From the NCBI RefSeq assembly GCF_000337535.1, contig NZ_AOIP01000015.1, positions 337,112 to 401,111 of the forward strand: a DNA stretch of 64,000 nucleotides. The letters run 5' to 3'. The stretch comes from Natrialba aegyptia DSM 13077 (GTDB lineage: Archaea > Halobacteriota > Halobacteria > Halobacteriales > Natrialbaceae). The notes under the pieces were generated by a model. The model was given only the letters and a program-made list of their open reading frames with translations, searched no databases and was not told the origin of the DNA. Positions 1 through 64,000 of the stretch are shown here, one piece after another (the stretch's first letter is position 1; each line of letters starts with the position of its first letter). Both the position numbers and the translations under genes were made by a program.

Positions 1-448
1 TGTAGCCCGCTTCTTTCAGTTCGAGGTAGATCGACACGTCGGTGTCGGCGAGGAGTTCGAGCGCGCGGGCGAGCGAAATGAGCGGTTCGCCATCGATGCG
101 AGCGCCCTGGATCTCCTCCCAGGTGGTGTTTCGAATCCACCCGTGACCCGTCGAATCCCAGTCCAAAACGGGGTCGTGAAACAGCATTAGCGTGCCGTCA
201 CGAGTTCGGCGAACGTCGAGTTCGACGCCGTCGACGCCGAGCTCGATGGCGCGTTGAATCGCGGCTGCCGTGTTCGGCGGCTCCAGTCCGGATGCGCCGC
301 GGTGGCCGACGATACGCGGGCGCGTCGATGGCACTGACCCGCTCGTAATAAGCGGCGACAGCCCCCAGACGGCAAGTGCGGAGACTCCCGTCCCCACCCC
401 CGCCAGGAGTCGGCGTCGGGAGGGACGACAACGTGACCAATCAGGCAT
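1..448 (-). CDS. Glycerophosphodiester phosphodiesterase, Tat-exported (3' end beyond window)
   Basis: Hydrolyses glycerophosphodiesters to glycerol-3-phosphate and an alcohol, probably outside the membrane. About 149 codons are present. The N-terminus carries SRRRLLAGVGTGVSALAVWG, a twin-arginine-type signal. The family core follows: GHRGASGLEPPNT with the catalytic HRG, then ELGVDGVELDVRRTRDG and FHDP (second catalytic His and metal-binding acidic residues). The frame runs off the left edge at EAGY, so the C-terminal part of the TIM barrel is missing here. The ATG at 448 is preceded by a TATA-like AAACTTACTG (about 474-483, minus strand), fitting a leaderless transcript. Family assignment is firm; substrate and export route are inferred. 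Confidence 0.88.
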   Translation of the reverse strand, partial: MPDWSRCRPSRRRLLAGVGTGVSALAVWGLSPLITSGSVPSTRPRIVGHRGASGLEPPNTAAAIQRAIELGVDGVELDVRRTRDGTLMLFHDPVLDWDSTGHGWIRNTTWEEIQGARIDGEPLISLARALELLADTDVSIYLELKEAGY

Positions 449-522
449 GCGGAACACGTTGTTCTCGAAGACAGTAAGTTTTCTCAGTTGAGACGTTCGC
501 CTCGTGCGCACCGTCTTCCAAA

Positions 523-927
523 ATGACTATAGTGTCAACCCGCCAATCCGACCACGTGTCCCGCCTCGAATCCCTCCTGGAGCGGGCGGCCGACCGGCCC
601 GTCACGAGCCTCTTCGTCCTCCTCATCACCGGGCCGCTCGTCCTCGCCGGCCTCTCCTTTCGCCAGCCGATCGCGCTTCCGGACGCCCTGCTCACCGAAC
701 TCGAATGGGTGTTCTGGCTGCTCGTCTACGTGCCGGTCAGCACGACCAGGAGGCTGTTGTTCGACCCGCTCGGTCTCGAACGGCTGTTTGCGGTTCCCGT
801 TCTCGGACAGGGGCTCATCGTTCTCACGCTGGGTGGGCTCTACTACCTCGTGAGCTACCTCTTGGTCTACGCCGGTAGGACCCTGCTCGAAACGGCCGAG
901 GCCGACGCCGACGGAGACGGTCGGTAG
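523..927 (+). CDS. Small multi-pass membrane protein, unknown function
   Basis: A 134-residue protein not recognised as a named family. Residues 1-26 form a charged N-terminal segment. Hydrophobic stretches follow near 28-47 (SLFVLLITGPLVLAGLSF), 63-76 (WVFWLLVYVPVS) and 95-118 (GQGLIVLTLGGLYYLVSYLL), and the tail is acidic (EADADGDGR). Composition and codon use match the neighbours. It diverges from the phosphodiesterase gene and converges on purNH with a gap of only 13 nt. Ends in TAG, which shows that TAG serves as a normal stop in this genome. Confidence 0.7.
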   Translation: MTIVSTRQSDHVSRLESLLERAADRPVTSLFVLLITGPLVLAGLSFRQPIALPDALLTELEWVFWLLVYVPVSTTRRLLFDPLGLERLFAVPVLGQGLIVLTLGGLYYLVSYLLVYAGRTLLETAEADADGDGR

Positions 928-940
928 TCCTGTCCTGTCG

Positions 941-2584
941 TTAGTCGTGGCGAAAACTACGGGAGCCCGTAAACGCCATGGCCATCCCGTGCTCGTCCGC
1001 GGCTTCGATCACGTCGTCGTCGTTGACGGACCCGCCGGGTTGGACGACGGCCTCGATACCCGCCTCGGCGGCCTCCTCGATGCCGTCCGGGAACGGGAAG
1101 AACGCGTCCGAGGCCATCACGGCCCCCTCGGCGTCCTTGCCCTCGGCGTGTTCGTCCGCCTTCATCGCCGCGAGTCGAACCGCGTCGACGCGGGAAACCT
1201 GGCCCATCCCGACGCCGACGGTCTCGGTCCCGTCCGCGAAGAGGATCCCGTTGGATTTGACGTGCTTGAGCGTCTGCCAGGCGAAAACCATCGACTCGAG
1301 TTCGGCGTCGGTCGGCTCACGCTCGGTGACGATTTCGAGGTCGTCGGTAGAAATCGACTGCAGATCGCGTTCCTGGACGAGTCGGCCGCCGACGAGTGGT
1401 TTTTCGGTAAAGCGTTCGGTTCGATCGCCCAACTCGCCGATATCGAGCACGCGTAGGTTGTCCTTCTCGAAGAGGACCTCGAGCGCGTCGTCGGTGTAGC
1501 CGGGTGCGACGACGACCTCCTTGAACGAGTCGATGATCTGCTCGGCGGTGTCGACGTCGCACTCGCGGTTCAGGGCAACGATGCCGCCGAAGGCGCTCAT
1601 GGGATCCGTCGAGAGCGCCTTCTCGTACGCCTCGGCGAGCGAGCCAGCGGTTGCACAGCCGGCCGGGTTCGTGTGCTTGATGACCGCGGCCGCGGGCTCG
1701 TCGAACTCCTTGATGAGGTTGAGCGCGCCATCGGCGTCGTTGTAATTGTTGTACGACAGGGCCTTTGCACCCTCGTTTAGCTGTTCGGCGTGGACGACGC
1801 TCGCCTCGTCGCAGGTGGCGTCCGCGTACACGGCGGCGTCCTGGTGTGGATTCTCCCCGTACCGGAGCGTCTCGACGCGGTCGTTCGAGACGAATCGGCG
1901 GGCGGGTAGGCCGCTGTGATCATCGGCGTCGCCATCGGTACCCGCCACGTCGGCGTCGACGGATACCGTCCCGGCGTCGCGGTCGACGGTCACGACGCCC
2001 TCGGCGACCCACTTCACCGCACGCGAGTACGCGCGGAACTCGCCCTCGTAGAGGACGCGCTCTTTCAGGCTCTCGGCGTCGTCGCCCTCGTAGATCGTCA
2101 CCGGCTCCTGCGTGACGATCGGTCCGCCGTCGACCTCGCTCTCGACCACGTCGCCCTCCTCGTCGGTCGCGTCCGTGACGACGTGGACCGTACAACCCGT
2201 GACCGAGACGCCGGCCTCGAGCGCATCTCCCCAGGCGTCCGTACCGGGGAACGACGGCAGCAGCGAGGGATGGACGTTCAGTGTCATCGGTGCTGCATCG
2301 AGGAACGTGTCCGAAAGGATGCGCATGTAGCCGTCCAGACAGACCAGGTCGAACTCGTAGTCCGCGAGCGCTTCGAGCACTGCCTCCTCGTGCTCCCGGC
2401 GGGTCATATCGTCCGCGAGCGGGACGACTTCGGTCGGAATCCCGCGCTCGGCGGCGGCTTCGAGCACCGGCGCGTCCTCGGCGGTCGTAAGGACGACCCC
2501 GAGTTCAGCGCCGCCCGGTCGTCGGTCGGCGATGTTCAACAGGTTACGCCCTCGGTTGCCGGCCATCCCGGCGATTCGCGTCAT
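941..2584 (-). CDS. purH: PurN-PurH fusion: GAR formyltransferase + AICAR formyltransferase
   Basis: Bifunctional cytosolic enzyme of de novo purine synthesis (547 aa). Residues 1 to about 200 are a PurN domain: NVHPSLLPSFPG carries the catalytic Asn103 and His105, and Asp152 in VDGGPIV completes the triad. After an acidic linker, about 230-547 is the AICAR transformylase half of PurH: RYGENPHQ, IKHTNPAG (catalytic Lys303-His304), SDAFFPFPDG and FTGSRSFRHD. The N-terminal IMP cyclohydrolase domain of bacterial PurH is absent and PurN occupies its place. Cyclisation to IMP must therefore come from another gene, in archaea usually PurO. The start at 2584 follows a box at 2608-2615 (ACTTTGG on the minus strand) 28 nt upstream. 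Divergent from purB. Confidence 0.93.
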   Translation of the reverse strand: MTRIAGMAGNRGRNLLNIADRRPGGAELGVVLTTAEDAPVLEAAAERGIPTEVVPLADDMTRREHEEAVLEALADYEFDLVCLDGYMRILSDTFLDAAPMTLNVHPSLLPSFPGTDAWGDALEAGVSVTGCTVHVVTDATDEEGDVVESEVDGGPIVTQEPVTIYEGDDAESLKERVLYEGEFRAYSRAVKWVAEGVVTVDRDAGTVSVDADVAGTDGDADDHSGLPARRFVSNDRVETLRYGENPHQDAAVYADATCDEASVVHAEQLNEGAKALSYNNYNDADGALNLIKEFDEPAAAVIKHTNPAGCATAGSLAEAYEKALSTDPMSAFGGIVALNRECDVDTAEQIIDSFKEVVVAPGYTDDALEVLFEKDNLRVLDIGELGDRTERFTEKPLVGGRLVQERDLQSISTDDLEIVTEREPTDAELESMVFAWQTLKHVKSNGILFADGTETVGVGMGQVSRVDAVRLAAMKADEHAEGKDAEGAVMASDAFFPFPDGIEEAAEAGIEAVVQPGGSVNDDDVIEAADEHGMAMAFTGSRSFRHD

Positions 2585-2760
2585 GGGTGTAAGCCCGCCC
2601 GCGAGAGCCAAAGTGGTTGCGGTCTCTCCCCGGAAGATATTCATATTCGTGTATTGATACCGCCGTAATCTCGCCTGAAATAGAAGAGGTATGCACACCT
2701 GTGGACGAACCCGACGATCGTTTCGATACGCTTTTGGACAGGGATAGAAACGCTCACACG

Positions 2761-4173
2761 ATGAGCGACACCGACGCACTGTATGCGGTCTCGCCGCTCG
2801 ACGGGCGCTACGGCAACCGAACGGAGCGGCTCTCGCCGTACGCCAGCGAGGCCGCCCTCATGCGCGCTCGCGTCCGCGTCGAAGTCGAGTATCTGGTTAC
2901 GCTCGCCGAACTCGAGGCGACGCCGCTCGAACTCGGCCTCGACGAGCGCGAGGAGCTCCGGGGGCTGTACAAACACTTCGCCGAGGAGGACGCCCGCCTG
3001 ATCAAGAAACTCGAGACCGAGGGACACGACGAGTTCGAGGCGACGAATCACGACGTGAAAGCCGTCGAGTACTTCATCCGCTACCGGCTGGGCGACGACA
3101 GCGACGCGTCGGCGTGGATCCACTTCGGGTTGACGAGCGAGGACGTGAACAACCTCGCCCACCGGCTGCTCGTCCGCGATGCCGTCGACGAAGTCCTGCT
3201 GCCGGCGCTGTACGACGTGCAGGACACGCTCGCCGACATGGCTCGTGAGCACCGCGACGTACCGATGCTCGCACGCACGCACGGCCAGCCCGCGACCCCG
3301 ACGACCTTCGGCAAGGAATTGGCCGTCTACGCGGCCCGCCTCGGTCGCGCGACGGGACAGATCCGCACGGCGACCGACGGGTTGCGCGGGAAACTCGCCG
3401 GTGCGTCGGGCACCTACGCGGCCCACGTCGCCGCCTACCCCGATGTCGACTGGCAGGCCGTCGCCGCCGAGTTCATCGAGCGACTCGGCCTCGACGTTGC
3501 CCGGCTGACAACGCAGGTCAATCCCTGCGACGACCTCGCGACGCTATTTGACGCGATCAAGCGTGCGAACACCGTGCTCCTCGATCTCGATCTGGACGTG
3601 TGGCTGTACGTCTCCGACCGCTATCTCGGGCAGGAGACCGTCGCGGGTGAAACCGGCTCCTCGACGATGCCCCACAAAGTCAATCCGATCGACTTCGAGA
3701 ACAGCGAGGGGAACCTCTCGAAGGCGAATTCTGACCTCTCGTTCCTCGGCGACTACATCACGACCTCGCGGCTCCAGCGAGACCTCTCGGACTCGACCGT
3801 CAAGCGAAACATCGGGGCTGCGTTCGCTCACTGCCTGATCGGCTACTCGAAAACGGCCGCCGGCCTCTCGAAAATCGTCCCGAACGAGCAGGTCATGCGC
3901 GAGGACCTCGAATCGACGCCCGAAATCATCGGTGAAGCCGTCCAGACGATCCTCCGCCGCGAGGGCCGAGCGGATGCCTACGAGCAGGTCAAAGCCCTGA
4001 CCCGCGGAAAAACCGTCACGCTCGAGGACTTCCAGGACCTGTTCGACGACCTCGACGTCGACGCGGACGTGCGCGCTGAACTCGGGGCACTGACGCCGAC
4101 CGGATACACCGGTATCGCGAGCGACCTGATCGACGACATCGATGCTGACGTGGAGTCACCGCCACCAAACTAA
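2761..4173 (+). CDS. purB: Adenylosuccinate lyase
   Basis: Cleaves SAICAR to AICAR and adenylosuccinate to AMP, supplying the substrate of the AICAR transformylase encoded divergently next door. 470 aa, the normal length of the fumarase/aspartase superfamily enzyme. Visible motifs: VSPLDGRYG at the N-terminus, TSEDVNN, ARTHGQPATPT with the active-site His, and the mobile-loop signature GETGSSTMPHKVNP near residue 300, which holds the catalytic Ser. Longer upstream frames exist, but the ATG at 2761 lies 27 nt after the TATA-like CTTTTGG (2731-2737). The 176-bp gap from purNH therefore holds two back-to-back promoters. Confidence 0.96.
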   Translation: MSDTDALYAVSPLDGRYGNRTERLSPYASEAALMRARVRVEVEYLVTLAELEATPLELGLDEREELRGLYKHFAEEDARLIKKLETEGHDEFEATNHDVKAVEYFIRYRLGDDSDASAWIHFGLTSEDVNNLAHRLLVRDAVDEVLLPALYDVQDTLADMAREHRDVPMLARTHGQPATPTTFGKELAVYAARLGRATGQIRTATDGLRGKLAGASGTYAAHVAAYPDVDWQAVAAEFIERLGLDVARLTTQVNPCDDLATLFDAIKRANTVLLDLDLDVWLYVSDRYLGQETVAGETGSSTMPHKVNPIDFENSEGNLSKANSDLSFLGDYITTSRLQRDLSDSTVKRNIGAAFAHCLIGYSKTAAGLSKIVPNEQVMREDLESTPEIIGEAVQTILRREGRADAYEQVKALTRGKTVTLEDFQDLFDDLDVDADVRAELGALTPTGYTGIASDLIDDIDADVESPPPN

Positions 4174-4352
4174 CCGTTTCGGTGTACCGTTTACGGGTTT
4201 CCTGTTGACTGAAAATCAACGGGAGACCGACTAGCGAGGACAGCGTCGCAGGTGACGAACGAGTTCCGTTTCACGACCGTTCATCACCTACCATCGGTAA
4301 TGAACGGTTCGAACGAAAGATCGACTTTTTAGGACGGTCCGAGTGAGCCAAC

Positions 4353-5549
4353 GTGAATACGATGAGTGCCACCCGGATCGTCGGTCTCGCCCTCCTGACG
4401 GTCGTCGGACTCGCGATCGCGCCGGTCGCAGGGAGCGCCCTCACAATGCCGGCCGCCCACCAGTCGGCTGCCGGCGCGAACGAACCGAGTGGGGGGCTAC
4501 AGACACAGACACAGACACAGGCACAGGCACAGGTACAGGGACAATCACACGGACAGATACAGCCACAAACGCAAGCACAGACTGCGAATACAACCACAAA
4601 CACGACCGTCGCAACCTTCCTCCAGACCACGAGCGCAGACGCCCAATCGAGCGTCGACGCCGGCCTCTTCGACGCCACGTACCACGCCGCAGACACCGAG
4701 CGTCGCGCCGCACTCGTCACAGATCGCGCCGACGAGTTCGAACAGCGCCTCGCCGAACTCGAGGCCGAACGCGAGGATCTCCGTGAACAGGAGGACTCGC
4801 TCTCATCGGCCGCATACGAGGCCCGCCTGACAAGACTCACGGTCACCATCGCGTCGCTGAACCGCTCGATCGAACGGACGAAGTCACAGGGCGTCGCCGC
4901 CGGTCTTAACAGTGAGCGCTTCGAAACGCTCCAGCAAAACGCGAGCGATCTCGCTGGGCCAGACATCGCAGCGATGGCACAGAAGGTAGTCGGCGTCGAC
5001 CGGCATCCGGGCGGCGGCATCGGCGTCGCCAACGGCCCACCCGCAGACCGCGGCCCGCCGAACTCGTCGGCGTCGGCAGGAGCCGCGGAGCCGCCCGGAC
5101 GGCAGCCGTCGGCGGCTGTCCCGGGTAACAGCCCGGAGAACAACGGACGGGAAGCCGGTCAGGATCGCGGCCAGGAACGCGGCCAAAATCAGAGCCAAAC
5201 CCGTGGCCAAAATCCGACTCTGACTCCGACCCCCGCACAGAACGCAGGCTCCGAGTCACCCACTGACGAGACGGGAACCGACGACGGACCCGGGCAGGGG
5301 AACCAGTCCGATCGGGGCACGGCTCAAGAACAGAGCTCGGGGAATTCGGGTGAGAACTCCGACCCACCGGGAAACGGCTCGCCGGCACAGACCGGCCCGC
5401 CGACCGACGCAACGGAACCATCGACGCCGGAGACAGACGCAGACTCAGCTAGCGGCCCGACCACCGACGACACGAGTTCATCGAACGCCGATACTGACGC
5501 CGATAGCGACACGGACATACCAACCGCCGAGACGACGACAAACGACTGA
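4353..5549 (+). CDS. Secreted or membrane-anchored Gln/Asn-rich protein with coiled coil
   Basis: About 398 aa. An N-terminal hydrophobic signal (IVGLALLTVVGLAIAPVAGS) precedes a Gln/Thr/Ala repeat (QTQTQTQAQAQVQGQ) encoded by a 6-bp tandem tract. Residues about 90-215 form a folded, mostly helical region with a coiled coil (EQRLAELEAEREDLREQEDS). From there to the end it is low-complexity Gly/Asn/Gln/Thr/Asp, like an exposed linker or stalk. No catalytic motif is seen. The TATA-like CTTTTTA (4325-4331) favours the GTG at 4353 or the ATG at 4362 as start. The two-HTH regulator follows in the same direction 173 nt downstream and may be functionally linked. I would not assign a role beyond a cell-surface protein. 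Confidence 0.72.
   Translation: MNTMSATRIVGLALLTVVGLAIAPVAGSALTMPAAHQSAAGANEPSGGLQTQTQTQAQAQVQGQSHGQIQPQTQAQTANTTTNTTVATFLQTTSADAQSSVDAGLFDATYHAADTERRAALVTDRADEFEQRLAELEAEREDLREQEDSLSSAAYEARLTRLTVTIASLNRSIERTKSQGVAAGLNSERFETLQQNASDLAGPDIAAMAQKVVGVDRHPGGGIGVANGPPADRGPPNSSASAGAAEPPGRQPSAAVPGNSPENNGREAGQDRGQERGQNQSQTRGQNPTLTPTPAQNAGSESPTDETGTDDGPGQGNQSDRGTAQEQSSGNSGENSDPPGNGSPAQTGPPTDATEPSTPETDADSASGPTTDDTSSSNADTDADSDTDIPTAETTTND
4499..4583 (+). repeat. 6-bp imperfect tandem tract inside the secreted-protein gene
   Basis: Repeats of ACAGAC drifting to ACAGGC, ACAGGT and ACAAAC, each unit giving two codons (Gln-Thr or Gln-Ala). Because the unit is a multiple of three, gain or loss of units would change length without shifting the frame. 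Confidence 0.85.
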
Positions 5550-5722
5550 TACTGCCGAATAGCACGCCAGACGCCGCGAGCGAGTGAGATGTAATCGCTG
5601 TCGGTAGTCGGCATCGGATACGATCGAGCATTGACAGACCGGCGTCTGACCGGATGACCGCACGCGTTCAGGGCTCCCCCGAGCAGACACGCTTTTCAGC
5701 GGCGACGCCATACGGCCCCACG

Positions 5723-6379
5723 ATGGATTCCGCCGCCTTGTTGGATCTGCTGGGAAACGAGAACCGGAGGCGGATTCTCCGCCTTCTCGCTCGCAAACCC
5801 TGCTACGTAACCGAAATCTCCGACTATCTCGGCGTGAGCCCCAAGGCGGTCATCGAACACCTCCGAAAACTCGAGTCGGCCGGACTGGTCGAAAGCCGTG
5901 TCGACGACCAACGTCGCAAGTACTTCCACATCGCTCGCAACGTTCGCCTCGAAGTCACCGTCTCTCCCTACGGCTTCGCGAGCAAGAGCGCCTATCCGAC
6001 CAACAACGGCTTCGATATCACCACCTGCCGGCATCTCTCGCTCGACATCGCCTGTGATGAACTCGACGAACTCGGTGACCTCCTGCAGGCCCTCGAAGAA
6101 CTCGAACAGCTCGAAAACGAACTCTCGCTCGCCCAGCGATGGGTCCAGAGCCAACTCTACGACGTCCTCGATCAGATCTCCGAAAGCGTCGGCGACGGCC
6201 CGGAAAGCCGTATTTACGCCGATCTCCTGGCGACCATCCGGTCGGAACCGAAATCCGTCGGCGAACTGCGTTCAGAACTGGATGTTCCCCGCGAGATCAT
6301 CGCCGAACTGCTGGAATCGATGGCCGATGACGGACTCGTTCGCCGAACCAAACGCGGTTGGGAACTAACGACGAGCTGA
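5723..6379 (+). CDS. Two-domain helix-turn-helix transcriptional regulator (ArsR-like N-terminus)
   Basis: Cytoplasmic DNA-binding protein of 218 aa. Residues 1-75 form an ArsR/winged-helix domain (LLGNENRRRILRLLARKPCY, then EISDYLGVSPKAVIEHLRKL and a YFHI wing). A central part (about 80-150) has a helical acidic segment that may dimerise. Residues about 155-218 form a second winged helix (SVGELRSELDVPREIIAELL, LVRRTKRGWEL). No cysteine-based metal site is evident. The start is set by CTTTTCAG at 5692-5699, 27 nt before the ATG; an upstream in-frame start at 5654 lies before this box. It follows the secreted Gln-rich protein and may control it or surface functions. Confidence 0.82.
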   Translation: MDSAALLDLLGNENRRRILRLLARKPCYVTEISDYLGVSPKAVIEHLRKLESAGLVESRVDDQRRKYFHIARNVRLEVTVSPYGFASKSAYPTNNGFDITTCRHLSLDIACDELDELGDLLQALEELEQLENELSLAQRWVQSQLYDVLDQISESVGDGPESRIYADLLATIRSEPKSVGELRSELDVPREIIAELLESMADDGLVRRTKRGWELTTS

Positions 6380-6488
6380 AAGTCAGTCCGTACGGGCGTC
6401 GTTTCTGTCTCGGAGAACCGAACGCTACGGGCACGGAACGGGCTCGGAAAGAGGATCTGTTACGGCCCAACGACCGGTTGAACGGCCG

Positions 6489-7127
6489 CTATGTCACATC
6501 TCGCGAGAGGCCGTCCCGGAGGTCCCGACCGAAATAGTAGCCGGCGACCGACGCGACCAGCCCCATTGCGACGCCGATCGCGATGAGCGTCCGGCCGGCC
6601 CCGAGCGCCACGTAGACTGGGTCCAACGACGTTATCGCGCCGGCCGAGGCCCCCGCGGCGGTCAGCTCCAGATACCGCCGCTTCGACGTGATGAGTCCGA
6701 CCAGAAAGGCCGTCGCGAAGATACCGATCATCTGGCCGGCGATCGGGATCACCGCGTCGCCGGCGAACAGGCCGGCCCCGAGCGTCACTACCAGCGCGAG
6801 AAACGCCTTCGGCGAGAAGTACTTGCGAGGCGACAGTCGATCCGTGAGTCCGGCGAGGCGAGAGCCGTCCGATCGGCCGGCTGCCGGCTCGGCCGACGTG
6901 GCCGGCTGGGCGAACTCGTCGTCCGACTCGGATTCGGATACGGACCCAGCAGTAGCGCCCGATTCGATCGCATCCTGCTCGCGTCCCTGTCGGTCTCCCG
7001 AACTCGTACTCGTATCCGGTCCGATGCCAGAACCGGTGTCTGAGAGCAACTGCTCCGTCTCTGAGAGGAGGTCGTCCGTCGAGGGGGACTCTCGACGCTC
7101 GGTCACCTCGTCCGAGCGGTCGTTCAT
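6489..7127 (-). CDS. Membrane protein with DUF456-like four-helix C-terminus
   Basis: 212 aa. The first roughly 100 residues are disordered, acidic and Ser/Thr-rich (ETEQLLSDTGSGIGPDTST). The C-terminal 115 residues hold about four hydrophobic segments (AFLALVVTLGAGLFAGDAV, MIGIFATAFLVGLITS, a Gly/Ala-rich helix, LIAIGVAMGLVASVAGYYF). This resembles haloarchaeal DUF456-type proteins, but I hold that name loosely. A start at 7154 is also open; the ATG at 7127 is chosen because a GAAAAG box on the minus strand near 7160-7166 sits about 35 nt upstream. Function unknown. Confidence 0.65.
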   Translation of the reverse strand: MNDRSDEVTERRESPSTDDLLSETEQLLSDTGSGIGPDTSTSSGDRQGREQDAIESGATAGSVSESESDDEFAQPATSAEPAAGRSDGSRLAGLTDRLSPRKYFSPKAFLALVVTLGAGLFAGDAVIPIAGQMIGIFATAFLVGLITSKRRYLELTAAGASAGAITSLDPVYVALGAGRTLIAIGVAMGLVASVAGYYFGRDLRDGLSRDVT

Positions 7128-7263
7128 ATCCGAAGACTGGGTGGCCGGCACCATGGTCTTTTCGCCACGCTGTCAGCTATCCCGTCGAGGGAAACGAGCG
7201 GAAGCGCAGTCGCTCGTCCGATCCGGTTTCGGGGGATGACCGTCCGCTTTGGCACGAACGACG

Positions 7264-7268
7264 TTTAT
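7264..7268 (+). promoter_or_regulatory. TATA-like box for the GTG-start small membrane gene
   Basis: TTTAT centred 28 nt before the GTG at 7294. This is the spacing for a leaderless transcript and decides between three possible starts. Confidence 0.5.
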
Positions 7269-7293
7269 CATGACTCGGCTGCTAGAGTGCAGT

Positions 7294-7488
7294 GTGAACG
7301 TCGATCTGGTTGCTTTCGGGATCGTTGCGATCGCGATCGGGGTGGGAGTGCTCTCCGCAGCCCGTCACTTCTATCCCCGACTCGACCTCACCGACGATGC
7401 GCTCGCGACGGTGCGGCTACTGACGGCGCTGATCGCCGCCGTACTCTTACTGACCGGCATCGGCCTCGTCGTCGTCGGAATCGCCTGA
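7294..7488 (+). CDS. Small two-helix membrane protein, unknown
   Basis: 64 aa from a GTG start (VNVDLVAFGIVAIAIGVG), almost all of it two hydrophobic helices joined by HFYPRLDLTDDALATVR. In-frame ATGs at 7249 and 7270 exist but lie before or inside the TATA-like box, so the GTG is preferred. It sits alone between the DUF456-like gene and gatD, 80 nt before gatD on the same strand. Not recognised as a named family; the hydrophobic pattern and promoter spacing are the support. Confidence 0.6.
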   Translation: MNVDLVAFGIVAIAIGVGVLSAARHFYPRLDLTDDALATVRLLTALIAAVLLLTGIGLVVVGIA

Positions 7489-7568
7489 CTGGCTAGCCCG
7501 CCCGACTTCGTACCATAAGCCGGAATCGAAAGCGTGCCTTCAAGTCCGCCGACGCGCAACGCTTTCGC

Positions 7569-8831
7569 ATGAATCCAGGCGATCGCGTTCGCGTCGACCG
7601 CGCGGATCGCACGTACGAAGGCGTGTTGCTCCCCTCCAGCACGGACGACAACCTCGTGGTGAAACTCGACGGCGGCTACAACGTCGGCGTCGATCGGGAC
7701 GACGCCGACATCGAGGTCCTCGACGAAGACGTCTACGAGATCGACGGGAGCGATACCGAAGACGAAGACGAGAACGCCGGTGCGGACTCCGAAATCGAGT
7801 TCGACGACGACCTGCCGACCGTCTCGCTGATCTCGACTGGCGGGACCATCGCCTCGACGGTCGACTACCGTACCGGGGCGGTGACCGCCCAGTTCGACGC
7901 CGAAGACGTGTTGCGTGCCGTTCCCGACCTCGCCGGCCGCGCGAACTACCGCGGGCGCGTCGTCGCGAATATCCTCTCGGAGAACATGGAGCCGCCGATC
8001 TGGCAAGAACTCGCGCAGGCGGTGTCCGAGGAAATCGAAGCCGGCGCGGACGGCGTCGTCGTCATGCACGGCACCGACACGATGCAGTACTCTGCCTCTG
8101 CGCTCGCATTCATGCTCGAGACGCCGGTTCCTGTCGTCTTCACGGGCAGCCAGCGCTCCGCCGACCGGCCGTCCTCGGACAACGTGATGAACGCCGTCTC
8201 GGCCGTCGAAGCCGCAAAGAGCGACTGCGCGGAGGTGCTCGTCTGCATGCACGGCTCCGAATCCGACGACGCCTGCGCCCTCCACCGCGGGACCCGCGTC
8301 CGGAAAAACCACACCTCCCGCCGCGACGCCTTCGAGACGATCGGCGCGGAACCGCTCGGCACCGTCGACTACGATGCCGAAGCGGTGACGTTCCGCCGCG
8401 ACCACCAGGAACGCGGCGAGGCAGAACTCGAACTCGCCGCTGAACTCGAGGACGACGTGGAACTGCTCAAGTTCACGCCGGGGATGGACCCCGCCTTCCT
8501 CGATGTCGTCGAGGGCGCGGAGGGACTGATCATCGAGGGGACCGGCCTCGGACACGTCCACACCGATCTCATCCCGCGGATCGAGGAATTGATCGACGAC
8601 GGGACGACGGTCGTCATGACCAGTCAGTGTCTCGAGGGACGAGTCTGCGACCGGGTCTACGATACCGGCCGCGACCTCCTCGACGCCGGCGTGATCGAAG
8701 CCGGCGACACCCTCCCCGGCACGGCGAAGGTCAAACTGATGTGGGCGCTCGCGAACGAAGAATCCGCCGAAGAAGCGATGCAGACCTCGCTGGCCGGCGA
8801 ACTACAGGAGCGGTCGGTTCCCTGGGAGTGA
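7569..8831 (+). CDS. gatD: Glutamyl-tRNA(Gln) amidotransferase subunit D
   Basis: Asparaginase-like subunit of archaeal GatDE, which turns Glu-tRNA(Gln) into Gln-tRNA(Gln) by releasing ammonia from glutamine. 420 aa, typical length. Residues 1-75 are a small beta-rich domain (GDRVRVDRADRTYEG). An acidic linker leads to the asparaginase core: STGGTIAS with the nucleophile Thr near residue 90, and VVMHGTDTMQYSA near 165 with the second catalytic Thr-Asp pair. GTGLGHV and a helical C-terminus follow. GatE is not in this window. The GNAT gene starts 7 nt downstream, so the two are probably co-transcribed. Confidence 0.95.
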   Translation: MNPGDRVRVDRADRTYEGVLLPSSTDDNLVVKLDGGYNVGVDRDDADIEVLDEDVYEIDGSDTEDEDENAGADSEIEFDDDLPTVSLISTGGTIASTVDYRTGAVTAQFDAEDVLRAVPDLAGRANYRGRVVANILSENMEPPIWQELAQAVSEEIEAGADGVVVMHGTDTMQYSASALAFMLETPVPVVFTGSQRSADRPSSDNVMNAVSAVEAAKSDCAEVLVCMHGSESDDACALHRGTRVRKNHTSRRDAFETIGAEPLGTVDYDAEAVTFRRDHQERGEAELELAAELEDDVELLKFTPGMDPAFLDVVEGAEGLIIEGTGLGHVHTDLIPRIEELIDDGTTVVMTSQCLEGRVCDRVYDTGRDLLDAGVIEAGDTLPGTAKVKLMWALANEESAEEAMQTSLAGELQERSVPWE

Positions 8832-8837
8832 TCCCAA

Positions 8838-9767
8838 ATGGCTGTTGGAATTGAGATACGGCAAGCGACGCACGACGACTACGAGGGCGTCGCGGCCTTT
8901 ACCGAGACGCTCTGGGAGGATCGCGGCGGCGACTACATTCCGGAAATCTACCACGACTGGCTCGAAGAACCGGACGAGAGCCACAAGAAGACGTTCGTCG
9001 CCGACGCCGGCGACGCCATCGCCGGAATCGTCCAGGCCGTCCTGGTGTCGCCCGACGAAGCCTGGTTTCAGGGCATGCGTGTCAACCCCGACTACCAGCG
9101 GCAGGGGCTGAGCGGCCGGCTCAACGATGCCTGCTTCGAGTGGGCCCGCGAGCAGGGTGCGACCGTCGGCCGGATCATGATCTTCTCGTGGAACGCCGCC
9201 TCGCTCGGCGCGGCGCGAACGAGCGGCTTCGAGCCGACGACCGAGTTCAGGATGGCACATCCGAAACCGGACCCGGACGCGTCGGGACCGGATCCGGTCT
9301 CGAACGATCCCGCCACAGCGTGGCGCTACTGGACGCACAGTGACGCCCGAGAACACCTGCGGGGTCTGGGACTCGCGCCGGAGGAAACGTGGGCCGTGCG
9401 CGAACTCACGCGCGAGGATTTCCTGGCGTTCGCGGCCGATCGTGACGATGACACTGCCGTCTTCTCGGTCGAGCGCGACGGAAACGGGGTGGGAGCGGCC
9501 TATCGGGTCCGAAGCTACGAGCGGGAAACCGACGACGGCGAGACCGAAACGTGGGCCGAATACGGCGTCAGTGCCTGGGACGACATCGACGCGGCCCGCT
9601 CGCTGCTCGCCGCACTCTCCCGTGACGCCGCCGCCCTCGACGCGGACCGAACGCGAGTGCTGATCCCCGAGACGACGGCCGCGGTGAGCGACGCCTCGTA
9701 TGCCGGTGTCAGCATCGCCGAGGAACCGGACTTCGTCCTCAGCGCTGCACTCGGTGACGGCGAATAG
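8838..9767 (+). CDS. GNAT-family N-acetyltransferase, two-lobed
   Basis: Cytosolic acyl-CoA-dependent transferase, 309 aa. The N-terminal half is a GNAT fold: IEIRQATHDDYEGVAAF, then the acetyl-CoA motif VNPDYQRQGLSGRL, then NAASLGAARTSGFEPTTEF. The C-terminal half (about 165-309) looks like a degenerate second GNAT-like domain without the Q/RxxGxG/A motif. It lies 7 nt after gatD; GGGAG overlapping the gatD stop region can serve as its ribosome site. Substrate unknown; operon membership does not by itself imply a tRNA role. Confidence 0.85.
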   Translation: MAVGIEIRQATHDDYEGVAAFTETLWEDRGGDYIPEIYHDWLEEPDESHKKTFVADAGDAIAGIVQAVLVSPDEAWFQGMRVNPDYQRQGLSGRLNDACFEWAREQGATVGRIMIFSWNAASLGAARTSGFEPTTEFRMAHPKPDPDASGPDPVSNDPATAWRYWTHSDAREHLRGLGLAPEETWAVRELTREDFLAFAADRDDDTAVFSVERDGNGVGAAYRVRSYERETDDGETETWAEYGVSAWDDIDAARSLLAALSRDAAALDADRTRVLIPETTAAVSDASYAGVSIAEEPDFVLSAALGDGE

Positions 9768-9783
9768 AGATCGCAGGACAGTG

Positions 9784-10068
9784 TTACCCGCCGCTGACCG
9801 GTGGAAACAGCGCCAACTCGTCGTCGGCTTCGAGTTCGGTTGCGAGTCCGTCTTCTTCGACGAGGACGTTCGTGCCGTTTCGCAAGACGTTGATCTGGGA
9901 TCGGAGATCGCCGTCGTCAGTGAGGATGCGCTCGCCGACGGCGGGACGGTCGTCGACGAGTTCGTCGAGGGCGTCGCCGACGGTGTCGCCGGCGGCGGCG
10001 TCGACGGTGACGTGTTTGTCGCCGGCGCGTTCGGCGAGGTCCGCGAACAGTTTCCACTCCGTTGGCAT
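9784..10068 (-). CDS. samp1: Ubiquitin-like small archaeal modifier protein 1 (MoaD family)
   Basis: A 94-residue beta-grasp protein ending in PPVSGG, the exposed C-terminal Gly-Gly that an E1-like enzyme (UbaA) adenylates. SAMP proteins are conjugated to lysines and also carry sulfur for molybdopterin or tRNA thiolation. Conserved features: MPTEWKLFADLAE at the start, a middle LRSQINVLRNGTNV strand and DELALFPPVSGG at the end. The minus-strand ATG at 10068 is taken; longer frames add only a Pro-rich stretch. It sits alone, head to head with the K+ channel gene. Confidence 0.9.
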   Translation of the reverse strand: MPTEWKLFADLAERAGDKHVTVDAAAGDTVGDALDELVDDRPAVGERILTDDGDLRSQINVLRNGTNVLVEEDGLATELEADDELALFPPVSGG

Positions 10069-10208
10069 AGGTGGCGGTATCGGTGCCGGAGGCAAGTAGC
10101 TACCGCTCCGAAGGTGGGTGCCGATGCTGGTCGGAGCGCTGTGGCGCTTGCGATGTGGGTCTAGATCGACGGAGACGCTTAACTACGCCCGGACTGGAAA
10201 CGGTATGT

Positions 10209-11390
10209 ATGGTCGGTGAGCGGGTGACGGAGCGGGTACCGGAGAACTGGCGCTGGGCCGTAACGACGCGCGCAGTCGTCGTCCTCGCGCTGGTTATTGC
10301 GCTGCTCTCAGTTGCCACCGGCATTCTCAGAATCGATCAGGAGGCGGCCGATTTCGGTCCTATCGCACCGCACGTACCGCTCGCCGTCCAGGAAGCCGTC
10401 GGGTTCACCGGTGCACTCACCGGTTTTCTCATGGTCGCCAGCGCGCTCGCGCTCAGGCGCGGCTTGCGCGCCGGCTGGTGGGCGACGCTGCTGTTGTTAC
10501 CGTTGACGGCGATCCAGGGGCTGCTCCAGGCGAGTCAGTACTCGCTGCCGCTCGTCGTGCTGTCGCTGATCTCGATGCCGACGCTCCTCCTCACCCGCAA
10601 GCGCTTCGATCGATCGCTCTCGCTGACGACGACGCAACTCGCCGCGGGCGGCGCGCTCGTCGGCGTCCAGGCCTACGGTACCTTCGGCGCGTACGCGCTC
10701 CGGGACGACTTCGACGGCATCGAGCACCTGCTCGACGCCTTTTACTTCACGCTGATCACCTCGAGCACCGTCGGCTACGGCGACATCGGACCCGAAACCG
10801 CGGAGGCGCAGCTGTTTACCATGTCCGTCGTCGTCCTCGGCGTCGCCAGTTTCGGTATCGCCATCGGGGCGCTCGTCGGGCCCGCGATCCAGGACCGCAT
10901 CTCGAAGACACTCGGAATGATGACCGACTCAGAACTCGAACTCCTAGACGACCACGTCCTCGTCCTCGGCTACGGGGACCTGACCGAACCGATCGTGACC
11001 GAACTCGACGCGACGGGCGAACAGTTTCTCGTCGTCACCGAAAACGAATCAGCGACGGGTTCGCTCACGGACCGCGACATTCGCGTTCTCGATGCGAACC
11101 CGAGCGACGAAGAGCCGCTCCAACGGGCGAAAATAGAAGACGCGCGTGCGGTTCTCGTCGCGACGAACGACGACGCTCGAGACGCCCTGGCGGTTCTCAC
11201 CGCACGCGAACTCCGACCGGACATTCGTATCGTCGCCGCCGCTACCGACCGCGAGAACACGCCGAAACTCGAACGCGCCGGCGCTGACGATGTCATCAGC
11301 CTGGCTGAACTCGGCGGGCACTTGCTGGTCCGCTCGGCGCTCGGGTCGGACGAGTCGCCGGTGGTGTCGCGGTTACTCGAGACGGAATAA
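10209..11390 (+). CDS. Voltage-gated-like K+ channel with RCK (TrkA-N) domain
   Basis: Integral membrane K+ channel, 393 aa. About five hydrophobic helices (first: AVVVLALVIALLSVATGIL) lead to the pore helix and selectivity filter in FYFTLITSSTVGYGDIGP. A last helix (SVVVLGVASFGIAIGALVG) follows, then from about residue 255 a cytoplasmic Rossmann RCK domain (HVLVLGYGDLTEPIVTEL) that gates by nucleotide or ion binding. The strict TVGYGD filter indicates K+ selectivity. Start at ATG 10209, 28 nt after GCTTAACT (10177-10184). A second antiporter and an exchanger follow on the same strand, but with gaps large enough for separate promoters. Confidence 0.9.
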   Translation: MVGERVTERVPENWRWAVTTRAVVVLALVIALLSVATGILRIDQEAADFGPIAPHVPLAVQEAVGFTGALTGFLMVASALALRRGLRAGWWATLLLLPLTAIQGLLQASQYSLPLVVLSLISMPTLLLTRKRFDRSLSLTTTQLAAGGALVGVQAYGTFGAYALRDDFDGIEHLLDAFYFTLITSSTVGYGDIGPETAEAQLFTMSVVVLGVASFGIAIGALVGPAIQDRISKTLGMMTDSELELLDDHVLVLGYGDLTEPIVTELDATGEQFLVVTENESATGSLTDRDIRVLDANPSDEEPLQRAKIEDARAVLVATNDDARDALAVLTARELRPDIRIVAAATDRENTPKLERAGADDVISLAELGGHLLVRSALGSDESPVVSRLLETE

Positions 11391-11757
11391 CGATCCTCGA
11401 TCGTCTTTGCTTGCTGCGTTGGTGGTTACCAGTCGCGTTCGACCGCCAGCATCAACAGAGCCGGTGCTTCCGTGGAGTCAGGCGTCGAACCCCGGACGGC
11501 ATTACGCCGCAAACGGCTGGTCCGAATCCTGTCATCACTCCGCCGAGGGGCTGCTCGTTCTGGCCCCGCAATCGAAGCCGCCGATCACCACATAGCTACC
11601 AGCACGTGAACACCGACCATCCGTAGTTCGTGCTCGCCGCATGCCAGTGTTGCCGCGCTTGCGATCGTATAAGTCCTCGATTATGTCACAGGAACGCCAC
11701 ATATGAAACGAAGGTTCGCGGTCGTGTACGAGCAATGCGACGGCTACCGAGGAAGGT
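11391..11757. other. Intergenic stretch, no gene supported
   Basis: 367 bp between the K+ channel and the antiporter. The only signals I trust are near the right end: GTATAAG at 11668-11674 as a TATA-like box and GAGGA at about 11747-11751 as a ribosome site for the antiporter ATG at 11758. Short frames on both strands here have no family resemblance. Confidence 0.5.
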
Positions 11758-14028
11758 ATGGAAGTAATCGAACCGCTCAGTCACCACGAACTGTTGGTCG
11801 TCATCGCCCAGCTCACCGTCTTGCTCTTCGTCGCACGGCTGCTCGGCGAACTGCTCAGTTCGATCGGCCAACCCGCGGTCGTCGGCGAACTCCTTGCGGG
11901 GGTCCTGCTCGGGCCCTCCCTGTTCGGCCTCGTCGCGCCGGGTGCGTACGAGGCGCTGTTCGTCGTCTCGGAGAGTCAGTTTCACCTGCTCGAGATCGTC
12001 TCCTGGATCGGGCTCATTATGCTGCTGGTCGTTACCGGTCTCGAGACGGATATCGATCTCATTATCGCGAACGGGCGAACGGCGATCGTTCTCTCGCTCG
12101 GCGGGATCATCGTCCCGTTTACGACCGGATTTGCGCTAGGATGGGTCCTGCCGGCCGAGTTCATCGCCGCGCCGGCGCAACGACTCGTGTTCAGCCTGTT
12201 TATCGCCACCGCAATGAGCATCTCGGCGATCCCGGTTATCGCGAAGGTGCTCATCGAACTCGATGTCGTTCGACGCGACGTGGGGCAGTTGATCCTCGCG
12301 GCCGGGATGGTCGACGACACGATCGGGTGGGTCTTGCTGGCCACCGTCGCGGGGCTCGCTCGGACGGGTGTCGTGGATGTCGGGTCGGCCGCAACGACCG
12401 TCCTCTCGGTGCTCGCGTTCCTCGGCATTTCGTTTACGATCGGCCGTCGGGTTGTCGCGGAGACGATCACATGGGTGGATAACGCCGTCGGCAGCGATGC
12501 CGCATTGCTGTCTACGGCGATGCTCTTCGCGCTCGCCGCGGGGGCGATCACGCAGTACATGGGGCTCGAAGCGATTCTCGGCGCGTTCGTCGTCGGCGTG
12601 CTGGTCGGACAGGTAAACCGGTTTGACTACCGGGTTCGACACAGTTTCGAGACGATGACGCTGTCCATCTTCGCGCCGCTTTTCTTCGCTATCGCTGGAC
12701 TGCGGATGGATATCGCGGCGCTGGCCGATCCGACCGTGTTCACCGTCGGGCTCGTCGTCTTCGCCGTCGCCTGCGTCGGAAAGTTCGGCGGGATCCTCGG
12801 CGTTTCCCGCCCGGCCGGGCTCTCGGTCTGGGAGGGGATTACGATCGGCGGCGGAATGAACGCGCGCGGGGCGATGGAGATCATCGTGGCCACGATCGGA
12901 CTCGGGTTGGGGATCCTAACGACGAGCACGTACAGCATCATCGTGGCGGTCGCTATCGGCACGTCGCTGATGGCCCCCGCGATCATGCGCTGGTCGATTC
13001 CGAAGATCGAAATGAGCGAGCAAGAGCGCACGCGGATCGAGCGCGAGCGATACTTACAAGAGAGCTTCGTCAACAACCTCACTCGGGTGCTGCTGCCGAC
13101 GCGGGGCTCCGTCGACACCCAGTACGCCGCCCGACTGGTCAGTTCCCTGTTTCGCGATCGCCAGACGGATATCGATCTCCTCTGTATCGACGAGTTCGCG
13201 TCGTCGAGTCGACGGGGCGGCGGACTCCGCGAGCGCCTCACGCGACTCGGGCGGTTTCTCGCCGGAGGCGGCGTCGGGTCATCGGAGACGGGGCCAAACC
13301 GGCGAGCGGATATCGAGGCGACCGATCGTCGCTTCGCACGGATCGAAGCGCGACTCAGCGAGCAGGCGGGCTCGACGCGGCGTCTCGTCCGAGGACTCGA
13401 CGGGAGCGCGTCGGACACGATCCTCGAGCAGGCAAACGCGGGATACGACTTGGTCGTGCTCGGCGAACGAACGCTCGGGAGCGATTCGGAGACGCCGTTG
13501 TTTAGCAGGACGATCGACCGCGTTATTCAACGGACGCCATGTCCGACCATGGTCGTCAGCACGTCCGATGCCGTGAAACGAACGCCGGCGCTGATAGACG
13601 ACCCGATACGGCGCATTCTCCTGCCGACGGTCGGCACCCGATCCAGTCGCCACGCCGCCGAGGCGGCGTTCGCCATCGCGACCGCCGAGAACGCCCTGGT
13701 CGAAATCGCCCACGTGGTCGCCGATCCGCAACCGAGCGACCGATTCGCCGGCGGAGCCGATCTCTCGGACGCGCGGGACATCGGCGGTCAGATCGTCGAT
13801 CGAGAGGCGGAACTCGGGAGGCAACTCGGTGCGAAGGTCGTAACCACGGTTACGGCGGCGGACAACCCCGGTGCAGCGCTCGTCGCGCTCGCCGATCGGA
13901 ACGACGCCGATCTGATCGTGATGGGATCGAACACGCGTCCAATCTCCCGACGGGCGTTCTTCGGTCCTAACGTCGAGTACGTCGTTACCAACGCCCCCTG
14001 TCCCGTCGCGGTACTGAACTCGGTGTGA
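11758..14028 (+). CDS. Monovalent cation:H+ antiporter (CPA2/Kef type) with two Usp domains
   Basis: Membrane antiporter fused to a cytosolic sensor, 756 aa. Residues about 10-410 are a Na+/H+-exchanger-type membrane domain of about twelve helices (IGQPAVVGELLAGVLLGPSL, the VVTGLETDIDL region, GMVDDTIGWVLL with paired Asp, GGGMNARGAMEIIVATIGLG). Two universal-stress (Usp) repeats follow: RVLLPTRGSVDTQYAARLVS (from about 436) and RRILLPTVGTRSSRHAAEAA (from about 615), the latter ending in DLIVMGSNTRPISRR and a PCPVAVL strand. Usp domains bind nucleotides and probably gate transport. The ATG is preceded by GAGGA. Na+ or K+ specificity cannot be read from sequence. Confidence 0.9.
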   Translation: MEVIEPLSHHELLVVIAQLTVLLFVARLLGELLSSIGQPAVVGELLAGVLLGPSLFGLVAPGAYEALFVVSESQFHLLEIVSWIGLIMLLVVTGLETDIDLIIANGRTAIVLSLGGIIVPFTTGFALGWVLPAEFIAAPAQRLVFSLFIATAMSISAIPVIAKVLIELDVVRRDVGQLILAAGMVDDTIGWVLLATVAGLARTGVVDVGSAATTVLSVLAFLGISFTIGRRVVAETITWVDNAVGSDAALLSTAMLFALAAGAITQYMGLEAILGAFVVGVLVGQVNRFDYRVRHSFETMTLSIFAPLFFAIAGLRMDIAALADPTVFTVGLVVFAVACVGKFGGILGVSRPAGLSVWEGITIGGGMNARGAMEIIVATIGLGLGILTTSTYSIIVAVAIGTSLMAPAIMRWSIPKIEMSEQERTRIERERYLQESFVNNLTRVLLPTRGSVDTQYAARLVSSLFRDRQTDIDLLCIDEFASSSRRGGGLRERLTRLGRFLAGGGVGSSETGPNRRADIEATDRRFARIEARLSEQAGSTRRLVRGLDGSASDTILEQANAGYDLVVLGERTLGSDSETPLFSRTIDRVIQRTPCPTMVVSTSDAVKRTPALIDDPIRRILLPTVGTRSSRHAAEAAFAIATAENALVEIAHVVADPQPSDRFAGGADLSDARDIGGQIVDREAELGRQLGAKVVTTVTAADNPGAALVALADRNDADLIVMGSNTRPISRRAFFGPNVEYVVTNAPCPVAVLNSV

Positions 14029-14210
14029 GGTCCTCCCGGCCGTATTCGGGCGATCGACCGCGTTTCCGGCCGGTCACGGACGACGTGACCGACGATACCG
14101 AGGAAAGAATAGATAGCCGATAGATGGGTGTCAGACAGCAGCAGCTTCCCCGAACGGACAGGTGACGTTGACGGCAGAACACATACGGGCGGTATCGGCG
14201 TATCGAAGAT

Positions 14211-15491
14211 ATGAACGAACGTGGGGTTAGACCGCTCTTTCCCGTCCTCGTTGCGCTGTTGCTCACGGCTCCGTGGCTCACCGTCGCAGCAACCGGACTG
14301 ACACCGGATCTGGTGGCGACGGTCGCCCTCTCGGGAACTTCGATCCTCGGTACGGCGTTCTTGCTCGCCTGGGCCGCTGAAACCGCCGAAAAAGACGTTT
14401 CTCGTTCGTTCGCTATCGCGGTGCTAGCGGTGTTGGCGGTCGCCCCGGAGTACGCGGTCGATGCGCTTTACGCGTGGGAAGCGGGTATCGCTCCGGCGAC
14501 GACCGCCTCGCGGGAAGCGGCCGACCTCGCGGTCGCGAACATGACCGGAGCCAACCGCATCCTCATCGGCATCGGCTGGTCGGGGATCGTGCTGTTTACC
14601 ATCGCCCGGACAAAGAGGGTCCGCGATAGAAACGTCGAACACGTCGACGGCTTTCTCGCCGACCGCGTTCACCTCGATCGCGAACTCTCGCTCGAGATCG
14701 TCTTCCTGTTCGTCGCGACGGTCTACGCCTTCTTTATCCCGATAACGGGATCGATCGCGATACACGACATGGTCGTTCTCGTCGGTCTCTACGGTGTGTA
14801 CATCCTCGCCGCGATCCGGACGCCGCCCACGGAGGAGGAGTACGTCGGCGTTCCGGCCTACCTGCAGTCGTTTCGAAAACCGTACCGGATCTCGACCGTC
14901 ATCGCGCTGTTTGTCTTCTCCGGCGCGACGATCCTCATCGCGGTCGAACCGTTCGCCCACGGCCTGGAAGCACTCGGGCTCCAGTACGGAATCCAGCCGT
15001 TTCTGATGATCTAGTGGGTCGCCCCGCTCGCGAGCGAAACCCCCGAGTTCATCATCGTCGTCTTGCTCGTGACGGAGGCCCGCTCGAGCGCCTCGTTCAA
15101 CGCGTTGATCTCCTCGAAGCTCAACCAGTGGACGCTGCTGATCGGGACGCTCGTGCTCGTCTACAGCGTCTCGCTCGGGAATTACGGTTCATTGCCGTTA
15201 GGGACGCGACAGGCCGGCGAGATCTGGCTCACCGCCGCCCAGAGTTACTTCGCGATTTCGCTGCTCATCGATCTGCAAATCAGCGCCCGCGAAGCGCTCG
15301 CCTTGCTCTCGCTCTTTCTCGTGCAGTTGCACCCGACGTTTCACCGGCACGAGTGGCTCCTCGCGTTCACCGCGCTGTATCTCGTGCTCGGAACGATGCT
15401 GCTCGTCCGTCGGTTCGAGGACGTTCGCAGGGTGATGGAACTCGCCCGCAAGCGGGTACACGGAGCGTCCGTAAAGCGGGAGCGGGAGTAA
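14211..15491 (+). pseudogene. Na+/Ca2+ exchanger (CaCA family) interrupted by an in-frame TAG
   Basis: The full frame from 14211 to 15491 encodes one exchanger of about 426 residues, broken by TAG at 15012-15014. The first half (267 aa) has the alpha-1 repeat (VAPEYAVDALYAWEAG, ANMTGANRILIGIGW) and several helices. Directly after the stop the same frame resumes with WVAPLASETPEFIIVV and NALISSKLNQWTLLIGT, the alpha-2 repeat, and ends in a normal basic tail. In intact relatives I recall a Gln at this site, so a single CAG-to-TAG change would explain it. TTG (15063) or GTG (15069) could restart translation but would lose APLASE. Options: recent pseudogene, two-part protein, readthrough, or sequencing error. 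Confidence 0.8.
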
Positions 15492-15571
15492 CACCGCGGT
15501 GAGCACGATTCGAGCCACCGACCGCGATACGGACGACGCTGACGAACCGCCGACGCTCGAACGGTGGGCCG

Positions 15572-16231
15572 CTACTCCGACTCGGGTGCTCCCTCTAAAA
15601 TTGCCACCCCGCTCGAGGCTCCGATCCGCTCCGCGCCGGCGTCGATCATCGCCATCGCCTCGTCGTAGCTGCCGATCCCGCCGCTTGCCTTCACGGGGAG
15701 GTACTCGCTCATGAGTGCGACGTCTTCGACGGTCGCTCCACCATCGGCGAACCCGGTCGACGTCTTGACCATCGCCGCGTCCGCCGCGACGGCGGCCTCG
15801 CAGGCCCGCCGCTTCTCTTCGTCAGTGAGCAGCGCCGTCTCGATGATCACCTTGACCGGAATCGGCACCGCGGCGACGAGTTCAGCCAGTTCGGCGCGAA
15901 CGGCGTCGTCCTCGCCGGCCTTCAGGCGGCCGACGTTGATGACGACGTCGAGTTCGTCCGCGCCGGCCTGCCAGGCCGCCACGCCCTCGCGGCGTTTGAC
16001 CTCGTGGTCGTGCTGGCCGTGGGGAAAGCCGACGACCGTCGCGATGGTCACGTCGGGAGCGTACTCGAACTCGACGGCCTCGGCGACGGCGTAGGGTGGA
16101 ATACAGGCGTTCATGCCGTGGTCGCCGGCCGCCGCGAGGACGGCTTCGACGTCGGCGGGCGTCGTTTCGGGGCCGAGCACCGTGTGATCGATCAGCGGTG
16201 CGAGCTCGCTTCGAGTGAGTTCCGTGGCCAT
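15572..16231 (-). CDS. deoC: Deoxyribose-phosphate aldolase
   Basis: Cytosolic class I aldolase that splits 2-deoxyribose-5-phosphate into acetaldehyde and glyceraldehyde-3-phosphate, the last step of deoxynucleoside breakdown. 219 aa, normal length for the short archaeal/bacterial form. Schiff-base Lys lies in MVKTSTGF, the second Lys in PVKASGGI, and [12 protein letters not shown] contains the acidic catalytic residue. Divergent from the ribose-1,5-bisphosphate isomerase gene with a 71-bp gap, so both sugar branches of nucleoside catabolism share one promoter region. Confidence 0.95.
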
Positions 16232-16302
16232 AGCGGACCGACTCGGCGGACGTGCAAAAACCCGCCCGATTACTTTTGGCCTGTGGCGTGTAACCGGATG
16301 GC

Positions 16303-17283
16303 ATGGATTCGGACCAGCCTGTCGTCGATCCGGCCGTCACGGCAACTGCCGACGATATCGCGGCGATGCGGATTCGCGGGGCGGCGACGATCGCGGACGC
16401 GGCCGCAGCGGCGCTTGCGACGCAGGCGGAACGCTCCGACGCGGCGACCCCGGCGGCGTTCGAACGCGATCTGCGGGCCAGTGCACGCGAACTCTACGAG
16501 ACGCGCCCGACGGCGGTCAGTCTGCCGAACGCACTCCGGTACGTGCTCCGCGGAACGGAGGGCGATACCGTCTCGGCACTGCAATCGTCGACCGTCGAGT
16601 CCGCCGAGACGTTCCGCGCTGAACTCGAGCAGGCCCAGTCAAAACTGGGGGACATCGGCGCGAATCGGTTGCGTGACGGCGATATCGTGATGACTCACTG
16701 CCATTCGACCGACGCGCTCGCGTGCATCGAGGCGGCGCTCGAGTCGGGGACGGCCGTCGAGGCGATCGTCAAGGAAACGCGTCCCAGAAAGCAAGGTCAC
16801 ATCACGGCCCAGCGGTTGCGGGAGTTGGGCGTGCCGGTGACGCTGATCGTCGACAACGCGGCGCGTCGGTATCTGGACGAGACGGATCACGTCCTCGTCG
16901 GGGCGGACAGCATCGCTGCGGACGGGAGCGTCATCAACAAGATCGGCACCAGCGGACTGGCGGTCAACGCGCGCGAACGCGGCGTTCCCGTGATGGTTGC
17001 GGCCCAGACGATCAAACTGCATCCGGACACGATGACGGGACAGACGGTCGCGATCGAGATGCGCGAGGAGACGGAAGTGCTCTCGGCGGACGAGCGGACG
17101 GCGATCGATGGGAACGCCGACGGGATGCCGCCCTTGCGCGTCGAAAACCCCGCGTTCGACGTTACCCCGCCGCGCTACGTCGATGCGATCGTCACCGAAC
17201 GCGGCCAGTTCCCGCCCGAGAGCATCGTCACGCTCATGCGCGAACTGTTCGGCGAAACGACTGCCGAACCCTGGGACGGCTAA
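16303..17283 (+). CDS. Ribose 1,5-bisphosphate isomerase (eIF2B-like fold)
   Basis: Converts ribose-1,5-bisphosphate to ribulose-1,5-bisphosphate in archaeal nucleoside degradation. 326 aa. The conserved [14 protein letters not shown] segment is at the N-terminus. The catalytic Cys133 lies in MTHCHSTDA and Asp202 in [12 protein letters not shown], matching the Cys/Asp pair known for the Thermococcus enzyme. The C-terminus ends in [14 protein letters not shown]. Initiation factor 2B subunits share the fold but lack this Cys/Asp pattern. ATG 16303 follows ACTTTTGG (16272-16279) by 28 nt. Part of the cluster with a PfkB kinase and a nucleoside phosphorylase downstream. Confidence 0.92.
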
Positions 17284-17484
17284 CACCCACCACCCCGGCG
17301 ACACGCTACTCCGTCCCCTGTCCGGTTCTCTGCGCTTCCATTCGGCTCCGAATCTCGCTCCGTGCTTTGCGCTTTCCGGTGCCCGCGTCTCGCTTGCCCC
17401 GTGTCCGCGCTCGAGACCATCTTCCGCCCCGAAGTGTCACCGCTGATCGGAAAGTGTTAGTTACTGGTGTCGACAGTAGGGGGT

Positions 17485-18306
17485 ATGGTATTGCCTGAAG
17501 GATTCGTGCTGCCACCGTGGTACCTGTTGGTGCCGCTGCTCGCCGTGCTGGGGGGTGTCGTCGCACTGCTGTGGGCGCTGGATCCGCCGGTCACCGACCG
17601 GACCGTTCTCGCGTTGACCCCGTGGATGATGTTCGGGGCGACGTTACACGTCCTGCACCGGTTCGAGGCCTATCCGGATTCGATCGAAGTCCTGTTTGCC
17701 ACGCCAACGGTCTATCTCATCACGGCGACCGGGGCCGGACTCGTCTGGATTCTCTCGATTTTCATCTATACGGGCGGGCTCCAGCCCTCGATCGAACGCG
17801 TTCTCGGGACCGTCGGCACCGGCTTCTTCGTCGTCTTTACGATGTTCGCACTCCTCCAGAGTCTCGAGTCGGGAACGTTCGAGCCGTTCTGGTCCGTTAT
17901 CGCCGTCGTCGCCGCGGGTATCGCGACCGCCGTCGCCTGGCTCGTCCTCGGACTCTGGTTTACCGATGTCGCCGCAGTCACGGCCACGACCGGCGTGCTC
18001 GTTATTTTCGGCCACGCACTCGACGCCGTCTCGACGGCCATCGGCTACGACGTGCTCAACGCCGGCGAGGAAGTCCCCCTCTCGGCGCTCATCCTTACTG
18101 TCGGCGACGAACTGCCGACCGCCGAGTTCATCGGCGCGGGTTGGCTGTTCGTCGTCGTCAAGGTCGCCCTCGTGATGGGCGTCCTCGGACTGTTCCGCGA
18201 GTACGTCGAGGACGCGCCGCGCCAGGCCCGACTACTGCTTGCGTTCATCGCGGCCGTCGGCTTCGGACCGGGGATTCACAACGTCATCCTATTCGCAGTT
18301 GCCTAG
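17485..18306 (+). CDS. DUF63 family membrane protein
   Basis: Polytopic membrane protein of 273 aa with about seven or eight hydrophobic helices (YLLVPLLAVLGGVVALLWAL, MMFGATLHVLHRF, FVVFTMFALL). The sequence matches the archaeal DUF63 family, including LHVLHRFEAYPDS and the GHALDAVSTAIGYDV segment. DUF63 proteins have no established function. The gene lies between ribose-1,5-bisphosphate isomerase and the PfkB kinase on the same strand, with 32 nt before the kinase start, so a link to nucleoside or sugar handling, for example uptake, is a reasonable guess only. The start at 17485 is 25 nt after GTTAGTTAC (17456-17464). Confidence 0.87.
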   Translation: MVLPEGFVLPPWYLLVPLLAVLGGVVALLWALDPPVTDRTVLALTPWMMFGATLHVLHRFEAYPDSIEVLFATPTVYLITATGAGLVWILSIFIYTGGLQPSIERVLGTVGTGFFVVFTMFALLQSLESGTFEPFWSVIAVVAAGIATAVAWLVLGLWFTDVAAVTATTGVLVIFGHALDAVSTAIGYDVLNAGEEVPLSALILTVGDELPTAEFIGAGWLFVVVKVALVMGVLGLFREYVEDAPRQARLLLAFIAAVGFGPGIHNVILFAVA

Positions 18307-18338
18307 ACTTTTCTCGTCGGCGGTCGTCGGTTCGGTGC

Positions 18339-19274
18339 ATGGTCAGGGTGCTCACTGCCGGTCACGTCAACTGGGACGTGACCCTGCGCGTCGACAGGCT
18401 CCCCGAGGCCGACTGCGAGGCTGCGATCCGCTCCCAGCACCAGTCCGGCGGCGGGAGCGCCGGAAACGTCGCGGCCGCACTCGCAACGCTCGCCGTCGAC
18501 ACCGGCCTTATCGGCAGCGTCGGTGACGACGACAACGGACTGCTCGCCAGCCGCGAACTCGAGGCTGCCGGGGTCTCCCTCGATGGGCTCCGCGTTGTCG
18601 ACGGTGCCGAAACGGCCGTCAAGTACCTGCTCGTCGACGACGACGGCGAGGTTGCCGTCCTCGGCAACGACGGCATCAACGAGGCGGTGACGCCGGCCGA
18701 TCTCGATCGAGAACGGATTCGAACCGCCGATCACGTCCACCTGACGAGTCAGCGCCCGGATACCGCCGCGGCTATCGCCCGAACGGCGACCGAGGCCGGC
18801 CTCTCCGTCAGTTTCGACCCCGGCCGCCGACTCGGTGACCGCGACTACACCGACGCGCTCGGTGCTGCCGATATCGTCTTCGCAAACGACCGCGAAATCG
18901 CAGCCCTCCTCGAAGACGAGTACGTCGGCTCCGATTTCGACGACCGCATCGTCGCCGTCAAATACGGCGGCGACGGCGCGGAAGTTCACACCCCCGCCGG
19001 CTCGTACGTCCACCCGGGATTCGACGTCGAAACCGTCGACACGGCCGGTGCCGGCGATGCCTTCGCCGCCGGCTTCATCGCGACACTCCTCGACCGAGTC
19101 GACACGCTGGCGACACTCACAGCCGACTCGACACCCGAACTCGAGGCCGAGGCGGATATCGAACGCGCTCTCGAGTTCGCAAACGCTTGCGGGGCCCTGA
19201 CGGCGAGCCAGGAGGGGGCTCGAAGCGCGCCGACGAGACCGGCAGTCGAAGGGTTTCTCAGAACGCGATTCTAA
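18339..19274 (+). CDS. PfkB-family sugar kinase, probable ribose-1-phosphate kinase
   Basis: ATP-dependent carbohydrate kinase of 311 aa. N-terminal substrate motif QSGGGSAGNVAAALATL, and the C-terminal PfkB signature DTAGAGDAFAAGF with the catalytic Asp and anion hole. Family members phosphorylate ribose, nucleosides or ribose-1-phosphate. In haloarchaea an ATP-dependent ribose-1-phosphate kinase of this family feeds ribose-1,5-bisphosphate isomerase. The co-located isomerase upstream and nucleoside phosphorylase downstream make that the best call, but ribokinase or nucleoside kinase remain possible. ATG 18339 is 28 nt after CTTTTC (18308-18313), which overlaps the end of the DUF63 gene region, so it has its own promoter. 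Confidence 0.85.
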   Translation: MVRVLTAGHVNWDVTLRVDRLPEADCEAAIRSQHQSGGGSAGNVAAALATLAVDTGLIGSVGDDDNGLLASRELEAAGVSLDGLRVVDGAETAVKYLLVDDDGEVAVLGNDGINEAVTPADLDRERIRTADHVHLTSQRPDTAAAIARTATEAGLSVSFDPGRRLGDRDYTDALGAADIVFANDREIAALLEDEYVGSDFDDRIVAVKYGGDGAEVHTPAGSYVHPGFDVETVDTAGAGDAFAAGFIATLLDRVDTLATLTADSTPELEAEADIERALEFANACGALTASQEGARSAPTRPAVEGFLRTRF

Positions 19275-19412
19275 CCGAAAAATACGTCATACGCTCGAGT
19301 GGGGCGATGTCGACGCCGTCCGGCGTTCTCACCCCATGTTGTCTGACGGTAGCTATATGGGCGATCCCGTTGGCAATTAGCATAGAAAGTCACGGAGACG
19401 TGACGGAGAGAC

Positions 19413-19712
19413 ATGACAGATCAAAGGCCACGCAAGTCCTACGGATGCGAACTCGGGCGGCGCGTCCGGTACGATCGAACAGCATCGGAACCGCCGAGTA
19501 TCGCGGCTGCGACAGCACTGGCGCGCTTCCGGGACGAAGACGTGACAGCAGCCAGTACCCGTCTATACGACTACGTCGACCCCGAGGCCCTCGACGCCCT
19601 CTTCGAGGACACGAACACGGGGATGCCGCGGGCGGTTGAGGAGGTGACGTTCCACGTCGACGACGCCGCAGTCACCGTCTATCCGGAGGAGGTCGTCGTC
19701 TCGGCTGAGTGA
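19413..19712 (+). CDS. HalOD1 output-domain protein
   Basis: 99 aa, consisting of a single HalOD1 domain, a small module restricted to haloarchaea and often attached to response regulators. Recognised by the N-terminal YDRTASEPPSIAAATALARF block and the later LYDYVDPEALDALFED block, ending in a short beta region (EVTFHVDDAAVTVYPEEVVV). It stands alone without a receiver domain. Its placement between the PfkB kinase and the nucleoside phosphorylase, all co-oriented, could mean a regulatory link, but free-standing HalOD1 genes are common and scattered. Confidence 0.85.
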   Translation: MTDQRPRKSYGCELGRRVRYDRTASEPPSIAAATALARFRDEDVTAASTRLYDYVDPEALDALFEDTNTGMPRAVEEVTFHVDDAAVTVYPEEVVVSAE

Positions 19713-19736
19713 CGGTCGACTCCGTCGCTCTCGAAT

Positions 19737-19743
19737 CTTTTTT
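19737..19743 (+). promoter_or_regulatory. T-rich box before the nucleoside phosphorylase
   Basis: CTTTTTT centred 29 nt before the ATG at 19769. It may act as the TATA element of that gene and also as a transcription stop for the HalOD1 gene ending at 19712. Confidence 0.45.
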
Positions 19744-19768
19744 CTCGCCACCCCCGGAAGGCGACGGT

Positions 19769-20497
19769 ATGGGTACACAACCGCATCTACTGGTTGAGGA
19801 GGGTGACCTGACCGATATCGCGCTCGTCCCCGGGGACCCCGGTCGCGTCGACCGGATCGCAGACCACTGCGACGAGTCCGAGACGGTCGCTCAGAACCGC
19901 GAATACAAGGTCGTCAACGCCACCTACGAGGGCCGCGAGCTGACGATCTGTTCGACCGGGATCGGCTGCCCCTCGGCCGCCATCGCCGTCGAAGAACTCG
20001 CGAACGTCGGGGTCGAGACCTTCGTGCGCGTCGGAACGACCGGCGCGCTCCAGTCGGGCATCGAGATCGGCGACATGATCGTCGCCAACGGGGCGGCGAA
20101 GAACGAGGGCACGTCCAAGCGCTACGAGGACGTATCCTATCCGGCCGTCCCGTCCTACGACGTGCTCTCGTCGCTCGTCGACTCGGCGGAAGCGAACGAC
20201 GAGGCGGTCCACGTCGGCCCGATCGCCTCGGACGACGCGTACTACGCCGAGACCGACGCGTACATCACCGACTGGGAGGACGCAGGGCTGCTCGCCGTCG
20301 AGATGGAAGCCGCATCCATCTTTACGCTCGCCCGCCGGAAGGGGCTACGCGCCGGCGCGATCTGTACTGTCGACGGCAACCTCGTCGAGGGAACCCAGAA
20401 GGGAACCGACACGGAGGACGACGAACTCCCCGAAAAGGCGAAGAACAACGTCGGCCGCGCGATCGATATCGCACTCGAAGCGGCGACCGACCTGTAA
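19769..20497 (+). CDS. udp: Nucleoside phosphorylase (uridine phosphorylase family)
   Basis: Phosphorolyses a nucleoside to free base and (deoxy)ribose-1-phosphate in the cytosol. 242 aa. The phosphate and sugar sites are visible: LVPGDPGRVDRIA near the N-terminus, STGIGCPSAAIAVEEL, RVGTTGALQ and VEMEAASIFTLARRKGL (ribose-binding Met-Glu). The family includes uridine, guanosine and purine phosphorylases, and haloarchaeal members of this type have been assigned to guanosine or uridine. It would supply ribose-1-phosphate to the PfkB kinase upstream and deoxyribose-1-phosphate toward deoC. Confidence 0.92.
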   Translation: MGTQPHLLVEEGDLTDIALVPGDPGRVDRIADHCDESETVAQNREYKVVNATYEGRELTICSTGIGCPSAAIAVEELANVGVETFVRVGTTGALQSGIEIGDMIVANGAAKNEGTSKRYEDVSYPAVPSYDVLSSLVDSAEANDEAVHVGPIASDDAYYAETDAYITDWEDAGLLAVEMEAASIFTLARRKGLRAGAICTVDGNLVEGTQKGTDTEDDELPEKAKNNVGRAIDIALEAATDL

Positions 20498-20535
20498 CAC
20501 GCGACGCCGACCCACGACGGCCCACCGCTTTTGCG

Positions 20536-21549
20536 CTATTTTTCGACGAGTTCAGTTGCGAGTGCCGTCGTTCGCTCGGTGAGCGTCTCGGTCGTGGCCG
20601 CGGCGTCGCGGAGGGTGTCGTTCGTCGCCGAAAAGAGGCGTTCGAAGTCGACGGCGTTCGAGTCGGCGCGGTGCCACGCTTCGGTATCGCGGGGGGACTG
20701 GGCACAGGTCGGACAGGGCTGTGACGGAGTCGGTCCGTTGGGAGCAGCGACGGCCAGCGGCTCGAAGCAGTTGTGGCACCGACCGATCGATGCGGCCACG
20801 AGTTCGGCCAGCGAGACGAGTTCGTGGAGTTCCGACTGTAGTTTCGTTGCCGTGTCGACGAAGTCGAGTAGCAGCGGCGCTGCTGCCGACTCGGTCGCGT
20901 CGCCCTCGAACTGATCGAGTCGGGCGAGTCGGCGGTCGACGACCGAGAGCGCGAGTAAGAGCGTCCGCCGAGCGGTGACGAACTCGCGTGAGAGGTCGTC
21001 GACGCTCGATTCAGGGGCTGTATCCGCAGTTTCACTGTCAGTCTCGTCTCCAGTTGCAGGAGTAGTGCTCTCGGGGCTCTCGGCGCTCTCGGCGCGATTA
21101 GCGCGATCAACGCTATCAGTGCAACCAGCACTCGCGTCGCCGTCGCCGTCGGAGCCCGCAAGCGCGGACGGGAGCGTCGTCGCGAACGAGGCGAACGCGG
21201 CGGCATCGGAGACTGCCGTTCCCTGCTCGCGGGTCGTCTCGTGGACGAGCGCGAACAGTTCGTCGGAAGCGATAGCCGCCAGCGCTGCTGGGCCGTCCGC
21301 GTCGATCGAAGCGGCCGAGTCGACGGCGCTCCGCTCGCGCGCAGGTCGGGCGTCGTCTCGGAGGACAGCCGCACACGTCGAACAGACCGTCACGAGTGAA
21401 CTCTCGTGGACCGGGCCGTCGGTCGGGACGGTGCCGACTGGATACAGCCGAAGCGTCTCCTCGTCACCCGCGCGCTCGCAGTGCTGGCAGGTGAACTCGT
21501 CTCGATCGAATACGACGCGCCGGTCGATGTCCCACTCGCGGGAAGTCAC
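20536..21549 (-). CDS. HNH-type zinc protein, possible endonuclease
   Basis: 337 aa from a GTG start. Residues 1-65 resemble an HNH/zinc module: REWDIDRRVVFDRDEFTCQHC, then TVCSTCAAVLR, giving two CxxC knuckles. However, the His-rich catalytic centre of classical HNH nucleases is weak, so nuclease activity is not certain. The middle (about 110-195) is low-complexity Ser/Glu/Thr. The C-terminal part is helical with another CHNC and CPTC pair, suggesting a second zinc site. The GTG at 21549 is 27 nt from the box at 21573-21580 (GTTTTTGT on the minus strand). A longer frame to 21720 would overlap the next gene and is rejected. Confidence 0.72.
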   Translation of the reverse strand: MTSREWDIDRRVVFDRDEFTCQHCERAGDEETLRLYPVGTVPTDGPVHESSLVTVCSTCAAVLRDDARPARERSAVDSAASIDADGPAALAAIASDELFALVHETTREQGTAVSDAAAFASFATTLPSALAGSDGDGDASAGCTDSVDRANRAESAESPESTTPATGDETDSETADTAPESSVDDLSREFVTARRTLLLALSVVDRRLARLDQFEGDATESAAAPLLLDFVDTATKLQSELHELVSLAELVAASIGRCHNCFEPLAVAAPNGPTPSQPCPTCAQSPRDTEAWHRADSNAVDFERLFSATNDTLRDAAATTETLTERTTALATELVEK

Positions 21550-21664
21550 GAGCGAGCGAAGACAGCGCGCCGACAAAAACACACCGGCCCCGGTCGCCCC
21601 TTCTCGGCGACCAGCGGGGTGTGACCCGATCCGCCGCGCGATCCGTGTCGCGGCCCGTTCGCCG

Positions 21665-21856
21665 TTATTCGTTCGGATCCTGCGTCGCGTCCGAGTATCC
21701 TCGTAACGCGTATTTCGCAATCCAGAACAGCAGGGCAGATCCGGTGATCAACAGCACAGCGATCGCCTGCGTAGTACCCAAGACATCTAACGCGGAGAGG
21801 GTGACGGAGACGACGATTAGGATGGCGACGGTATAATCAAACGACCAGTCGATCAT
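21665..21856 (-). CDS. Small two-helix membrane protein
   Basis: 63 aa: MIDWSFDYTVAILIVVSVTL, then TTQAIAVLLITGSALLFWIA and a charged tail ending in DPNE. The start at 21856 is supported by a TATA-like CCTATTACC (minus strand, 21877-21885) 25 nt upstream. It runs toward the HNH gene, whose GTG lies 116 nt downstream of its stop. No recognised family. Confidence 0.62.
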   Translation of the reverse strand: MIDWSFDYTVAILIVVSVTLSALDVLGTTQAIAVLLITGSALLFWIAKYALRGYSDATQDPNE

Positions 21857-22028
21857 AGGCGTTACTCGACTGCTCGGGTAATAGGCCTCCCGTCGGCGAG
21901 TTCGCACACGTAGTCGCCGAACAGCCGAGTCACTTTCAATCCGAGTTCCGAACGAAGAACTCGCCACTACTGGAACAACGCGTCATCGCCGTCGAGTCGG
22001 TCGCTGATTCGGGTCTCGACTGGAGCCA

Positions 22029-22081
22029 GATTCGAATCCGAAATCGAGTTTGAATCCGAATCCGTACCCGAACCCGAACCG
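22029..22081. repeat. Degenerate GAATCC/GAACCC tract
   Basis: Short imperfect 6-bp repeats (GAATCCG, then ACCCGA) just upstream of the promoter region of the amphi-Trp gene. The repeat falls between genes and encodes nothing. Confidence 0.7.
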
Positions 22082-22126
22082 TAATCGTCAGCAACCATTA
22101 CACCCTCGCGTGCCGTACCCTCCGCC

Positions 22127-22822
22127 ATGGACGACGACCACCCCCCGGAGTTCGAACTGGAACGAGAGACGGCCGTCGACCGAGACGAACTCGGAGCGCT
22201 GTTTCGAGACCTCGCCGTCGCTATCGAGGACGAGCGTCCGATCCACCTGCTCGGTGACGAGAACGACGACCGAACCGTCTCCGTGACCATCCCATCACAG
22301 GTCGACCTCGAACTCGAAGCCGAACGCGAGCCGGCTGACGGGGACGAGGGCGATGAAGACGACGAGGACGAAGCTACGGACACAGCAGACGCCGACCGTC
22401 CCGCCACCGTCGAGTTCGAAATCGAACTCGAGTGGGACGAGGAAAACGAAACTGCCCGAATCGTCGACGGCACCGATGTCGACGCGTCTGGACCCGATCC
22501 CGTGGTGCTCTCCCCGAGAGTCGAGACCGGAACTGACGCGGTGAACGATGCGGAAGAAGTAGACGGTTCTACTGCGGAGAGCGTGGAGGAAACGGGCGAA
22601 ATGGAACCGGAAACAGAAACGGACGCCCAATTCGGCCGCACCAGCCGCTTCGAAGTCTACCAGGACCGCGCCGACGAGTGGCGCTGGCGGCTGGTCCACT
22701 GGAACGGCAACATCCTCGCCGACAGCGGCGAGGGCTACACCAGTCGAGCCAACGCCGAGCGCGCCGTCCGCAGCGTCCGGCGGGCCGTCCCCGCCGCAAC
22801 GGTCGCCGACCGAGAGGACTAG
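22127..22822 (+). CDS. amphi-Trp domain protein with C-terminal DUF1508 (HVO_2922-type) module
   Basis: 231 aa, probably cytosolic. The first 65 residues match the amphi-Trp domain (ETAVDRDELGALFRDLAVAI, VSVTIPSQVDLELEAERE), a short module of haloarchaea. A very acidic linker (GDEGDEDDEDEATDTADAD) and a second beta segment follow. The last about 60 residues (SRFEVYQDRADEWRWRLVHW, ADSGEGYTSRANAERAVRSV) match the DUF1508/YegP-like fold seen as stand-alone HVO_2922 proteins. The fusion of two small modules is the notable point. ATG 22127 follows CCATTACA (22096-22103) by 27 nt. Confidence 0.8.
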   Translation: MDDDHPPEFELERETAVDRDELGALFRDLAVAIEDERPIHLLGDENDDRTVSVTIPSQVDLELEAEREPADGDEGDEDDEDEATDTADADRPATVEFEIELEWDEENETARIVDGTDVDASGPDPVVLSPRVETGTDAVNDAEEVDGSTAESVEETGEMEPETETDAQFGRTSRFEVYQDRADEWRWRLVHWNGNILADSGEGYTSRANAERAVRSVRRAVPAATVADRED

Positions 22823-23133
22823 GTCCGAATTAGCGACGAGGTGAACTCGACGAAGCGATCTCCGGTAGTCCGACGGACCGGTATCTGGGGACGAGATACA
22901 CAACGGAGACGACCCGGGAAACGATGAATCCGTAGACGGCCTCGGCGGACGGATGCGTCGACCCTCGACCGACTGCTGTGGCGTACACGAGTGCGGCCGC
23001 TCCAAGGGAGACGGCGACGTGTATCCGCCAGTCGACTCGCTCTTTCCCAGGTGAGGGCGCGCAGCCGGTTGAACGGCGTAGATTGATCGATGCCGGTAGC
23101 AATTTTATCCCGGCGAGCGTGGTCGGTTCACTC
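22823..23133. other. Intergenic stretch with a doubtful small minus-strand membrane ORF
   Basis: 311 bp. A minus-strand frame (about 22830-23036) reads VDWRIHVAVSLGAAALVYAT and further hydrophobic residues, like a small membrane protein, but the codon at the natural start is GTC, not a start codon. It may be a decayed or mis-started gene. The right end holds the promoter of the AI-2E-family gene. Confidence 0.4.
23103..23108 (+). promoter_or_regulatory. TATA-like box deciding a GTG start
   Basis: TTTTAT centred 28 nt before GTG 23134. The longer frame from 22978 starts upstream of this box, so it would not be transcribed from it. Confidence 0.55.
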
Positions 23134-24153
23134 GTGAACATCAGCAAGGGCTATCTCCTCACGCTCGTCGCGATCTTCGCATACCTCTCCTGGCAGCTCG
23201 TCGTGCCGTTTCTCCAGTACATACTGATGGCGATTTTGCTCGCCTTCGTCCTGTATCCGCTCCAGCGCCGTCTCGAACGGCGGTTTTCGCCGACAGTTTC
23301 GGCGTTTGCCCTCCTGGCGTTCGCGATCACCGTGTTTATCGTTCCGTTCGTTATCGTCCTCGCTGCGGTCGCCGACGACGCGGCGCGGATGCTCCAGAAT
23401 CTCGATTCAGAAACGCTCCAGGTCGCAGAAATCGAGCGCTACATTGCGGCCGAAACCGGGTACGAGGTCGACCTGGCGGCCACGCTTTCGGATTCGGCAC
23501 AGCAGATCGGCTCCGTCCTCGTCGAACAGACGACGGCCTGGATCGGCGTCCTCACGCACGCCCTGGTCGGGTTCGGCGTCGCCCTGTTTCTGCTCTACTA
23601 CCTCCTCCGAGACGGGGACAAGCTCCTGGCCTGGATTCGCGACGTCACGCCGCTTCCGTCGGACGTGCAAGACGAGTTCTACACTGAACTCGACGAGGTC
23701 ATGTGGGCCGTCCTCGCGGGTCACGTCCTGATCGCGCTCATCCAGGGGATCATCGCCGGACTCGGGCTCTTTGCGACCGGCATTCCGAACGCCGGTTTCT
23801 GGACGGTCATCATGATCGTGCTCGCGCTCATCCCGCTGGTCGGGGCGTTTCTGGTCTGGGGACCCGCGGTCGTCTATCTCCTGGCGATGAACCAGCCGAT
23901 CCTGGCCGTCGCGTTGTTCGCTTACAGCGCGGTCATCGTCGGCATCTCCGACGATTACCTGCGGCCGATCGTCGTCGATCGATACGCCCAGCTCAACCCC
24001 GCCGTCATCATCCTCGGCGTCCTCGGCGGCGTGTACGCGTTCGGCGTGATGGGGTTGTTCTTCGGTCCGGTCGTCCTCGGCGCGCTGATCGCGACGATCA
24101 ACGTCCTCGACGACAACTACGAGCGGCTCGCGGAGGAGTACGGGATGACGTGA
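23134..24153 (+). CDS. AI-2E family transporter
   Basis: Membrane protein of 339 aa of the AI-2E/PerM superfamily. N-terminal helices (YLLTLVAIFAYLSWQLVVPF, ILMAILLAFVLYPL) are followed by a soluble middle part (about 95-155) and a C-terminal bundle of helices (GFGVALFLLYYLLRDGDKLL, GIPNAGFWTVIMIVLALIPL, GVMGLFFGPVVLGALI). Family members export varied small molecules or Na+, so the autoinducer name should not be taken literally in archaea. The GTG start is set by the TATA-like box at 23103. The gene stands alone between the amphi-Trp gene and the methylthiotransferase. Confidence 0.88.
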   Translation: MNISKGYLLTLVAIFAYLSWQLVVPFLQYILMAILLAFVLYPLQRRLERRFSPTVSAFALLAFAITVFIVPFVIVLAAVADDAARMLQNLDSETLQVAEIERYIAAETGYEVDLAATLSDSAQQIGSVLVEQTTAWIGVLTHALVGFGVALFLLYYLLRDGDKLLAWIRDVTPLPSDVQDEFYTELDEVMWAVLAGHVLIALIQGIIAGLGLFATGIPNAGFWTVIMIVLALIPLVGAFLVWGPAVVYLLAMNQPILAVALFAYSAVIVGISDDYLRPIVVDRYAQLNPAVIILGVLGGVYAFGVMGLFFGPVVLGALIATINVLDDNYERLAEEYGMT

Positions 24154-24221
24154 GCGGACGAGTTCGAGAGCCCCGATCCGTCGGGCTTTTGCCTTCCCGA
24201 CCCTGAACCGAATCACAACGG

Positions 24222-25475
24222 ATGGCCCGCTATCACATCGAAACGTACGGTTGCACGTCGAATCGCGGCGAGAGCCGCGAGATCGAGCGACGGCTCCGCG
24301 ACGCCGGCCACCACCGGGTCGACGGCCCCGACGAGGCCGACGTCGCCATCCTCAACACCTGCACCGTCGTCGAGAAAACCGAGCGCAACATGCTCCGGCG
24401 GGCCGAAGAACTCTCCGAGGAGACGGCCGACCTCTTTATCACCGGTTGCATGGCCCTCGCACAGGGCGAAGAGTTCGCTCAGGCCGATGTCGACAGCCAG
24501 GTGCTTCACTGGGACGAGGTCCCCGAGGCCGTAACCAACGGCGAATGTCCGACGACGACGCCCGACGCCGAACCGATTCTGGACGGCGTCGTCGGCATCC
24601 TCCCGATCGCTCGGGGGTGTATGTCGAACTGCTCGTACTGCATCACCAAGCACGCGACGGGCAAGATCGACTCCCCGTCGATCGAGGAGAACGTCGAGAA
24701 GGCCCGCGCGCTGATCCACGCCGGCGCGAAGGAAATTCGAATTACGGGCCAGGACACCGGCGTCTACGGCTGGGACGAGGGCGAGCGCAAACTCCACCGC
24801 CTGCTCGCCGAAATCTGTGAACTCGAGGGCGACTTCCGCGTTCGCGTCGGGATGGCCAACCCGAAGGGGGTCCACGGCATCCGCGAGGAACTGGCCGACG
24901 TCTTCGCCGAGTACGACGAACTCTACGGGTTCCTGCACGCGCCCGTCCAGTCGGGTAGCGACGACGTACTCGGCGACATGCGCCGCCAGCACCAGGTCGA
25001 GGAGTACGTCGAGGTCGTCGAGACCTTCGACGAGGCGCTCGAGTACTGGACGCTCTCGACGGACTTCATCGTCGGCTTCCCGACGGAAACGGACCACGAT
25101 CACGAGCAGTCGATGGCGCTGCTCCGCGAAACCCGCCCCGAGAAGATCAACGTGACCCGCTTTTCCAAGCGGCCGGGAACCGACGCCGCCGACATGAAAG
25201 GCCTCGGCGGCACGATCAAGAAGGAGCGCTCGAAGGAGATGAGCGAAGTCAAGCGCGACATCGTCGCCGACGCCTACGCGGACATGGTCGGCGAGCGTCG
25301 CGAGGACGTGCTCGTCGTCGAGGAGGGAACCGCCGACTCCGTGAAGTGTCGGGACTCCGCGTACAGACAGATCATCGTTCAAAACGCGAGCGAGCACGGG
25401 ATCGAACCCGGCGACTTCATCGATCTCGACGTGACGGCCTACGAGACGATGTACGCCTTCGGCGAGCCGGTGTGA
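24222..25475 (+). CDS. tRNA N6-threonylcarbamoyladenosine (t6A37) methylthiotransferase
   Basis: Radical SAM enzyme of the MiaB/MtaB family (archaeal e-CDKAL type), which makes ms2t6A next to the anticodon. 417 aa. N-terminal UPF0004 domain with three Cys (YGCTSNRGESRE, NTCTV, TGCMA) binding an auxiliary [4Fe-4S] cluster. The radical SAM motif CxxxCxxC follows in GCMSNCSYCITKHATG. The C-terminal TRAM-like domain (ERREDVLVVEEGT to EPGDFIDLDVTAYETMYAFG) binds tRNA. Length and motif order are complete. Transcribed alone after the AI-2E-family gene. Confidence 0.94.
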   Translation: MARYHIETYGCTSNRGESREIERRLRDAGHHRVDGPDEADVAILNTCTVVEKTERNMLRRAEELSEETADLFITGCMALAQGEEFAQADVDSQVLHWDEVPEAVTNGECPTTTPDAEPILDGVVGILPIARGCMSNCSYCITKHATGKIDSPSIEENVEKARALIHAGAKEIRITGQDTGVYGWDEGERKLHRLLAEICELEGDFRVRVGMANPKGVHGIREELADVFAEYDELYGFLHAPVQSGSDDVLGDMRRQHQVEEYVEVVETFDEALEYWTLSTDFIVGFPTETDHDHEQSMALLRETRPEKINVTRFSKRPGTDAADMKGLGGTIKKERSKEMSEVKRDIVADAYADMVGERREDVLVVEEGTADSVKCRDSAYRQIIVQNASEHGIEPGDFIDLDVTAYETMYAFGEPV

Positions 25476-25655
25476 CGCTTCGCGCCGATCGATCGACGCA
25501 ACTACTCCGTCTCCGTTCCGCTGAACTCGCCAGCGGTCGTAACGGACTCGGTACGAGTGTACGGAACGGACGGGAAGGGGGACGATCGGCTACTGACGAC
25601 TGACGACCGGCGTTTAATGACTTATAACTGACGTGTTCAGGGCACCGATTGGCTT

Positions 25656-25724
25656 ATGCTATCACACCCCCTAACCGATGGTGAACCTGGCGGCAGCACG
25701 GCGGTGTGCTGTCCCGGGAGATAA
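25656..25724 (+). CDS. Possible 22-codon leader ORF abutting the HtrA-like protease
   Basis: Reads MLSHPLTDGEPGGSTAVCCP then GR-stop. The TAA ends at 25724 and the protease ATG begins at 25725, so there is no gap. A TATA-like CTTATAAC at 25621-25628 predicts a transcript start near 25650, only a few nt before this ATG, which would make the leader ORF the first start codon met. Too short for reliable coding statistics; real translation is an inference. A paired Cys is the only notable residue pattern. Confidence 0.4.
   Translation: MLSHPLTDGEPGGSTAVCCPGR
25692..25713 (+). promoter_or_regulatory. Hairpin beside the protease ribosome-binding site
   Basis: GGCAGCAC pairs with GTGCTGTC (one G-U), six-base loop, immediately followed by GGGAG at 25716-25720, four bases before the ATG at 25725. 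Translation of the leader ORF would melt this stem, as in translational coupling. Confidence 0.4.
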
Positions 25725-26714
25725 ATGAGTACGCCAACTACGTTCGAACAGTTGTACCGTGAAACGATCCCGTCGGTCGTCTCGGTGTACGTCGATCCGG
25801 AGCGCCGTCGACCGGGCGGGACGGGATCCGGGTTCGTCTACGACGCCGACCACGTGATCACGAACCGACACGTCGTTGGCGACATTGAAGCGGTCGATCT
25901 CCGGTTCAGCGACGCGTCCTGGGAAACCGGGCACGTGATCGGAACCGACGCCCACACGGACCTCGCGGTGATCCGTACCGAGGCGCTGCCGTCGGACGCT
26001 GACCCCCTGCCGATCGCGGACCGGCCGCCGACGCCCGGCGAACCGGTCGCGGCGCTCGGTAATCCGATGGGCCTGGACGGAACGATCACGACGGGGATCG
26101 TCAGCGGCGTGAACCGGTCGTCGCCGACCGGAAGCGGGTTCACCATCCCGGACACCGTCCAGACGGACGCGCCGATCAATCCGGGTAACAGCGGCGGCCC
26201 GCTCGTCACGCTCGACGGGACCGTCGTCGGCGTCAATCGGGCGAAAACCGGCGAGAACATCGGGTTCGCGATCTCCGCTGCCGTCGTCTCCAGGGTCGTT
26301 CCTGACCTCGTCGAACGCGGCCGATTCCGCCATCCGTACCTGCGAGTTCGGACGGTGGACGTCTCGCCCACCGTCGCCGAGGCCAACGACCTGGCGACTC
26401 CGGAGGGTGTGCTCGTCGTGGACGCGCCGCTCGGCCCCGCGAGCGCCGCACTGCGCGGCTGTCGAAGCGTCCGCCGGGTACGCGGTCGCGACGTTCCCGT
26501 CGGCGGCGACGTGATCGTCGGCATCGACGGCCACGAGATCGACTCCCACGAGGAACTCCAGCGCTACCTGTTGACCGAAACGCGGCCGGGACAGCCCATC
26601 GAGATCGAGGTGCAACGGCAGGGACGGCGGACGACCGAGGAGGTCGTGCTCGCCGAACGTCCCGGTCGCGCCACCGACCCGGCCGAAACCCGAGCCCACG
26701 TCCCGATCGAGTGA
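25725..26714 (+). CDS. HtrA/DegP-like serine protease with PDZ domain, no signal peptide
   Basis: Trypsin-fold protease, 329 aa. Catalytic triad in order: His in ITNRHVVG (about residue 47), Asp in AHTDLAVIRTE (about 80), Ser in INPGNSGGPLV (about 154). A PDZ domain follows from about residue 205 (VSPTVAEANDLATPEGVLVV, GGDVIVGIDGHEIDSHEELQ). There is no N-terminal hydrophobic segment, so unlike most DegP proteins it appears cytoplasmic, consistent with protein quality control inside the cell. It has a clear Shine-Dalgarno site and a leader ORF, unlike the leaderless genes around it. Stands alone before the glutaredoxin gene. Confidence 0.92.
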   Translation: MSTPTTFEQLYRETIPSVVSVYVDPERRRPGGTGSGFVYDADHVITNRHVVGDIEAVDLRFSDASWETGHVIGTDAHTDLAVIRTEALPSDADPLPIADRPPTPGEPVAALGNPMGLDGTITTGIVSGVNRSSPTGSGFTIPDTVQTDAPINPGNSGGPLVTLDGTVVGVNRAKTGENIGFAISAAVVSRVVPDLVERGRFRHPYLRVRTVDVSPTVAEANDLATPEGVLVVDAPLGPASAALRGCRSVRRVRGRDVPVGGDVIVGIDGHEIDSHEELQRYLLTETRPGQPIEIEVQRQGRRTTEEVVLAERPGRATDPAETRAHVPIE

Positions 26715-26805
26715 GTCTCGAGTTCACCGCGTCCCGCACCGCCGTCGATTTCGATCCGCGTCGACCGTCGCGTACGCTTTTACCGCCGCAGCGCGAACGC
26801 CCGCC

Positions 26806-27048
26806 ATGGGTGCGATTACGCTCTACCAGCTCGAGGGCTGTCCGTACTGCGAACGCGTCGCCGACCGGCTCGATGAACTCGACGTTGATTACGAGAGCAA
26901 CTGGGTCGAGAGCTTACATTCCGAACGCGACGAGGTCAAGCGCGTCTCCGGCCAGCGTCAGGTCCCCGTCATCGTCGACGAAGACGCCGGCGTGACGATG
27001 GCCGAGTCCGAACGGATCGTCGACTTCCTCGACGCGAGTTACGCCTGA
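26806..27048 (+). CDS. Glutaredoxin-like protein (GST N-terminal fold)
   Basis: 80-aa thioredoxin-fold protein. CPYC active site in YQLEGCPYCERVADRLDEL, cis-Pro in QVPVIVDED and the glutathione-type motif TMAESERIVDFLD. Haloarchaea use gamma-glutamylcysteine rather than glutathione as main thiol, so it likely works with that or with thioredoxin reductase. The ATG follows CTTTTACC (26777-26784) by 26 nt. Confidence 0.9.
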   Translation: MGAITLYQLEGCPYCERVADRLDELDVDYESNWVESLHSERDEVKRVSGQRQVPVIVDEDAGVTMAESERIVDFLDASYA

Positions 27049-27078
27049 CGAGCGATTCGACGGCGAGTTCTCGCACGA

Positions 27079-27618
27079 TTAGTCGAAGGTGACGGCAGTC
27101 TCCGCATCGACAACGCGTGCGCCGTCCTGGGCTGCAAACGCTTCGTGGAGCTGATCGTACGTTTCCTCGAGCGCCTGCACGATCACGTTCGTATCGCTGA
27201 TAACGGGCATGAAGTTGGTATCGCCCTGCCAGCGCGGCACGATGTGCGTATGGAGATGATCGTCGATCGAGCCGCCGGCGCCGTCGCCGAGGTTCAGCCC
27301 CGCGTTGAAGCCGTCGGGTCCGAGCCCCGTCTCCAGCGCATCGAACGTTCGCTGCTTGAGTCGCGCGTGATCGAGCAGTTCCGCTTCGGTCAGGTCGCTG
27401 TACTCTCCCGTATGAGCGTATGGAATTACCATCACGTGTCCCGGACTGTACGGATAGTTGTTCAACAGGACGAACGCGTGCTCGCTCCGCGCGACGATCC
27501 GGTTTTCCCGGTCAGCATCCATCTCCGGGAACTCGCAGAAGACACACTCCTCGATATCGGGGTTTTGCTCGTCGCGTTTGATCCACTCGATCCGCCACGG
27601 GGCAAACACCTGGTCCAT
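27079..27618 (-). CDS. HIT family hydrolase or phosphorylase
   Basis: 179 aa histidine-triad protein acting on nucleotides such as AMP-lysine or Ap4A. The triad HLHTHIVPR lies near residue 107 and is preceded by NLGDGAGGSIDDH. The N-terminus DQVFAPWRIEWIKRDEQNPD with CVFCEFPE (zinc-type Cys pair) is typical of Ap4A phosphorylase-like archaeal members. MDQVFAPWR at 27618 is the start used; a four-residue longer form is possible. Converges with the glutaredoxin gene (30 nt between stops). Confidence 0.92.
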   Translation of the reverse strand: MDQVFAPWRIEWIKRDEQNPDIEECVFCEFPEMDADRENRIVARSEHAFVLLNNYPYSPGHVMVIPYAHTGEYSDLTEAELLDHARLKQRTFDALETGLGPDGFNAGLNLGDGAGGSIDDHLHTHIVPRWQGDTNFMPVISDTNVIVQALEETYDQLHEAFAAQDGARVVDAETAVTFD

Positions 27619-27945
27619 ACGCGATACCACTTGCGGCGACCCTATACTGATTGTGTCTCCGGACAGGCGACCCGCAATCGATCCGGATTCGTTTCCCCCA
27701 CTCGAGTCCTGATCGGAAATAGCATAAAATGTGTGCCAGTTACGAGCGTCCCCATCTCGACCCGAGCGTAGCTGTGCCTTTCACTACCGTGATATTGAAT
27801 ACCTATGCTATAGAGACAATCGCTCTCTTCGTTCGAGAATAACTATTGAAAGATCTAGTGGGATCCAAGAACATATCAGATCTTATGACTCAGCGTTCGA
27901 AATGAGACGCGCCTTTAAGAGTTCACTATTGCAACTACTCCAGTA
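27619..27945. other. AT-rich intergenic stretch
   Basis: 327 bp, lower in GC than its neighbours especially after 27720 (for example TATTGAATACCTATGCTATA). No coding frame of note. It ends with the promoter of the zinc-ribbon gene. The drop in GC may mark an old insertion edge but nothing mobile is visible. Confidence 0.5.
27914..27919 (+). promoter_or_regulatory. TATA-like box for the small zinc-ribbon gene
   Basis: TTTAAG centred 30 nt before the ATG at 27946. Confidence 0.55.
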
Positions 27946-28146
27946 ATGGCAACGACTGACGACTCTGTAAACGGCCTTACTGAATACTGCGATGACTGCG
28001 ACTTGCAAACGCTCCACGAAGTGTCGGTCCAGATTCGAACCGAGAGTGTCAAACAGGAAAACGCTCAGTTTTCCCGCGAACCCTACCGCGTAAGCGAGTG
28101 CCAGCGCTGCGGGAATCGGACGAGTCAGCGGATGAACAACGCCTGA
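27946..28146 (+). CDS. Small zinc-ribbon protein (DUF7835-like)
   Basis: 66 aa with two Cys knuckles, YCDDC near residue 14-18 and ECQRCGN near residue 51-57, which can bind one zinc as a beta-ribbon. The rest is polar (EVSVQIRTESVKQENAQFS). It belongs to a group of tiny haloarchaeal zinc-finger proteins; the specific DUF name is from memory. Transcribed alone from a leaderless promoter. Role unknown; such proteins often take part in regulation or RNA handling. Confidence 0.72.
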   Translation: MATTDDSVNGLTEYCDDCDLQTLHEVSVQIRTESVKQENAQFSREPYRVSECQRCGNRTSQRMNNA

Positions 28147-28411
28147 TCTGTCGTACTGCTGCCGCCCTCTCTGCTATTTCCGCGCGTTAATCGCTCTCCG
28201 AGGTATCATCCTCACTGTCACCCCTCAACACGGATAGTGCGCTCTACTGTCCGCCCCTGTCGAGTGCATTCGGACCGTCTCTAGAATCGTCGCCGTCGCG
28301 TTCTCCTCGCGGCCGGCGGATTCTCGTCGACTCGCGGCCGGCGAATCCGTTATTCACCGCGCCCGAGAGCGAGACGGCGGACCGACGGGACCGAGCGGGG
28401 CTGTGGGCTGT

Positions 28412-28453
28412 GAACGAGAACGGGCACGGGAACGGGAACGAGAACAAGAGCGG
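28412..28453. repeat. GGAACG-type 6-bp tandem tract
   Basis: Imperfect GAACGG/GAACGA units running through 42 bp. Non-coding, 3' side of the methionine aminopeptidase gene. Confidence 0.7.
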
Positions 28454-28472
28454 AAACTGATCGCGGAAAAGA

Positions 28473-28528
28473 CAGACGAAAACCGACAGACGAAAACCGA
28501 CAGACGAAAACCGACAGACGAAAACCGA
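28473..28528. repeat. Four exact copies of a 14-bp unit
   Basis: The unit CAGACGAAAACCGA is present four times in perfect tandem, 15 bp from the stop codon of the methionine aminopeptidase gene. The lack of any divergence suggests recent expansion. No spacers, so not a CRISPR. Confidence 0.9.
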
Positions 28529-28542
28529 CGGCGGCGAACGCC

Positions 28543-29445
28543 CTACTGCGTCGTCACTTCACACCCGTCTTCGGTCACGATCACGGTATGCTCCTTCTGA
28601 CTGACGAGGAAGCCGTCGTCCTCCTGTAACACCGGATAGCCGTGGACGATATCGTTTCGCTTGAGCCGTCGCAGGGCCATCTCCGCCCGATCCGTCTCGA
28701 GCCATCGCGTCGCGAACGGCAACGTCTTGAACTCGTCGGTGATCTGTGCGAGCGCCTCGCGGGCCTGTCGGTTCCGGACGGTGCCCTCGCGTTCGAGCCC
28801 GAAAATCTCCTCGGTCGCGCCCTCCGTGACCTTGCCGCCGCCGTCGGTCGCGAAGGGTTCGATCGCAACGACATCGCCGACCTCGAGCGTCGTTCCCTGG
28901 GAAACGGCACGGTTCGGGATGTTTGGGCTGGTGTGTTGCTCCCAGTGGTCCAACCCGTGCCCGGTGAGGTTAACGACCGGGTTGTAGCCGTAGCCGTCGA
29001 TCACGTCTTCGATTTCGGCTCCGATCTCGCCCGTCTCGACGCCGGGTTCGACGATTTCGAGAGCGGCTTCGAGCGCCTGTTCGGAGGCCTCCGCGAGTTC
29101 GGGAGTGCCCGAGAGGTCGACGGTGATGGCGGTGTCCGCGAGCCAGCCGTCGACGTGGACGCCGATGTCTAAGTTGACCATCTCTTCGCCGAAGGTCGAG
29201 TCGTCGTCGATCGACGGGGTTGCGTGGGCGGCCTCTTCGTCGATCGAAATATTGACGGGGAACGCCGGTTTGCCGCCGAGTTCGCGGATTCGGTCCTCGG
29301 CGTATTCCGCGATCTCGAGGTGGCTGACGCCGACCTCGACGCGTTCGGCTGTCTCCTCGCGAACCTGCGCGAGGATGTCGCCCGCTTCGCGGTGCTTCTC
29401 GTACTTCTCGGACTGGAGGTCCACCTGATCCTCGGAGTCGGCCAT
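28543..29445 (-). CDS. map: Methionine aminopeptidase, type II
   Basis: Removes the initiator Met from nascent proteins. 300 aa, the usual archaeal MetAP2 length. Metal ligands are all visible: DIGVHVDGWLADTAITVD (two Asp), NLTGHGLDHWEQH (His), AIEPFATDGGGKVTEG (Glu) and a final Glu in SQKEHTVIVTEDG. The type II insertion lies between the His and Glu ligands. MADSEDQ at 29445 is used; the frame extends five codons further without support. Essential housekeeping gene, 60 bp from the start to the next gene's stop. Confidence 0.95.
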   Translation of the reverse strand: MADSEDQVDLQSEKYEKHREAGDILAQVREETAERVEVGVSHLEIAEYAEDRIRELGGKPAFPVNISIDEEAAHATPSIDDDSTFGEEMVNLDIGVHVDGWLADTAITVDLSGTPELAEASEQALEAALEIVEPGVETGEIGAEIEDVIDGYGYNPVVNLTGHGLDHWEQHTSPNIPNRAVSQGTTLEVGDVVAIEPFATDGGGKVTEGATEEIFGLEREGTVRNRQAREALAQITDEFKTLPFATRWLETDRAEMALRRLKRNDIVHGYPVLQEDDGFLVSQKEHTVIVTEDGCEVTTQ

Positions 29446-29505
29446 GCACTGGAGTTGCACCGGTCGGCAAAAAGAGGTTGCGTCTCCGATCGTTGCGGGA
29501 TGGTC

Positions 29506-30501
29506 TCAGCGGTCCGTCGCCCGCGCCGTCTGCATCGCGGCGCTGTTGTACGCCGAGCCGAGCGTCCCGGTTGCATCGACGGCGATCACGCCGGCGGTCG
29601 AGCCGGTGAGTTCGGCGAACTCGTCGATCGCGAGCGCAGCAGCGGTATCGGCGTCGCGGCCCCGTTCGACGTGTCGGGCGACGCGTCGCGAGAGCGTGAC
29701 GCGGGCGATGTCCTCCCCGGCACCGGTTGCGCTGACGGCGGCGGCGGGTGCACAGTAAAAGCCGGAGCCGACCTGCGGGACGTCGCCGACGCGGCCGGCG
29801 AGTGCGAGCCAGCGCCCGCCCGTGGAGGTCGCGGCGGCGAGGCGGCCGCTGTCGTCATCGAGGGCGACGGCACCGACGGTGTCGTGATCCGTCGGATCGC
29901 TGCTCGTTGGGCGTTGTCCGGCGGCGTCGTGATCGAGGGTGCTCTCGTGCGGGTCGGTCGCTCTCTGTGCTGGCTGATCCATCTCACCGTTATCCTCGCC
30001 GTCGCGCCCGCCCGGGTCCGTTCGCCCGTACCGGTCTTCGATCCACGCGAGTTCACTCTGTACGCCGTCCGCCGGTCGATCGAGTTCGGCCCACCGCTCG
30101 CGCGTTCGATCGGACCAGAGATCGACGCCGGTTTCGATGCCGAACGCGTCGGCGAGCGAGACGGCGTGATCGCCGGAGACGAAGCCGTGCGGCGTCGCTT
30201 CCATGACGATGCGGGCGACGCTGACCGCGTGTTCGACGCCCGGCATCGAGCAGGCGGCACCGACCGCCCGGGAATCGGTCATGATCCCCGCATCCGTGCG
30301 GATCTCGCCGTCGCTCTGAACGGCGCTGCCGACCCCGGCGTTGAACCGCGGCGAGGATTCGAGGACGTGCAGCGCCGATTCGACTGCACCGACTGGGTCG
30401 GATGTCGCTGCACCGGTTGCGGCAGCCTCGTCGAGGACTGCCTGTCGCGGGGCCGGGTCGTCGGGGGCGCTACCGGCGCCGCCGTGGACGAGTACCTGCA
30501 T
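29506..30501 (-). CDS. Isoaspartyl peptidase / L-asparaginase (plant type, Ntn hydrolase)
   Basis: 331-aa precursor that self-cleaves before Thr in HDTVGAVALD (about residue 205) to expose the catalytic Thr, giving alpha and beta chains. It degrades L-asparagine or isoaspartyl dipeptides. Start MQVLVHGGAGS and SSPRFNAGVGSAVQSDGEIR with TDAGIM are typical. Just before the cleavage site sits an acidic, probably flexible insertion (GGRDGEDNGEMDQPAQRATD). The gene runs on the same strand as map, 60 bp upstream, and could be co-transcribed. Confidence 0.92.
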   Translation of the reverse strand: MQVLVHGGAGSAPDDPAPRQAVLDEAAATGAATSDPVGAVESALHVLESSPRFNAGVGSAVQSDGEIRTDAGIMTDSRAVGAACSMPGVEHAVSVARIVMEATPHGFVSGDHAVSLADAFGIETGVDLWSDRTRERWAELDRPADGVQSELAWIEDRYGRTDPGGRDGEDNGEMDQPAQRATDPHESTLDHDAAGQRPTSSDPTDHDTVGAVALDDDSGRLAAATSTGGRWLALAGRVGDVPQVGSGFYCAPAAAVSATGAGEDIARVTLSRRVARHVERGRDADTAAALAIDEFAELTGSTAGVIAVDATGTLGSAYNSAAMQTARATDR

Positions 30502-30619
30502 ACCCTGACTGACGGGGACCGGTCATAACGGGTTTTGGATTCGACCGACGGCCGGCGACGGGGGAAGACGCATCGAAACAGACATACTTACCACGGCAGC
30601 GCGAGAACCGCCACCGACG

Positions 30620-30922
30620 ATGACGACGCCAGCCGCATTGCTCGGGGTCTTCTGTACGGCGATGGCACTGCTCGCGGTCGTGCGGCTGGGAATCGAGGCG
30701 GACTGGGATCGGGTCGACCTCGGCTCGACGGCCCTGGTCGTCGGGATCGCGCTGCTTTCGATACTGTGGACCGTTCGCACCCACTCGCGGCTTTCGGGCG
30801 GCGCACAGCTCCTGCTCGCGCTGGCTGGCGGGGCCAGTTGCTGTGTCGGCGGCTGGTTGCTCGTGCGCCACTGGGACGGGACGGGGAGCGACGATGTCGG
30901 TCCGAAGGGGCCCCGTTCCTGA
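30620..30922 (+). CDS. Small three-helix membrane protein
   Basis: 100 aa with hydrophobic helices near residues 5-24 (ALLGVFCTAMALLAVVRLGI), 35-53 (STALVVGIALLSILWTV) and 63-83 (LLLALAGGASCCVGGWLLV), and a polar tail. Unknown family. CTTACC about 30 nt before the ATG fits a leaderless start. Divergent from the isoaspartyl peptidase gene. Confidence 0.6.
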   Translation: MTTPAALLGVFCTAMALLAVVRLGIEADWDRVDLGSTALVVGIALLSILWTVRTHSRLSGGAQLLLALAGGASCCVGGWLLVRHWDGTGSDDVGPKGPRS

Positions 30923-31329
30923 AACCGGGGCGACGCACCGGAGAGACAGACGCGATCCGAACACCGGGAATGACACACCGGTAACGACACTGCCAGCCGT
31001 CCCCCGAAGAGAAGTAATACTAAACAGGACTCCGGAGGTGAAGAACAGCCGTTGTCCAACAGTCTCGACCGAGAGCGAATCTGCCACAGAGCACGCCCGT
31101 GAAAGACAACGCTCCGCCGGATCGCGTTCTCATCGGCGTTTCCCCATAGACGGGAGTTTACGGGCAACGTTCGGCGTCTCGCCGACGATTTCGATATCCG
31201 AACTCGGTCCGGCTCCCGTCTCACGCTGCTCCCTCGGTGGAAACACCGCGTCGGGCCCAGGTGCAATATTCGCCGGTCGCAATAGAAATGGTAGCCCTTT
31301 TACCACAGTCGGAGAACCCTCTAGACGAG
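30923..31329. other. Intergenic stretch; icd promoter at the right end
   Basis: 407 bp with several short frames, none resembling a known protein. CTTTTACC at 31297-31304 is the likely TATA element of icd. Confidence 0.5.
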
Positions 31330-32592
<1,263 letters not shown>

Positions 32593-32745
32593 GCTCGAGC
32601 GCGGTCGAACGCGAATTTCTACTCTTCTTTCGTACTGCTGGTACGGTGGCGATCGTTATCGGATGACTCACTCGATCGAGTTCGGGTTTCGCCCGGTCGC
32701 GTCGGAGTCGTAACGTTCTCGAGAGCCGAGGCTGAAGAACACACG

Positions 32746-33252
32746 ATGGTCGACGTACGTGTCGCCGACGCGGATGCCGCGCGCGAGGACGCCTTCGACG
32801 TTCGCCACGAGGTGTTCGTCGACGAACAGGGCGTCGACGAAGCGCTCGAGTACGACGAATACGACGCCCCCGAGGCCGACGCCGTGCACTTCGTCGCGTA
32901 CGGCGACGAATACGACGCCTCCGACGCTTCTGATGCTCCCGACGCTTCTGACTCCCCCGATGCGGACCCGATCGGCGCTGCACGGCTCCGAACGGCGGAT
33001 ACCGACGAAACCGGGAAGGTCGAACGCGTCGCCGTCCGCGAACCCTGGCGCAAGACCGGAGTCGGTCGCGCACTCATGCTCGCCATCGAAGCGCAGGCCG
33101 ACGAGCAGGGACTCGACGCGCTCACGCTTCACTCTCAGACGCACGCGGCCGGTTTCTATCGTGAACTCGGCTACGAATCCGTCGGCGACGAGTTCACGGA
33201 GGCGGGTATCCCGCACGTCAAAATGCGAAAGCGACTGGGAGACGAACACTGA
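32746..33252 (+). CDS. GNAT N-acetyltransferase with low-complexity insert
   Basis: 168 aa, resembling the YjcF/ElaA-type GNATs. RHEVFVDEQGVDEALEYDEY is the family opening, VAVREPWRKTGVGRALMLAI is the acetyl-CoA motif and HAAGFYRELGYESVGDEFTE the C-terminal block. An insert of repeated Asp-Ala-Ser/Pro (DASDASDAPDASDSPDAD) lies between strands 2 and 3 and comes from a short imperfect repeat in the DNA. Substrate unknown. Confidence 0.85.
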   Translation: MVDVRVADADAAREDAFDVRHEVFVDEQGVDEALEYDEYDAPEADAVHFVAYGDEYDASDASDAPDASDSPDADPIGAARLRTADTDETGKVERVAVREPWRKTGVGRALMLAIEAQADEQGLDALTLHSQTHAAGFYRELGYESVGDEFTEAGIPHVKMRKRLGDEH

Positions 33253-33295
33253 GGATCCATCGGAGTCGAATCGGTAGCTGACGACCGGGGTACCG

Positions 33296-33357
33296 GTCAC
33301 CGGACATCGATCATCAGTCACCGGACACCGATCACCGATCACTGGTCACCGGGATCG
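33296..33357. repeat. 21-bp imperfect tandem repeat, about three copies
   Basis: GTCACCGGACATCGATCA and GTCACCGGACACCGATCA recur 21 bp apart, with a more degenerate third copy containing GGTCACCGGGATCGG that runs into the 3' end of the SDR gene (its last codons lie at 33339-33357). Confidence 0.7.
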
Positions 33358-34391
33358 GTGCCGCGGAGCACCCTGTAGAGAACGTACGCGCCGAGCGCAG
33401 CAGCGCCGGCACCGAGCGTCGTCGGAAGCGAACTTCGCTGGACGAGCCTGGTGTATGAACTCGTCTCGGCGACGTGGCCCTCGTAGTCGCCCCGTTCGTC
33501 GAGCGTCCCGGACGGGGTGTCGAGATCCCGCTCCGGTTCGGGACCGGACGAGCGGTCCGTTCGCTGGCGATCGACGAACACCACCTCCATAATTCGATCC
33601 AGCAGCCCCGGTGCGTAGCGGTCGAGTACCGTGAGGCCCTTGCCGCCTCCGCCGACGGTCACCTCCCGCTGTGGGTGCGCTGCCGCGTGGAGAATCGCCC
33701 GCGCGACCGTCTCCGGTGCGTACACGGGCGGCGGGAGCGTCGGGTCGTCGTCCATGTAGTTTTTCGCGTGATCCGGGTACGGGGTATCGATCGAACTCGG
33801 TTTGACGAGCGTCACGGAGACGGGAGCGCCCTCCTCCTCGAGTTCCATTCGCAGGGCGTCGGTGAATCCCTTGACCGCGTGTTTGGACGCCGAGTAGCTA
33901 CCCTGCAGTACGATGGCGCGCTCGGAGGCGATGCTTCCGATATTGATGAGTGCGCCGCCGTAATCCAGGTCTTGCTCCTGCGCTCGCTCTCGGAACTGTT
34001 CGGCGGCTTCGAACGATCCGTACAGGAGCCCCCAGACGTTGACGTCGAACTGCTCGTGGAGGTCCTCGATCGGAATCTCTCTGAGTTTGCCGTAGATCGG
34101 GACGGCGGCACCGTTTACCCACGTATCGAATCCGCCGTAGGCCTCCCGTGCGACCCGCGAGATTTCGCGGATGTCGTCGGGCTCCGAGACGTCGGCGACG
34201 ACGTATTCCGCGTCACCGCCCTCGCGTCTGATCTCCTCGGTCAACTCCGCGAGGGCCGTCTCGCTCCGGGCCGCGAGAACCAATCGCGCCCCGCGGTCGG
34301 CTGCCATCCGCGCGGTGGTCAGCCCGATGCCCGAGGATGCGCCGGTGATGACGATCACCTGCTCGTCGAGCGGCTTGAGTGCTACGGTCAT
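33339..34391 (-). CDS. SDR oxidoreductase with C-terminal membrane anchor
   Basis: NAD(P)-dependent short-chain dehydrogenase, 350 aa. Cofactor motif TGASSGIG near residue 17, ADVSEPDD, NGAAVPIYG in place of the usual NNAG, catalytic SYSASKHAVKG (Tyr and Lys). About 100 residues of extension follow: ERDLDTPSGTLDERGDYEG, then a single hydrophobic helix near the end (TTLGAGAAALGAYVLYRVL), so the enzyme is probably held at the membrane. Such anchored SDRs are a known haloarchaeal group, substrate not known. The last codons overlap the 21-bp repeat. Confidence 0.87.
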   Translation of the reverse strand: MTVALKPLDEQVIVITGASSGIGLTTARMAADRGARLVLAARSETALAELTEEIRREGGDAEYVVADVSEPDDIREISRVAREAYGGFDTWVNGAAVPIYGKLREIPIEDLHEQFDVNVWGLLYGSFEAAEQFRERAQEQDLDYGGALINIGSIASERAIVLQGSYSASKHAVKGFTDALRMELEEEGAPVSVTLVKPSSIDTPYPDHAKNYMDDDPTLPPPVYAPETVARAILHAAAHPQREVTVGGGGKGLTVLDRYAPGLLDRIMEVVFVDRQRTDRSSGPEPERDLDTPSGTLDERGDYEGHVAETSSYTRLVQRSSLPTTLGAGAAALGAYVLYRVLRGTDPGDQ

Positions 34392-34650
34392 GGTACGGTA
34401 GCGTCGACATCGATATGGTGAGTCGAGTTCAGAAACGGAACCGAACGCTGACCGACCAGCAGGGAACGTGAACTCGCACGCTCGATACGACGACGCGGGC
34501 GACCGTCCCGTCTCGCTATCTCGGGTAGCTGCATTCGACGTTCCTACGGCAATGATACCCTTGCGACCGCCGCCTGTATTCGCATGGTCGACGATCCGAA
34601 GACACAGCGCGAACGTGAAGGCGGCCGTCCGTGGCCGCGTTCAGGTGGCG

Positions 34651-35313
34651 CTATGCCGGATCGATCGGGTCGCGTTCGGACGATTCCCCCTGATCCCCGA
34701 GCAACGCGACCGCCAGCGTTTCCATAATTTCGGCGATCCAGTTAGCGAGGTGTAAGGTGACGAGTCCGAGGCCGACGCCCAGGGGAACCGCGACGACGGA
34801 TTCCGCGACCGTGTCGATCTCCCAGTCGAACACGACCGTCGACGAAGAGATCGGCGCAAGGACGAGCGCGAGCGAGCCGATACCACCGAGGAGGAGGAGA
34901 AACGCCACGATGAAACTGAAGACCGATTTCAGGACGAGAAAGCCCACGCCCTTCCAGGTCGCCTGCGAGCGGACGAGTTCAACGAGCCTCGAGACGAGTC
35001 CGTCGTCGGCGACCGTTCGCCGGTCGGCCGGCCGCCGAATGTCGGTCGTCAGCAGTCGGTTGGCGAGTCGCCGCTCGAACGCGGCGAGGTAGCGAGCGCC
35101 GACGATGGTACACAGCAGGATCGGGATTCCGACGAGAACAACGGCGAAAATAGCGCCCAGGAAGCCGAGCGTGAGTCCGAACTGGTAGACGATCCCGATC
35201 GGAATCGCCAGGAGCAGGTAACAGAGGTTCCGGTAGGTCTGACGCTCGGCGGCGACGCCGACGAACGACCGGACCGAGCCGGGAACGCTCCGGGAGGGGG
35301 TGCGCTCGCTCAT
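34651..35313 (-). CDS. Sensor-domain (PF13796-like) membrane protein
   Basis: 220 aa. The pattern, two paired hydrophobic segments separated by a charged region (CYLLLAIPIGIVYQFGLTLG, FAVVLVGIPILLCTIVGARY, then FLVLKSVFSFIVAFLLLLGG), matches the haloarchaeal and actinobacterial putative sensor domain normally found in front of histidine kinases. Here no kinase domain follows. ATG 35313 lies 28 nt from a TATA-like ATATTTTA (minus strand, 35338-35345); the longer frame to 35436 is rejected. Its ligand is unknown. Confidence 0.78.
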   Translation of the reverse strand: MSERTPSRSVPGSVRSFVGVAAERQTYRNLCYLLLAIPIGIVYQFGLTLGFLGAIFAVVLVGIPILLCTIVGARYLAAFERRLANRLLTTDIRRPADRRTVADDGLVSRLVELVRSQATWKGVGFLVLKSVFSFIVAFLLLLGGIGSLALVLAPISSSTVVFDWEIDTVAESVVAVPLGVGLGLVTLHLANWIAEIMETLAVALLGDQGESSERDPIDPA

Positions 35314-35386
35314 ATCGGACGATTCGACCGCGGCCCCTAAAATATCCTCGATCGAACACGTTCCAGCGAAACGGGTTACGGCTCCG

Positions 35387-36748
35387 TCACCAGTAGCGCT
35401 CGCGAACGTATCGCCCCGCGAGTCCGCAAATCGCAAGCGCCATCGCGGCCGCGAAGGCGACGACGAACACCGACACCGGGTCGCCCGCCGTCGCTCCCGT
35501 CAGTTCGTCCAGCACGAACTCGCCGGCGAGCACCGTCGCGACCGCAAAGAGCGCGATGCCGCCGAGGTTTTCGAGCGCCGAGTTCGGCTCCGAAACGACG
35601 GCGGGGTCGTTGAGCAGGTAGAGGATCACGGCGAGCGCAAAGGGCGTGCCGACCAGCCCGAACGCGAGGACGAGCACCAACAGTTGGACGAACGCCCCCT
35701 CGAGGACGACCCCGAGCGCGGAGCCGAGCGCGACGACGACGAGCGCCGCCCGGTAGCGCGGGTCGGCGACCGACTGCTCCCAGCCGAGTTTGTCGGCGAC
35801 GAGATAGGGCGGCACGATCGTGTTGCCGCCGAGCGTCGAGACCGCGGCCCCGAGGAGCCCGACCAGGAACACCCACATCGCGTGCTCGCCCGCGATCGGC
35901 CCGAGCGCCTCCGCGGCCTGAATCTCCGTGATCGTCGCCGGGTCGAGCCCGGTCGCCGGCAACACGCTCGCCGCCACGAGGAAGACGGCGAGGCTAAAGC
36001 CCCCGAAGGCGACGAGCAGTGAACTCGCGACGTCGAAGGTCGCGATGTCCCGGTCCCGTTCGGTCCAGCCGCGGGCGCGCATCGTGTAGCTCTGCATCGT
36101 CAGCAGCGTGATGTGAACCGCGCCGCCGAGGACGCCCGCGGCGACGATCGCGCCGCCGGCCGGCAGTTCGGGAACGAGCCCGGTCGTCGCAGCGGCGGGA
36201 TCGATCGGAACGACGACCAGCGAGGCGACGAACGCGAGGACGACCAGCGAGACGAGCACTTTGGCACCGATCTCGGCGATCCGGTAGCCGCCGCCGGCGA
36301 GACCCAGCGCGAGCAGCGCCGCCCAGGTGAGCCCCCAGAGTCGGGGATCTGCAAGCGCGGTGAGTCCGGCGTTGCCGACGATCGTCGCGCTGACGTCCGC
36401 GAGCGTCTTCATGATCGCCAGTTGTGCGAGCCCGGCGGCGAGGACGGCGTCGACGACGAGGACCCAGGCCCAGACCGAGCCGAGGTGTTCCTCGACGACG
36501 GCGACGATACCGGCTTCAGTGAGCAATCCAAGCCGCATCGCGAGGTACTGGCCGACGGTACCGAGGACGGCCGAGAGGACGACGACCCACAGCAGCGAGT
36601 AGCCGAAACTCGCTCCCGCGACCAGGAGGCTGACCATCGTCGCCGGGCCGGCCGCGATCGCGCCGGCGAGCCACGTCGGCCCTAATCGTCTCACGAACGC
36701 CCCGATTCGTCCGAGCGACCGTTCGGTCGAGCGCGTCTCGGCTGCCAT
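35387..36748 (-). CDS. Nramp-family-like transporter lacking the DPGN and MPH motifs
   Basis: Membrane protein of 453 aa, about eleven helices, with overall Nramp order: GPTWLAGAIAAGPATMVSLL aligns to the first helix, where canonical Nramps have DPGN. Here that site reads GPAT, and the helix-6 MPH motif is replaced by GGAVHITLLTMQSYTM. The Asp, Asn and Met that bind Mn2+/Fe2+ are thus missing, as in the Nramp-related Mg2+ or other-substrate branches. Metal transport should not be assumed. It transcribes alone, toward the sensor-domain gene (74 bp away). Confidence 0.78.
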   Translation of the reverse strand: MAAETRSTERSLGRIGAFVRRLGPTWLAGAIAAGPATMVSLLVAGASFGYSLLWVVVLSAVLGTVGQYLAMRLGLLTEAGIVAVVEEHLGSVWAWVLVVDAVLAAGLAQLAIMKTLADVSATIVGNAGLTALADPRLWGLTWAALLALGLAGGGYRIAEIGAKVLVSLVVLAFVASLVVVPIDPAAATTGLVPELPAGGAIVAAGVLGGAVHITLLTMQSYTMRARGWTERDRDIATFDVASSLLVAFGGFSLAVFLVAASVLPATGLDPATITEIQAAEALGPIAGEHAMWVFLVGLLGAAVSTLGGNTIVPPYLVADKLGWEQSVADPRYRAALVVVALGSALGVVLEGAFVQLLVLVLAFGLVGTPFALAVILYLLNDPAVVSEPNSALENLGGIALFAVATVLAGEFVLDELTGATAGDPVSVFVVAFAAAMALAICGLAGRYVRERYW

Positions 36749-36810
36749 TGGACTCCCTTGCCAAGCCCGTCATATAACTCCGTGGTATTCTACCGTGGTA
36801 TCGGGGCCGG

Positions 36811-37152
36811 CTACTTCGACTGCCAGGTCGGATTCTCGCGCGGCGGACTGAAGATGTCGACGCCGCGAACCGTCACCTCGCCCCGGTTCTCGGCGGCGTG
36901 TGGCTGGTCGCCGGGCAACGCGTAGGAGTCGCCCGGGCCGCAGACGAGTTCGTCGCCGTCGGTGCGGAAGGTGAGTTCGCCCTCGTAGATGAATCCCGTC
37001 TGTTCGTGGGGGTGGCTGTGCTCTTCGACGGTCGCGCCGGGTTCGATCTCGAAGTGCTGGACGTTCATCGAGTCGGATCCGGCCATGAGCGCCAGGTGCA
37101 CGCCCTCGGCGGCTTCCGTGCTGTCAACGTCGGCGAGTGAGCGCCGTTCCAT
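36811..37152 (-). CDS. Small cupin-domain protein
   Basis: 113 aa single-cupin protein. Motif 1: ATVEEHSHPHEQTGFIYEGE, with two His and a Glu/Gln for metal; motif 2: GPGDSYALPGDQPHAAENRG, with the last His. The C-terminal residues (VDIFSPPRENPTWQSK) are typical of haloarchaeal cupins. Likely binds a metal and a small ligand; enzymatic role unknown. Divergent from the quinone oxidoreductase-like gene with a shared promoter region of about 150 bp. A TTG at 37179 is rejected because the ATG at 37152 has a TATA-like ATTATTGG about 30 nt upstream. Confidence 0.88.
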   Translation of the reverse strand: MERRSLADVDSTEAAEGVHLALMAGSDSMNVQHFEIEPGATVEEHSHPHEQTGFIYEGELTFRTDGDELVCGPGDSYALPGDQPHAAENRGEVTVRGVDIFSPPRENPTWQSK

Positions 37153-37303
37153 GGGTGGCGAGACGAGCGGAGCCACCAATAATGTACGGACTGGCCCTGA
37201 TTTCGGCAGTTCTCACGGCCGGAGCGTGCGTTCCGACGCGACTGTCACGACGCGGCGAACGAAGGTCGAACCTATATCCAGTCACTCGACGACAGCGGTC
37301 CGT

Positions 37304-38254
37304 ATGGACGCGATGGTAATCACCGAGTTCGGCGAGACCGATGTCTTCGAACGGCGCGACGTGGACCGCCCGGAACCCGGGCCGACGGAACTGCTCGTCC
37401 GCGTCCACGCGTCGTCGGTCAATCCCGTCGATTGCAAGATCCGGCAGGCCGGCTCGTGGGCCGGCATCTCCCCGCCGACGATCATCGGCTACGACGTGTC
37501 GGGCGTCGTCGAGGACGTTGGCGAGGCCGTCACCGACTTCGGAGTCGGCGACGAAGTCTTTTATACCCCCGAAATATTCGGCGAACAGGGGAGCTACGCC
37601 GAGTTCCAGACGGCGGACGAGTCGATCGTCGCGCCCAAGCCTGAGTCGCTGTCCCACGAGGAGGCCGCGGCGCTGCCCCTCGCCGCGGCGACCGCCTGGG
37701 AGGCGATCGTCGCGCGGGGCGACGTGACGGCCGGCGAGACGGCCCTGATCCACGGCGCGGGCGGCGTCGGGGCGCACGCGGTCCAGATCGCCGACGAGAG
37801 CGGCGCGACGGTGGTCGCCGTGACCAGCCCCGAAACGGTCGATCAGACCGAAGAACTCGGTGCCGTGCGAGCCATCGATTACGAGTCCGAGGACTTCGCG
37901 GACGTGATCGACTCGGAGTTCGACGAGGGCGTCGACCTCGTCTTCGACACCGTCGGCGGCGAGACGCTGGTCGACAGCACCGCGGTCACGAATCCGCACG
38001 GCCGACTCGTCACGATCCTCGAACCCGAGGGGGAGTGGGGGAGCGCGTACCAGCAAAACTACACGCTCGAGATGTGCTTCTTGGAGCGCGACCGCCGGCC
38101 GCTCGACGCGCTCCGCCGACTCGTCGAGGCGGGGCGACTCGAACCCGTCATCGACTCGGTGCGTCCGGTCACGGAGGTCGCACAGGCCCACGAACTGGTC
38201 GAGGGGAGCGGTCTGACGGGCAAGGTCGTCCTCGACGTCGACGGCGCGTGGTAG
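37304..38254 (+). CDS. NADPH:quinone oxidoreductase-like MDR enzyme
   Basis: 316 aa zinc-free medium-chain reductase. N-terminal GroES-like part (MVITEFGETDVFERRDV, SSVNPVDCKIRQAGSWAG, GYDVSGVVEDVGEAV) and Rossmann motif ALIHGAGGVGAHAVQIADES. The Cys/His zinc ligands of alcohol dehydrogenases are missing, so a quinone or enone reductase is likely. CTATATCC at 37272-37279 sits 28 nt before ATG 37304; a second ATG lies nine bases on. Divergent from the cupin gene, which may share a redox or detoxification role. Confidence 0.9.
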   Translation: MDAMVITEFGETDVFERRDVDRPEPGPTELLVRVHASSVNPVDCKIRQAGSWAGISPPTIIGYDVSGVVEDVGEAVTDFGVGDEVFYTPEIFGEQGSYAEFQTADESIVAPKPESLSHEEAAALPLAAATAWEAIVARGDVTAGETALIHGAGGVGAHAVQIADESGATVVAVTSPETVDQTEELGAVRAIDYESEDFADVIDSEFDEGVDLVFDTVGGETLVDSTAVTNPHGRLVTILEPEGEWGSAYQQNYTLEMCFLERDRRPLDALRRLVEAGRLEPVIDSVRPVTEVAQAHELVEGSGLTGKVVLDVDGAW

Positions 38255-38332
38255 CCGGTGCGCCCTCGTCCGGCGCTTCACTTTCGCCCCGGTTGCCCAA
38301 CCTTCAACTACGACGCCGCCCCACGCACCAGC

Positions 38333-38857
38333 ATGTACGCCGTCGTCGGCTGTAGCGAGTGTTCGAACCTCTGGATCATCGAGGGCCGCTCCGAGACGAC
38401 CCAGTGCCCCCGCTGTGGCACCCGCCGCGCCTACGAAAAGCGCAAGAAGTTCGTCGAAACCGACGACGCGAACCACGCCCGCGAGGTCCGCGCCTCGATG
38501 CTCGCCACCCGCCAGGGCCAGGGCGAAGCCTTCGCCGAACTCGACTCCTTCGACGCGCTCGAGGACGACGTTGCAGGCGGCGTCGTCGACGACGCCGAGT
38601 ACATCGAACAAGCGGGCCTCGACGCCGCTGAAGTCGAGGCGGCCGGCGACCGCGACCCGCGCGGCTCCTCCCGAAGCGGAAGCAAGAAAGAGATCGTCGA
38701 ACGGGCGCTCGCCGAACTCGAGCGGCCGACCGAGGACGATATTATTTCGTTCGCCGGCGAACACGGCGTTTCCCCCGAGTTCACTCGAGACGCGCTCGAA
38801 AAACTCGCCAGGCAGGGGACGGTGAGCGAAAGTCGAGGGCGGTATCGGCTGCTCTGA
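38333..38857 (+). CDS. DUF5817 zinc-ribbon / winged-helix protein
   Basis: 174 aa. An N-terminal zinc ribbon (GCSECSNLWIIEG, then CPRCGTRRAYEKRKKF) is followed by a conserved helix (AREVRASMLATRQGQG), an acidic linker and a C-terminal winged-helix-like region (KKEIVERALAELERPTEDDI, EFTRDALEKLARQGTVSESR). The order matches the haloarchaeal DUF5817 family, probably a DNA or RNA-binding protein. The longer frame from 38258 begins inside the upstream gap and is rejected. Function not established. Confidence 0.87.
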   Translation: MYAVVGCSECSNLWIIEGRSETTQCPRCGTRRAYEKRKKFVETDDANHAREVRASMLATRQGQGEAFAELDSFDALEDDVAGGVVDDAEYIEQAGLDAAEVEAAGDRDPRGSSRSGSKKEIVERALAELERPTEDDIISFAGEHGVSPEFTRDALEKLARQGTVSESRGRYRLL

Positions 38858-38927
38858 GCCGGCGTTCGCGCTCGTTGTGCGGCCGGCGGAACGGCACGGC
38901 TTTACATCCGCTCTCGAAATGACGGCT

Positions 38928-39275
38928 ATGGTCGAAACGGTGGATGCGCAGCGAGAGGTGATCGGGATCGGGTCGGCAATTGCGGTGCTTCTCGTCGGCT
39001 ACGGGACGGCCATCAACGAGACGATCGGCGGCGTTCGAACGACGATTCTCGCGACCTGGGTCTTCGCTGCCACGTTCGCCCTTCTGGCCCTCTTACACGG
39101 TTCCTACGGTCGACGAGACTTCGCCGCGGCTCACGGCGGTGCAGCCGTTGGACTGCTGGCCTTCTTGCTCGCGACGGCCGGCCCGCAGGCGCTCGCGGGA
39201 CTCCTCGTGTTCGTCGGCAGCGGTGCGTACATCGGGATCGCGACGCTGCGCGCTCGTCCGACGGCCACGTCGTGA
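38928..39275 (+). CDS. Small four-helix membrane protein
   Basis: 115 aa, mostly hydrophobic: VIGIGSAIAVLLVGYGTAIN, TILATWVFAATFALLALLHG, GGAAVGLLAFLLATAGPQAL, LLVFVGSGAYIGIATL. Unknown family. CTTTACAT at 38900-38907 is 25 nt upstream of ATG 38928, so the earlier frames at 38877 or 38919 are less likely. Convergent with hmgA (53 bp between stops). Confidence 0.65.
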   Translation: MVETVDAQREVIGIGSAIAVLLVGYGTAINETIGGVRTTILATWVFAATFALLALLHGSYGRRDFAAAHGGAAVGLLAFLLATAGPQALAGLLVFVGSGAYIGIATLRARPTATS

Positions 39276-39328
39276 GCTGAACTCGATAGGAGATCAAACC
39301 GCTCGGGAGAGGTACTGCTGGTTGTCCG

Positions 39329-40603
39329 TTATCGACCGAGATCCTCGTGAGCGCTCGCCAGGTGGCGCGAGGAAAGCGCCGCGAGCAGGGAGAGTTCACC
39401 TGCGAGCGCGCCGACGGCGATGATCTCGGCGAGGGCGTCGGCGTTCGAGCCGGCGGGGTCGCCGCCGCCGCGGAGGCCGAGAACGTCGAGGGCTTCGGCC
39501 TGCGTCGGGAGTTTCGTCCCGCCGCCGACGGTGCCGACTTCGAGGGAGGCGAGCGAGACGGCGGCGTAGAGGTCGGTGGTGCCGTCCTCGCGTTCGCGGC
39601 TTCGCCCTTCGTCGGACCGAGGCGACGCTGTCGCCTCGCGGGCCTCCATCGTCGTGATCGCGTTCGCGGCTTCGACGACCTGGGCCACGTCCTGGCCGGT
39701 CGCGAGGAAGGCGGCGGCGACGACGTTGGCCGCGTGGGCGTTGAAGCCGAGGCTGCCGGCCTTGGCGCTGCCGGTCAGGTTCTTGCGCGTGTTCGCCTCG
39801 GCGATGGCCTCGGCGGTCGTGTGCAGGCGTTCTTCGACGAGTTCACCCGGAATGACGACGTCGGCGGTGACGGAGCGGCCGCGGCCCTCGACGGCGTTGA
39901 TGGCGGCGGGCTTTTTGTCGGAACAGAGGTTTCCTGAGACCGCGACGAGCGAGGCGGGCGTTTCGGCCTCGACGAGTTCGCAGGCCTCGCGGGTGGCGAT
40001 GGTGACCATGTTCATCCCCATCGCGTCTTTGGTGTCGTAGGCGAACCGGAGGTAGACGGAATCGCCGACGACGTAGGTGTCGACCGCGAGGAGTTCGCCG
40101 TGGCTAGTGGTCGATTCGGCGGCCTCCCGGAGCGCGTCGACGTTGTCGTCGACCCACTCGACCGTCTCGGCGGCCTCGGCGACGCCGTCGACGCGGAACA
40201 CGGGGGCGCGGGTCATGCCGTTTTTCGTTACGCGGGCGTCCGCGCCGTCGGCGTCGCGGATGACCGAGAGGCCGCGGTTGACCGACGCCAGGAGCGCGCC
40301 CTCGGTCGTCGCCATGGGGAGGTAGTGCTCGCCGTCGGCCGCGCCGCCCGAGACGGGGACGGGACCGACGATGCCCATCGGAATCTGGGCTGCGCCGATC
40401 ATGTTCTCGATGGTTGACTCGGCCTGCTCGGCGGGGAAGGCGTAGTCGCCGACAGTACTGAGGTCGGCGTCGGTTTCGCGTTCGACGAGCGTGCGGCGGG
40501 CCTCGGCTGCGGTGTCGGGGTCGGCGTGGTCCTTGAGTTCGTGGATGCGGAGGTCGCCGTCCTGCACGCGGTCGGCGAGGGCGTCCGGATCGGTTGTGGT
40601 CAT
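39329..40603 (-). CDS. hmgA: 3-hydroxy-3-methylglutaryl-CoA reductase
   Basis: Makes mevalonate for isoprenoid ether lipids; the target of statins. 424 aa class I enzyme. ENMIGAAQIPMGIVGPVPVS, TTEGALLASVNRG (catalytic Glu), DAMGMNMVTIATREA, SGNLCSDKKPAAINAVEGRG (Lys and Asp), GFNAHAANVVAAAFLATGQD (catalytic His) and VGTVGGGTKLPTQAEAL are all intact. A short polar insertion, SPRSDEGRSREREDGTT, sits in an otherwise conserved loop after TMEAREATA and is probably species-specific. The frame stays open far upstream (to 42178) antisense to the amidohydrolase gene, which is coincidental. Confidence 0.97.
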   Translation of the reverse strand: MTTTDPDALADRVQDGDLRIHELKDHADPDTAAEARRTLVERETDADLSTVGDYAFPAEQAESTIENMIGAAQIPMGIVGPVPVSGGAADGEHYLPMATTEGALLASVNRGLSVIRDADGADARVTKNGMTRAPVFRVDGVAEAAETVEWVDDNVDALREAAESTTSHGELLAVDTYVVGDSVYLRFAYDTKDAMGMNMVTIATREACELVEAETPASLVAVSGNLCSDKKPAAINAVEGRGRSVTADVVIPGELVEERLHTTAEAIAEANTRKNLTGSAKAGSLGFNAHAANVVAAAFLATGQDVAQVVEAANAITTMEAREATASPRSDEGRSREREDGTTDLYAAVSLASLEVGTVGGGTKLPTQAEALDVLGLRGGGDPAGSNADALAEIIAVGALAGELSLLAALSSRHLASAHEDLGR

Positions 40604-40777
40604 GCGTTGGTGGAGACGGCGATGCGTCCTAAGGGTTGCTGATTGTCTGCGCGGCGGTCCGGGGAACGAGCAGGGATCGGAGAACGGGAAGCGGCACTGG
40701 TCATCGAGCGGACGACGGACACCTCGTCGGACCGACAACCACCGAGTTCTTTGTCGGCGTGGCCCCTCAGGACGACC

Positions 40778-42436
40778 ATGACCGAAGCCGCCGATCTCCT
40801 GCTCACGAACGGGGAGATTCACAGCCTGACCGACCCCGATACCGTCACGGAGGCCGTCGCGATCCGCGACGGTGAACTCGTCCGTCTCGGCGACGCGTAC
40901 GAAATCGAGTTCCTCGAGGGCGTCGAGACGACGGTGATCGACTGCGAGGGCCGCACCGTCCTGCCGGGGTTCATCGACGCGCACACGCACCTGGACCACC
41001 TGGGCGAGCGGCTGGTCCACGCCGATCTCTCGGCCGTCGAGAGCCGGGCGGCGGCCCTGGACGCGCTCGCCGCGCAGGCGGACGGCCCGCGGACCGGCGG
41101 CGGTGCCGGGAGCGACGGCGAAAGCGGTGCCGAACCCGATGACTGGCACCTCGGCTTCGGTTACGACGAGAGCACGTGGGCGGACGCGACGGACTACCTC
41201 ACGCGCGAGGATCTGGACCGGGTGAGCGAGACGCGACCCGTGGCCGCGTTCCGGGTCGACGTGCATACGGCCTCGCTGAACTCGGTCGCCCTCGACCGAC
41301 TCCGGGACGACCTCCCCGAGGGCGACGTTCGCTTCGCGGACGGCGAGCCGACCGGTGTCGTCGTCGAGGATGCGGTTGGCGTTCTCAGAGACGCGGTCGC
41401 CGCCGGCCCCGCAGCAATGAGAGAGGTTATCGCGGCCGCCGCCGAGGACGCCGTTTCCCGCGGCGTCACCGGCGTCCACGACATGGTCCAGCGCTCGACG
41501 GCCGCCCACGCCTACCGCGACTTGGCGGCCGCGGGCGAGCTTCCGCTGCGCGTTCGAATCAACTACTGGAGCGACTACCTCGACGATCTCGCGGCCGTCG
41601 GCCTCCCGACGAACGCGGGCGACGAGTTCGTCCGCGTGGGTGCGATCAAGTCCTTCTCCGACGGGAGTTTCGGCGGGGAGACGGCGAAGGTGTTCGAGCC
41701 GTACGTCGGCGCGAATGAGGACGCGGCAGCCGTTGATGCCGACGAGAGTGAGGACGGCGCGAGCGACAACGCCAATCGCGGCCAGTGGGTCGTCGACCCC
41801 GACGACCTCGCGGCCATCGTCGACCGCGCCGACGCCGCGGACCGCCAGCTCTCGATCCACGCCATCGGCGACGAAGCCATCGAGGAAACCCTCTCGCTGC
41901 TCGAAACCACCGCCGATCCGGACGGCGCGCGCCACCGCATCGAACACGCCGAACTCGCGACCGACGACCAACTCGCTCGCATGGCCGACGCGGGGATCGT
42001 CGCCTCGATGCAGCCGAACTTCCACCGCTGGGCGGACGAGGGCGGCCTCTACGAGCAGCGACTCGGCGAGGAGCGCCGGACGCGGACCAACCGGTTCCGC
42101 CGAGTTCTCGAGGCGGACGTCCCGCTCGCGTTCGGGTCGGACTGCATGCCGCTCGACCCGCTGCTGGGGATTCACCACGCCGTTACCGCGCCGACGGAGT
42201 CACAGCGGCTCTCGGTCACCGAGGCGATTCGGGCCTACACTCGCGGCGGTGCCTACGCCGGCTTCGACGAGGATCGCCTCGGCACCGTCGCGGTCGGCAA
42301 GCGGGCAGATTTCGTCGTGCTCGAGGACTCCCCGTGGGAGCACCCGGAGCGGATCGACGAAATCGACGTGGCGATGACGATCGTCGACGGTGAACTCGTC
42401 TTCGACGGCCGCGAAGAGGCGACCGGACTCCAGTAG
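40778..42436 (+). CDS. YtcJ-like metal-dependent amidohydrolase
   Basis: 552 aa, amidohydrolase-3 family. Metal-binding HTH in GFIDAHTHLDHLGERL, a Lys-type region VGAIKSFSDGSFGGETAKVF, HAIGDEAIEETLSLLE with two further ligands, RIEHAELATDDQLARMADAG and FGSDCMPLDPLLGIHHAVTA with the final Asp. Two insertions rich in Gly/Asp/Asn are seen near residues 105-125 and 310-335, as often in haloarchaea. Substrate (an N-acyl or cyclic amide) not predictable. Divergent from hmgA; TTCTTT at 40747-40752 is the likely TATA element. Confidence 0.88.
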   Translation: MTEAADLLLTNGEIHSLTDPDTVTEAVAIRDGELVRLGDAYEIEFLEGVETTVIDCEGRTVLPGFIDAHTHLDHLGERLVHADLSAVESRAAALDALAAQADGPRTGGGAGSDGESGAEPDDWHLGFGYDESTWADATDYLTREDLDRVSETRPVAAFRVDVHTASLNSVALDRLRDDLPEGDVRFADGEPTGVVVEDAVGVLRDAVAAGPAAMREVIAAAAEDAVSRGVTGVHDMVQRSTAAHAYRDLAAAGELPLRVRINYWSDYLDDLAAVGLPTNAGDEFVRVGAIKSFSDGSFGGETAKVFEPYVGANEDAAAVDADESEDGASDNANRGQWVVDPDDLAAIVDRADAADRQLSIHAIGDEAIEETLSLLETTADPDGARHRIEHAELATDDQLARMADAGIVASMQPNFHRWADEGGLYEQRLGEERRTRTNRFRRVLEADVPLAFGSDCMPLDPLLGIHHAVTAPTESQRLSVTEAIRAYTRGGAYAGFDEDRLGTVAVGKRADFVVLEDSPWEHPERIDEIDVAMTIVDGELVFDGREEATGLQ

Positions 42437-42536
42437 TACGCTCGCGAGACAGACACCGTCGGCAACCGGTTGAAACCACTAACTGGCTCGTGGCCGTAGC
42501 GAGGCGGGATGCGCTCACACAAGCGCCCGTCCGAAC

Positions 42537-43766
42537 ATGAACCTCCGTGAGAGTCTGCGGATTAGCTGGCGGTCGATCACGTCCCACAAACTTCGGTCGA
42601 CGCTGACGACCCTCGGCGTGATCATCGGCATCGCGGCGGTGATCACGTTCATGGTCCTGGGCTCCGGGTTCTCCGAGAGTATCGTCGGGGACATCGAGGC
42701 CGATCAGGAACCGGTGATGGTCGTCCAGACTCAATCCGAACCGGAGAACGGGTTCGGCATTCTGACGGTACAGACGCCGATATACACCGAGAGCGACATC
42801 GAGGCGCTCGAGGAAATCGACGGCGTCGAGTTCGTCGCGCCGCAGGGGCCGCTCGACGTGATCCAGACGGGGACCGACGACGAGCAGGTGACCGGCGTCG
42901 TCGACGTACAAGCGACGACGGCCGACTCGTTCGAGTTCTCGACGTTCGTCGACGGCGAGGCCTTCGACGGCGCGGCCGCAAACGAGGCGGTAATCAACGA
43001 ACAGGCGAGTCAGGCGTTCGAGGAGAACCTCTCGGCCGGCGACGAGCTGACGCTCACGTTCGAGGACGGCGAAACGACGACGGTCACGGTGACGGGCGTC
43101 ACCGAAAGTGAACTCGGCGGCCAGACGCCGCCGCAGCTGTATCTCCCCGCGGAGGCGCATTACACGACGACGATAGAGACGCCCGACGGGGAGACCGAAC
43201 GCGCGTATCCGTCGCTGCAGGTGGGTGCGGAGAGCCTCGAACAACTCGATCCGACGCAGGAGGCCGTGACCGACTACCTCCAGGACGACTCCCACGCGGC
43301 CGAGTTGAAGCAGGACGATGAGGACATCGCGGTCCAGACGATAGAGGATACGATCGACCAGTTCATGGACCTCGTCAATCAGCTGACCGGCTTCGTCGCC
43401 GCCGTCGCCGCGATCGCGCTCGTCGTCGGCTCGATCGGCATCGCGAACATCATGATCGTCAGCGTCACCGAACGAACGCGCGAGATCGGCGTCATGAAAT
43501 CCGTCGGCGCGACGAGGCGCGACATCATGCAGTTGTTCCTCGTCGAGGCGGTCGTGCTCGGGTTGATCGGGGCCGTCTTCGGGATCGCCCTCGGACTCGG
43601 CGTCGGCTACCTCGGCGTCCAACTGGTCGACTGGCCGATGGTCTACCCGGTCGACTGGATCGCCATCGCCGCCGCCGTCGGGATCGGCGTCGGCGTCGTC
43701 TCCGGCCTCTATCCGGCCTGGCGAGCCGCCAGGGTCGACCCGATCGAGGCGCTTCGGCGCGAATAG
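42537..43766 (+). CDS. MacB/FtsX-type ABC transporter permease
   Basis: 409 aa membrane subunit. One N-terminal helix (TTLGVIIGIAAVITFMVLGS) precedes a periplasmic-type extracellular MacB domain (about 50-265). Three C-terminal helices follow (TGFVAAVAAIALVVGSIGIA, VLGLIGAVFGIALGLGVGYL, WIAIAAAVGIGVGVVSGLYP) and the typical end PAWRAARVDPIEALRRE. Starts MNLRESLRISWRSITSHKLRSTLTTLG. No matching ATP-binding subunit is adjacent, so the partner is encoded elsewhere. Involved in export or in mechanotransmission. Confidence 0.93.
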   Translation: MNLRESLRISWRSITSHKLRSTLTTLGVIIGIAAVITFMVLGSGFSESIVGDIEADQEPVMVVQTQSEPENGFGILTVQTPIYTESDIEALEEIDGVEFVAPQGPLDVIQTGTDDEQVTGVVDVQATTADSFEFSTFVDGEAFDGAAANEAVINEQASQAFEENLSAGDELTLTFEDGETTTVTVTGVTESELGGQTPPQLYLPAEAHYTTTIETPDGETERAYPSLQVGAESLEQLDPTQEAVTDYLQDDSHAAELKQDDEDIAVQTIEDTIDQFMDLVNQLTGFVAAVAAIALVVGSIGIANIMIVSVTERTREIGVMKSVGATRRDIMQLFLVEAVVLGLIGAVFGIALGLGVGYLGVQLVDWPMVYPVDWIAIAAAVGIGVGVVSGLYPAWRAARVDPIEALRRE

Positions 43767-43854
43767 GACCGAGCGTTCGGGCGCGAAACTCGAACCCGAC
43801 ACGCGCCCGGAACCGCTACCGTTATTGTGTCAAGTTGAGAGATCCAACTGAGAG

Positions 43855-44613
43855 ATGCTCGGACCCGCCCTCTTCCTCGTCGGCGTCATCGCCCTCGCAT
43901 ACACCGGGCTGCAGTTGCGCCCCGCCTACCACGTCTACCGCGGCGATACCACCGACGTGATCGCCGTCGAACGCGCCGAGGAACCGATCGAAATCGAGGG
44001 CACCGCAACCGAACTCGACGGAACCGTGACCGCCCCGCTGAGCGAGACGCCGTGTCTCGCCTACGAGTTCGAAGTCGAAGAACTCCAGTCCAGCGGGAAG
44101 AACTCGTCGTGGAACACCGTCGACGAGGGAGCCGCTGCCGTCCCGTTCAGACTCGAAGATCGCACGGCGAGCGTCCGCGTCGATCCCGCCGGTGCCGACC
44201 TGGCGCTTTCGACCGCGGTCACCGCCGACGTCGACGGCGGCGATCCCGAACCGGAGCCGATCCGCCGGTTCCTCGAAACCGAATCCGACCTCGAATCCGA
44301 GAACACCTCCCTCGACCTCGGCGTCGTCGAACTCGCGACGGGCAACGACCGGAAGTACCACGAGCGGCGGCTCGAACCGGGTGACGACGCCTACGTCTTC
44401 GGGCAGTCGCGATACGACGTTGAGGCGCGAGAGACGATGCGCGATATCAGCGCCGTCATCGAGGAGAGTCCGGAGTCGCCGGCGTTCGTCGTCTCCGATT
44501 CGTCGCAGGACGGGGCGGCTCGCCTGCTCGCGAAGCAGTACCTCTCCTGGCTCGCCATTAGCGCATTCTTGCTCCTCATCGGCGGGTGGATGACCGTCGC
44601 GATGGTTGTCTGA
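43855..44613 (+). CDS. GIDE-like membrane protein without RING domain
   Basis: 252 aa with one helix at each end (FLVGVIALAYTGLQLRPAY; YLSWLAISAFLLLIGGWMTV). The soluble middle (about 40-225) resembles the GIDE domain of mitochondrial/plastid E3 ligases: EIEGTATELDGTVTAPLSET, CLAYEFEVEELQSSGKNSSW, PFRLEDRTASVRVDPAGADL and GDDAYVFGQ. These homologues have a C-terminal RING, absent here, so ubiquitin-ligase activity is not implied. Beta-barrel like domain exposed on one side of the membrane. Role unknown. Confidence 0.72.
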   Translation: MLGPALFLVGVIALAYTGLQLRPAYHVYRGDTTDVIAVERAEEPIEIEGTATELDGTVTAPLSETPCLAYEFEVEELQSSGKNSSWNTVDEGAAAVPFRLEDRTASVRVDPAGADLALSTAVTADVDGGDPEPEPIRRFLETESDLESENTSLDLGVVELATGNDRKYHERRLEPGDDAYVFGQSRYDVEARETMRDISAVIEESPESPAFVVSDSSQDGAARLLAKQYLSWLAISAFLLLIGGWMTVAMVV

Positions 44614-44694
44614 ACGCCGGCGGTGTCTCACATCTGTTTCGCGGCAGTGATACTCGCAACAGAGTGATACGGTCGACTCGTGCGACCGGGGACT

Positions 44695-44702
44695 CTTTTA
44701 TC
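44695..44702 (+). promoter_or_regulatory. TATA-like box for the F420-dependent oxidoreductase
   Basis: CTTTTATC centred 27 nt before ATG 44725, excluding the longer frame from 44680. Confidence 0.6.
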
Positions 44703-44724
44703 AATACGCGTGTATCCACCGACC

Positions 44725-45708
44725 ATGGACGTTGGACTCATGGTAACGTCGTTCGGGGAGGTCGATCAGGCGGACGTCGCCGTCCGCGCGGAAGAACGCG
44801 AGTACGACGCCGTCTGGGTCGGCGAGCTCTGGGGAGCGAGCGGCGTCGTCCAACTCACGGAGATGGCCTGCCGAACCGAAGAGATCGAACTCGGCAGCGC
44901 GATTTTGAACGTCTACTCCCGAACGCCGGCCGTCCTCGCGATGACCGCCACCTCGCTCTCGCGAGCGTCGAACGGCCGATTCACGCTCGGGCTGGGGACG
45001 AGCACGCCGAAGGCCGTCGAGGACCTGCACGGGCGCTCGTTCGATCGGCCCGTTCGGCGCGCCCACGAGACGATCGAGCTGATCCGGCGGTTTACCGCCG
45101 GCGACGGCGACCCCGTCTCCTACGAGGGCGAACTCCTGTCGGCCGCGGACTTTCCCTCGCTCGACGCGCCGGTGCCGATCTACCACGCCGGTCTCGGCCC
45201 GGCGAACCGCCGCGTCGTCGGCCGCCTCTGCGACGGCTGGATCCCGCACAACATTCCGTTTTCGCACCTCGACGAGGCGTTCGAGGAAGTCGCGGACGCC
45301 GCGCGCGAGCGCGACCGAGACCCGGACGAGATCACGATCGCCCCGTACGTCCCGTCCGCCGTCAGCGAGGACCCCAAGGAAGCACGCGACACCCTCCGCC
45401 AGCACATCGCCTACTACGTCGGCAGCGGAGACGGGTATCGGCGCGCGGTCTCCATGACGTTCCCCGACGAGGCGGAGCGAATCGCCGAAGCGTGGCGGCG
45501 AGGCGACACCGGCGAGGCGACGGCGGCGGTGACCGACGAGATGCTCGCCGACCTCGGCGTCGCCGGAACGCCCGAGCAAGCCCGCGACCACCTCCGGACG
45601 CTCCTCGCGGAGACCGGTATCGACCGTCCGATCATCGTCGTGCCGGAGCCGGCGTCGAGTTCGGTGACCGAGACGACGATCGATGAACTCGCGCCGGCGC
45701 GGTTGTAG
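44725..45708 (+). CDS. LLM-class F420-dependent oxidoreductase
   Basis: Luciferase-like TIM-barrel enzyme of 327 aa using coenzyme F420 (made by haloarchaea) for hydride transfer. VGLMVTSFGEVDQADVAVRA at the start, YDAVWVGELWG, ELGSAILNVYSRTPAVLAMT, FTLGLGTSTPKAVEDLHGRS and LGPANRRVVGRLCDGWIPHN are the LLM-family blocks. The sequence fits the haloarchaeal TIGR04024 group, although that name is from memory. Substrate unknown. Independent promoter, convergent with the Gfo/Idh gene. Confidence 0.9.
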   Translation: MDVGLMVTSFGEVDQADVAVRAEEREYDAVWVGELWGASGVVQLTEMACRTEEIELGSAILNVYSRTPAVLAMTATSLSRASNGRFTLGLGTSTPKAVEDLHGRSFDRPVRRAHETIELIRRFTAGDGDPVSYEGELLSAADFPSLDAPVPIYHAGLGPANRRVVGRLCDGWIPHNIPFSHLDEAFEEVADAARERDRDPDEITIAPYVPSAVSEDPKEARDTLRQHIAYYVGSGDGYRRAVSMTFPDEAERIAEAWRRGDTGEATAAVTDEMLADLGVAGTPEQARDHLRTLLAETGIDRPIIVVPEPASSSVTETTIDELAPARL

Positions 45709-45819
45709 CGAGCAGGTGCTGGCGATATCGTCCCGTTGTGTTTTGCTATCCGCCGTTCTATTCGTCCCCCATCTAGTAACGTGCCGGAGATCCTGTTCGG
45801 ATGGCGTCCGGCAGCCGCC

Positions 45820-46899
45820 TCACTCGAGGTCGACGCGACAGCCGGTCTCTGCCGATTCGTAGGCCGCCTCGATCACACGGGTGTCGATGAGACCGTCCGC
45901 GCCGTCGGGTTCTGGCGTCGCGCCAGTGAGCACGCAATAGCCGAAGTAATCGAACTCTTCGCGGACCTCGTCGACCGGCGGCCCGGTGTGTTCCATGCGA
46001 ACATCACCGCTCTCGACGACGATTTCCTGGGGGACGACCCCGCCAAACGGAGATCTGATCGAAATCACGCCGCCGCTTCCGATCAGTTCGAGCCAACTGT
46101 TCGCGTGCGCGTCGAAACTCGCGGTACAGGACGCGGTCGCGTCGGTCGGGAACTCGAGTTGGAAGGTGACGTGTTCGTCGACTGCAACGGAGTCGGTGTT
46201 CGAGGCCGTCGTCGCGTACACGCCCGTCGGATCGCGGCCGAGGACGAACCGCGTCGTGTTCAGCGGGTAGATGCCGAGGTCGACGAGCGCGCCGCCGCCG
46301 GCGAGTTCAGGATCGAGCCGCCAGGTATCAGGGCCAGTCGCGGCCAACAGCGGGTGAGAGAATCCGGCGTGAACCTGGACGACGTCGCCGATAACGCCCG
46401 CGGAGACGAGTTCGCGCGTGCGGCGGACGGCGGGCTCGGTCTGGAGGCGATAGGCCGTCATCAGCGTCACGCCGGCGTCGTCGCAGGCATCGATGATCGT
46501 CTCGACGCGGTCGGGCGTCGTTTCGAGCGGCTTCTCGCAGATGACGTGTTTGCCGGTGCCGAGGTCAGCCGCAGCCGTCGCGTAGCGCCCGTGAAGCGCG
46601 TTCGGCGTTGCGACGTAGACCGCGTCGTACGCCTCGGTGTGGGCACCCGCGAGGAAGGCGTCGTAGGTGATGACGTGACCGATCTCGAACGTTTCGGCCA
46701 CCAACCGGCGCTGATCGGGCGAGCCGGTGACCAGCAGCGTCGGCTCGCAGTACTCGCTCTCGGCGATGGCCGGAATCGCCCGATTACGCGCGAAATCGCC
46801 GATGCCGACGATCGCGAGCCGAACCGTTCCCTCGACCGGCTCGCGCTCCCAGTCGCGCCGGGTGAACTCGTCGAGGATCGTCTCGAGTTCGAGTTCCAT
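45820..46899 (-). CDS. gfo6: Gfo/Idh/MocA dehydrogenase, D-xylose 1-dehydrogenase (Gfo6)-like
   Basis: 359 aa cytosolic NAD(P)-dependent dehydrogenase. Rossmann domain: LAIVGIGDFARNRAIPAIAE, VYVATPNALHGRYATAAADL, and the family signature GKHVICEKPLETT (catalytic Lys). C-terminal domain GGGALVDLGIYPLNTTRFVL. The opening LDEFTRRDWEREP with the GTVRLAIVG block resembles haloarchaeal D-xylose 1-dehydrogenase, which starts oxidative pentose breakdown. No other xylose-pathway gene is nearby, so related sugar substrates are equally possible. Confidence 0.82.
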   Translation of the reverse strand: MELELETILDEFTRRDWEREPVEGTVRLAIVGIGDFARNRAIPAIAESEYCEPTLLVTGSPDQRRLVAETFEIGHVITYDAFLAGAHTEAYDAVYVATPNALHGRYATAAADLGTGKHVICEKPLETTPDRVETIIDACDDAGVTLMTAYRLQTEPAVRRTRELVSAGVIGDVVQVHAGFSHPLLAATGPDTWRLDPELAGGGALVDLGIYPLNTTRFVLGRDPTGVYATTASNTDSVAVDEHVTFQLEFPTDATASCTASFDAHANSWLELIGSGGVISIRSPFGGVVPQEIVVESGDVRMEHTGPPVDEVREEFDYFGYCVLTGATPEPDGADGLIDTRVIEAAYESAETGCRVDLE

Positions 46900-47075
46900 C
46901 GTTCGGTCGACCTACGACGGCTGGTGCCGAAAAGAATCGTGCCGTCGGACGGGAGAGTCTGCATCCCGAACGTGTTACCGCTCGTGATGGACGACGAGAG
47001 GATCCGCAATCGCCTCATCAAACGTCGATCGGACACCAATATAGGATATTGAAGGAAAAACTTATTCAATAGCTC

Positions 47076-47094
47076 GGTATGTGGCTAGTATACC
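47076..47094 (+). promoter_or_regulatory. Inverted repeat in the nadA promoter/leader, possible operator
   Basis: GGTAT at 47076-47080 and ATACC at 47090-47094 form a 5-bp palindrome with a 9-bp spacer. It overlaps the predicted transcript start (about 27 nt after CTTATTC, 47061-47067). Short, so weak evidence; a binding site for an NAD-responsive repressor would fit the location. Confidence 0.3.
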
Positions 47095-47108
47095 TACTGG
47101 GAGACACA

Positions 47109-48242
47109 ATGGTCACGATGGAAACAACGGAGCTGGAAACCGATCTGAGTCTGTTCAAATACGACTCGCTCGAACAGCTTCCACCACGGTACCGGAATCT
47201 AGAAGAGAGCGAACGAACGGAGCGCATCGACGCCGCGCTCGCTGAACTCGGCGACGACGTCGTCATTCTCGGGCACAACTACCAGCGGCGCGAAATCGTC
47301 GAGCACGCGGACTTCGTCGGGGATTCCTACCAGCTTTCGAAGGAAGCCGCCGAGGCCGACGCCGAGTACGTGATCTTCGGCGGCGTGACGTTCATGGCTG
47401 AGAGCGCGGACATCATCACCGACGACGACCAGACGGTGATCCTCCCGAGCATGGAGGCATCCTGTCCGATGGCCGGGATGGCCGAAGCGCTGCAGGTCGA
47501 CGCCGCCTGGGCGGAAATCGCGGCGGCCGCGCCGGACGACGACATCATCCCGATCACGTACATGAACTCCTACGCCGATCTGAAGGCCTTCTGTGCGAGT
47601 CAGGGCGGCCTCGTCTGCACCTCCTCGAACGCCCACCGCGCCTTCGAGTGGGCGTTCGAACGCGGCGACAAAGTGCTGTTCCTACCCGACAAGCACCTCG
47701 GGGAGAACACCGCCCACCGGCTGGGCATGGAAGACGACATCGCGGAGTGGGACCCCTGGGATCCCGACGGCAAGGACGCCGAGGAAGTCGCAGACAGCGA
47801 CATCATCCTCTGGGACGGCTACTGTCAGGTCCACGAGCGGTTCCGCACGGATCACATCGACCGGGTTCGCGACGAGCATCCGAACGCGCGGGTCGTCGTC
47901 CACCCCGAGTGCCGACGCGAAGTCGTCGCGGCCGCCGACCGCGTCGGTTCGACGGCAACCATCTGCGAGACCGTCGCCACCGCCGACCCCGGCGAGACGT
48001 GGGCCATCGGCACCGAAATCCACCTGACGAACCACCTCCAGCGCTGGCATCCCGAGGTGAACGTCCTCCCGCTCTGTGGCGACGCCTGCATGGACTGCAA
48101 CGCCATGCGCCAGATCGACCCCAACTACCTCACCTGGGTGCTCGAAGAACTCGTCGCCGGCCGCGAACGAAACGTGATCGAAGTCGCGCCCGACGAAAAA
48201 GAACTCGCGACGGTCGCACTCGACCGAATGCTCGACATCTAA
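47109..48242 (+). CDS. nadA: Quinolinate synthase A
   Basis: Condenses iminoaspartate and dihydroxyacetone phosphate to quinolinate with a [4Fe-4S] cluster. 377 aa. Three cluster Cys are visible: ASCPMAGMA, the later HPECRRE and the CGDACMDCNAM region near residue 330. Substrate motifs: ILGHNYQRREI, GVTFMAESADI and TYMNSYADLKAF. Start ATG 47109 has a GGGAG site five bases upstream; METTEL at 47118 is an alternative. First gene of nadABC: 11 nt to nadB. Confidence 0.95.
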   Translation: MVTMETTELETDLSLFKYDSLEQLPPRYRNLEESERTERIDAALAELGDDVVILGHNYQRREIVEHADFVGDSYQLSKEAAEADAEYVIFGGVTFMAESADIITDDDQTVILPSMEASCPMAGMAEALQVDAAWAEIAAAAPDDDIIPITYMNSYADLKAFCASQGGLVCTSSNAHRAFEWAFERGDKVLFLPDKHLGENTAHRLGMEDDIAEWDPWDPDGKDAEEVADSDIILWDGYCQVHERFRTDHIDRVRDEHPNARVVVHPECRREVVAAADRVGSTATICETVATADPGETWAIGTEIHLTNHLQRWHPEVNVLPLCGDACMDCNAMRQIDPNYLTWVLEELVAGRERNVIEVAPDEKELATVALDRMLDI

Positions 48243-48253
48243 CGACTGTACCA

Positions 48254-49765
48254 ATGACAGCTACCGACAATCCCGAAACCGCGGACGTGCTCGTCGTCGG
48301 CAGCGGCATCGCCGGCTGTTCGGCCGCCCTCGCAGCGGCCCGCGCGGGTGCCGAAGTCCTGCTCCTGACCAAAGCCGAGCGACCCGACGACGCCAGCACC
48401 GACTGGGCGCAAGGCGGCATCTCGACCACCCGCGGCGACCCCGCCGCGCTCGCGGACGACATCATCGCAGCCAGCGACGACACCGCCGACCCCGACGCCG
48501 TCGACGTCCTCGTCGAAACCGCCGATGAGGCAGTCGAGGACGTGCTCATCGACACCCTCGGCATCGAGTTCGACGAGACGGCCGCCGGTGAACTCGACTA
48601 CACCCGCGAGGCGGCCCACTCCGAGCGGCGTATCCTCCACGTCGACGCGGCGACGGGAACCCACATCCTGCGCCCGTTCCTGAATCACGTCGACGATCAC
48701 GAGCGCATCGAGGTGCGACAGGACACGGCCGCGCTCGAACTGATCACTCACGAAGGCCGCGTTCACGGCGTCGTCAGCGACGAAAAAGCAACTGGTACGC
48801 CGATCTACGCCGGGACGACGATCCTCGCAACCGGCGGCATCGGCGCGCTCTACGGTCAGTCGACCAACCCCGACGACGCCACCGGCGACGGCATCGCCAT
48901 GGCCGCGCTGGCCGGCGCGGACGTAGCCGACCTCGAGTTCGTCCAGTTCCACCCAACCGCGTACGCGGGCAAAGAGCCGTTCCTGCTCTCCGAAGCGCTG
49001 CGCGGCGAGGGCGCGCTCCTCCGGAACGCCCACGGCGAGCGATTCATGCCCGACTACCATCCCGACGCTGAACTCGGGCCGCGGGATGTCGTCGCCCGCG
49101 CGGTCGAAACTGAGCGCGAGGCGACCGGCGAGGTCGTCCTCGACGTGAGCCCGCTCGAGTTCGGCGACGAGTTCCCGGGCATCGCCCAGAAGTGTCGCGA
49201 CCGGGGGATTGACGGCAACGAAATTCCCGTCGCGCCTTGCGAGCACTTCCTCTGTGGCGGCGTTGCGGTCGACGACCGCGGGCGCACGTCGCTCGACCGG
49301 CTCTACGCCGTTGGCGAGTGCGCGCGGACGGGTGTCCACGGCGCGAACCGACTGGCGAGTACGAGCCTGCTGGAGGGGCTGGTCTGGGGGCTGCGGGCCG
49401 GCGAGGATGCGGCCGGAGCCGAACCCGAGGTCGTCGAAGCGCCCGACCTGCGCAATCGCGACCCCGACCTCCCCGAGCGCTTCGCCGCCGAGAAGTTCGC
49501 ACGCCTCCAGCGGACGATGGACGAGTTCCTCGGGCTGGAACGCGACCCCGGCGAACTCGCTCGCGCGGGTGCCGTCCTTCGGCGGCTCAAGGGCGAGGTG
49601 GACGCCTACATCCGCACCCGGACGGCGCGGGACCTGTACGAACTTCGCAACGCCTGCGTCGTGGCGCTGCTGATCGCGCGCGCCGCGGGCGAGAATCCGG
49701 AGTCGGTGGGGTGTCACTCCGTCGTCGAAGACGAGCCAGCGCCGGAACAGACGGCGAACGATTGA
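48254..49765 (+). CDS. nadB: L-aspartate oxidase
   Basis: FAD enzyme oxidising L-aspartate to iminoaspartate, which nadA then uses. 503 aa. FAD-binding motif VLVVGSGIAGCSAALAAARA at the N-terminus, the STDWAQGGISTTRGDPAALA block, FVQFHPTAY, the active-site segment around CEHFLCGGVAVDDRGRTSLD, VGECARTGVHGANRLASTSL and a helical C-terminal domain (ELRNACVVALLIARAAG). Oxygen or fumarate serves as acceptor. Second gene in the operon; the next start is 6 nt after its stop. Confidence 0.95.
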   Translation: MTATDNPETADVLVVGSGIAGCSAALAAARAGAEVLLLTKAERPDDASTDWAQGGISTTRGDPAALADDIIAASDDTADPDAVDVLVETADEAVEDVLIDTLGIEFDETAAGELDYTREAAHSERRILHVDAATGTHILRPFLNHVDDHERIEVRQDTAALELITHEGRVHGVVSDEKATGTPIYAGTTILATGGIGALYGQSTNPDDATGDGIAMAALAGADVADLEFVQFHPTAYAGKEPFLLSEALRGEGALLRNAHGERFMPDYHPDAELGPRDVVARAVETEREATGEVVLDVSPLEFGDEFPGIAQKCRDRGIDGNEIPVAPCEHFLCGGVAVDDRGRTSLDRLYAVGECARTGVHGANRLASTSLLEGLVWGLRAGEDAAGAEPEVVEAPDLRNRDPDLPERFAAEKFARLQRTMDEFLGLERDPGELARAGAVLRRLKGEVDAYIRTRTARDLYELRNACVVALLIARAAGENPESVGCHSVVEDEPAPEQTAND

Positions 49766-49771
49766 GCACCG

Positions 49772-50590
49772 ATGATCACCGACGCACAAATCGAACGCTG
49801 GCTCCGCGAGGACGTCGGCCACCACGACGTGACGAACCAGGTCCCCGGCGAGACGACCGGTGAACTCGTTGCCAAAGAAGCCGGCACTGTTGCGGGACTC
49901 GAAGCCGCGGCGGCCGTCTTCGCGTTCATCGGCGCGACCGTGACGGACCGACTCGAGGCGGGTACACGGGTCGATACCGGCGACGAACTCCTCGCCGTCG
50001 AGGGCGAGGCGCGCGACGTGCTCCGCGGCGAGCGCGTCGCCGTCAACCTCGCCGGCCACGCCTCGGGCATCGCGACGCGAACGAACCGAGCCGTCGCGGA
50101 AGCGCGGACCGAATCCGACGACGTACGAATCGCCGCGACCAGGAAGACCACGCCCGGCCTGCGCGGACTCGAGAAGCGCGCCGTGGTGGCCGGCGGCGGC
50201 GACACCCACCGGCTCGACCTCTCGCACATGGTCATGGTGAAGGACAACCACATTGCGGAGATGGGGCTCGAGGGTGCCGTCGAGCACTTCCGCGAGCGGG
50301 CCTCGTTCGCGACGAAACTCGACGTGGAAGTCGAAACGGTCGAGGACGTGCCCCGGGCCGCCGAAGCCGGGGCGGATATCGTCCTGCTCGATAACATGTC
50401 CCCCGCGGAGACACGCGAGGCCGTCTCGCTGCTCGCGGAGTACGAGGGCGTTCTCGCGGAGGCGAGCGGCGGAATCACGCTCGAAACCGTCGCCGACTAC
50501 GCCGCCGTGGGCGTCGACGTGATCTCCATGGGGTCACTTACCCACTCCGCGCCGTCGCTCGACCTGTCGTTTCGGACGGCGAGTGACTGA
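49772..50590 (+). CDS. nadC: Nicotinate-nucleotide pyrophosphorylase (quinolinate phosphoribosyltransferase)
   Basis: Makes nicotinate mononucleotide from quinolinate and PRPP, closing the de novo start of NAD synthesis. 272 aa. [13 protein letters not shown] opening; [39 protein letters not shown] (substrate-binding Arg/Lys/His); [38 protein letters not shown]; and [15 protein letters not shown] with [12 protein letters not shown]. All catalytic blocks are intact. Last gene of nadABC, with 6 nt from nadB. Confidence 0.96.
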
Positions 50591-50693
50591 ACTCGATCGG
50601 TCGGGAACCGTCTCCGGCCGGCGATTTTGTCGGGGGAGCGAAAGTGAACAGACAGGGGCCGTGCCACCCGAATGTGGCGGATTGCAGCGCCTC

Positions 50694-50700
50694 GTTTTAT
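50694..50700 (+). promoter_or_regulatory. TATA-like box for the leader ORF and DrrAB-type operon
   Basis: GTTTTAT; the transcript would begin near 50724, leaving a leader of about 40 nt before the ORF at 50765. Confidence 0.5.
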
Positions 50701-50764
50701 CACTTTCACTCCGCCTGGCGCAGGTTCATACGTGTGCGAACTGTACCCACATTGAGGAGCGCGT

Positions 50765-50854
50765 ATGAATCGTTCTACCCATCCCAAAACGACGACAGCG
50801 GAGTGCTTCGCCCGAAATCGGCCCCGACTCGTGGAAACGGAGGGGGTCGGATGA
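50765..50854 (+). CDS. Possible 29-codon leader ORF overlapping the ABC ATPase start
   Basis: Encodes [20 protein letters not shown] and nine further residues. It has a good ribosome site, GAGGAG at 50754-50759, five bases before its ATG. Its TGA overlaps the ABC ATPase ATG as ATGA (50851-50854), the classical translational coupling overlap. Too short for codon statistics; not recognised. Basic Arg/Lys/Thr-rich composition is unlike ordinary acidic haloarchaeal proteins, so a regulatory role of the translation itself is more likely than a functional peptide. Confidence 0.4.
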
Positions 50855-52059
50855 CCGAACGCACGTCACCGACGAACGCCGCCGATCGCAAGCGTCACTC
50901 GAGTGCCGGCACGACCTCGACGGTCTCAACCCGCAACGGAGCCGCGTCGGTAACTGACGACCGGCAACGAGATCGAGGGACTCGTAGCACGACCGATGGA
51001 ACCGATCCGACCGATACTGCGGCGACAGCGCAGACCGCGACCGAAACGGAACCGGAACGCGAGCACCCTCTCGCCATCGAAACGACGGGCCTCGTCAAAC
51101 ACTTCGGCGAGACGAAAGCCGTCGACGGCATCGACCTGGCCATCCCGGCCGGCGGCATCTACGGGCTTCTCGGTCCCAACGGGGCCGGCAAGACGACCGT
51201 GATTCGCATGCTCGCGACGCTGTTACAACCCGATGCGGGCACGGCGCGGGTGTTCGGTCACGACGTTGCGACCGACGGCGACGCAGTCCGTCGTCGCGTG
51301 AGCATGACCGGCCAGTTCGCCTCGGTAGACGAGGATCTCACCGGCCGCGAGAACCTCGTCCTCCTGGCTCGCCTGCTCGGCTACTCCCGAGCGCAGGCCG
51401 CCGAGCGCACGCGTGAACTCATCGACGCCTTCGGGCTGACCGAGGCGGCGACGCGACAGGTGAAGACCTACTCCGGCGGGATGCGCCGCCGTCTCGACAT
51501 CGTAGCGAGCATCGTCGTCACGCCGGAGCTCCTGTTTCTCGACGAACCGACCACCGGACTCGACCCGCGGAACCGAAACCAGGTCTGGGACATCATCCGC
51601 GCGCTGGTCGCCAACGGAACCACCGTTTTGCTGACCACGCAGTACCTGGACGAAGCCGACCAGTTAGCCGACCGGATCGCCGTCATCGACGAGGGACGGA
51701 TCATCGCCGAGGGTACGCCCGGCGAGCTCAAGGCATCCGTCGGTTCCGGCGTCCTGTCGGTCCGGTTGCGTGACCCCGAGTGCCGCGACGCAGCCAGGGA
51801 CGTGCTGACCTCAGTCCTCGACGCGCCAGTTGAACTCGAGTCCGATCCGGCGGCCCTCTCCGCTCGGATCGAAGACCCCGATCGCGTCACCCAGGCGCTC
51901 GACGCGCTCGCAGAATCGCGCATCGAAGTCACCGAGTTCACGCTCGGCCAGCCGAGTCTGGACGAGTTCTTCCTCGAAGTGACCGATCGGCCGACGCGCG
52001 GTGGTGCGGATCGGGACGCGACGACGGACGACGGGATGCGCCAGGAGGGAGTCGAATGA
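50851..52059 (+). CDS. ABC transporter ATP-binding protein (DrrA-type)
   Basis: 402 aa. The first 65-70 residues are polar and low-complexity ([20 protein letters not shown]). The ATPase core follows: Walker [13 protein letters not shown]-loop [16 protein letters not shown], signature [16 protein letters not shown], Walker [21 protein letters not shown], and an H-loop where His is replaced ([20 protein letters not shown]; Gln in place of the usual His, a known feature of DrrA). The C-terminal extension of daunorubicin-resistance ATPases is present. ATG 50851 has GGAGGGGG four bases upstream. Overlaps the permease by 4 nt. Confidence 0.94.
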
Positions 52060-52934
52060 CCGCCGAACGGTCGCCAACGGCCGCGGAGACGGAACTGAAC
52101 TCGGATCCGGCTCGGCAGCCGGATCCCGACGTTGACACCCTTCACGCGGCGGTGTCGGACAGTCCGCGGCCGCCGCGGCCGAGTGCGGTGTCGGCCTCGC
52201 TCACGTTCGGCTGGCGGGCGCTCCTGAAGATCAAGCACGTCCCCGAGCAACTGTTCGACGTGACGGTCTTCCCGATCATGTTCCTCCTTCTGTTCACCTA
52301 CCTGTTCGGCGGCGCGCTCGCCGGTTCGACGAGCGCGTACCTCCAGGAACTCTTGCCGGGAATCCTGGCCATGACGGTCGTGTTCATCACGATCTACACC
52401 GGCGTCACGCTGAACGACGACATCGACGAGGGCGTCTTCGATCGCTTCCGAACGATGCCGGTCTGGCAGCCGTCGGTCATCGTCGGTGCCCTGCTCGGGG
52501 ACGCCGTTCGGTACACGATCGCCTCGACGATGGTCATCGGACTCGGCCTGCTGCTCGGGTTCCGTCCGGAGGGCGGCGCAATCGGCGTGATTTCGGCAGT
52601 CGCGCTCTTGCTGGTGTTCTCGTTTAGCCTGTCGTGGATCTGGACGGCGCTCGGATTCATCATGCGGACGCCGGAGTCGCTCATGGGCGTGAGCATGCTG
52701 ATCCTGTTCCCGCTTACGTTCATCAGCAACGTCTTCGTCGATCCGCGGACGATGCCCGGGTGGCTCGAGGCGTTCGTCTCGATCAACCCCGTCAGTCACC
52801 TGGTCACGGCGATGCGCGGGCTGATGCACGGTACCGCCACGGCTGGGGATGTTATCATCGTTCTCGGCCTCTCTGCGGTGTTTGTCGTCGTCTTCGGTCC
52901 CGCGACGATGTACCTCTTTCACGCTCAGCAGTAG
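52056..52934 (+). CDS. ABC-2 type permease (DrrB-type)
   Basis: Membrane partner of the preceding ATPase, 292 aa, starting in its ATGA overlap. A polar N-terminal part precedes six helices: [40 protein letters not shown], a central pair near residue 150-195, and [20 protein letters not shown]. The [20 protein letters not shown] loop and [20 protein letters not shown] block are family signatures. Exports lipids or hydrophobic compounds; substrate not known. Confidence 0.93.
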
Positions 52935-53162
52935 CGGTCGCCATCCGTTCGGCTGTGAACGGTGGTGACTGCGATTACCGGTTCGCTCGTGACTGTTGCT
53001 GTCCGCTATGGGCCGCTCGCGCGGCAGTCACCGAACGCGAGTTCGTATCGGGTCTCGACTCTCTGCAGGTCGAACGGATCGAGTGTTCGCCGTCCCCGAA
53101 CGGAGTGCACGGTTGCAGTTGCTGGTTGCTCGCTTTTCGTGTCTGGTAGCAAATCACACCCC

Positions 53163-54641
53163 ATGACGGAACGACCACTGCGTCCCGATTCCGAACTCGG
53201 CTGGAACGCGCTGTACCTCGCCAGCGAGTGGACAGCACCGGGCGACCGCGATTCGATCACAGTTGAGAACCCCTATACGCGCGAGGAGTTCGCGTCCGTT
53301 CCCGCCGGGACGCCGGATGACGTCGACCGGGCCTACGAAGCCGCCGCCGAGGCCCAGGAGTCGTGGGCCGAACAGCCGCCACAGGGACGTGCACAGGTCG
53401 TAACCGCAGCCCTCGAGTTCATTCGCGAGAACCGCGAGGAGATCCTGGCGTTGCTCGCCCGCGAGTCCGGGAGCACGCGGGTCAAGGGCAACGCCGAACT
53501 CCAGACGGCCCGCGGGATGATGCAGGAGGCGGCGAGTTACCCGTTCCGGATGGCGGGACAGCACTCGGAGTCGATCGTCCCCGGCAAGGAGAACACCGCC
53601 GTTCGCGTGCCGGTCGGCGTCGTCGGCGTCATCTCGCCGTGGAACTTCCCGCTGCACCTCTCGATGCGCGCCGTCGCGCCCGCCATCGCAGCCGGGAACG
53701 CCGTCGTCCTCAAACCCGCCTCGAACACGCCGATCACGGGCGGCCTGCTGCTCGCGCGCATCTTCGAAGCCGCCGGGCTTCCCGAGGGCGTGCTCAGCGT
53801 TGTTCCCGGCTCCGGTTCCGACATCGGCGACGCGGTCGCCGGCCACGAAATCCCCCGCGTGCTCGCGTTCACGGGGTCGACGGAAGTCGGCCAGCACGTC
53901 GCCAGCCAGGCCGCCGAAACCTGTGCGCTGCCCGCCCTCGAACTCGGCGGCAACAACGTCCACGTCGTCACCGAGCACGCCGACCTGGACCGGGCCGTCG
54001 ACGGCGGCGTCTTCGGCTCGTTCCTCCACCAGGGCCAGGCCTGCATCTCGATCAACCGCCACCTCGTCCACGAGGATCTGTACGACGAGTACGTCGAGCG
54101 CCTGGCCGACCGCGCGGCGAGTCTCCCCGCCGGCGATCCGACCGACGACGACACCGTCATCGGCCCGATCATCGACGAGAGCCAGCGCGACCAGATCGTC
54201 GCGTACATCGACGACTCGATCGAGGCGGGAGCCGCGCTCGAAACCGGCGGCGATCACGACGAACTCGTCGTCGAGCCGACGGTGCTTTCTGCCGCCGATA
54301 ACGATATGGCTGCAGCGGAAAACGAGCACTTCGGCCCCGTCGCTCCCGTGATTTCCTACTCGAGCGACGAGGAGGCGATCGAACTGGCGAACGACACGAT
54401 CCACGGCCTCTCGGGCTCGGTCCACAGCGAGGATCTCGAGCAGGCCCGCACGATCGCGGACGAGATCGAAACCGGCATGGTCCACATCAACGATCAGCCG
54501 CTCAACGACGAACCCCACGTCCCCTTCGGCGGCATGAAACAGTCCGGCGTCGGCCGCTACAACGGCGACTCGATCCTCGACGAACTCACGACGACGAAGT
54601 GGATATCGGTCCAGCGCGAGCCGCGAGAGTACCCGTTCTAG
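53163..54641 (+). CDS. Aldehyde dehydrogenase (NAD(P)+)
   Basis: 492 aa. PWNFPLHLSMRAVAPAIAAG, the cofactor motif FTGSTEVGQHVASQAAE, catalytic Glu in LELGGNNVHVV, nucleophile Cys in FLHQGQACISINRHL (about residue 293), and the C-terminal HVPFGGMKQSGVGRYNG. Resembles vanillin/benzaldehyde dehydrogenases more than betaine aldehyde dehydrogenases. ATG 53163 is the first Met after the upstream gap; the frame runs earlier (to 52962) but there it is not conserved-looking. Stands alone before the tRNA. Confidence 0.94.
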   Translation: MTERPLRPDSELGWNALYLASEWTAPGDRDSITVENPYTREEFASVPAGTPDDVDRAYEAAAEAQESWAEQPPQGRAQVVTAALEFIRENREEILALLARESGSTRVKGNAELQTARGMMQEAASYPFRMAGQHSESIVPGKENTAVRVPVGVVGVISPWNFPLHLSMRAVAPAIAAGNAVVLKPASNTPITGGLLLARIFEAAGLPEGVLSVVPGSGSDIGDAVAGHEIPRVLAFTGSTEVGQHVASQAAETCALPALELGGNNVHVVTEHADLDRAVDGGVFGSFLHQGQACISINRHLVHEDLYDEYVERLADRAASLPAGDPTDDDTVIGPIIDESQRDQIVAYIDDSIEAGAALETGGDHDELVVEPTVLSAADNDMAAAENEHFGPVAPVISYSSDEEAIELANDTIHGLSGSVHSEDLEQARTIADEIETGMVHINDQPLNDEPHVPFGGMKQSGVGRYNGDSILDELTTTKWISVQREPREYPF

Positions 54642-54800
54642 CGGCGCTCCCGCGTTCTAGCGCGCTATGGCCGAGTACTCGAGCACAGTTCACCGTTTGG
54701 TGACTCCCAACTGGGAACGGATCTGGACTCGTGAGCTCATAACCAGTCACGGACTCATCTCCGTTTCGCATACGCGGCCCTCACTGGTTTCGAGTCAGCA

Positions 54801-54884
54801 TGCGAGGGAAGGGATTTGAACCCTCGGACCCCTACGGGAGCGGGTCTTAAGCCCACCGCCGTTGGCCTGCTTGGCTACCCTCGC
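54801..54884 (-). tRNA. tRNA-Leu (anticodon UAA)
   Basis: 84-nt tRNA on the minus strand. Acceptor GCGAGGG pairs with CCCTCGC and the discriminator base is A, as for leucine. The D arm follows; the anticodon stem GTGGG/CCCGC encloses loop CTTAAGA, giving UAA. A long variable arm (type II, as leucine and serine) and a T loop TTCAAAT complete it. CCA is not encoded. No intron. Lies between the aldehyde dehydrogenase and ferredoxin genes. Confidence 0.95.
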
Positions 54885-54972
54885 GCAAAAGCGCACTCGG
54901 GGATATCCGCCCCGCTACAATGTGCGTTTCGGTGTGCGTCGACCGAATCGCCCGATCGAAACCCGGTCTCGG

Positions 54973-55326
54973 TTACCAGTCGACGCTCAACGTCCCGTCC
55001 CCGTGCGGGTCCGGCGCGATCTCCTCGTCTGTCCGGCGGTCGATGACGTGAATGCACCCCTCGTCTTTCTTCGCCGGACAGACCTCCGCGGCGCGGACGT
55101 TGTGATCCAGGTCCGCCTCGTCGATGAAGTAGGTGTTCGGTTTGGCGATCCCCGAAGCGAGCGACATCTCCCAGTTGTCGCTGACTTCGGCGCACTTGCC
55201 GGCCCCGAAGCACTTGTTGGCCTCGAAGATGATCTTGTAGGGCTTTTCCTCGATCGATGGCGCATCGGCCGAGCCGACATCGCTCGCGCGCTGGATCTCG
55301 CCGCCGTTCTCATCGCCGTCGGTCAT
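54973..55326 (-). CDS. Single-cluster ferredoxin
   Basis: 117 aa iron-sulfur electron carrier. Core: YKIIFEANKCFGAGKCAEVS, EADLDHNVRAAEVCPAKKDE and GCIHVIDRRTDEEIAPDPHG. The Cys spacing (CFGAGKC, then CP) resembles single [3Fe-4S]/[4Fe-4S] ferredoxins that serve cytochrome P450-type enzymes rather than the plant-type 2Fe-2S haloarchaeal ferredoxin. Acidic N-terminus of about 35 residues. ATG 55326 lies 27 nt from CGAAAGG (minus strand, 55350-55356). Redox partner not adjacent. Confidence 0.88.
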   Translation of the reverse strand: MTDGDENGGEIQRASDVGSADAPSIEEKPYKIIFEANKCFGAGKCAEVSDNWEMSLASGIAKPNTYFIDEADLDHNVRAAEVCPAKKDEGCIHVIDRRTDEEIAPDPHGDGTLSVDW

Positions 55327-55517
55327 TATACGACTGTTCGACTGCGTCACCTTTCGCGTTACGGTTGGGTGCCGAACGCGCTTCCGAAGCGAGTTCTCGA
55401 GCCGCGTCAGGTTCGATCCTGAACTCGTCGCGAGCCGTCCGGGGCGGTTCACCGAGGCCGGGTTGCGCGGTACCCGGCGACCGATTCGGTCGCGAGGTGA
55501 ACGCTCACCGCGGGTTC

Positions 55518-56477
55518 TCAGGATGAGACGCGCTCGGCCGCCGGCCGCGGGAGGTCGTACGTCACACCGGTCAACTCGCGGGAGACATCCCAGAGACGGC
55601 GGGCCATTTCACGGTCGTAGGACCGGTCCGAAGAGGCCTGACGTTCGGGCGTGCCGCGCATGTTCGCGAGCCCGCCGGGACCGTAGTACGCGCCGCCCTC
55701 GGCGTCCGGCGCAGTCCCGGCGTACAACAGCGGAAGCGCGCCCCGTTCGGCCGACTGCGCCACCAGCGTATTCGCGATGCGACTCGCGAGCTTTCGGAGC
55801 CGGTCCCCGCTTTGCTCGGGGCCGCGAATCTGGAGTTGCGTGGCCGCATACCCCGGATGGACGGCGATACTCTTCGCGTTCAGGTCTGCGGTAAGCAGCC
55901 GGCGCTCGAGTTCATATGCGAACAATACGTTGGCCAGTTTCGCCTGGCCGTAGGCCTCCCAGCGGTCGTAGGACTCCTCGTGGTGCAGGTCGTCGAAGTC
56001 GATGTCACCGCTCTCGTGAACGGCGCTGGAGACGGTGACGATGCGCGAATCCGCCTCGTCGTCGAGATGGAGGTTGTCCAGCAGCAAGCCGGTGAGTGCG
56101 AAGTGTCCGAGGTGATCGACGCCGAACTGCGTCTCGAAGCCGTCCTCGGTCTCCGTGCGCGGAACCGCCATGACGCCGGCGTTATTAACGAGCACGTCGA
56201 GTCGCTCGTCGCCGAGTCGCGTTGTGAACTCGCGGATGGAGTCGAGGCTCGCGAGGTCGCACTGTTCGACGCGGAGGTCGCCCTCGAGGCGCGAGAGGTC
56301 GTCGCGAACGTCGTCGGCCGCCTCCTCGCCGCGCTCGACGCTTCGACAGGCCATGATCACGGTTGCACCCTTGCGGGCGAGTTCACGCGTGGTCTCGAGA
56401 CCGAGGCCGCTGTTTGCGCCGGTGACGACGAACGTCCGGCCGTACTGGTCGGGAATATCGGCGGCTGTCCAGCCCAT
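55518..56477 (-). CDS. SDR oxidoreductase, protochlorophyllide-reductase/retinol-dehydrogenase-like
   Basis: 319 aa NADP-dependent enzyme. VVTGANSGLGLETTRELARK, then CRSVERG (NADP-type Arg), LVNNAGVM, HLGHFALTGLLL, VSSAVHESGDI, catalytic AYGQAKLANVLF (Tyr and Lys), HPGYAATQLQ. This is the long SDR subgroup containing retinol dehydrogenases; haloarchaea carry many. Substrate unknown; not evidence for chlorophyll chemistry. Confidence 0.9.
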   Translation of the reverse strand: MGWTAADIPDQYGRTFVVTGANSGLGLETTRELARKGATVIMACRSVERGEEAADDVRDDLSRLEGDLRVEQCDLASLDSIREFTTRLGDERLDVLVNNAGVMAVPRTETEDGFETQFGVDHLGHFALTGLLLDNLHLDDEADSRIVTVSSAVHESGDIDFDDLHHEESYDRWEAYGQAKLANVLFAYELERRLLTADLNAKSIAVHPGYAATQLQIRGPEQSGDRLRKLASRIANTLVAQSAERGALPLLYAGTAPDAEGGAYYGPGGLANMRGTPERQASSDRSYDREMARRLWDVSRELTGVTYDLPRPAAERVSS

Positions 56478-56665
56478 AGTATCGGTACGGGTCGAACCAT
56501 CCTAAAACCGTCTCCGCTCCGAGGGTGGTGTGTGTCGGGAGCCGAGCGACGGATTCGGTATTCACGCTCGATGTCGAACGCAACTCTCGCCGAGATATCG
56601 GCTCCAAGCGTGCTGTCAAGCGGTGACCTGTAGAACGGAAGATCGTCTTTCGAGTGCAGCGCAGG

Positions 56666-57184
56666 TTACTCGTAGTCGATCGACACCGACTCGAGCACGA
56701 CGTCTTCCTGGGGCTGATCGTTTCGGTCCGTGTCGACGCTGCCGATCTCCCGGACGACGTCCATCCCGTCGGTGACCTTGCCGAAGACGGAGTGGCGGTC
56801 GTCGAGGTGGGGCTGGGCGTCGAGCGTGATGAAGAACTGCGAGCCGTTCGTGTCCGGGCCGGAGTTCGCCATGCTCAAAACCCCCTCGTCGTCGTGACGG
56901 AGTTCGTCGTGGAACTCGTCGTCGAACTGGTAGCCGGGACCGCCGCGGCCGGTTTCGGTCGGGTCGCCGCCCTGAATCATGAAGTCCTCGATGACGCGGT
57001 GGAAGGCCACGTCGTCGTACAGCGGTTCGCCCTCGATTTCCTCGCCCGTCTCGGGATCGGTCCAGGTCTTGCCGCCGGTTGCGAGGCCGACGAAATTGTC
57101 CACGGTGCGCGGGGCACGGTCGTCGTAGAGTTCAGCCTCGATGTCGCCGCGGTTCGTGTGCAGGGTCGCAGTAACGTTGCCCAT
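56666..57184 (-). CDS. ppiB: Cyclophilin-type peptidyl-prolyl isomerase
   Basis: 172 aa cytosolic PPIase helping protein folding. [60 protein letters not shown] with the catalytic Arg, [35 protein letters not shown], and [18 protein letters not shown]. Single-domain, no signal. Housekeeping. Confidence 0.96.
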
Positions 57185-57338
57185 ACGTCGGCGACGATGG
57201 GACGCGTGAAAACGGTAGTGGTCTTCGCCAGTGTGATCCGGGATATTTCGGGAAGCGGTCGGTCGTCTCTAGTAGCCATTGAAAGCCGACAGCCGCTTAT
57301 TATCGTGGTGTAGTTCTATAAATAGCACACAAGGGAAG

Positions 57339-57346
57339 AATTTATT
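57339..57346 (+). promoter_or_regulatory. TATA-like box for the sulfatase-like gene
   Basis: AATTTATT, with a second AT element CTATAAAT at 57316-57323. The transcript would start about 9 nt before ATG 57379. Confidence 0.5.
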
Positions 57347-57378
57347 CGGTTCCGTTGCGATGCTGAGGAATATCAAAG

Positions 57379-58851
57379 ATGGAATCGGACAGCGACAAAC
57401 CCAATATTCTACTTGTTATCTTAGACACAGTCCGGGCAAAGAATACGAGTCTTCACGGCCATTACAACCGTACAACTCCCGCGCTAGAACAGTTCGCTGC
57501 GCAGGCGACAGTCTACCGACAGGCGCGTGCGCCGAGCATTCATAGCGTCGCAAGTCACGCGAGTATCTGGACGGGGCTTCACGTTCCGGAGCACAACGTC
57601 ACAGAACACGAGGGGCGACTCTCCCCCGAAGCAACAATTTGGACCAGACTGCAACGGGAGTACGAGTATCAGACGGGGTTGTTCACCCCGAATTACGTTA
57701 TCGCAAACGCGTCTAACTTATTCGAACCGTTCGAAACCGTTGAGACTCCCGATTTCGGAAACATAGAAAATGCTCGCTTGTTCGATGCCTTCGATCCGAC
57801 TGACGTGAAAGAGCTGGAAGGTGTTTCTGGAAATCTAAAGCGCGCGATCACGTCCGGGAAGCCGGTGCGTGCGTTGGCGAATACGTTCTGGCGGGGGTAC
57901 CGAGAGTTCAATCCCAAATGGCACGACTATCAGAAAGCCGACGGTGCTGAATTTGCGGACAGGTTCCTCGAGTGGGAAGCCGAACGGGACGGACCGTGGG
58001 CCGCGTGTGTCAATGTGCTCGATGCGCATTATCCGTATACTCCGACGGCGGAATACGATAACTGGTCCGGGGAGAAAATTCGTGATCTCCACGAGTCACT
58101 AGCCGGGCGGACGTTGAGTGACCAGTATTACGGCTCGAACGGCCGGCCGTGGGGAGAACTCAAAGCGCTCGAATCGCTCTACGACGGTGGTATTCGACAG
58201 GCAGATGCGGTGGTCAAACAGCTTGTAACGACACTCCGAGAGCGCGGCGAGTTAGACGAGACGCTTCTCGTCATTACGAGCGACCACGGCGAAGGATTCG
58301 GAGAGCGGTCGTTCGTGGCCCCGGACTGCCGTGCGGTGACGCACAGTTGGGGCGTCCACGAGGAGATAACGCACGTGCCGTTGGTGGTGAAATGGCCGGA
58401 GCAACACGCGTCCTGGACCGAGACGGCACCTGCATCGTTGACCAATATTCCCGCAGCGATGGAGCGGGCTATAGACGGACCGGCTAGTATTCCCGATCCA
58501 TCGGACGACCCGCTCCTCGACGGCCCGATCCTCACGATGACCGAACGACTTCGAAGGGAGGACCGACCCGACCGACCCGAACCGTATTTCGGTCCGTGGA
58601 AAGCGGTTTACGAACCGACAGGGGATGACGGTGCCGTTCGGAAGCACGTGGTACGTGGGGAGACGGATCCGGACGTCGCTACCGTCGACTGCATCAGTGC
58701 CCAGGCCGCCGTGGAATCGCACTCGAGCGATTCGAGAACGATCGTTACAGAGGCGTTCGATTCGCTGTCTCCAAAGCCGGTTGCTGATGGGACAAATGAG
58801 GTCGATGATGACGTAGAGAATCGACTGGCTGATCTCGGTTATCTCCGATAA
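57379..58851 (+). CDS. Alkaline-phosphatase-superfamily sulfatase-like hydrolase without FGly motif
   Basis: 490 aa, cytosolic (no signal). NILLVILDTVRAKNTSLHGH (metal-binding Asp), ATVYRQARAPSIHSVASHAS where sulfatases have CxPxR, DAHYPYTPTAEYDN, ITSDHGEGFGE (Asp-His metal pair), HSWGVHEEITHVPLVVKWPE. The nucleophile site here has Ser/Ala instead of Cys and no CxPxR, so formylglycine-type sulfatase action is unlikely; phosphotransferase or phosphohydrolase activity is possible. Codon use looks more AT-rich than neighbours at the 5' end, suggesting transfer. Such genes cluster with cell-surface glycan genes in other haloarchaea, none here. Confidence 0.8.
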   Translation: MESDSDKPNILLVILDTVRAKNTSLHGHYNRTTPALEQFAAQATVYRQARAPSIHSVASHASIWTGLHVPEHNVTEHEGRLSPEATIWTRLQREYEYQTGLFTPNYVIANASNLFEPFETVETPDFGNIENARLFDAFDPTDVKELEGVSGNLKRAITSGKPVRALANTFWRGYREFNPKWHDYQKADGAEFADRFLEWEAERDGPWAACVNVLDAHYPYTPTAEYDNWSGEKIRDLHESLAGRTLSDQYYGSNGRPWGELKALESLYDGGIRQADAVVKQLVTTLRERGELDETLLVITSDHGEGFGERSFVAPDCRAVTHSWGVHEEITHVPLVVKWPEQHASWTETAPASLTNIPAAMERAIDGPASIPDPSDDPLLDGPILTMTERLRREDRPDRPEPYFGPWKAVYEPTGDDGAVRKHVVRGETDPDVATVDCISAQAAVESHSSDSRTIVTEAFDSLSPKPVADGTNEVDDDVENRLADLGYLR

Positions 58852-59121
58852 TCGCGCCGGGCAAGACGACCGGATCGGTTTTCACGAGTAAGAGTCACGC
58901 CACTGACCAGACTACGGACGATCGTAGCCACTGCGAGTCACTGCACACCCGATCGCACGATGGCTATGCGCTCGGTGTGTGAACTGTTACAGGTGTTACT
59001 ATACCTGCCACAGTCCTCGGGTGATTTCGGCTCCTCGGTACAGTAGATAGCAGAACCCCGCTCTGCAACCGGCGGCCGCAACTACATACCGCCAGCCGTC
59101 GAACGACAGTACAAGAGTTCT

Positions 59122-60093
59122 ATGAGCCCCGAAACGCACACCGACGAGGAGGTTACGCTCGCACGATTACCCTCCGGCGTCGCGCTCACGACGACAGTGC
59201 ACACCTACAGCGGCTCTGCGGACGGCCCGACACTGTATGTCCAGGCCGCACAGCACGGCCGCGAAATAAACGGCACCGAAACCCTCCGGCGCTTTCACGA
59301 CCGGTTGCCCCTCGAGTCGCTGTCCGGAACGATCGTCGCCGTTCCCGTCGCAAATCCGCTCACCTTCGACCGCGTCTCCTACACCGCGCCGGAACAGTTC
59401 GACAGCGTCAACCCCAACATGAACCGCGTCTGGCCTGGCGACGCCGACGGCAGCCTCCACCAACGGATGGCCGCCCGCCTCTGGGGATTTGCCGTCCGGG
59501 CCGACGCCATCGTCGACCTCCATACCGGGAGCCCCGATTTGCTTCCGCACGTCGTCTACCGGGAAGGCGATGAGCGCGCTCGAGACCTCGCCAAAGCGTT
59601 CGGAACGGACATCCTGCTCTCGGAGGAGGCCGGCGAGGACGCCCCCGAAGAATGGCATCGCCGCGATTTCGCGGGCAAACTCCGCGTCGCCGCCGCCGAG
59701 GCGGGAGTTCCCGCGATCACACCCGAACTCGCACACAGCAAACAGATCGTCGAAGGCGCCGTCGAAACCGGCGTCGACGGGTTGCTCAACGTCTGTCGAT
59801 CGCTCGGACTGCTTCCCGGAAACGCGCCACGCCGCGAGCAAACCGTCGCCCGAAACCACCTCGGACAGGTCACTGCCGACGACTCCGGGCTGTTCCGTCC
59901 CGCTCCCACCCTCGAGTTCGGCAAGATCGTTTCGGCCGGCACTGAACTCGGAACGGTGTACGATCCGACGACGTACGAGGTGTTGCAGACGGCGACGGCG
60001 GACCGGAAGGGGCTGTTGTACTCGCTGACACAGGAGGCGACGGTGACGGCGGGCGACAAACTCGCCAGTGTGGCACTGGTGCGCGAGCAATAG
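59122..60093 (+). CDS. Succinylglutamate desuccinylase/aspartoacylase family (M14-like) hydrolase
   Basis: 323 aa zinc enzyme that removes an acyl group from an amino acid or related amine. Zinc ligands: QHGREINGTE (His and Glu), AIVDLHTGSPD (His). NPNMNRVWPGDADGSLHQRM is the substrate-binding Arg region; the catalytic Glu is in AITPELAHSKQIVEG. A C-terminal beta domain (SGLFRPAPTLEFGKIVSAGT) is typical. Exact substrate not predictable. Starts after a 270-bp gap that contains ACATACC near 59084 as a weak TATA element. Confidence 0.9.
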   Translation: MSPETHTDEEVTLARLPSGVALTTTVHTYSGSADGPTLYVQAAQHGREINGTETLRRFHDRLPLESLSGTIVAVPVANPLTFDRVSYTAPEQFDSVNPNMNRVWPGDADGSLHQRMAARLWGFAVRADAIVDLHTGSPDLLPHVVYREGDERARDLAKAFGTDILLSEEAGEDAPEEWHRRDFAGKLRVAAAEAGVPAITPELAHSKQIVEGAVETGVDGLLNVCRSLGLLPGNAPRREQTVARNHLGQVTADDSGLFRPAPTLEFGKIVSAGTELGTVYDPTTYEVLQTATADRKGLLYSLTQEATVTAGDKLASVALVREQ

Positions 60094-60131
60094 CGGCGGG
60101 CTGAGACACGAGGACGGGCAGAAAAATTACG

Positions 60132-60330
60132 AGAGTCCGAGCAGCGAGAAGCCGTCTGCGGAGACGAGAACGATCGTCCACGCGCCGAGTCCGACTGTTA
60201 GCTAGCCGACGGTGGCGCGAGGGCGATCGTCGACGAGTAGCGCGAGCAGGGACGTGAGGTGTATTCCGACGAGGATCGGTTCAACAAGAGCGATATCGGG
60301 GAATCCGTACCGATCCCACGCTCGGCGGGC
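60132..60330 (-). pseudogene. Relic of a small membrane protein, start lost and TAG in frame
   Basis: Minus strand reads DRYGFPDIALVEPILVGIHL, then TSLLALLVDDRPRATVG, a TAG at 60200-60202, and continues in frame LTVGLGAWTIVLVSADGFSL and LGLS before TAA. The hydrophobic pattern is continuous across the stop, like two helices of one protein. No start codon exists upstream in this frame before the neighbouring SDR. I read it as a decayed gene; the evidence is hydrophobicity and continuity only, no family match. Confidence 0.45.
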
Positions 60331-60349
60331 GCTCGACGGATCGGTCGGC

Positions 60350-61114
60350 CTACGCGGAAAAGCCGCCGTCGACGACGAGGCCGTGACCGGTGATAAACGA
60401 CGCCTCGTCGCTCGCCAGGAACAGGATTGCGTCCGCGACTTCCTCGGGTTCGGCGAGGCGCTTGAGCGGGTACTGTTCGACCATCTGCTCGCGGGCCCGT
60501 TCGGGGTCGTCCTGCTGAGACAGGTACTGATCGAGGAGTTGCGTCTCGGTAAAGCCGGGGCAAACAGTGTTCGCGCGGACGCCGTACGGGCCCGCTTCGG
60601 CAGCGACCGCACGGGTCATATTGAGGACGGCTCCCTTCGTCATCGAGTACGCGGCCTGTTTCGGTAAGCCGAGGATGCTCGCCAGCGAACCGACGTTGAC
60701 GATCGAGCCGTGTCCCTGTTCTTTCATGTGGGGAAGCGCGGCGTGACAGCCGTTCCAGGCCCCGTTGATGTTCACGTCGATGACGAAGTCTCGAATCGAG
60801 TTCTCGAGTTCTTCGAGGCTCCCGCCCGGGTGGCCGGTACCGGCGTTGTTGACGAGCACGTCGAGTCCGTGCGTCTCGGTGATGTCGTCGATCACGTCGT
60901 GAAACTGGTCGCTGTCGGTCACGTCGAGTTCGTAGAACGAAGCGGTGCCGTTCGAGTCCGCGTTCTCGAGTTCGTCGGCGACGGCCCGGCCGCCGTCGTT
61001 GTCGACATCCGTGACGATGACGTGTGCGCCTTCCGCCGCACACCGTTCGGCGGTTGCCTTGCCGATCCCTGCCGCTGCGCCCGTGATGACGACGGTTTTC
61101 TCGGAGAGTCGCAT
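60350..61114 (-). CDS. SDR oxidoreductase (FabG-like)
   Basis: 254 aa classical short-chain dehydrogenase: VVITGAAAGIGKATAERCAA, VTDVDNDGG (Asp at the end of strand 2, so NAD rather than NADP), LVNNAGTGHPGG, NVGSLASILG, catalytic AAYSMTKGAVLN (Tyr and Lys), VCPGFTETQLL and ITGHGLVVDGGFSA at the end. Normal length. ATG 61114 lies 28 nt from a TATA-like AATTTATGT (minus strand, 61138-61146); the longer frame to 61153 is rejected. Confidence 0.93.
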   Translation of the reverse strand: MRLSEKTVVITGAAAGIGKATAERCAAEGAHVIVTDVDNDGGRAVADELENADSNGTASFYELDVTDSDQFHDVIDDITETHGLDVLVNNAGTGHPGGSLEELENSIRDFVIDVNINGAWNGCHAALPHMKEQGHGSIVNVGSLASILGLPKQAAYSMTKGAVLNMTRAVAAEAGPYGVRANTVCPGFTETQLLDQYLSQQDDPERAREQMVEQYPLKRLAEPEEVADAILFLASDEASFITGHGLVVDGGFSA

Positions 61115-61223
61115 GAATCCAGTATCGGGCGGACGATACATAAATTCGTTCATCGTTTAGCGGCTGTTCGTTGTCACTGTTTGCTGCTGTGACGATACGA
61201 AGAACAGTGGTAACTACACTGGC

Positions 61224-61664
61224 TTACAGGCAGTCACGTGTAGCGTCCGAGCGAGTTCCGGCGTGCGATCGTAGGGCGGTCTCCGGGTCGGCGTCCTCGC
61301 CAGGTGCTTTCGACTCGCGACACGGGCGCTCGGGGAGGATACGGTAGTCGATGAGTTCGTCGTCTGCAACGATGACGACCAGAATGTCGCTCTCTGCGAC
61401 GGTGTCGAATTCCGATCTGGAAACGACCAGTTGGTCGACGATCTGTCCGTCCTCCTCGAGCAGGAGCACGACGTGCTCGCCGTCGACGATTCGGTCGACG
61501 ACGGCGACGTAGCGCTCCGTATCGGCGGGCGTCTCGGTCGTGTGGGGTGGGCGAGCACCGCCGACAGTACCGATTCCGAGTCCGCCAAGCGTCGTCCCGG
61601 CGAGGACGGCGAGTCCGTGCAAAGCGGTGCGTCGCGACAGGCTGCGGGAGCGGTCCGAAACCAT
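61224..61664 (-). CDS. DUF3006 protein with Tat signal
   Basis: 146 aa. SRRTALHGLAVLAGTTLGGL is a twin-arginine signal; the mature part RYVAVVDRIVDGEHVVLLLE, then DQLVVSRSEFDTVAESDILV, matches the short beta-rich DUF3006 domain, usually cytosolic in bacteria. Here it is exported, with a disordered C-terminus containing two Cys. A strong TATA box drives it. Function unknown. Confidence 0.8.
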   Translation of the reverse strand: MVSDRSRSLSRRTALHGLAVLAGTTLGGLGIGTVGGARPPHTTETPADTERYVAVVDRIVDGEHVVLLLEEDGQIVDQLVVSRSEFDTVAESDILVVIVADDELIDYRILPERPCRESKAPGEDADPETALRSHAGTRSDATRDCL

Positions 61665-61686
61665 GGGCTCGCTGGTTGCGGTATCC

Positions 61687-61694
61687 TATATAAA
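61687..61694 (-). promoter_or_regulatory. Strong TATA box for the DUF3006 gene
   Basis: TTTATATA on the minus strand, centred 26 nt before the ATG at 61664. Confidence 0.65.
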
Positions 61695-61956
61695 CCCGCG
61701 CCGGCAGGGAACCGGTGATGGCCACAACGTGTGAAACGATACCATTGCTACCTCCACTACAGAGTAATAGTCACAATAAATATAGATACTAGAACATGAC
61801 GGATAATATATGATATTCGGCGGTAGTAATCTGATGATGGAAAAGCGAGTTTTTCGGAGGTGATTGCCCATATACAGCCATAATACTCGAATATAATCTA
61901 CTGACGGAGACAGCAGACCAACAAGAATCGAACTGAGACGGACAGATAATATAAAT

Positions 61957-62079
61957 ATGATTTCTATTATGGACTCAGTATCTGTACTGACGACGTTTAT
62001 GGCCGGTCAGGAAGTCGACCGATTACCCGACGCACCCCCGGCCCACGAGCCGAGATTCCTCCAAAGGTTTATCAACTGA
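61957..62079 (+). CDS. Possible 40-aa ORF upstream of the SMC-related gene
   Basis: Encodes MISIMDSVSVLTTFMAGQEV followed by DRLPDAPPAHEPRFLQRFIN. It sits in an AT-rich gap, directly after ATAATATAA, and ends 17 nt before the SMC-related ATG; its last codons contain that gene's TATA element. A second Met at residue 5 is possible. No family match; coding status is open. Confidence 0.35.
   Translation: MISIMDSVSVLTTFMAGQEVDRLPDAPPAHEPRFLQRFIN
62066..62073 (+). promoter_or_regulatory. TATA-like box for the SMC-related gene
   Basis: GGTTTATC centred 27 nt before ATG 62096, favouring the first of two adjacent ATGs. Confidence 0.5.
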
Positions 62080-62095
62080 CTAGGAAGTAATTCGA

Positions 62096-64000
62096 ATGAT
62101 GGCTACACAGGAGTCCGTCGCCCATGAGGCACGATTACGGGCGCAGAACATCGGTGGGATCGACGAGACGACAGTCGAACTCGAATCAGGGATTACCGTC
62201 CTTGCAGGACGAAACGCGACAAACAGAACGTCGCTTCTCCAGGCGTTTATGGCCGCTCTCGGGGGCTCGTCAGCCTCCCTCAAGGCCGACGCCGAGGAGG
62301 GATACGCCGAACTCGAACTCGACGACCAGACCTACACCCGAACGCTCAAACGAACGGGAAACACCGTCGTCACCGACGGCGAGCCGTATCTCGACGACCC
62401 CGAGCTCGCCGACCTCTACGCGTTCCTGCTGGAATCGAATCCGGCCCGTCGCGCCGTCACGACCGAAGACGACCTGCGCGAAATCATCCTTCGACCGGTC
62501 GACACCGACGAGATCGAGCGCGAAATCTCGCGGCTAACTGACGAGAAAAACGAAATCTCGAACGAACTCGATCGGCTCGACTCCCTCAAGAACGACCTCC
62601 CTTCGCTCGAACAGCAACGCACCGATCTCGAGGGGAAAATCGAGGACAAACGGGACGAACTCGAGGCCGTCAAAGCGGCAATTGAAGAGGCCGAAGCGAA
62701 CGCGGACACCCAACAGGAGGGCCAGGACGAACTCGAGGAGAAACTCAGTGAACTCCGCGAGCGTCGCTCCGCGCTCGAAGACGTCCGATTCGACCTCGAA
62801 ACCGAACGCGAGAGCCTCTCCGCCCTGCGCGAGGAACGCGACGACCTCGAAGCCGAACAGGAAGACCTCCCTGCACTCAACTCACTCGACCGTGAGGAAG
62901 TCGACGCCGAAATCGACCGACTCCAGCGCCAGTCCCAGTCGATCGACGGGGTTATCAGCCAACTCCAGAGCATCGTCCAGTTCAACGAGGAGATGCTCGA
63001 GGGCTCTCACCCCGAGATCCGACAGCTGCTGGCCAACGACGACACCGAGTCGACCGACCAGGCGATCACCGACCAACTAGTCGACGACGGAGCGGAAACC
63101 GTCCGCTGTTGGACCTGCGGCAGCCAGGTCCAGCGCAGCGAAATCGAAGCGACGATCGACCGCCTTCGCGAACACCAAGAGACCAAACTCAGCGAGCGCG
63201 ACGACCTCGAATCCCAGATCGAATCGCTGCGCAGCGAACGGCGAGAGATCGACCAGACGCGACAGCGCCACGAGCGCGTCGACCGACGACTCGACTCCGT
63301 CACCGACGAAATCGAACAGCGCGAAGCCCGACTCGACGACCTCACCGATCGCCGCGAAGAACTCGAGAGCGAAATCGACGACCTCGAAACCGAGGCCGCC
63401 GAACTCGAAGCCGAAGCCGACGACGACACCGAGGACGACGAAGAGAGCCTCCTCGAACTCAACCGCCGCGCGAACGAACTCGAGTTCTCCCTCGGCAGAC
63501 TCGAACGCGACCTCGAGACGACGACCGACGACATCGAGGACATCGAATCCGCACTCGAGGACGAAGACCAACTCGAACAGCGCCGCGACGAGATTCGCGA
63601 CGAACTCGAGGAACTCCGCACTCGGATCGACCGGATCGAGCGCGAGGCCGTCGAGTCGTTCAACGAGCACATGGACGCCGTACTCGAGGTGCTCGAGTAC
63701 CGGAATATCGACCGGATCTGGATCGAACGCGTCGGCAAGACGGTCCGCGAAGGCCGGCGGAAGGTCGAGCAGACGGCGTTCGACCTCCACATCGTCCGCA
63801 GTACGGCGGACGGCAGCACGTACGAGGACACGATCGACCACCTGAGCGAGAGCGAACGGGAGGTCACCGGCCTGATCTTCGGGCTCGCCGGCTATCTGGT
63901 CCACGAAGTCTACGAGGAAGTGCCGTTCATGCTGCTCGACTCGCTCGAAGCGCTCGACTCGAACCGTATCGCGGCACTGGTCGAGTACTTCGAATCCCAC
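62096..64000 (+). CDS. Archaea-specific SMC-related protein (Sph type), last residues beyond window
   Basis: 635 codons present, still open at the right edge. An ATPase head of the SMC/Rad50 type: GRNATNRTSLLQAFMAAL near residue 38 is a modified Walker A (no Lys in the usual GKT position). Long coiled coils (about 135-590, rich in EL, ER and heptads) flank a zinc-hook-like CWTCGSQ near residue 338. The C-terminal head shows LSESEREVTGLIFGLAGYLV and the Walker B-like EEVPFMLLDSLEALDS. Family members act on chromosomes in halophiles, often next to rdfA, which is not seen here. The degenerate Walker A is a family trait, not damage. Confidence 0.9.
   Translation, partial: MMATQESVAHEARLRAQNIGGIDETTVELESGITVLAGRNATNRTSLLQAFMAALGGSSASLKADAEEGYAELELDDQTYTRTLKRTGNTVVTDGEPYLDDPELADLYAFLLESNPARRAVTTEDDLREIILRPVDTDEIEREISRLTDEKNEISNELDRLDSLKNDLPSLEQQRTDLEGKIEDKRDELEAVKAAIEEAEANADTQQEGQDELEEKLSELRERRSALEDVRFDLETERESLSALREERDDLEAEQEDLPALNSLDREEVDAEIDRLQRQSQSIDGVISQLQSIVQFNEEMLEGSHPEIRQLLANDDTESTDQAITDQLVDDGAETVRCWTCGSQVQRSEIEATIDRLREHQETKLSERDDLESQIESLRSERREIDQTRQRHERVDRRLDSVTDEIEQREARLDDLTDRREELESEIDDLETEAAELEAEADDDTEDDEESLLELNRRANELEFSLGRLERDLETTTDDIEDIESALEDEDQLEQRRDEIRDELEELRTRIDRIEREAVESFNEHMDAVLEVLEYRNIDRIWIERVGKTVREGRRKVEQTAFDLHIVRSTADGSTYEDTIDHLSESEREVTGLIFGLAGYLVHEVYEEVPFMLLDSLEALDSNRIAALVEYFESH

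Follow-up and report, generated by a model that had tools for sequence, protein, structure and literature searches.

A cation exchanger gene of Natrialba aegyptia interrupted by one in-frame TAG, a probable nonsense pseudogene

The exchanger gene and its internal stop

The window analyzed, a stretch of 64,000 nucleotides from Natrialba aegyptia DSM 13077 (assembly GCF_000337535.1, contig NZ_AOIP01000015.1), contains a gene for a cation exchanger of the CaCA/CAX type whose reading frame is interrupted by a TAG codon (Table 1). The ATG at 14211, the TAG at 15012–15014 and the TAA at 15489–15491 lie in one common frame, and translation with readthrough yields 426 residues with one internal stop. 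An earlier note on this DNA had described an in-frame TAG with the frame intact on both sides, and this was borne out by the analysis, codon 268 being the sole interruption of the 426-codon frame. When the TAG was read through, the two matches to the Pfam family Na_Ca_ex (PF01699) scored 41.0 and 40.8 bits against a curated cut-off of 24.9, and each part scored alone remained above the same cut-off, with 41.5 and 26.5 bits. With two Na_Ca_ex domains above the curated cut-off, the gene belongs to the CaCA superfamily. The stop was found 39 codons into the second of these domains, and not exactly before the alpha-2 repeat as had been stated in the earlier note.

Table 1. Features of the interrupted exchanger gene (positions are those of the window)
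Feature	Position	Strand	Basis
Gene for a CaCA/CAX-type cation exchanger (probable pseudogene); 426 codons, of which one is an internal TAG	14211..15491	+	Pfam and orthologue comparison
First Na_Ca_ex domain (alpha-1), containing E80, which aligns with E78 of 4kpp	14313..14816	+	Pfam
Second Na_Ca_ex domain (alpha-2), with the TAG inside it	14898..15326	+	Pfam
In-frame TAG, codon 268; Gln in 108/108 homologues	15012..15014	+	Homologue codon comparison
Codon 276, Glu of the SETPE motif, which aligns with E255 of the 4kpp chain	15036..15038	+	Profile alignment
TTG, codon 285; first in-frame ATG/GTG/TTG 3' of the stop, beyond the alpha-2 motif	15063..15065	+	
Codon 289, GAG (Glu); Lys in 80/80 homologues; possible sign of decay	15075..15077	+	Alignment

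A search of solved structures with the family profile (E ≤ 0.01) returned only chain 4kpp_A (E 4.5e-117). PDB entry 4KPP, from Archaeoglobus fulgidus, is taken here to be CAX_Af, the H+/Ca2+ exchanger of that organism. The alignment covered 398 profile positions and included both acidic motif residues, E80 of the window protein being paired with E78 of 4kpp, E276 with E255, and codon 268 with Q247. The 4KPP exchanger is intact; in the window gene, the TAG comes 8 residues ahead of E276, the second of the acidic residues. Its closest relation to 4KPP, together with the presence of both acidic residues of the alpha motifs, places the encoded protein in the CAX type, for which H+/Ca2+ transport is predicted. 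The function of Na+/Ca2+ exchanger proposed in the earlier note was not retained, 4KPP being the closest solved relative and Na+/Ca2+ only the name of the family. CAX_Af has been treated alongside YfkE and VCX1 in a 2023 paper (PMC10227063), according to which the H+/Ca2+ antiporter YfkE no longer transports any Ca2+ once one or the other of its central Glu residues has been mutated.

Codon 268 in the orthologue and in other homologues

The nearest intact orthologue was found in Natrialba asiatica DSM 12278 (L039, contig NZ_AOIO01000034.1; 94% identity). It has in common with the window gene its locus, its neighbours and its length of 426 codons, here uninterrupted, which upholds the claim that the two parts together make one CaCA exchanger of normal length. 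At codon 268 the orthologue reads CAG and the window gene TAG, and at position 289 the orthologue has Lys and the window gene Glu. Comparison was extended to 108 homologues, which are alignment rows and not all distinct genomes, their source loci partly overlapping. Codon 268 encoded Gln in every one of them (104 CAG and 4 CAA), closer outgroups also having CAG, and TAG was seen in the window gene only; one further row, a distant exchanger with 27% identity, had GTG. Alignment with other exchangers, which the earlier note had proposed, thus gave Gln as the residue at the site in 108 out of 108 cases and, with CAG in N. asiatica, agreed with its view that a one-base change from CAG would create the stop. 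Combined, the intact N. asiatica frame at 94% identity and the 108 homologues with Gln indicate that the interruption by TAG in the window is not due to chance.

The exchanger gene was present in 260 of the 392 genomes searched within the order. Among the matches listed in this order-wide search, a stop inside the exchanger was observed in the window's own gene only, and the listed homologues were all continuous at codon 268. Homologues encoding two proteins split at this point, named in the earlier note as a finding that would refute it, were therefore not found among the matches listed. A distant homologue (G204) had been flagged with a TGA; the flag lies outside the aligned frame, and the exchanger frame itself has no internal stop.

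ORFs of N. asiatica were compared with the window, coding frames being picked by their low dN/dS. Across the ~51 genes compared, one internal stop was observed, that of the exchanger, and no frameshift was apparent. These results indicate that the quality of the sequence is good and that the region is not decaying at large, and the restriction of internal stops to the exchanger points to a lone nonsense mutation.

Decay, selection and dispensability

Signs of decay were sought by aligning the window protein with 80 homologues. The window sequence alone departed from all 80 at two columns, Q268, occupied by the stop, and K289. The second departure, K289E, lies 21 codons 3' of the stop in a column that is otherwise invariant, and it runs counter to the earlier statement that no decay was visible in either half. 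Singular departures were absent from 68 of the 81 sequences, among them those of N. asiatica and Saliphagus, and most of those found in other family members were conservative. A further change in the window gene, A48T, was likewise unseen in the other sequences of this alignment.

The dN/dS of the exchanger relative to N. asiatica was 0.22 (0.20 for the part preceding the stop, 0.28 for the part following it), within the range of its neighbours. Amino-acid replacements were in excess on the branch leading to the window (13:11 versus 9:18), though not significantly so (Fisher p 0.16), and stricter polarising of these replacements gave p 0.48. As judged from these values, selection on the window exchanger still looks close to normal. 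A near-normal dN/dS and a non-significant excess of replacements suggest that decay began recently and is seen at few sites, and the nonsense lesion itself is probably young.

The gene is held by two of seven Natrialba genomes. In a close relative (G005), the exchanger and the adjoining antiporter are cleanly absent and the flanking genes are directly joined, ~220 bp standing in place of the ~4.2 kb of the window. The flanks of this genome are ~95–96% identical to those of the window, so that it appears to be closer to the window than N. asiatica is. Five other CaCA genes, all of them without stops, were found in the genome.

The antiporter and the exchanger make up a two-gene module (11390–15571), which is missing as a unit from that relative and whose boundaries lie near the ends of the genes on either side. 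The antiporter gene, which is KefB-like (11758–14028), showed a dS of 0.345 when compared with the corresponding gene of N. asiatica, over twice the value of ~0.15 shown by the exchanger and by most neighbours. This excess suggests that the antiporter allele may have been replaced by recombination.

Origin of the interruption

These observations are best accounted for if a dispensable CAX-like cation exchanger has lost its function through a nonsense mutation, a reading that we regard as very probable on the strength of the comparisons. A C-to-T change at codon 268 would have converted the conserved Gln codon CAG into TAG, and would have arisen in the lineage of the window after its split from N. 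asiatica. Translation would end after 267 residues, with alpha-1 and the intervening helices retained. Lacking the alpha-2 motif and its essential Glu (E276), the product would not make a working exchanger, in line with the loss of Ca2+ transport by YfkE when either central Glu is mutated (PMC10227063). We infer that the product has no activity and that selection was relaxed once the stop had arisen. The stop is absent from functional relatives (Gln in 108/108), a mark by which pseudogenes are recognized. In its lone stop within an otherwise long intact frame, in the absence of the gene from sister lineages and, to judge from K289E, perhaps also in an early relaxation of constraint, the window gene resembles accessory genes of prokaryotes that have become pseudogenes by a nonsense change, and no distinctive difference from these was observed. 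An ordinary nonsense pseudogene is thus placed first and a base error is less likely, recoding and split function finding little support.

An error of base calling or assembly, with CAG as the true codon and the gene intact, is conceivable in a draft assembly of 65 contigs with a TAG one base away from the N. asiatica codon. It is nevertheless improbable, since the absence of any other internal stop from the ~51 genes compared over 64 kb argues that errors are rare, and since two unusual changes 63 bases from each other, the TAG and K289E, are more readily ascribed to real decay than to errors made independently. More doubtful still is decoding of the TAG as an amino acid, by a suppressor tRNA, as pyrrolysine or by virtue of its context, which would yield some full-length exchanger. 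In favour of such decoding, no further stop interrupts the frame before its natural end, and dN/dS past the TAG is 0.28. However, no PylS above the curated cut-off was found in the genome, where two weak matches fell well below it, and none of the 44 tRNAs, detected as matches to the Rfam model RF00005 and typed one by one, had a CUA anticodon; decoding by pyrrolysine or suppressor machinery was rejected on these grounds. TAG terminates 11 of the 35 window genes checked, several of which would gain long in-frame extensions by readthrough, as expected of a normal terminator, and the view of the earlier note that it is not reassigned genome-wide was thereby sustained. The sense codon in homologues argues against a conserved readthrough signal, and readthrough in archaea is established for Sec and Pyl only (reviewed in PMC8211752). 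The suggestion of the earlier note that the stop is read through was consequently set aside, except at trace level: low-level readthrough by unrecognized means, giving a little full-length exchanger beside the 267-residue fragment, seems a shade less credible even than regular decoding.

Half-size CaCA-type proteins are known, and the two parts could in principle be made separately and then assemble. Reinitiation at overlapping stop and start codons operates in Haloferax volcanii (PMC6728339), and a GTG overlaps the stop in the window (TAGTG, 15012–15016). This GTG, however, opens another frame, of 162 aa, and not that of the exchanger, and reinitiation there was rejected for this reason; the overlap and its frame look fortuitous. 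Of the in-frame starts after the stop, the earliest is the TTG at codon 285, and no ATG follows until codon 396. E276 precedes both, and a separate start for the C-terminal part was rejected as well, since it would already be beyond the alpha-2 motif. Since E276 would be contained neither in the 267-aa piece nor in any downstream piece made from a normal start, and none of the listed homologues is split at codon 268, two working halves are very unlikely, and we give this possibility the least credence of all. The proposal of the earlier note that the halves are used separately was abandoned for the same reasons.

With the nonsense pseudogene as the preferred reading, the gene should be labelled in annotation as a probable pseudogene rather than as two proteins, and the finding has little importance beyond that. 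In Natrialba, the accessory exchanger would be missing or broken in two ways, by absence of the module in one lineage and by a nonsense change in another.
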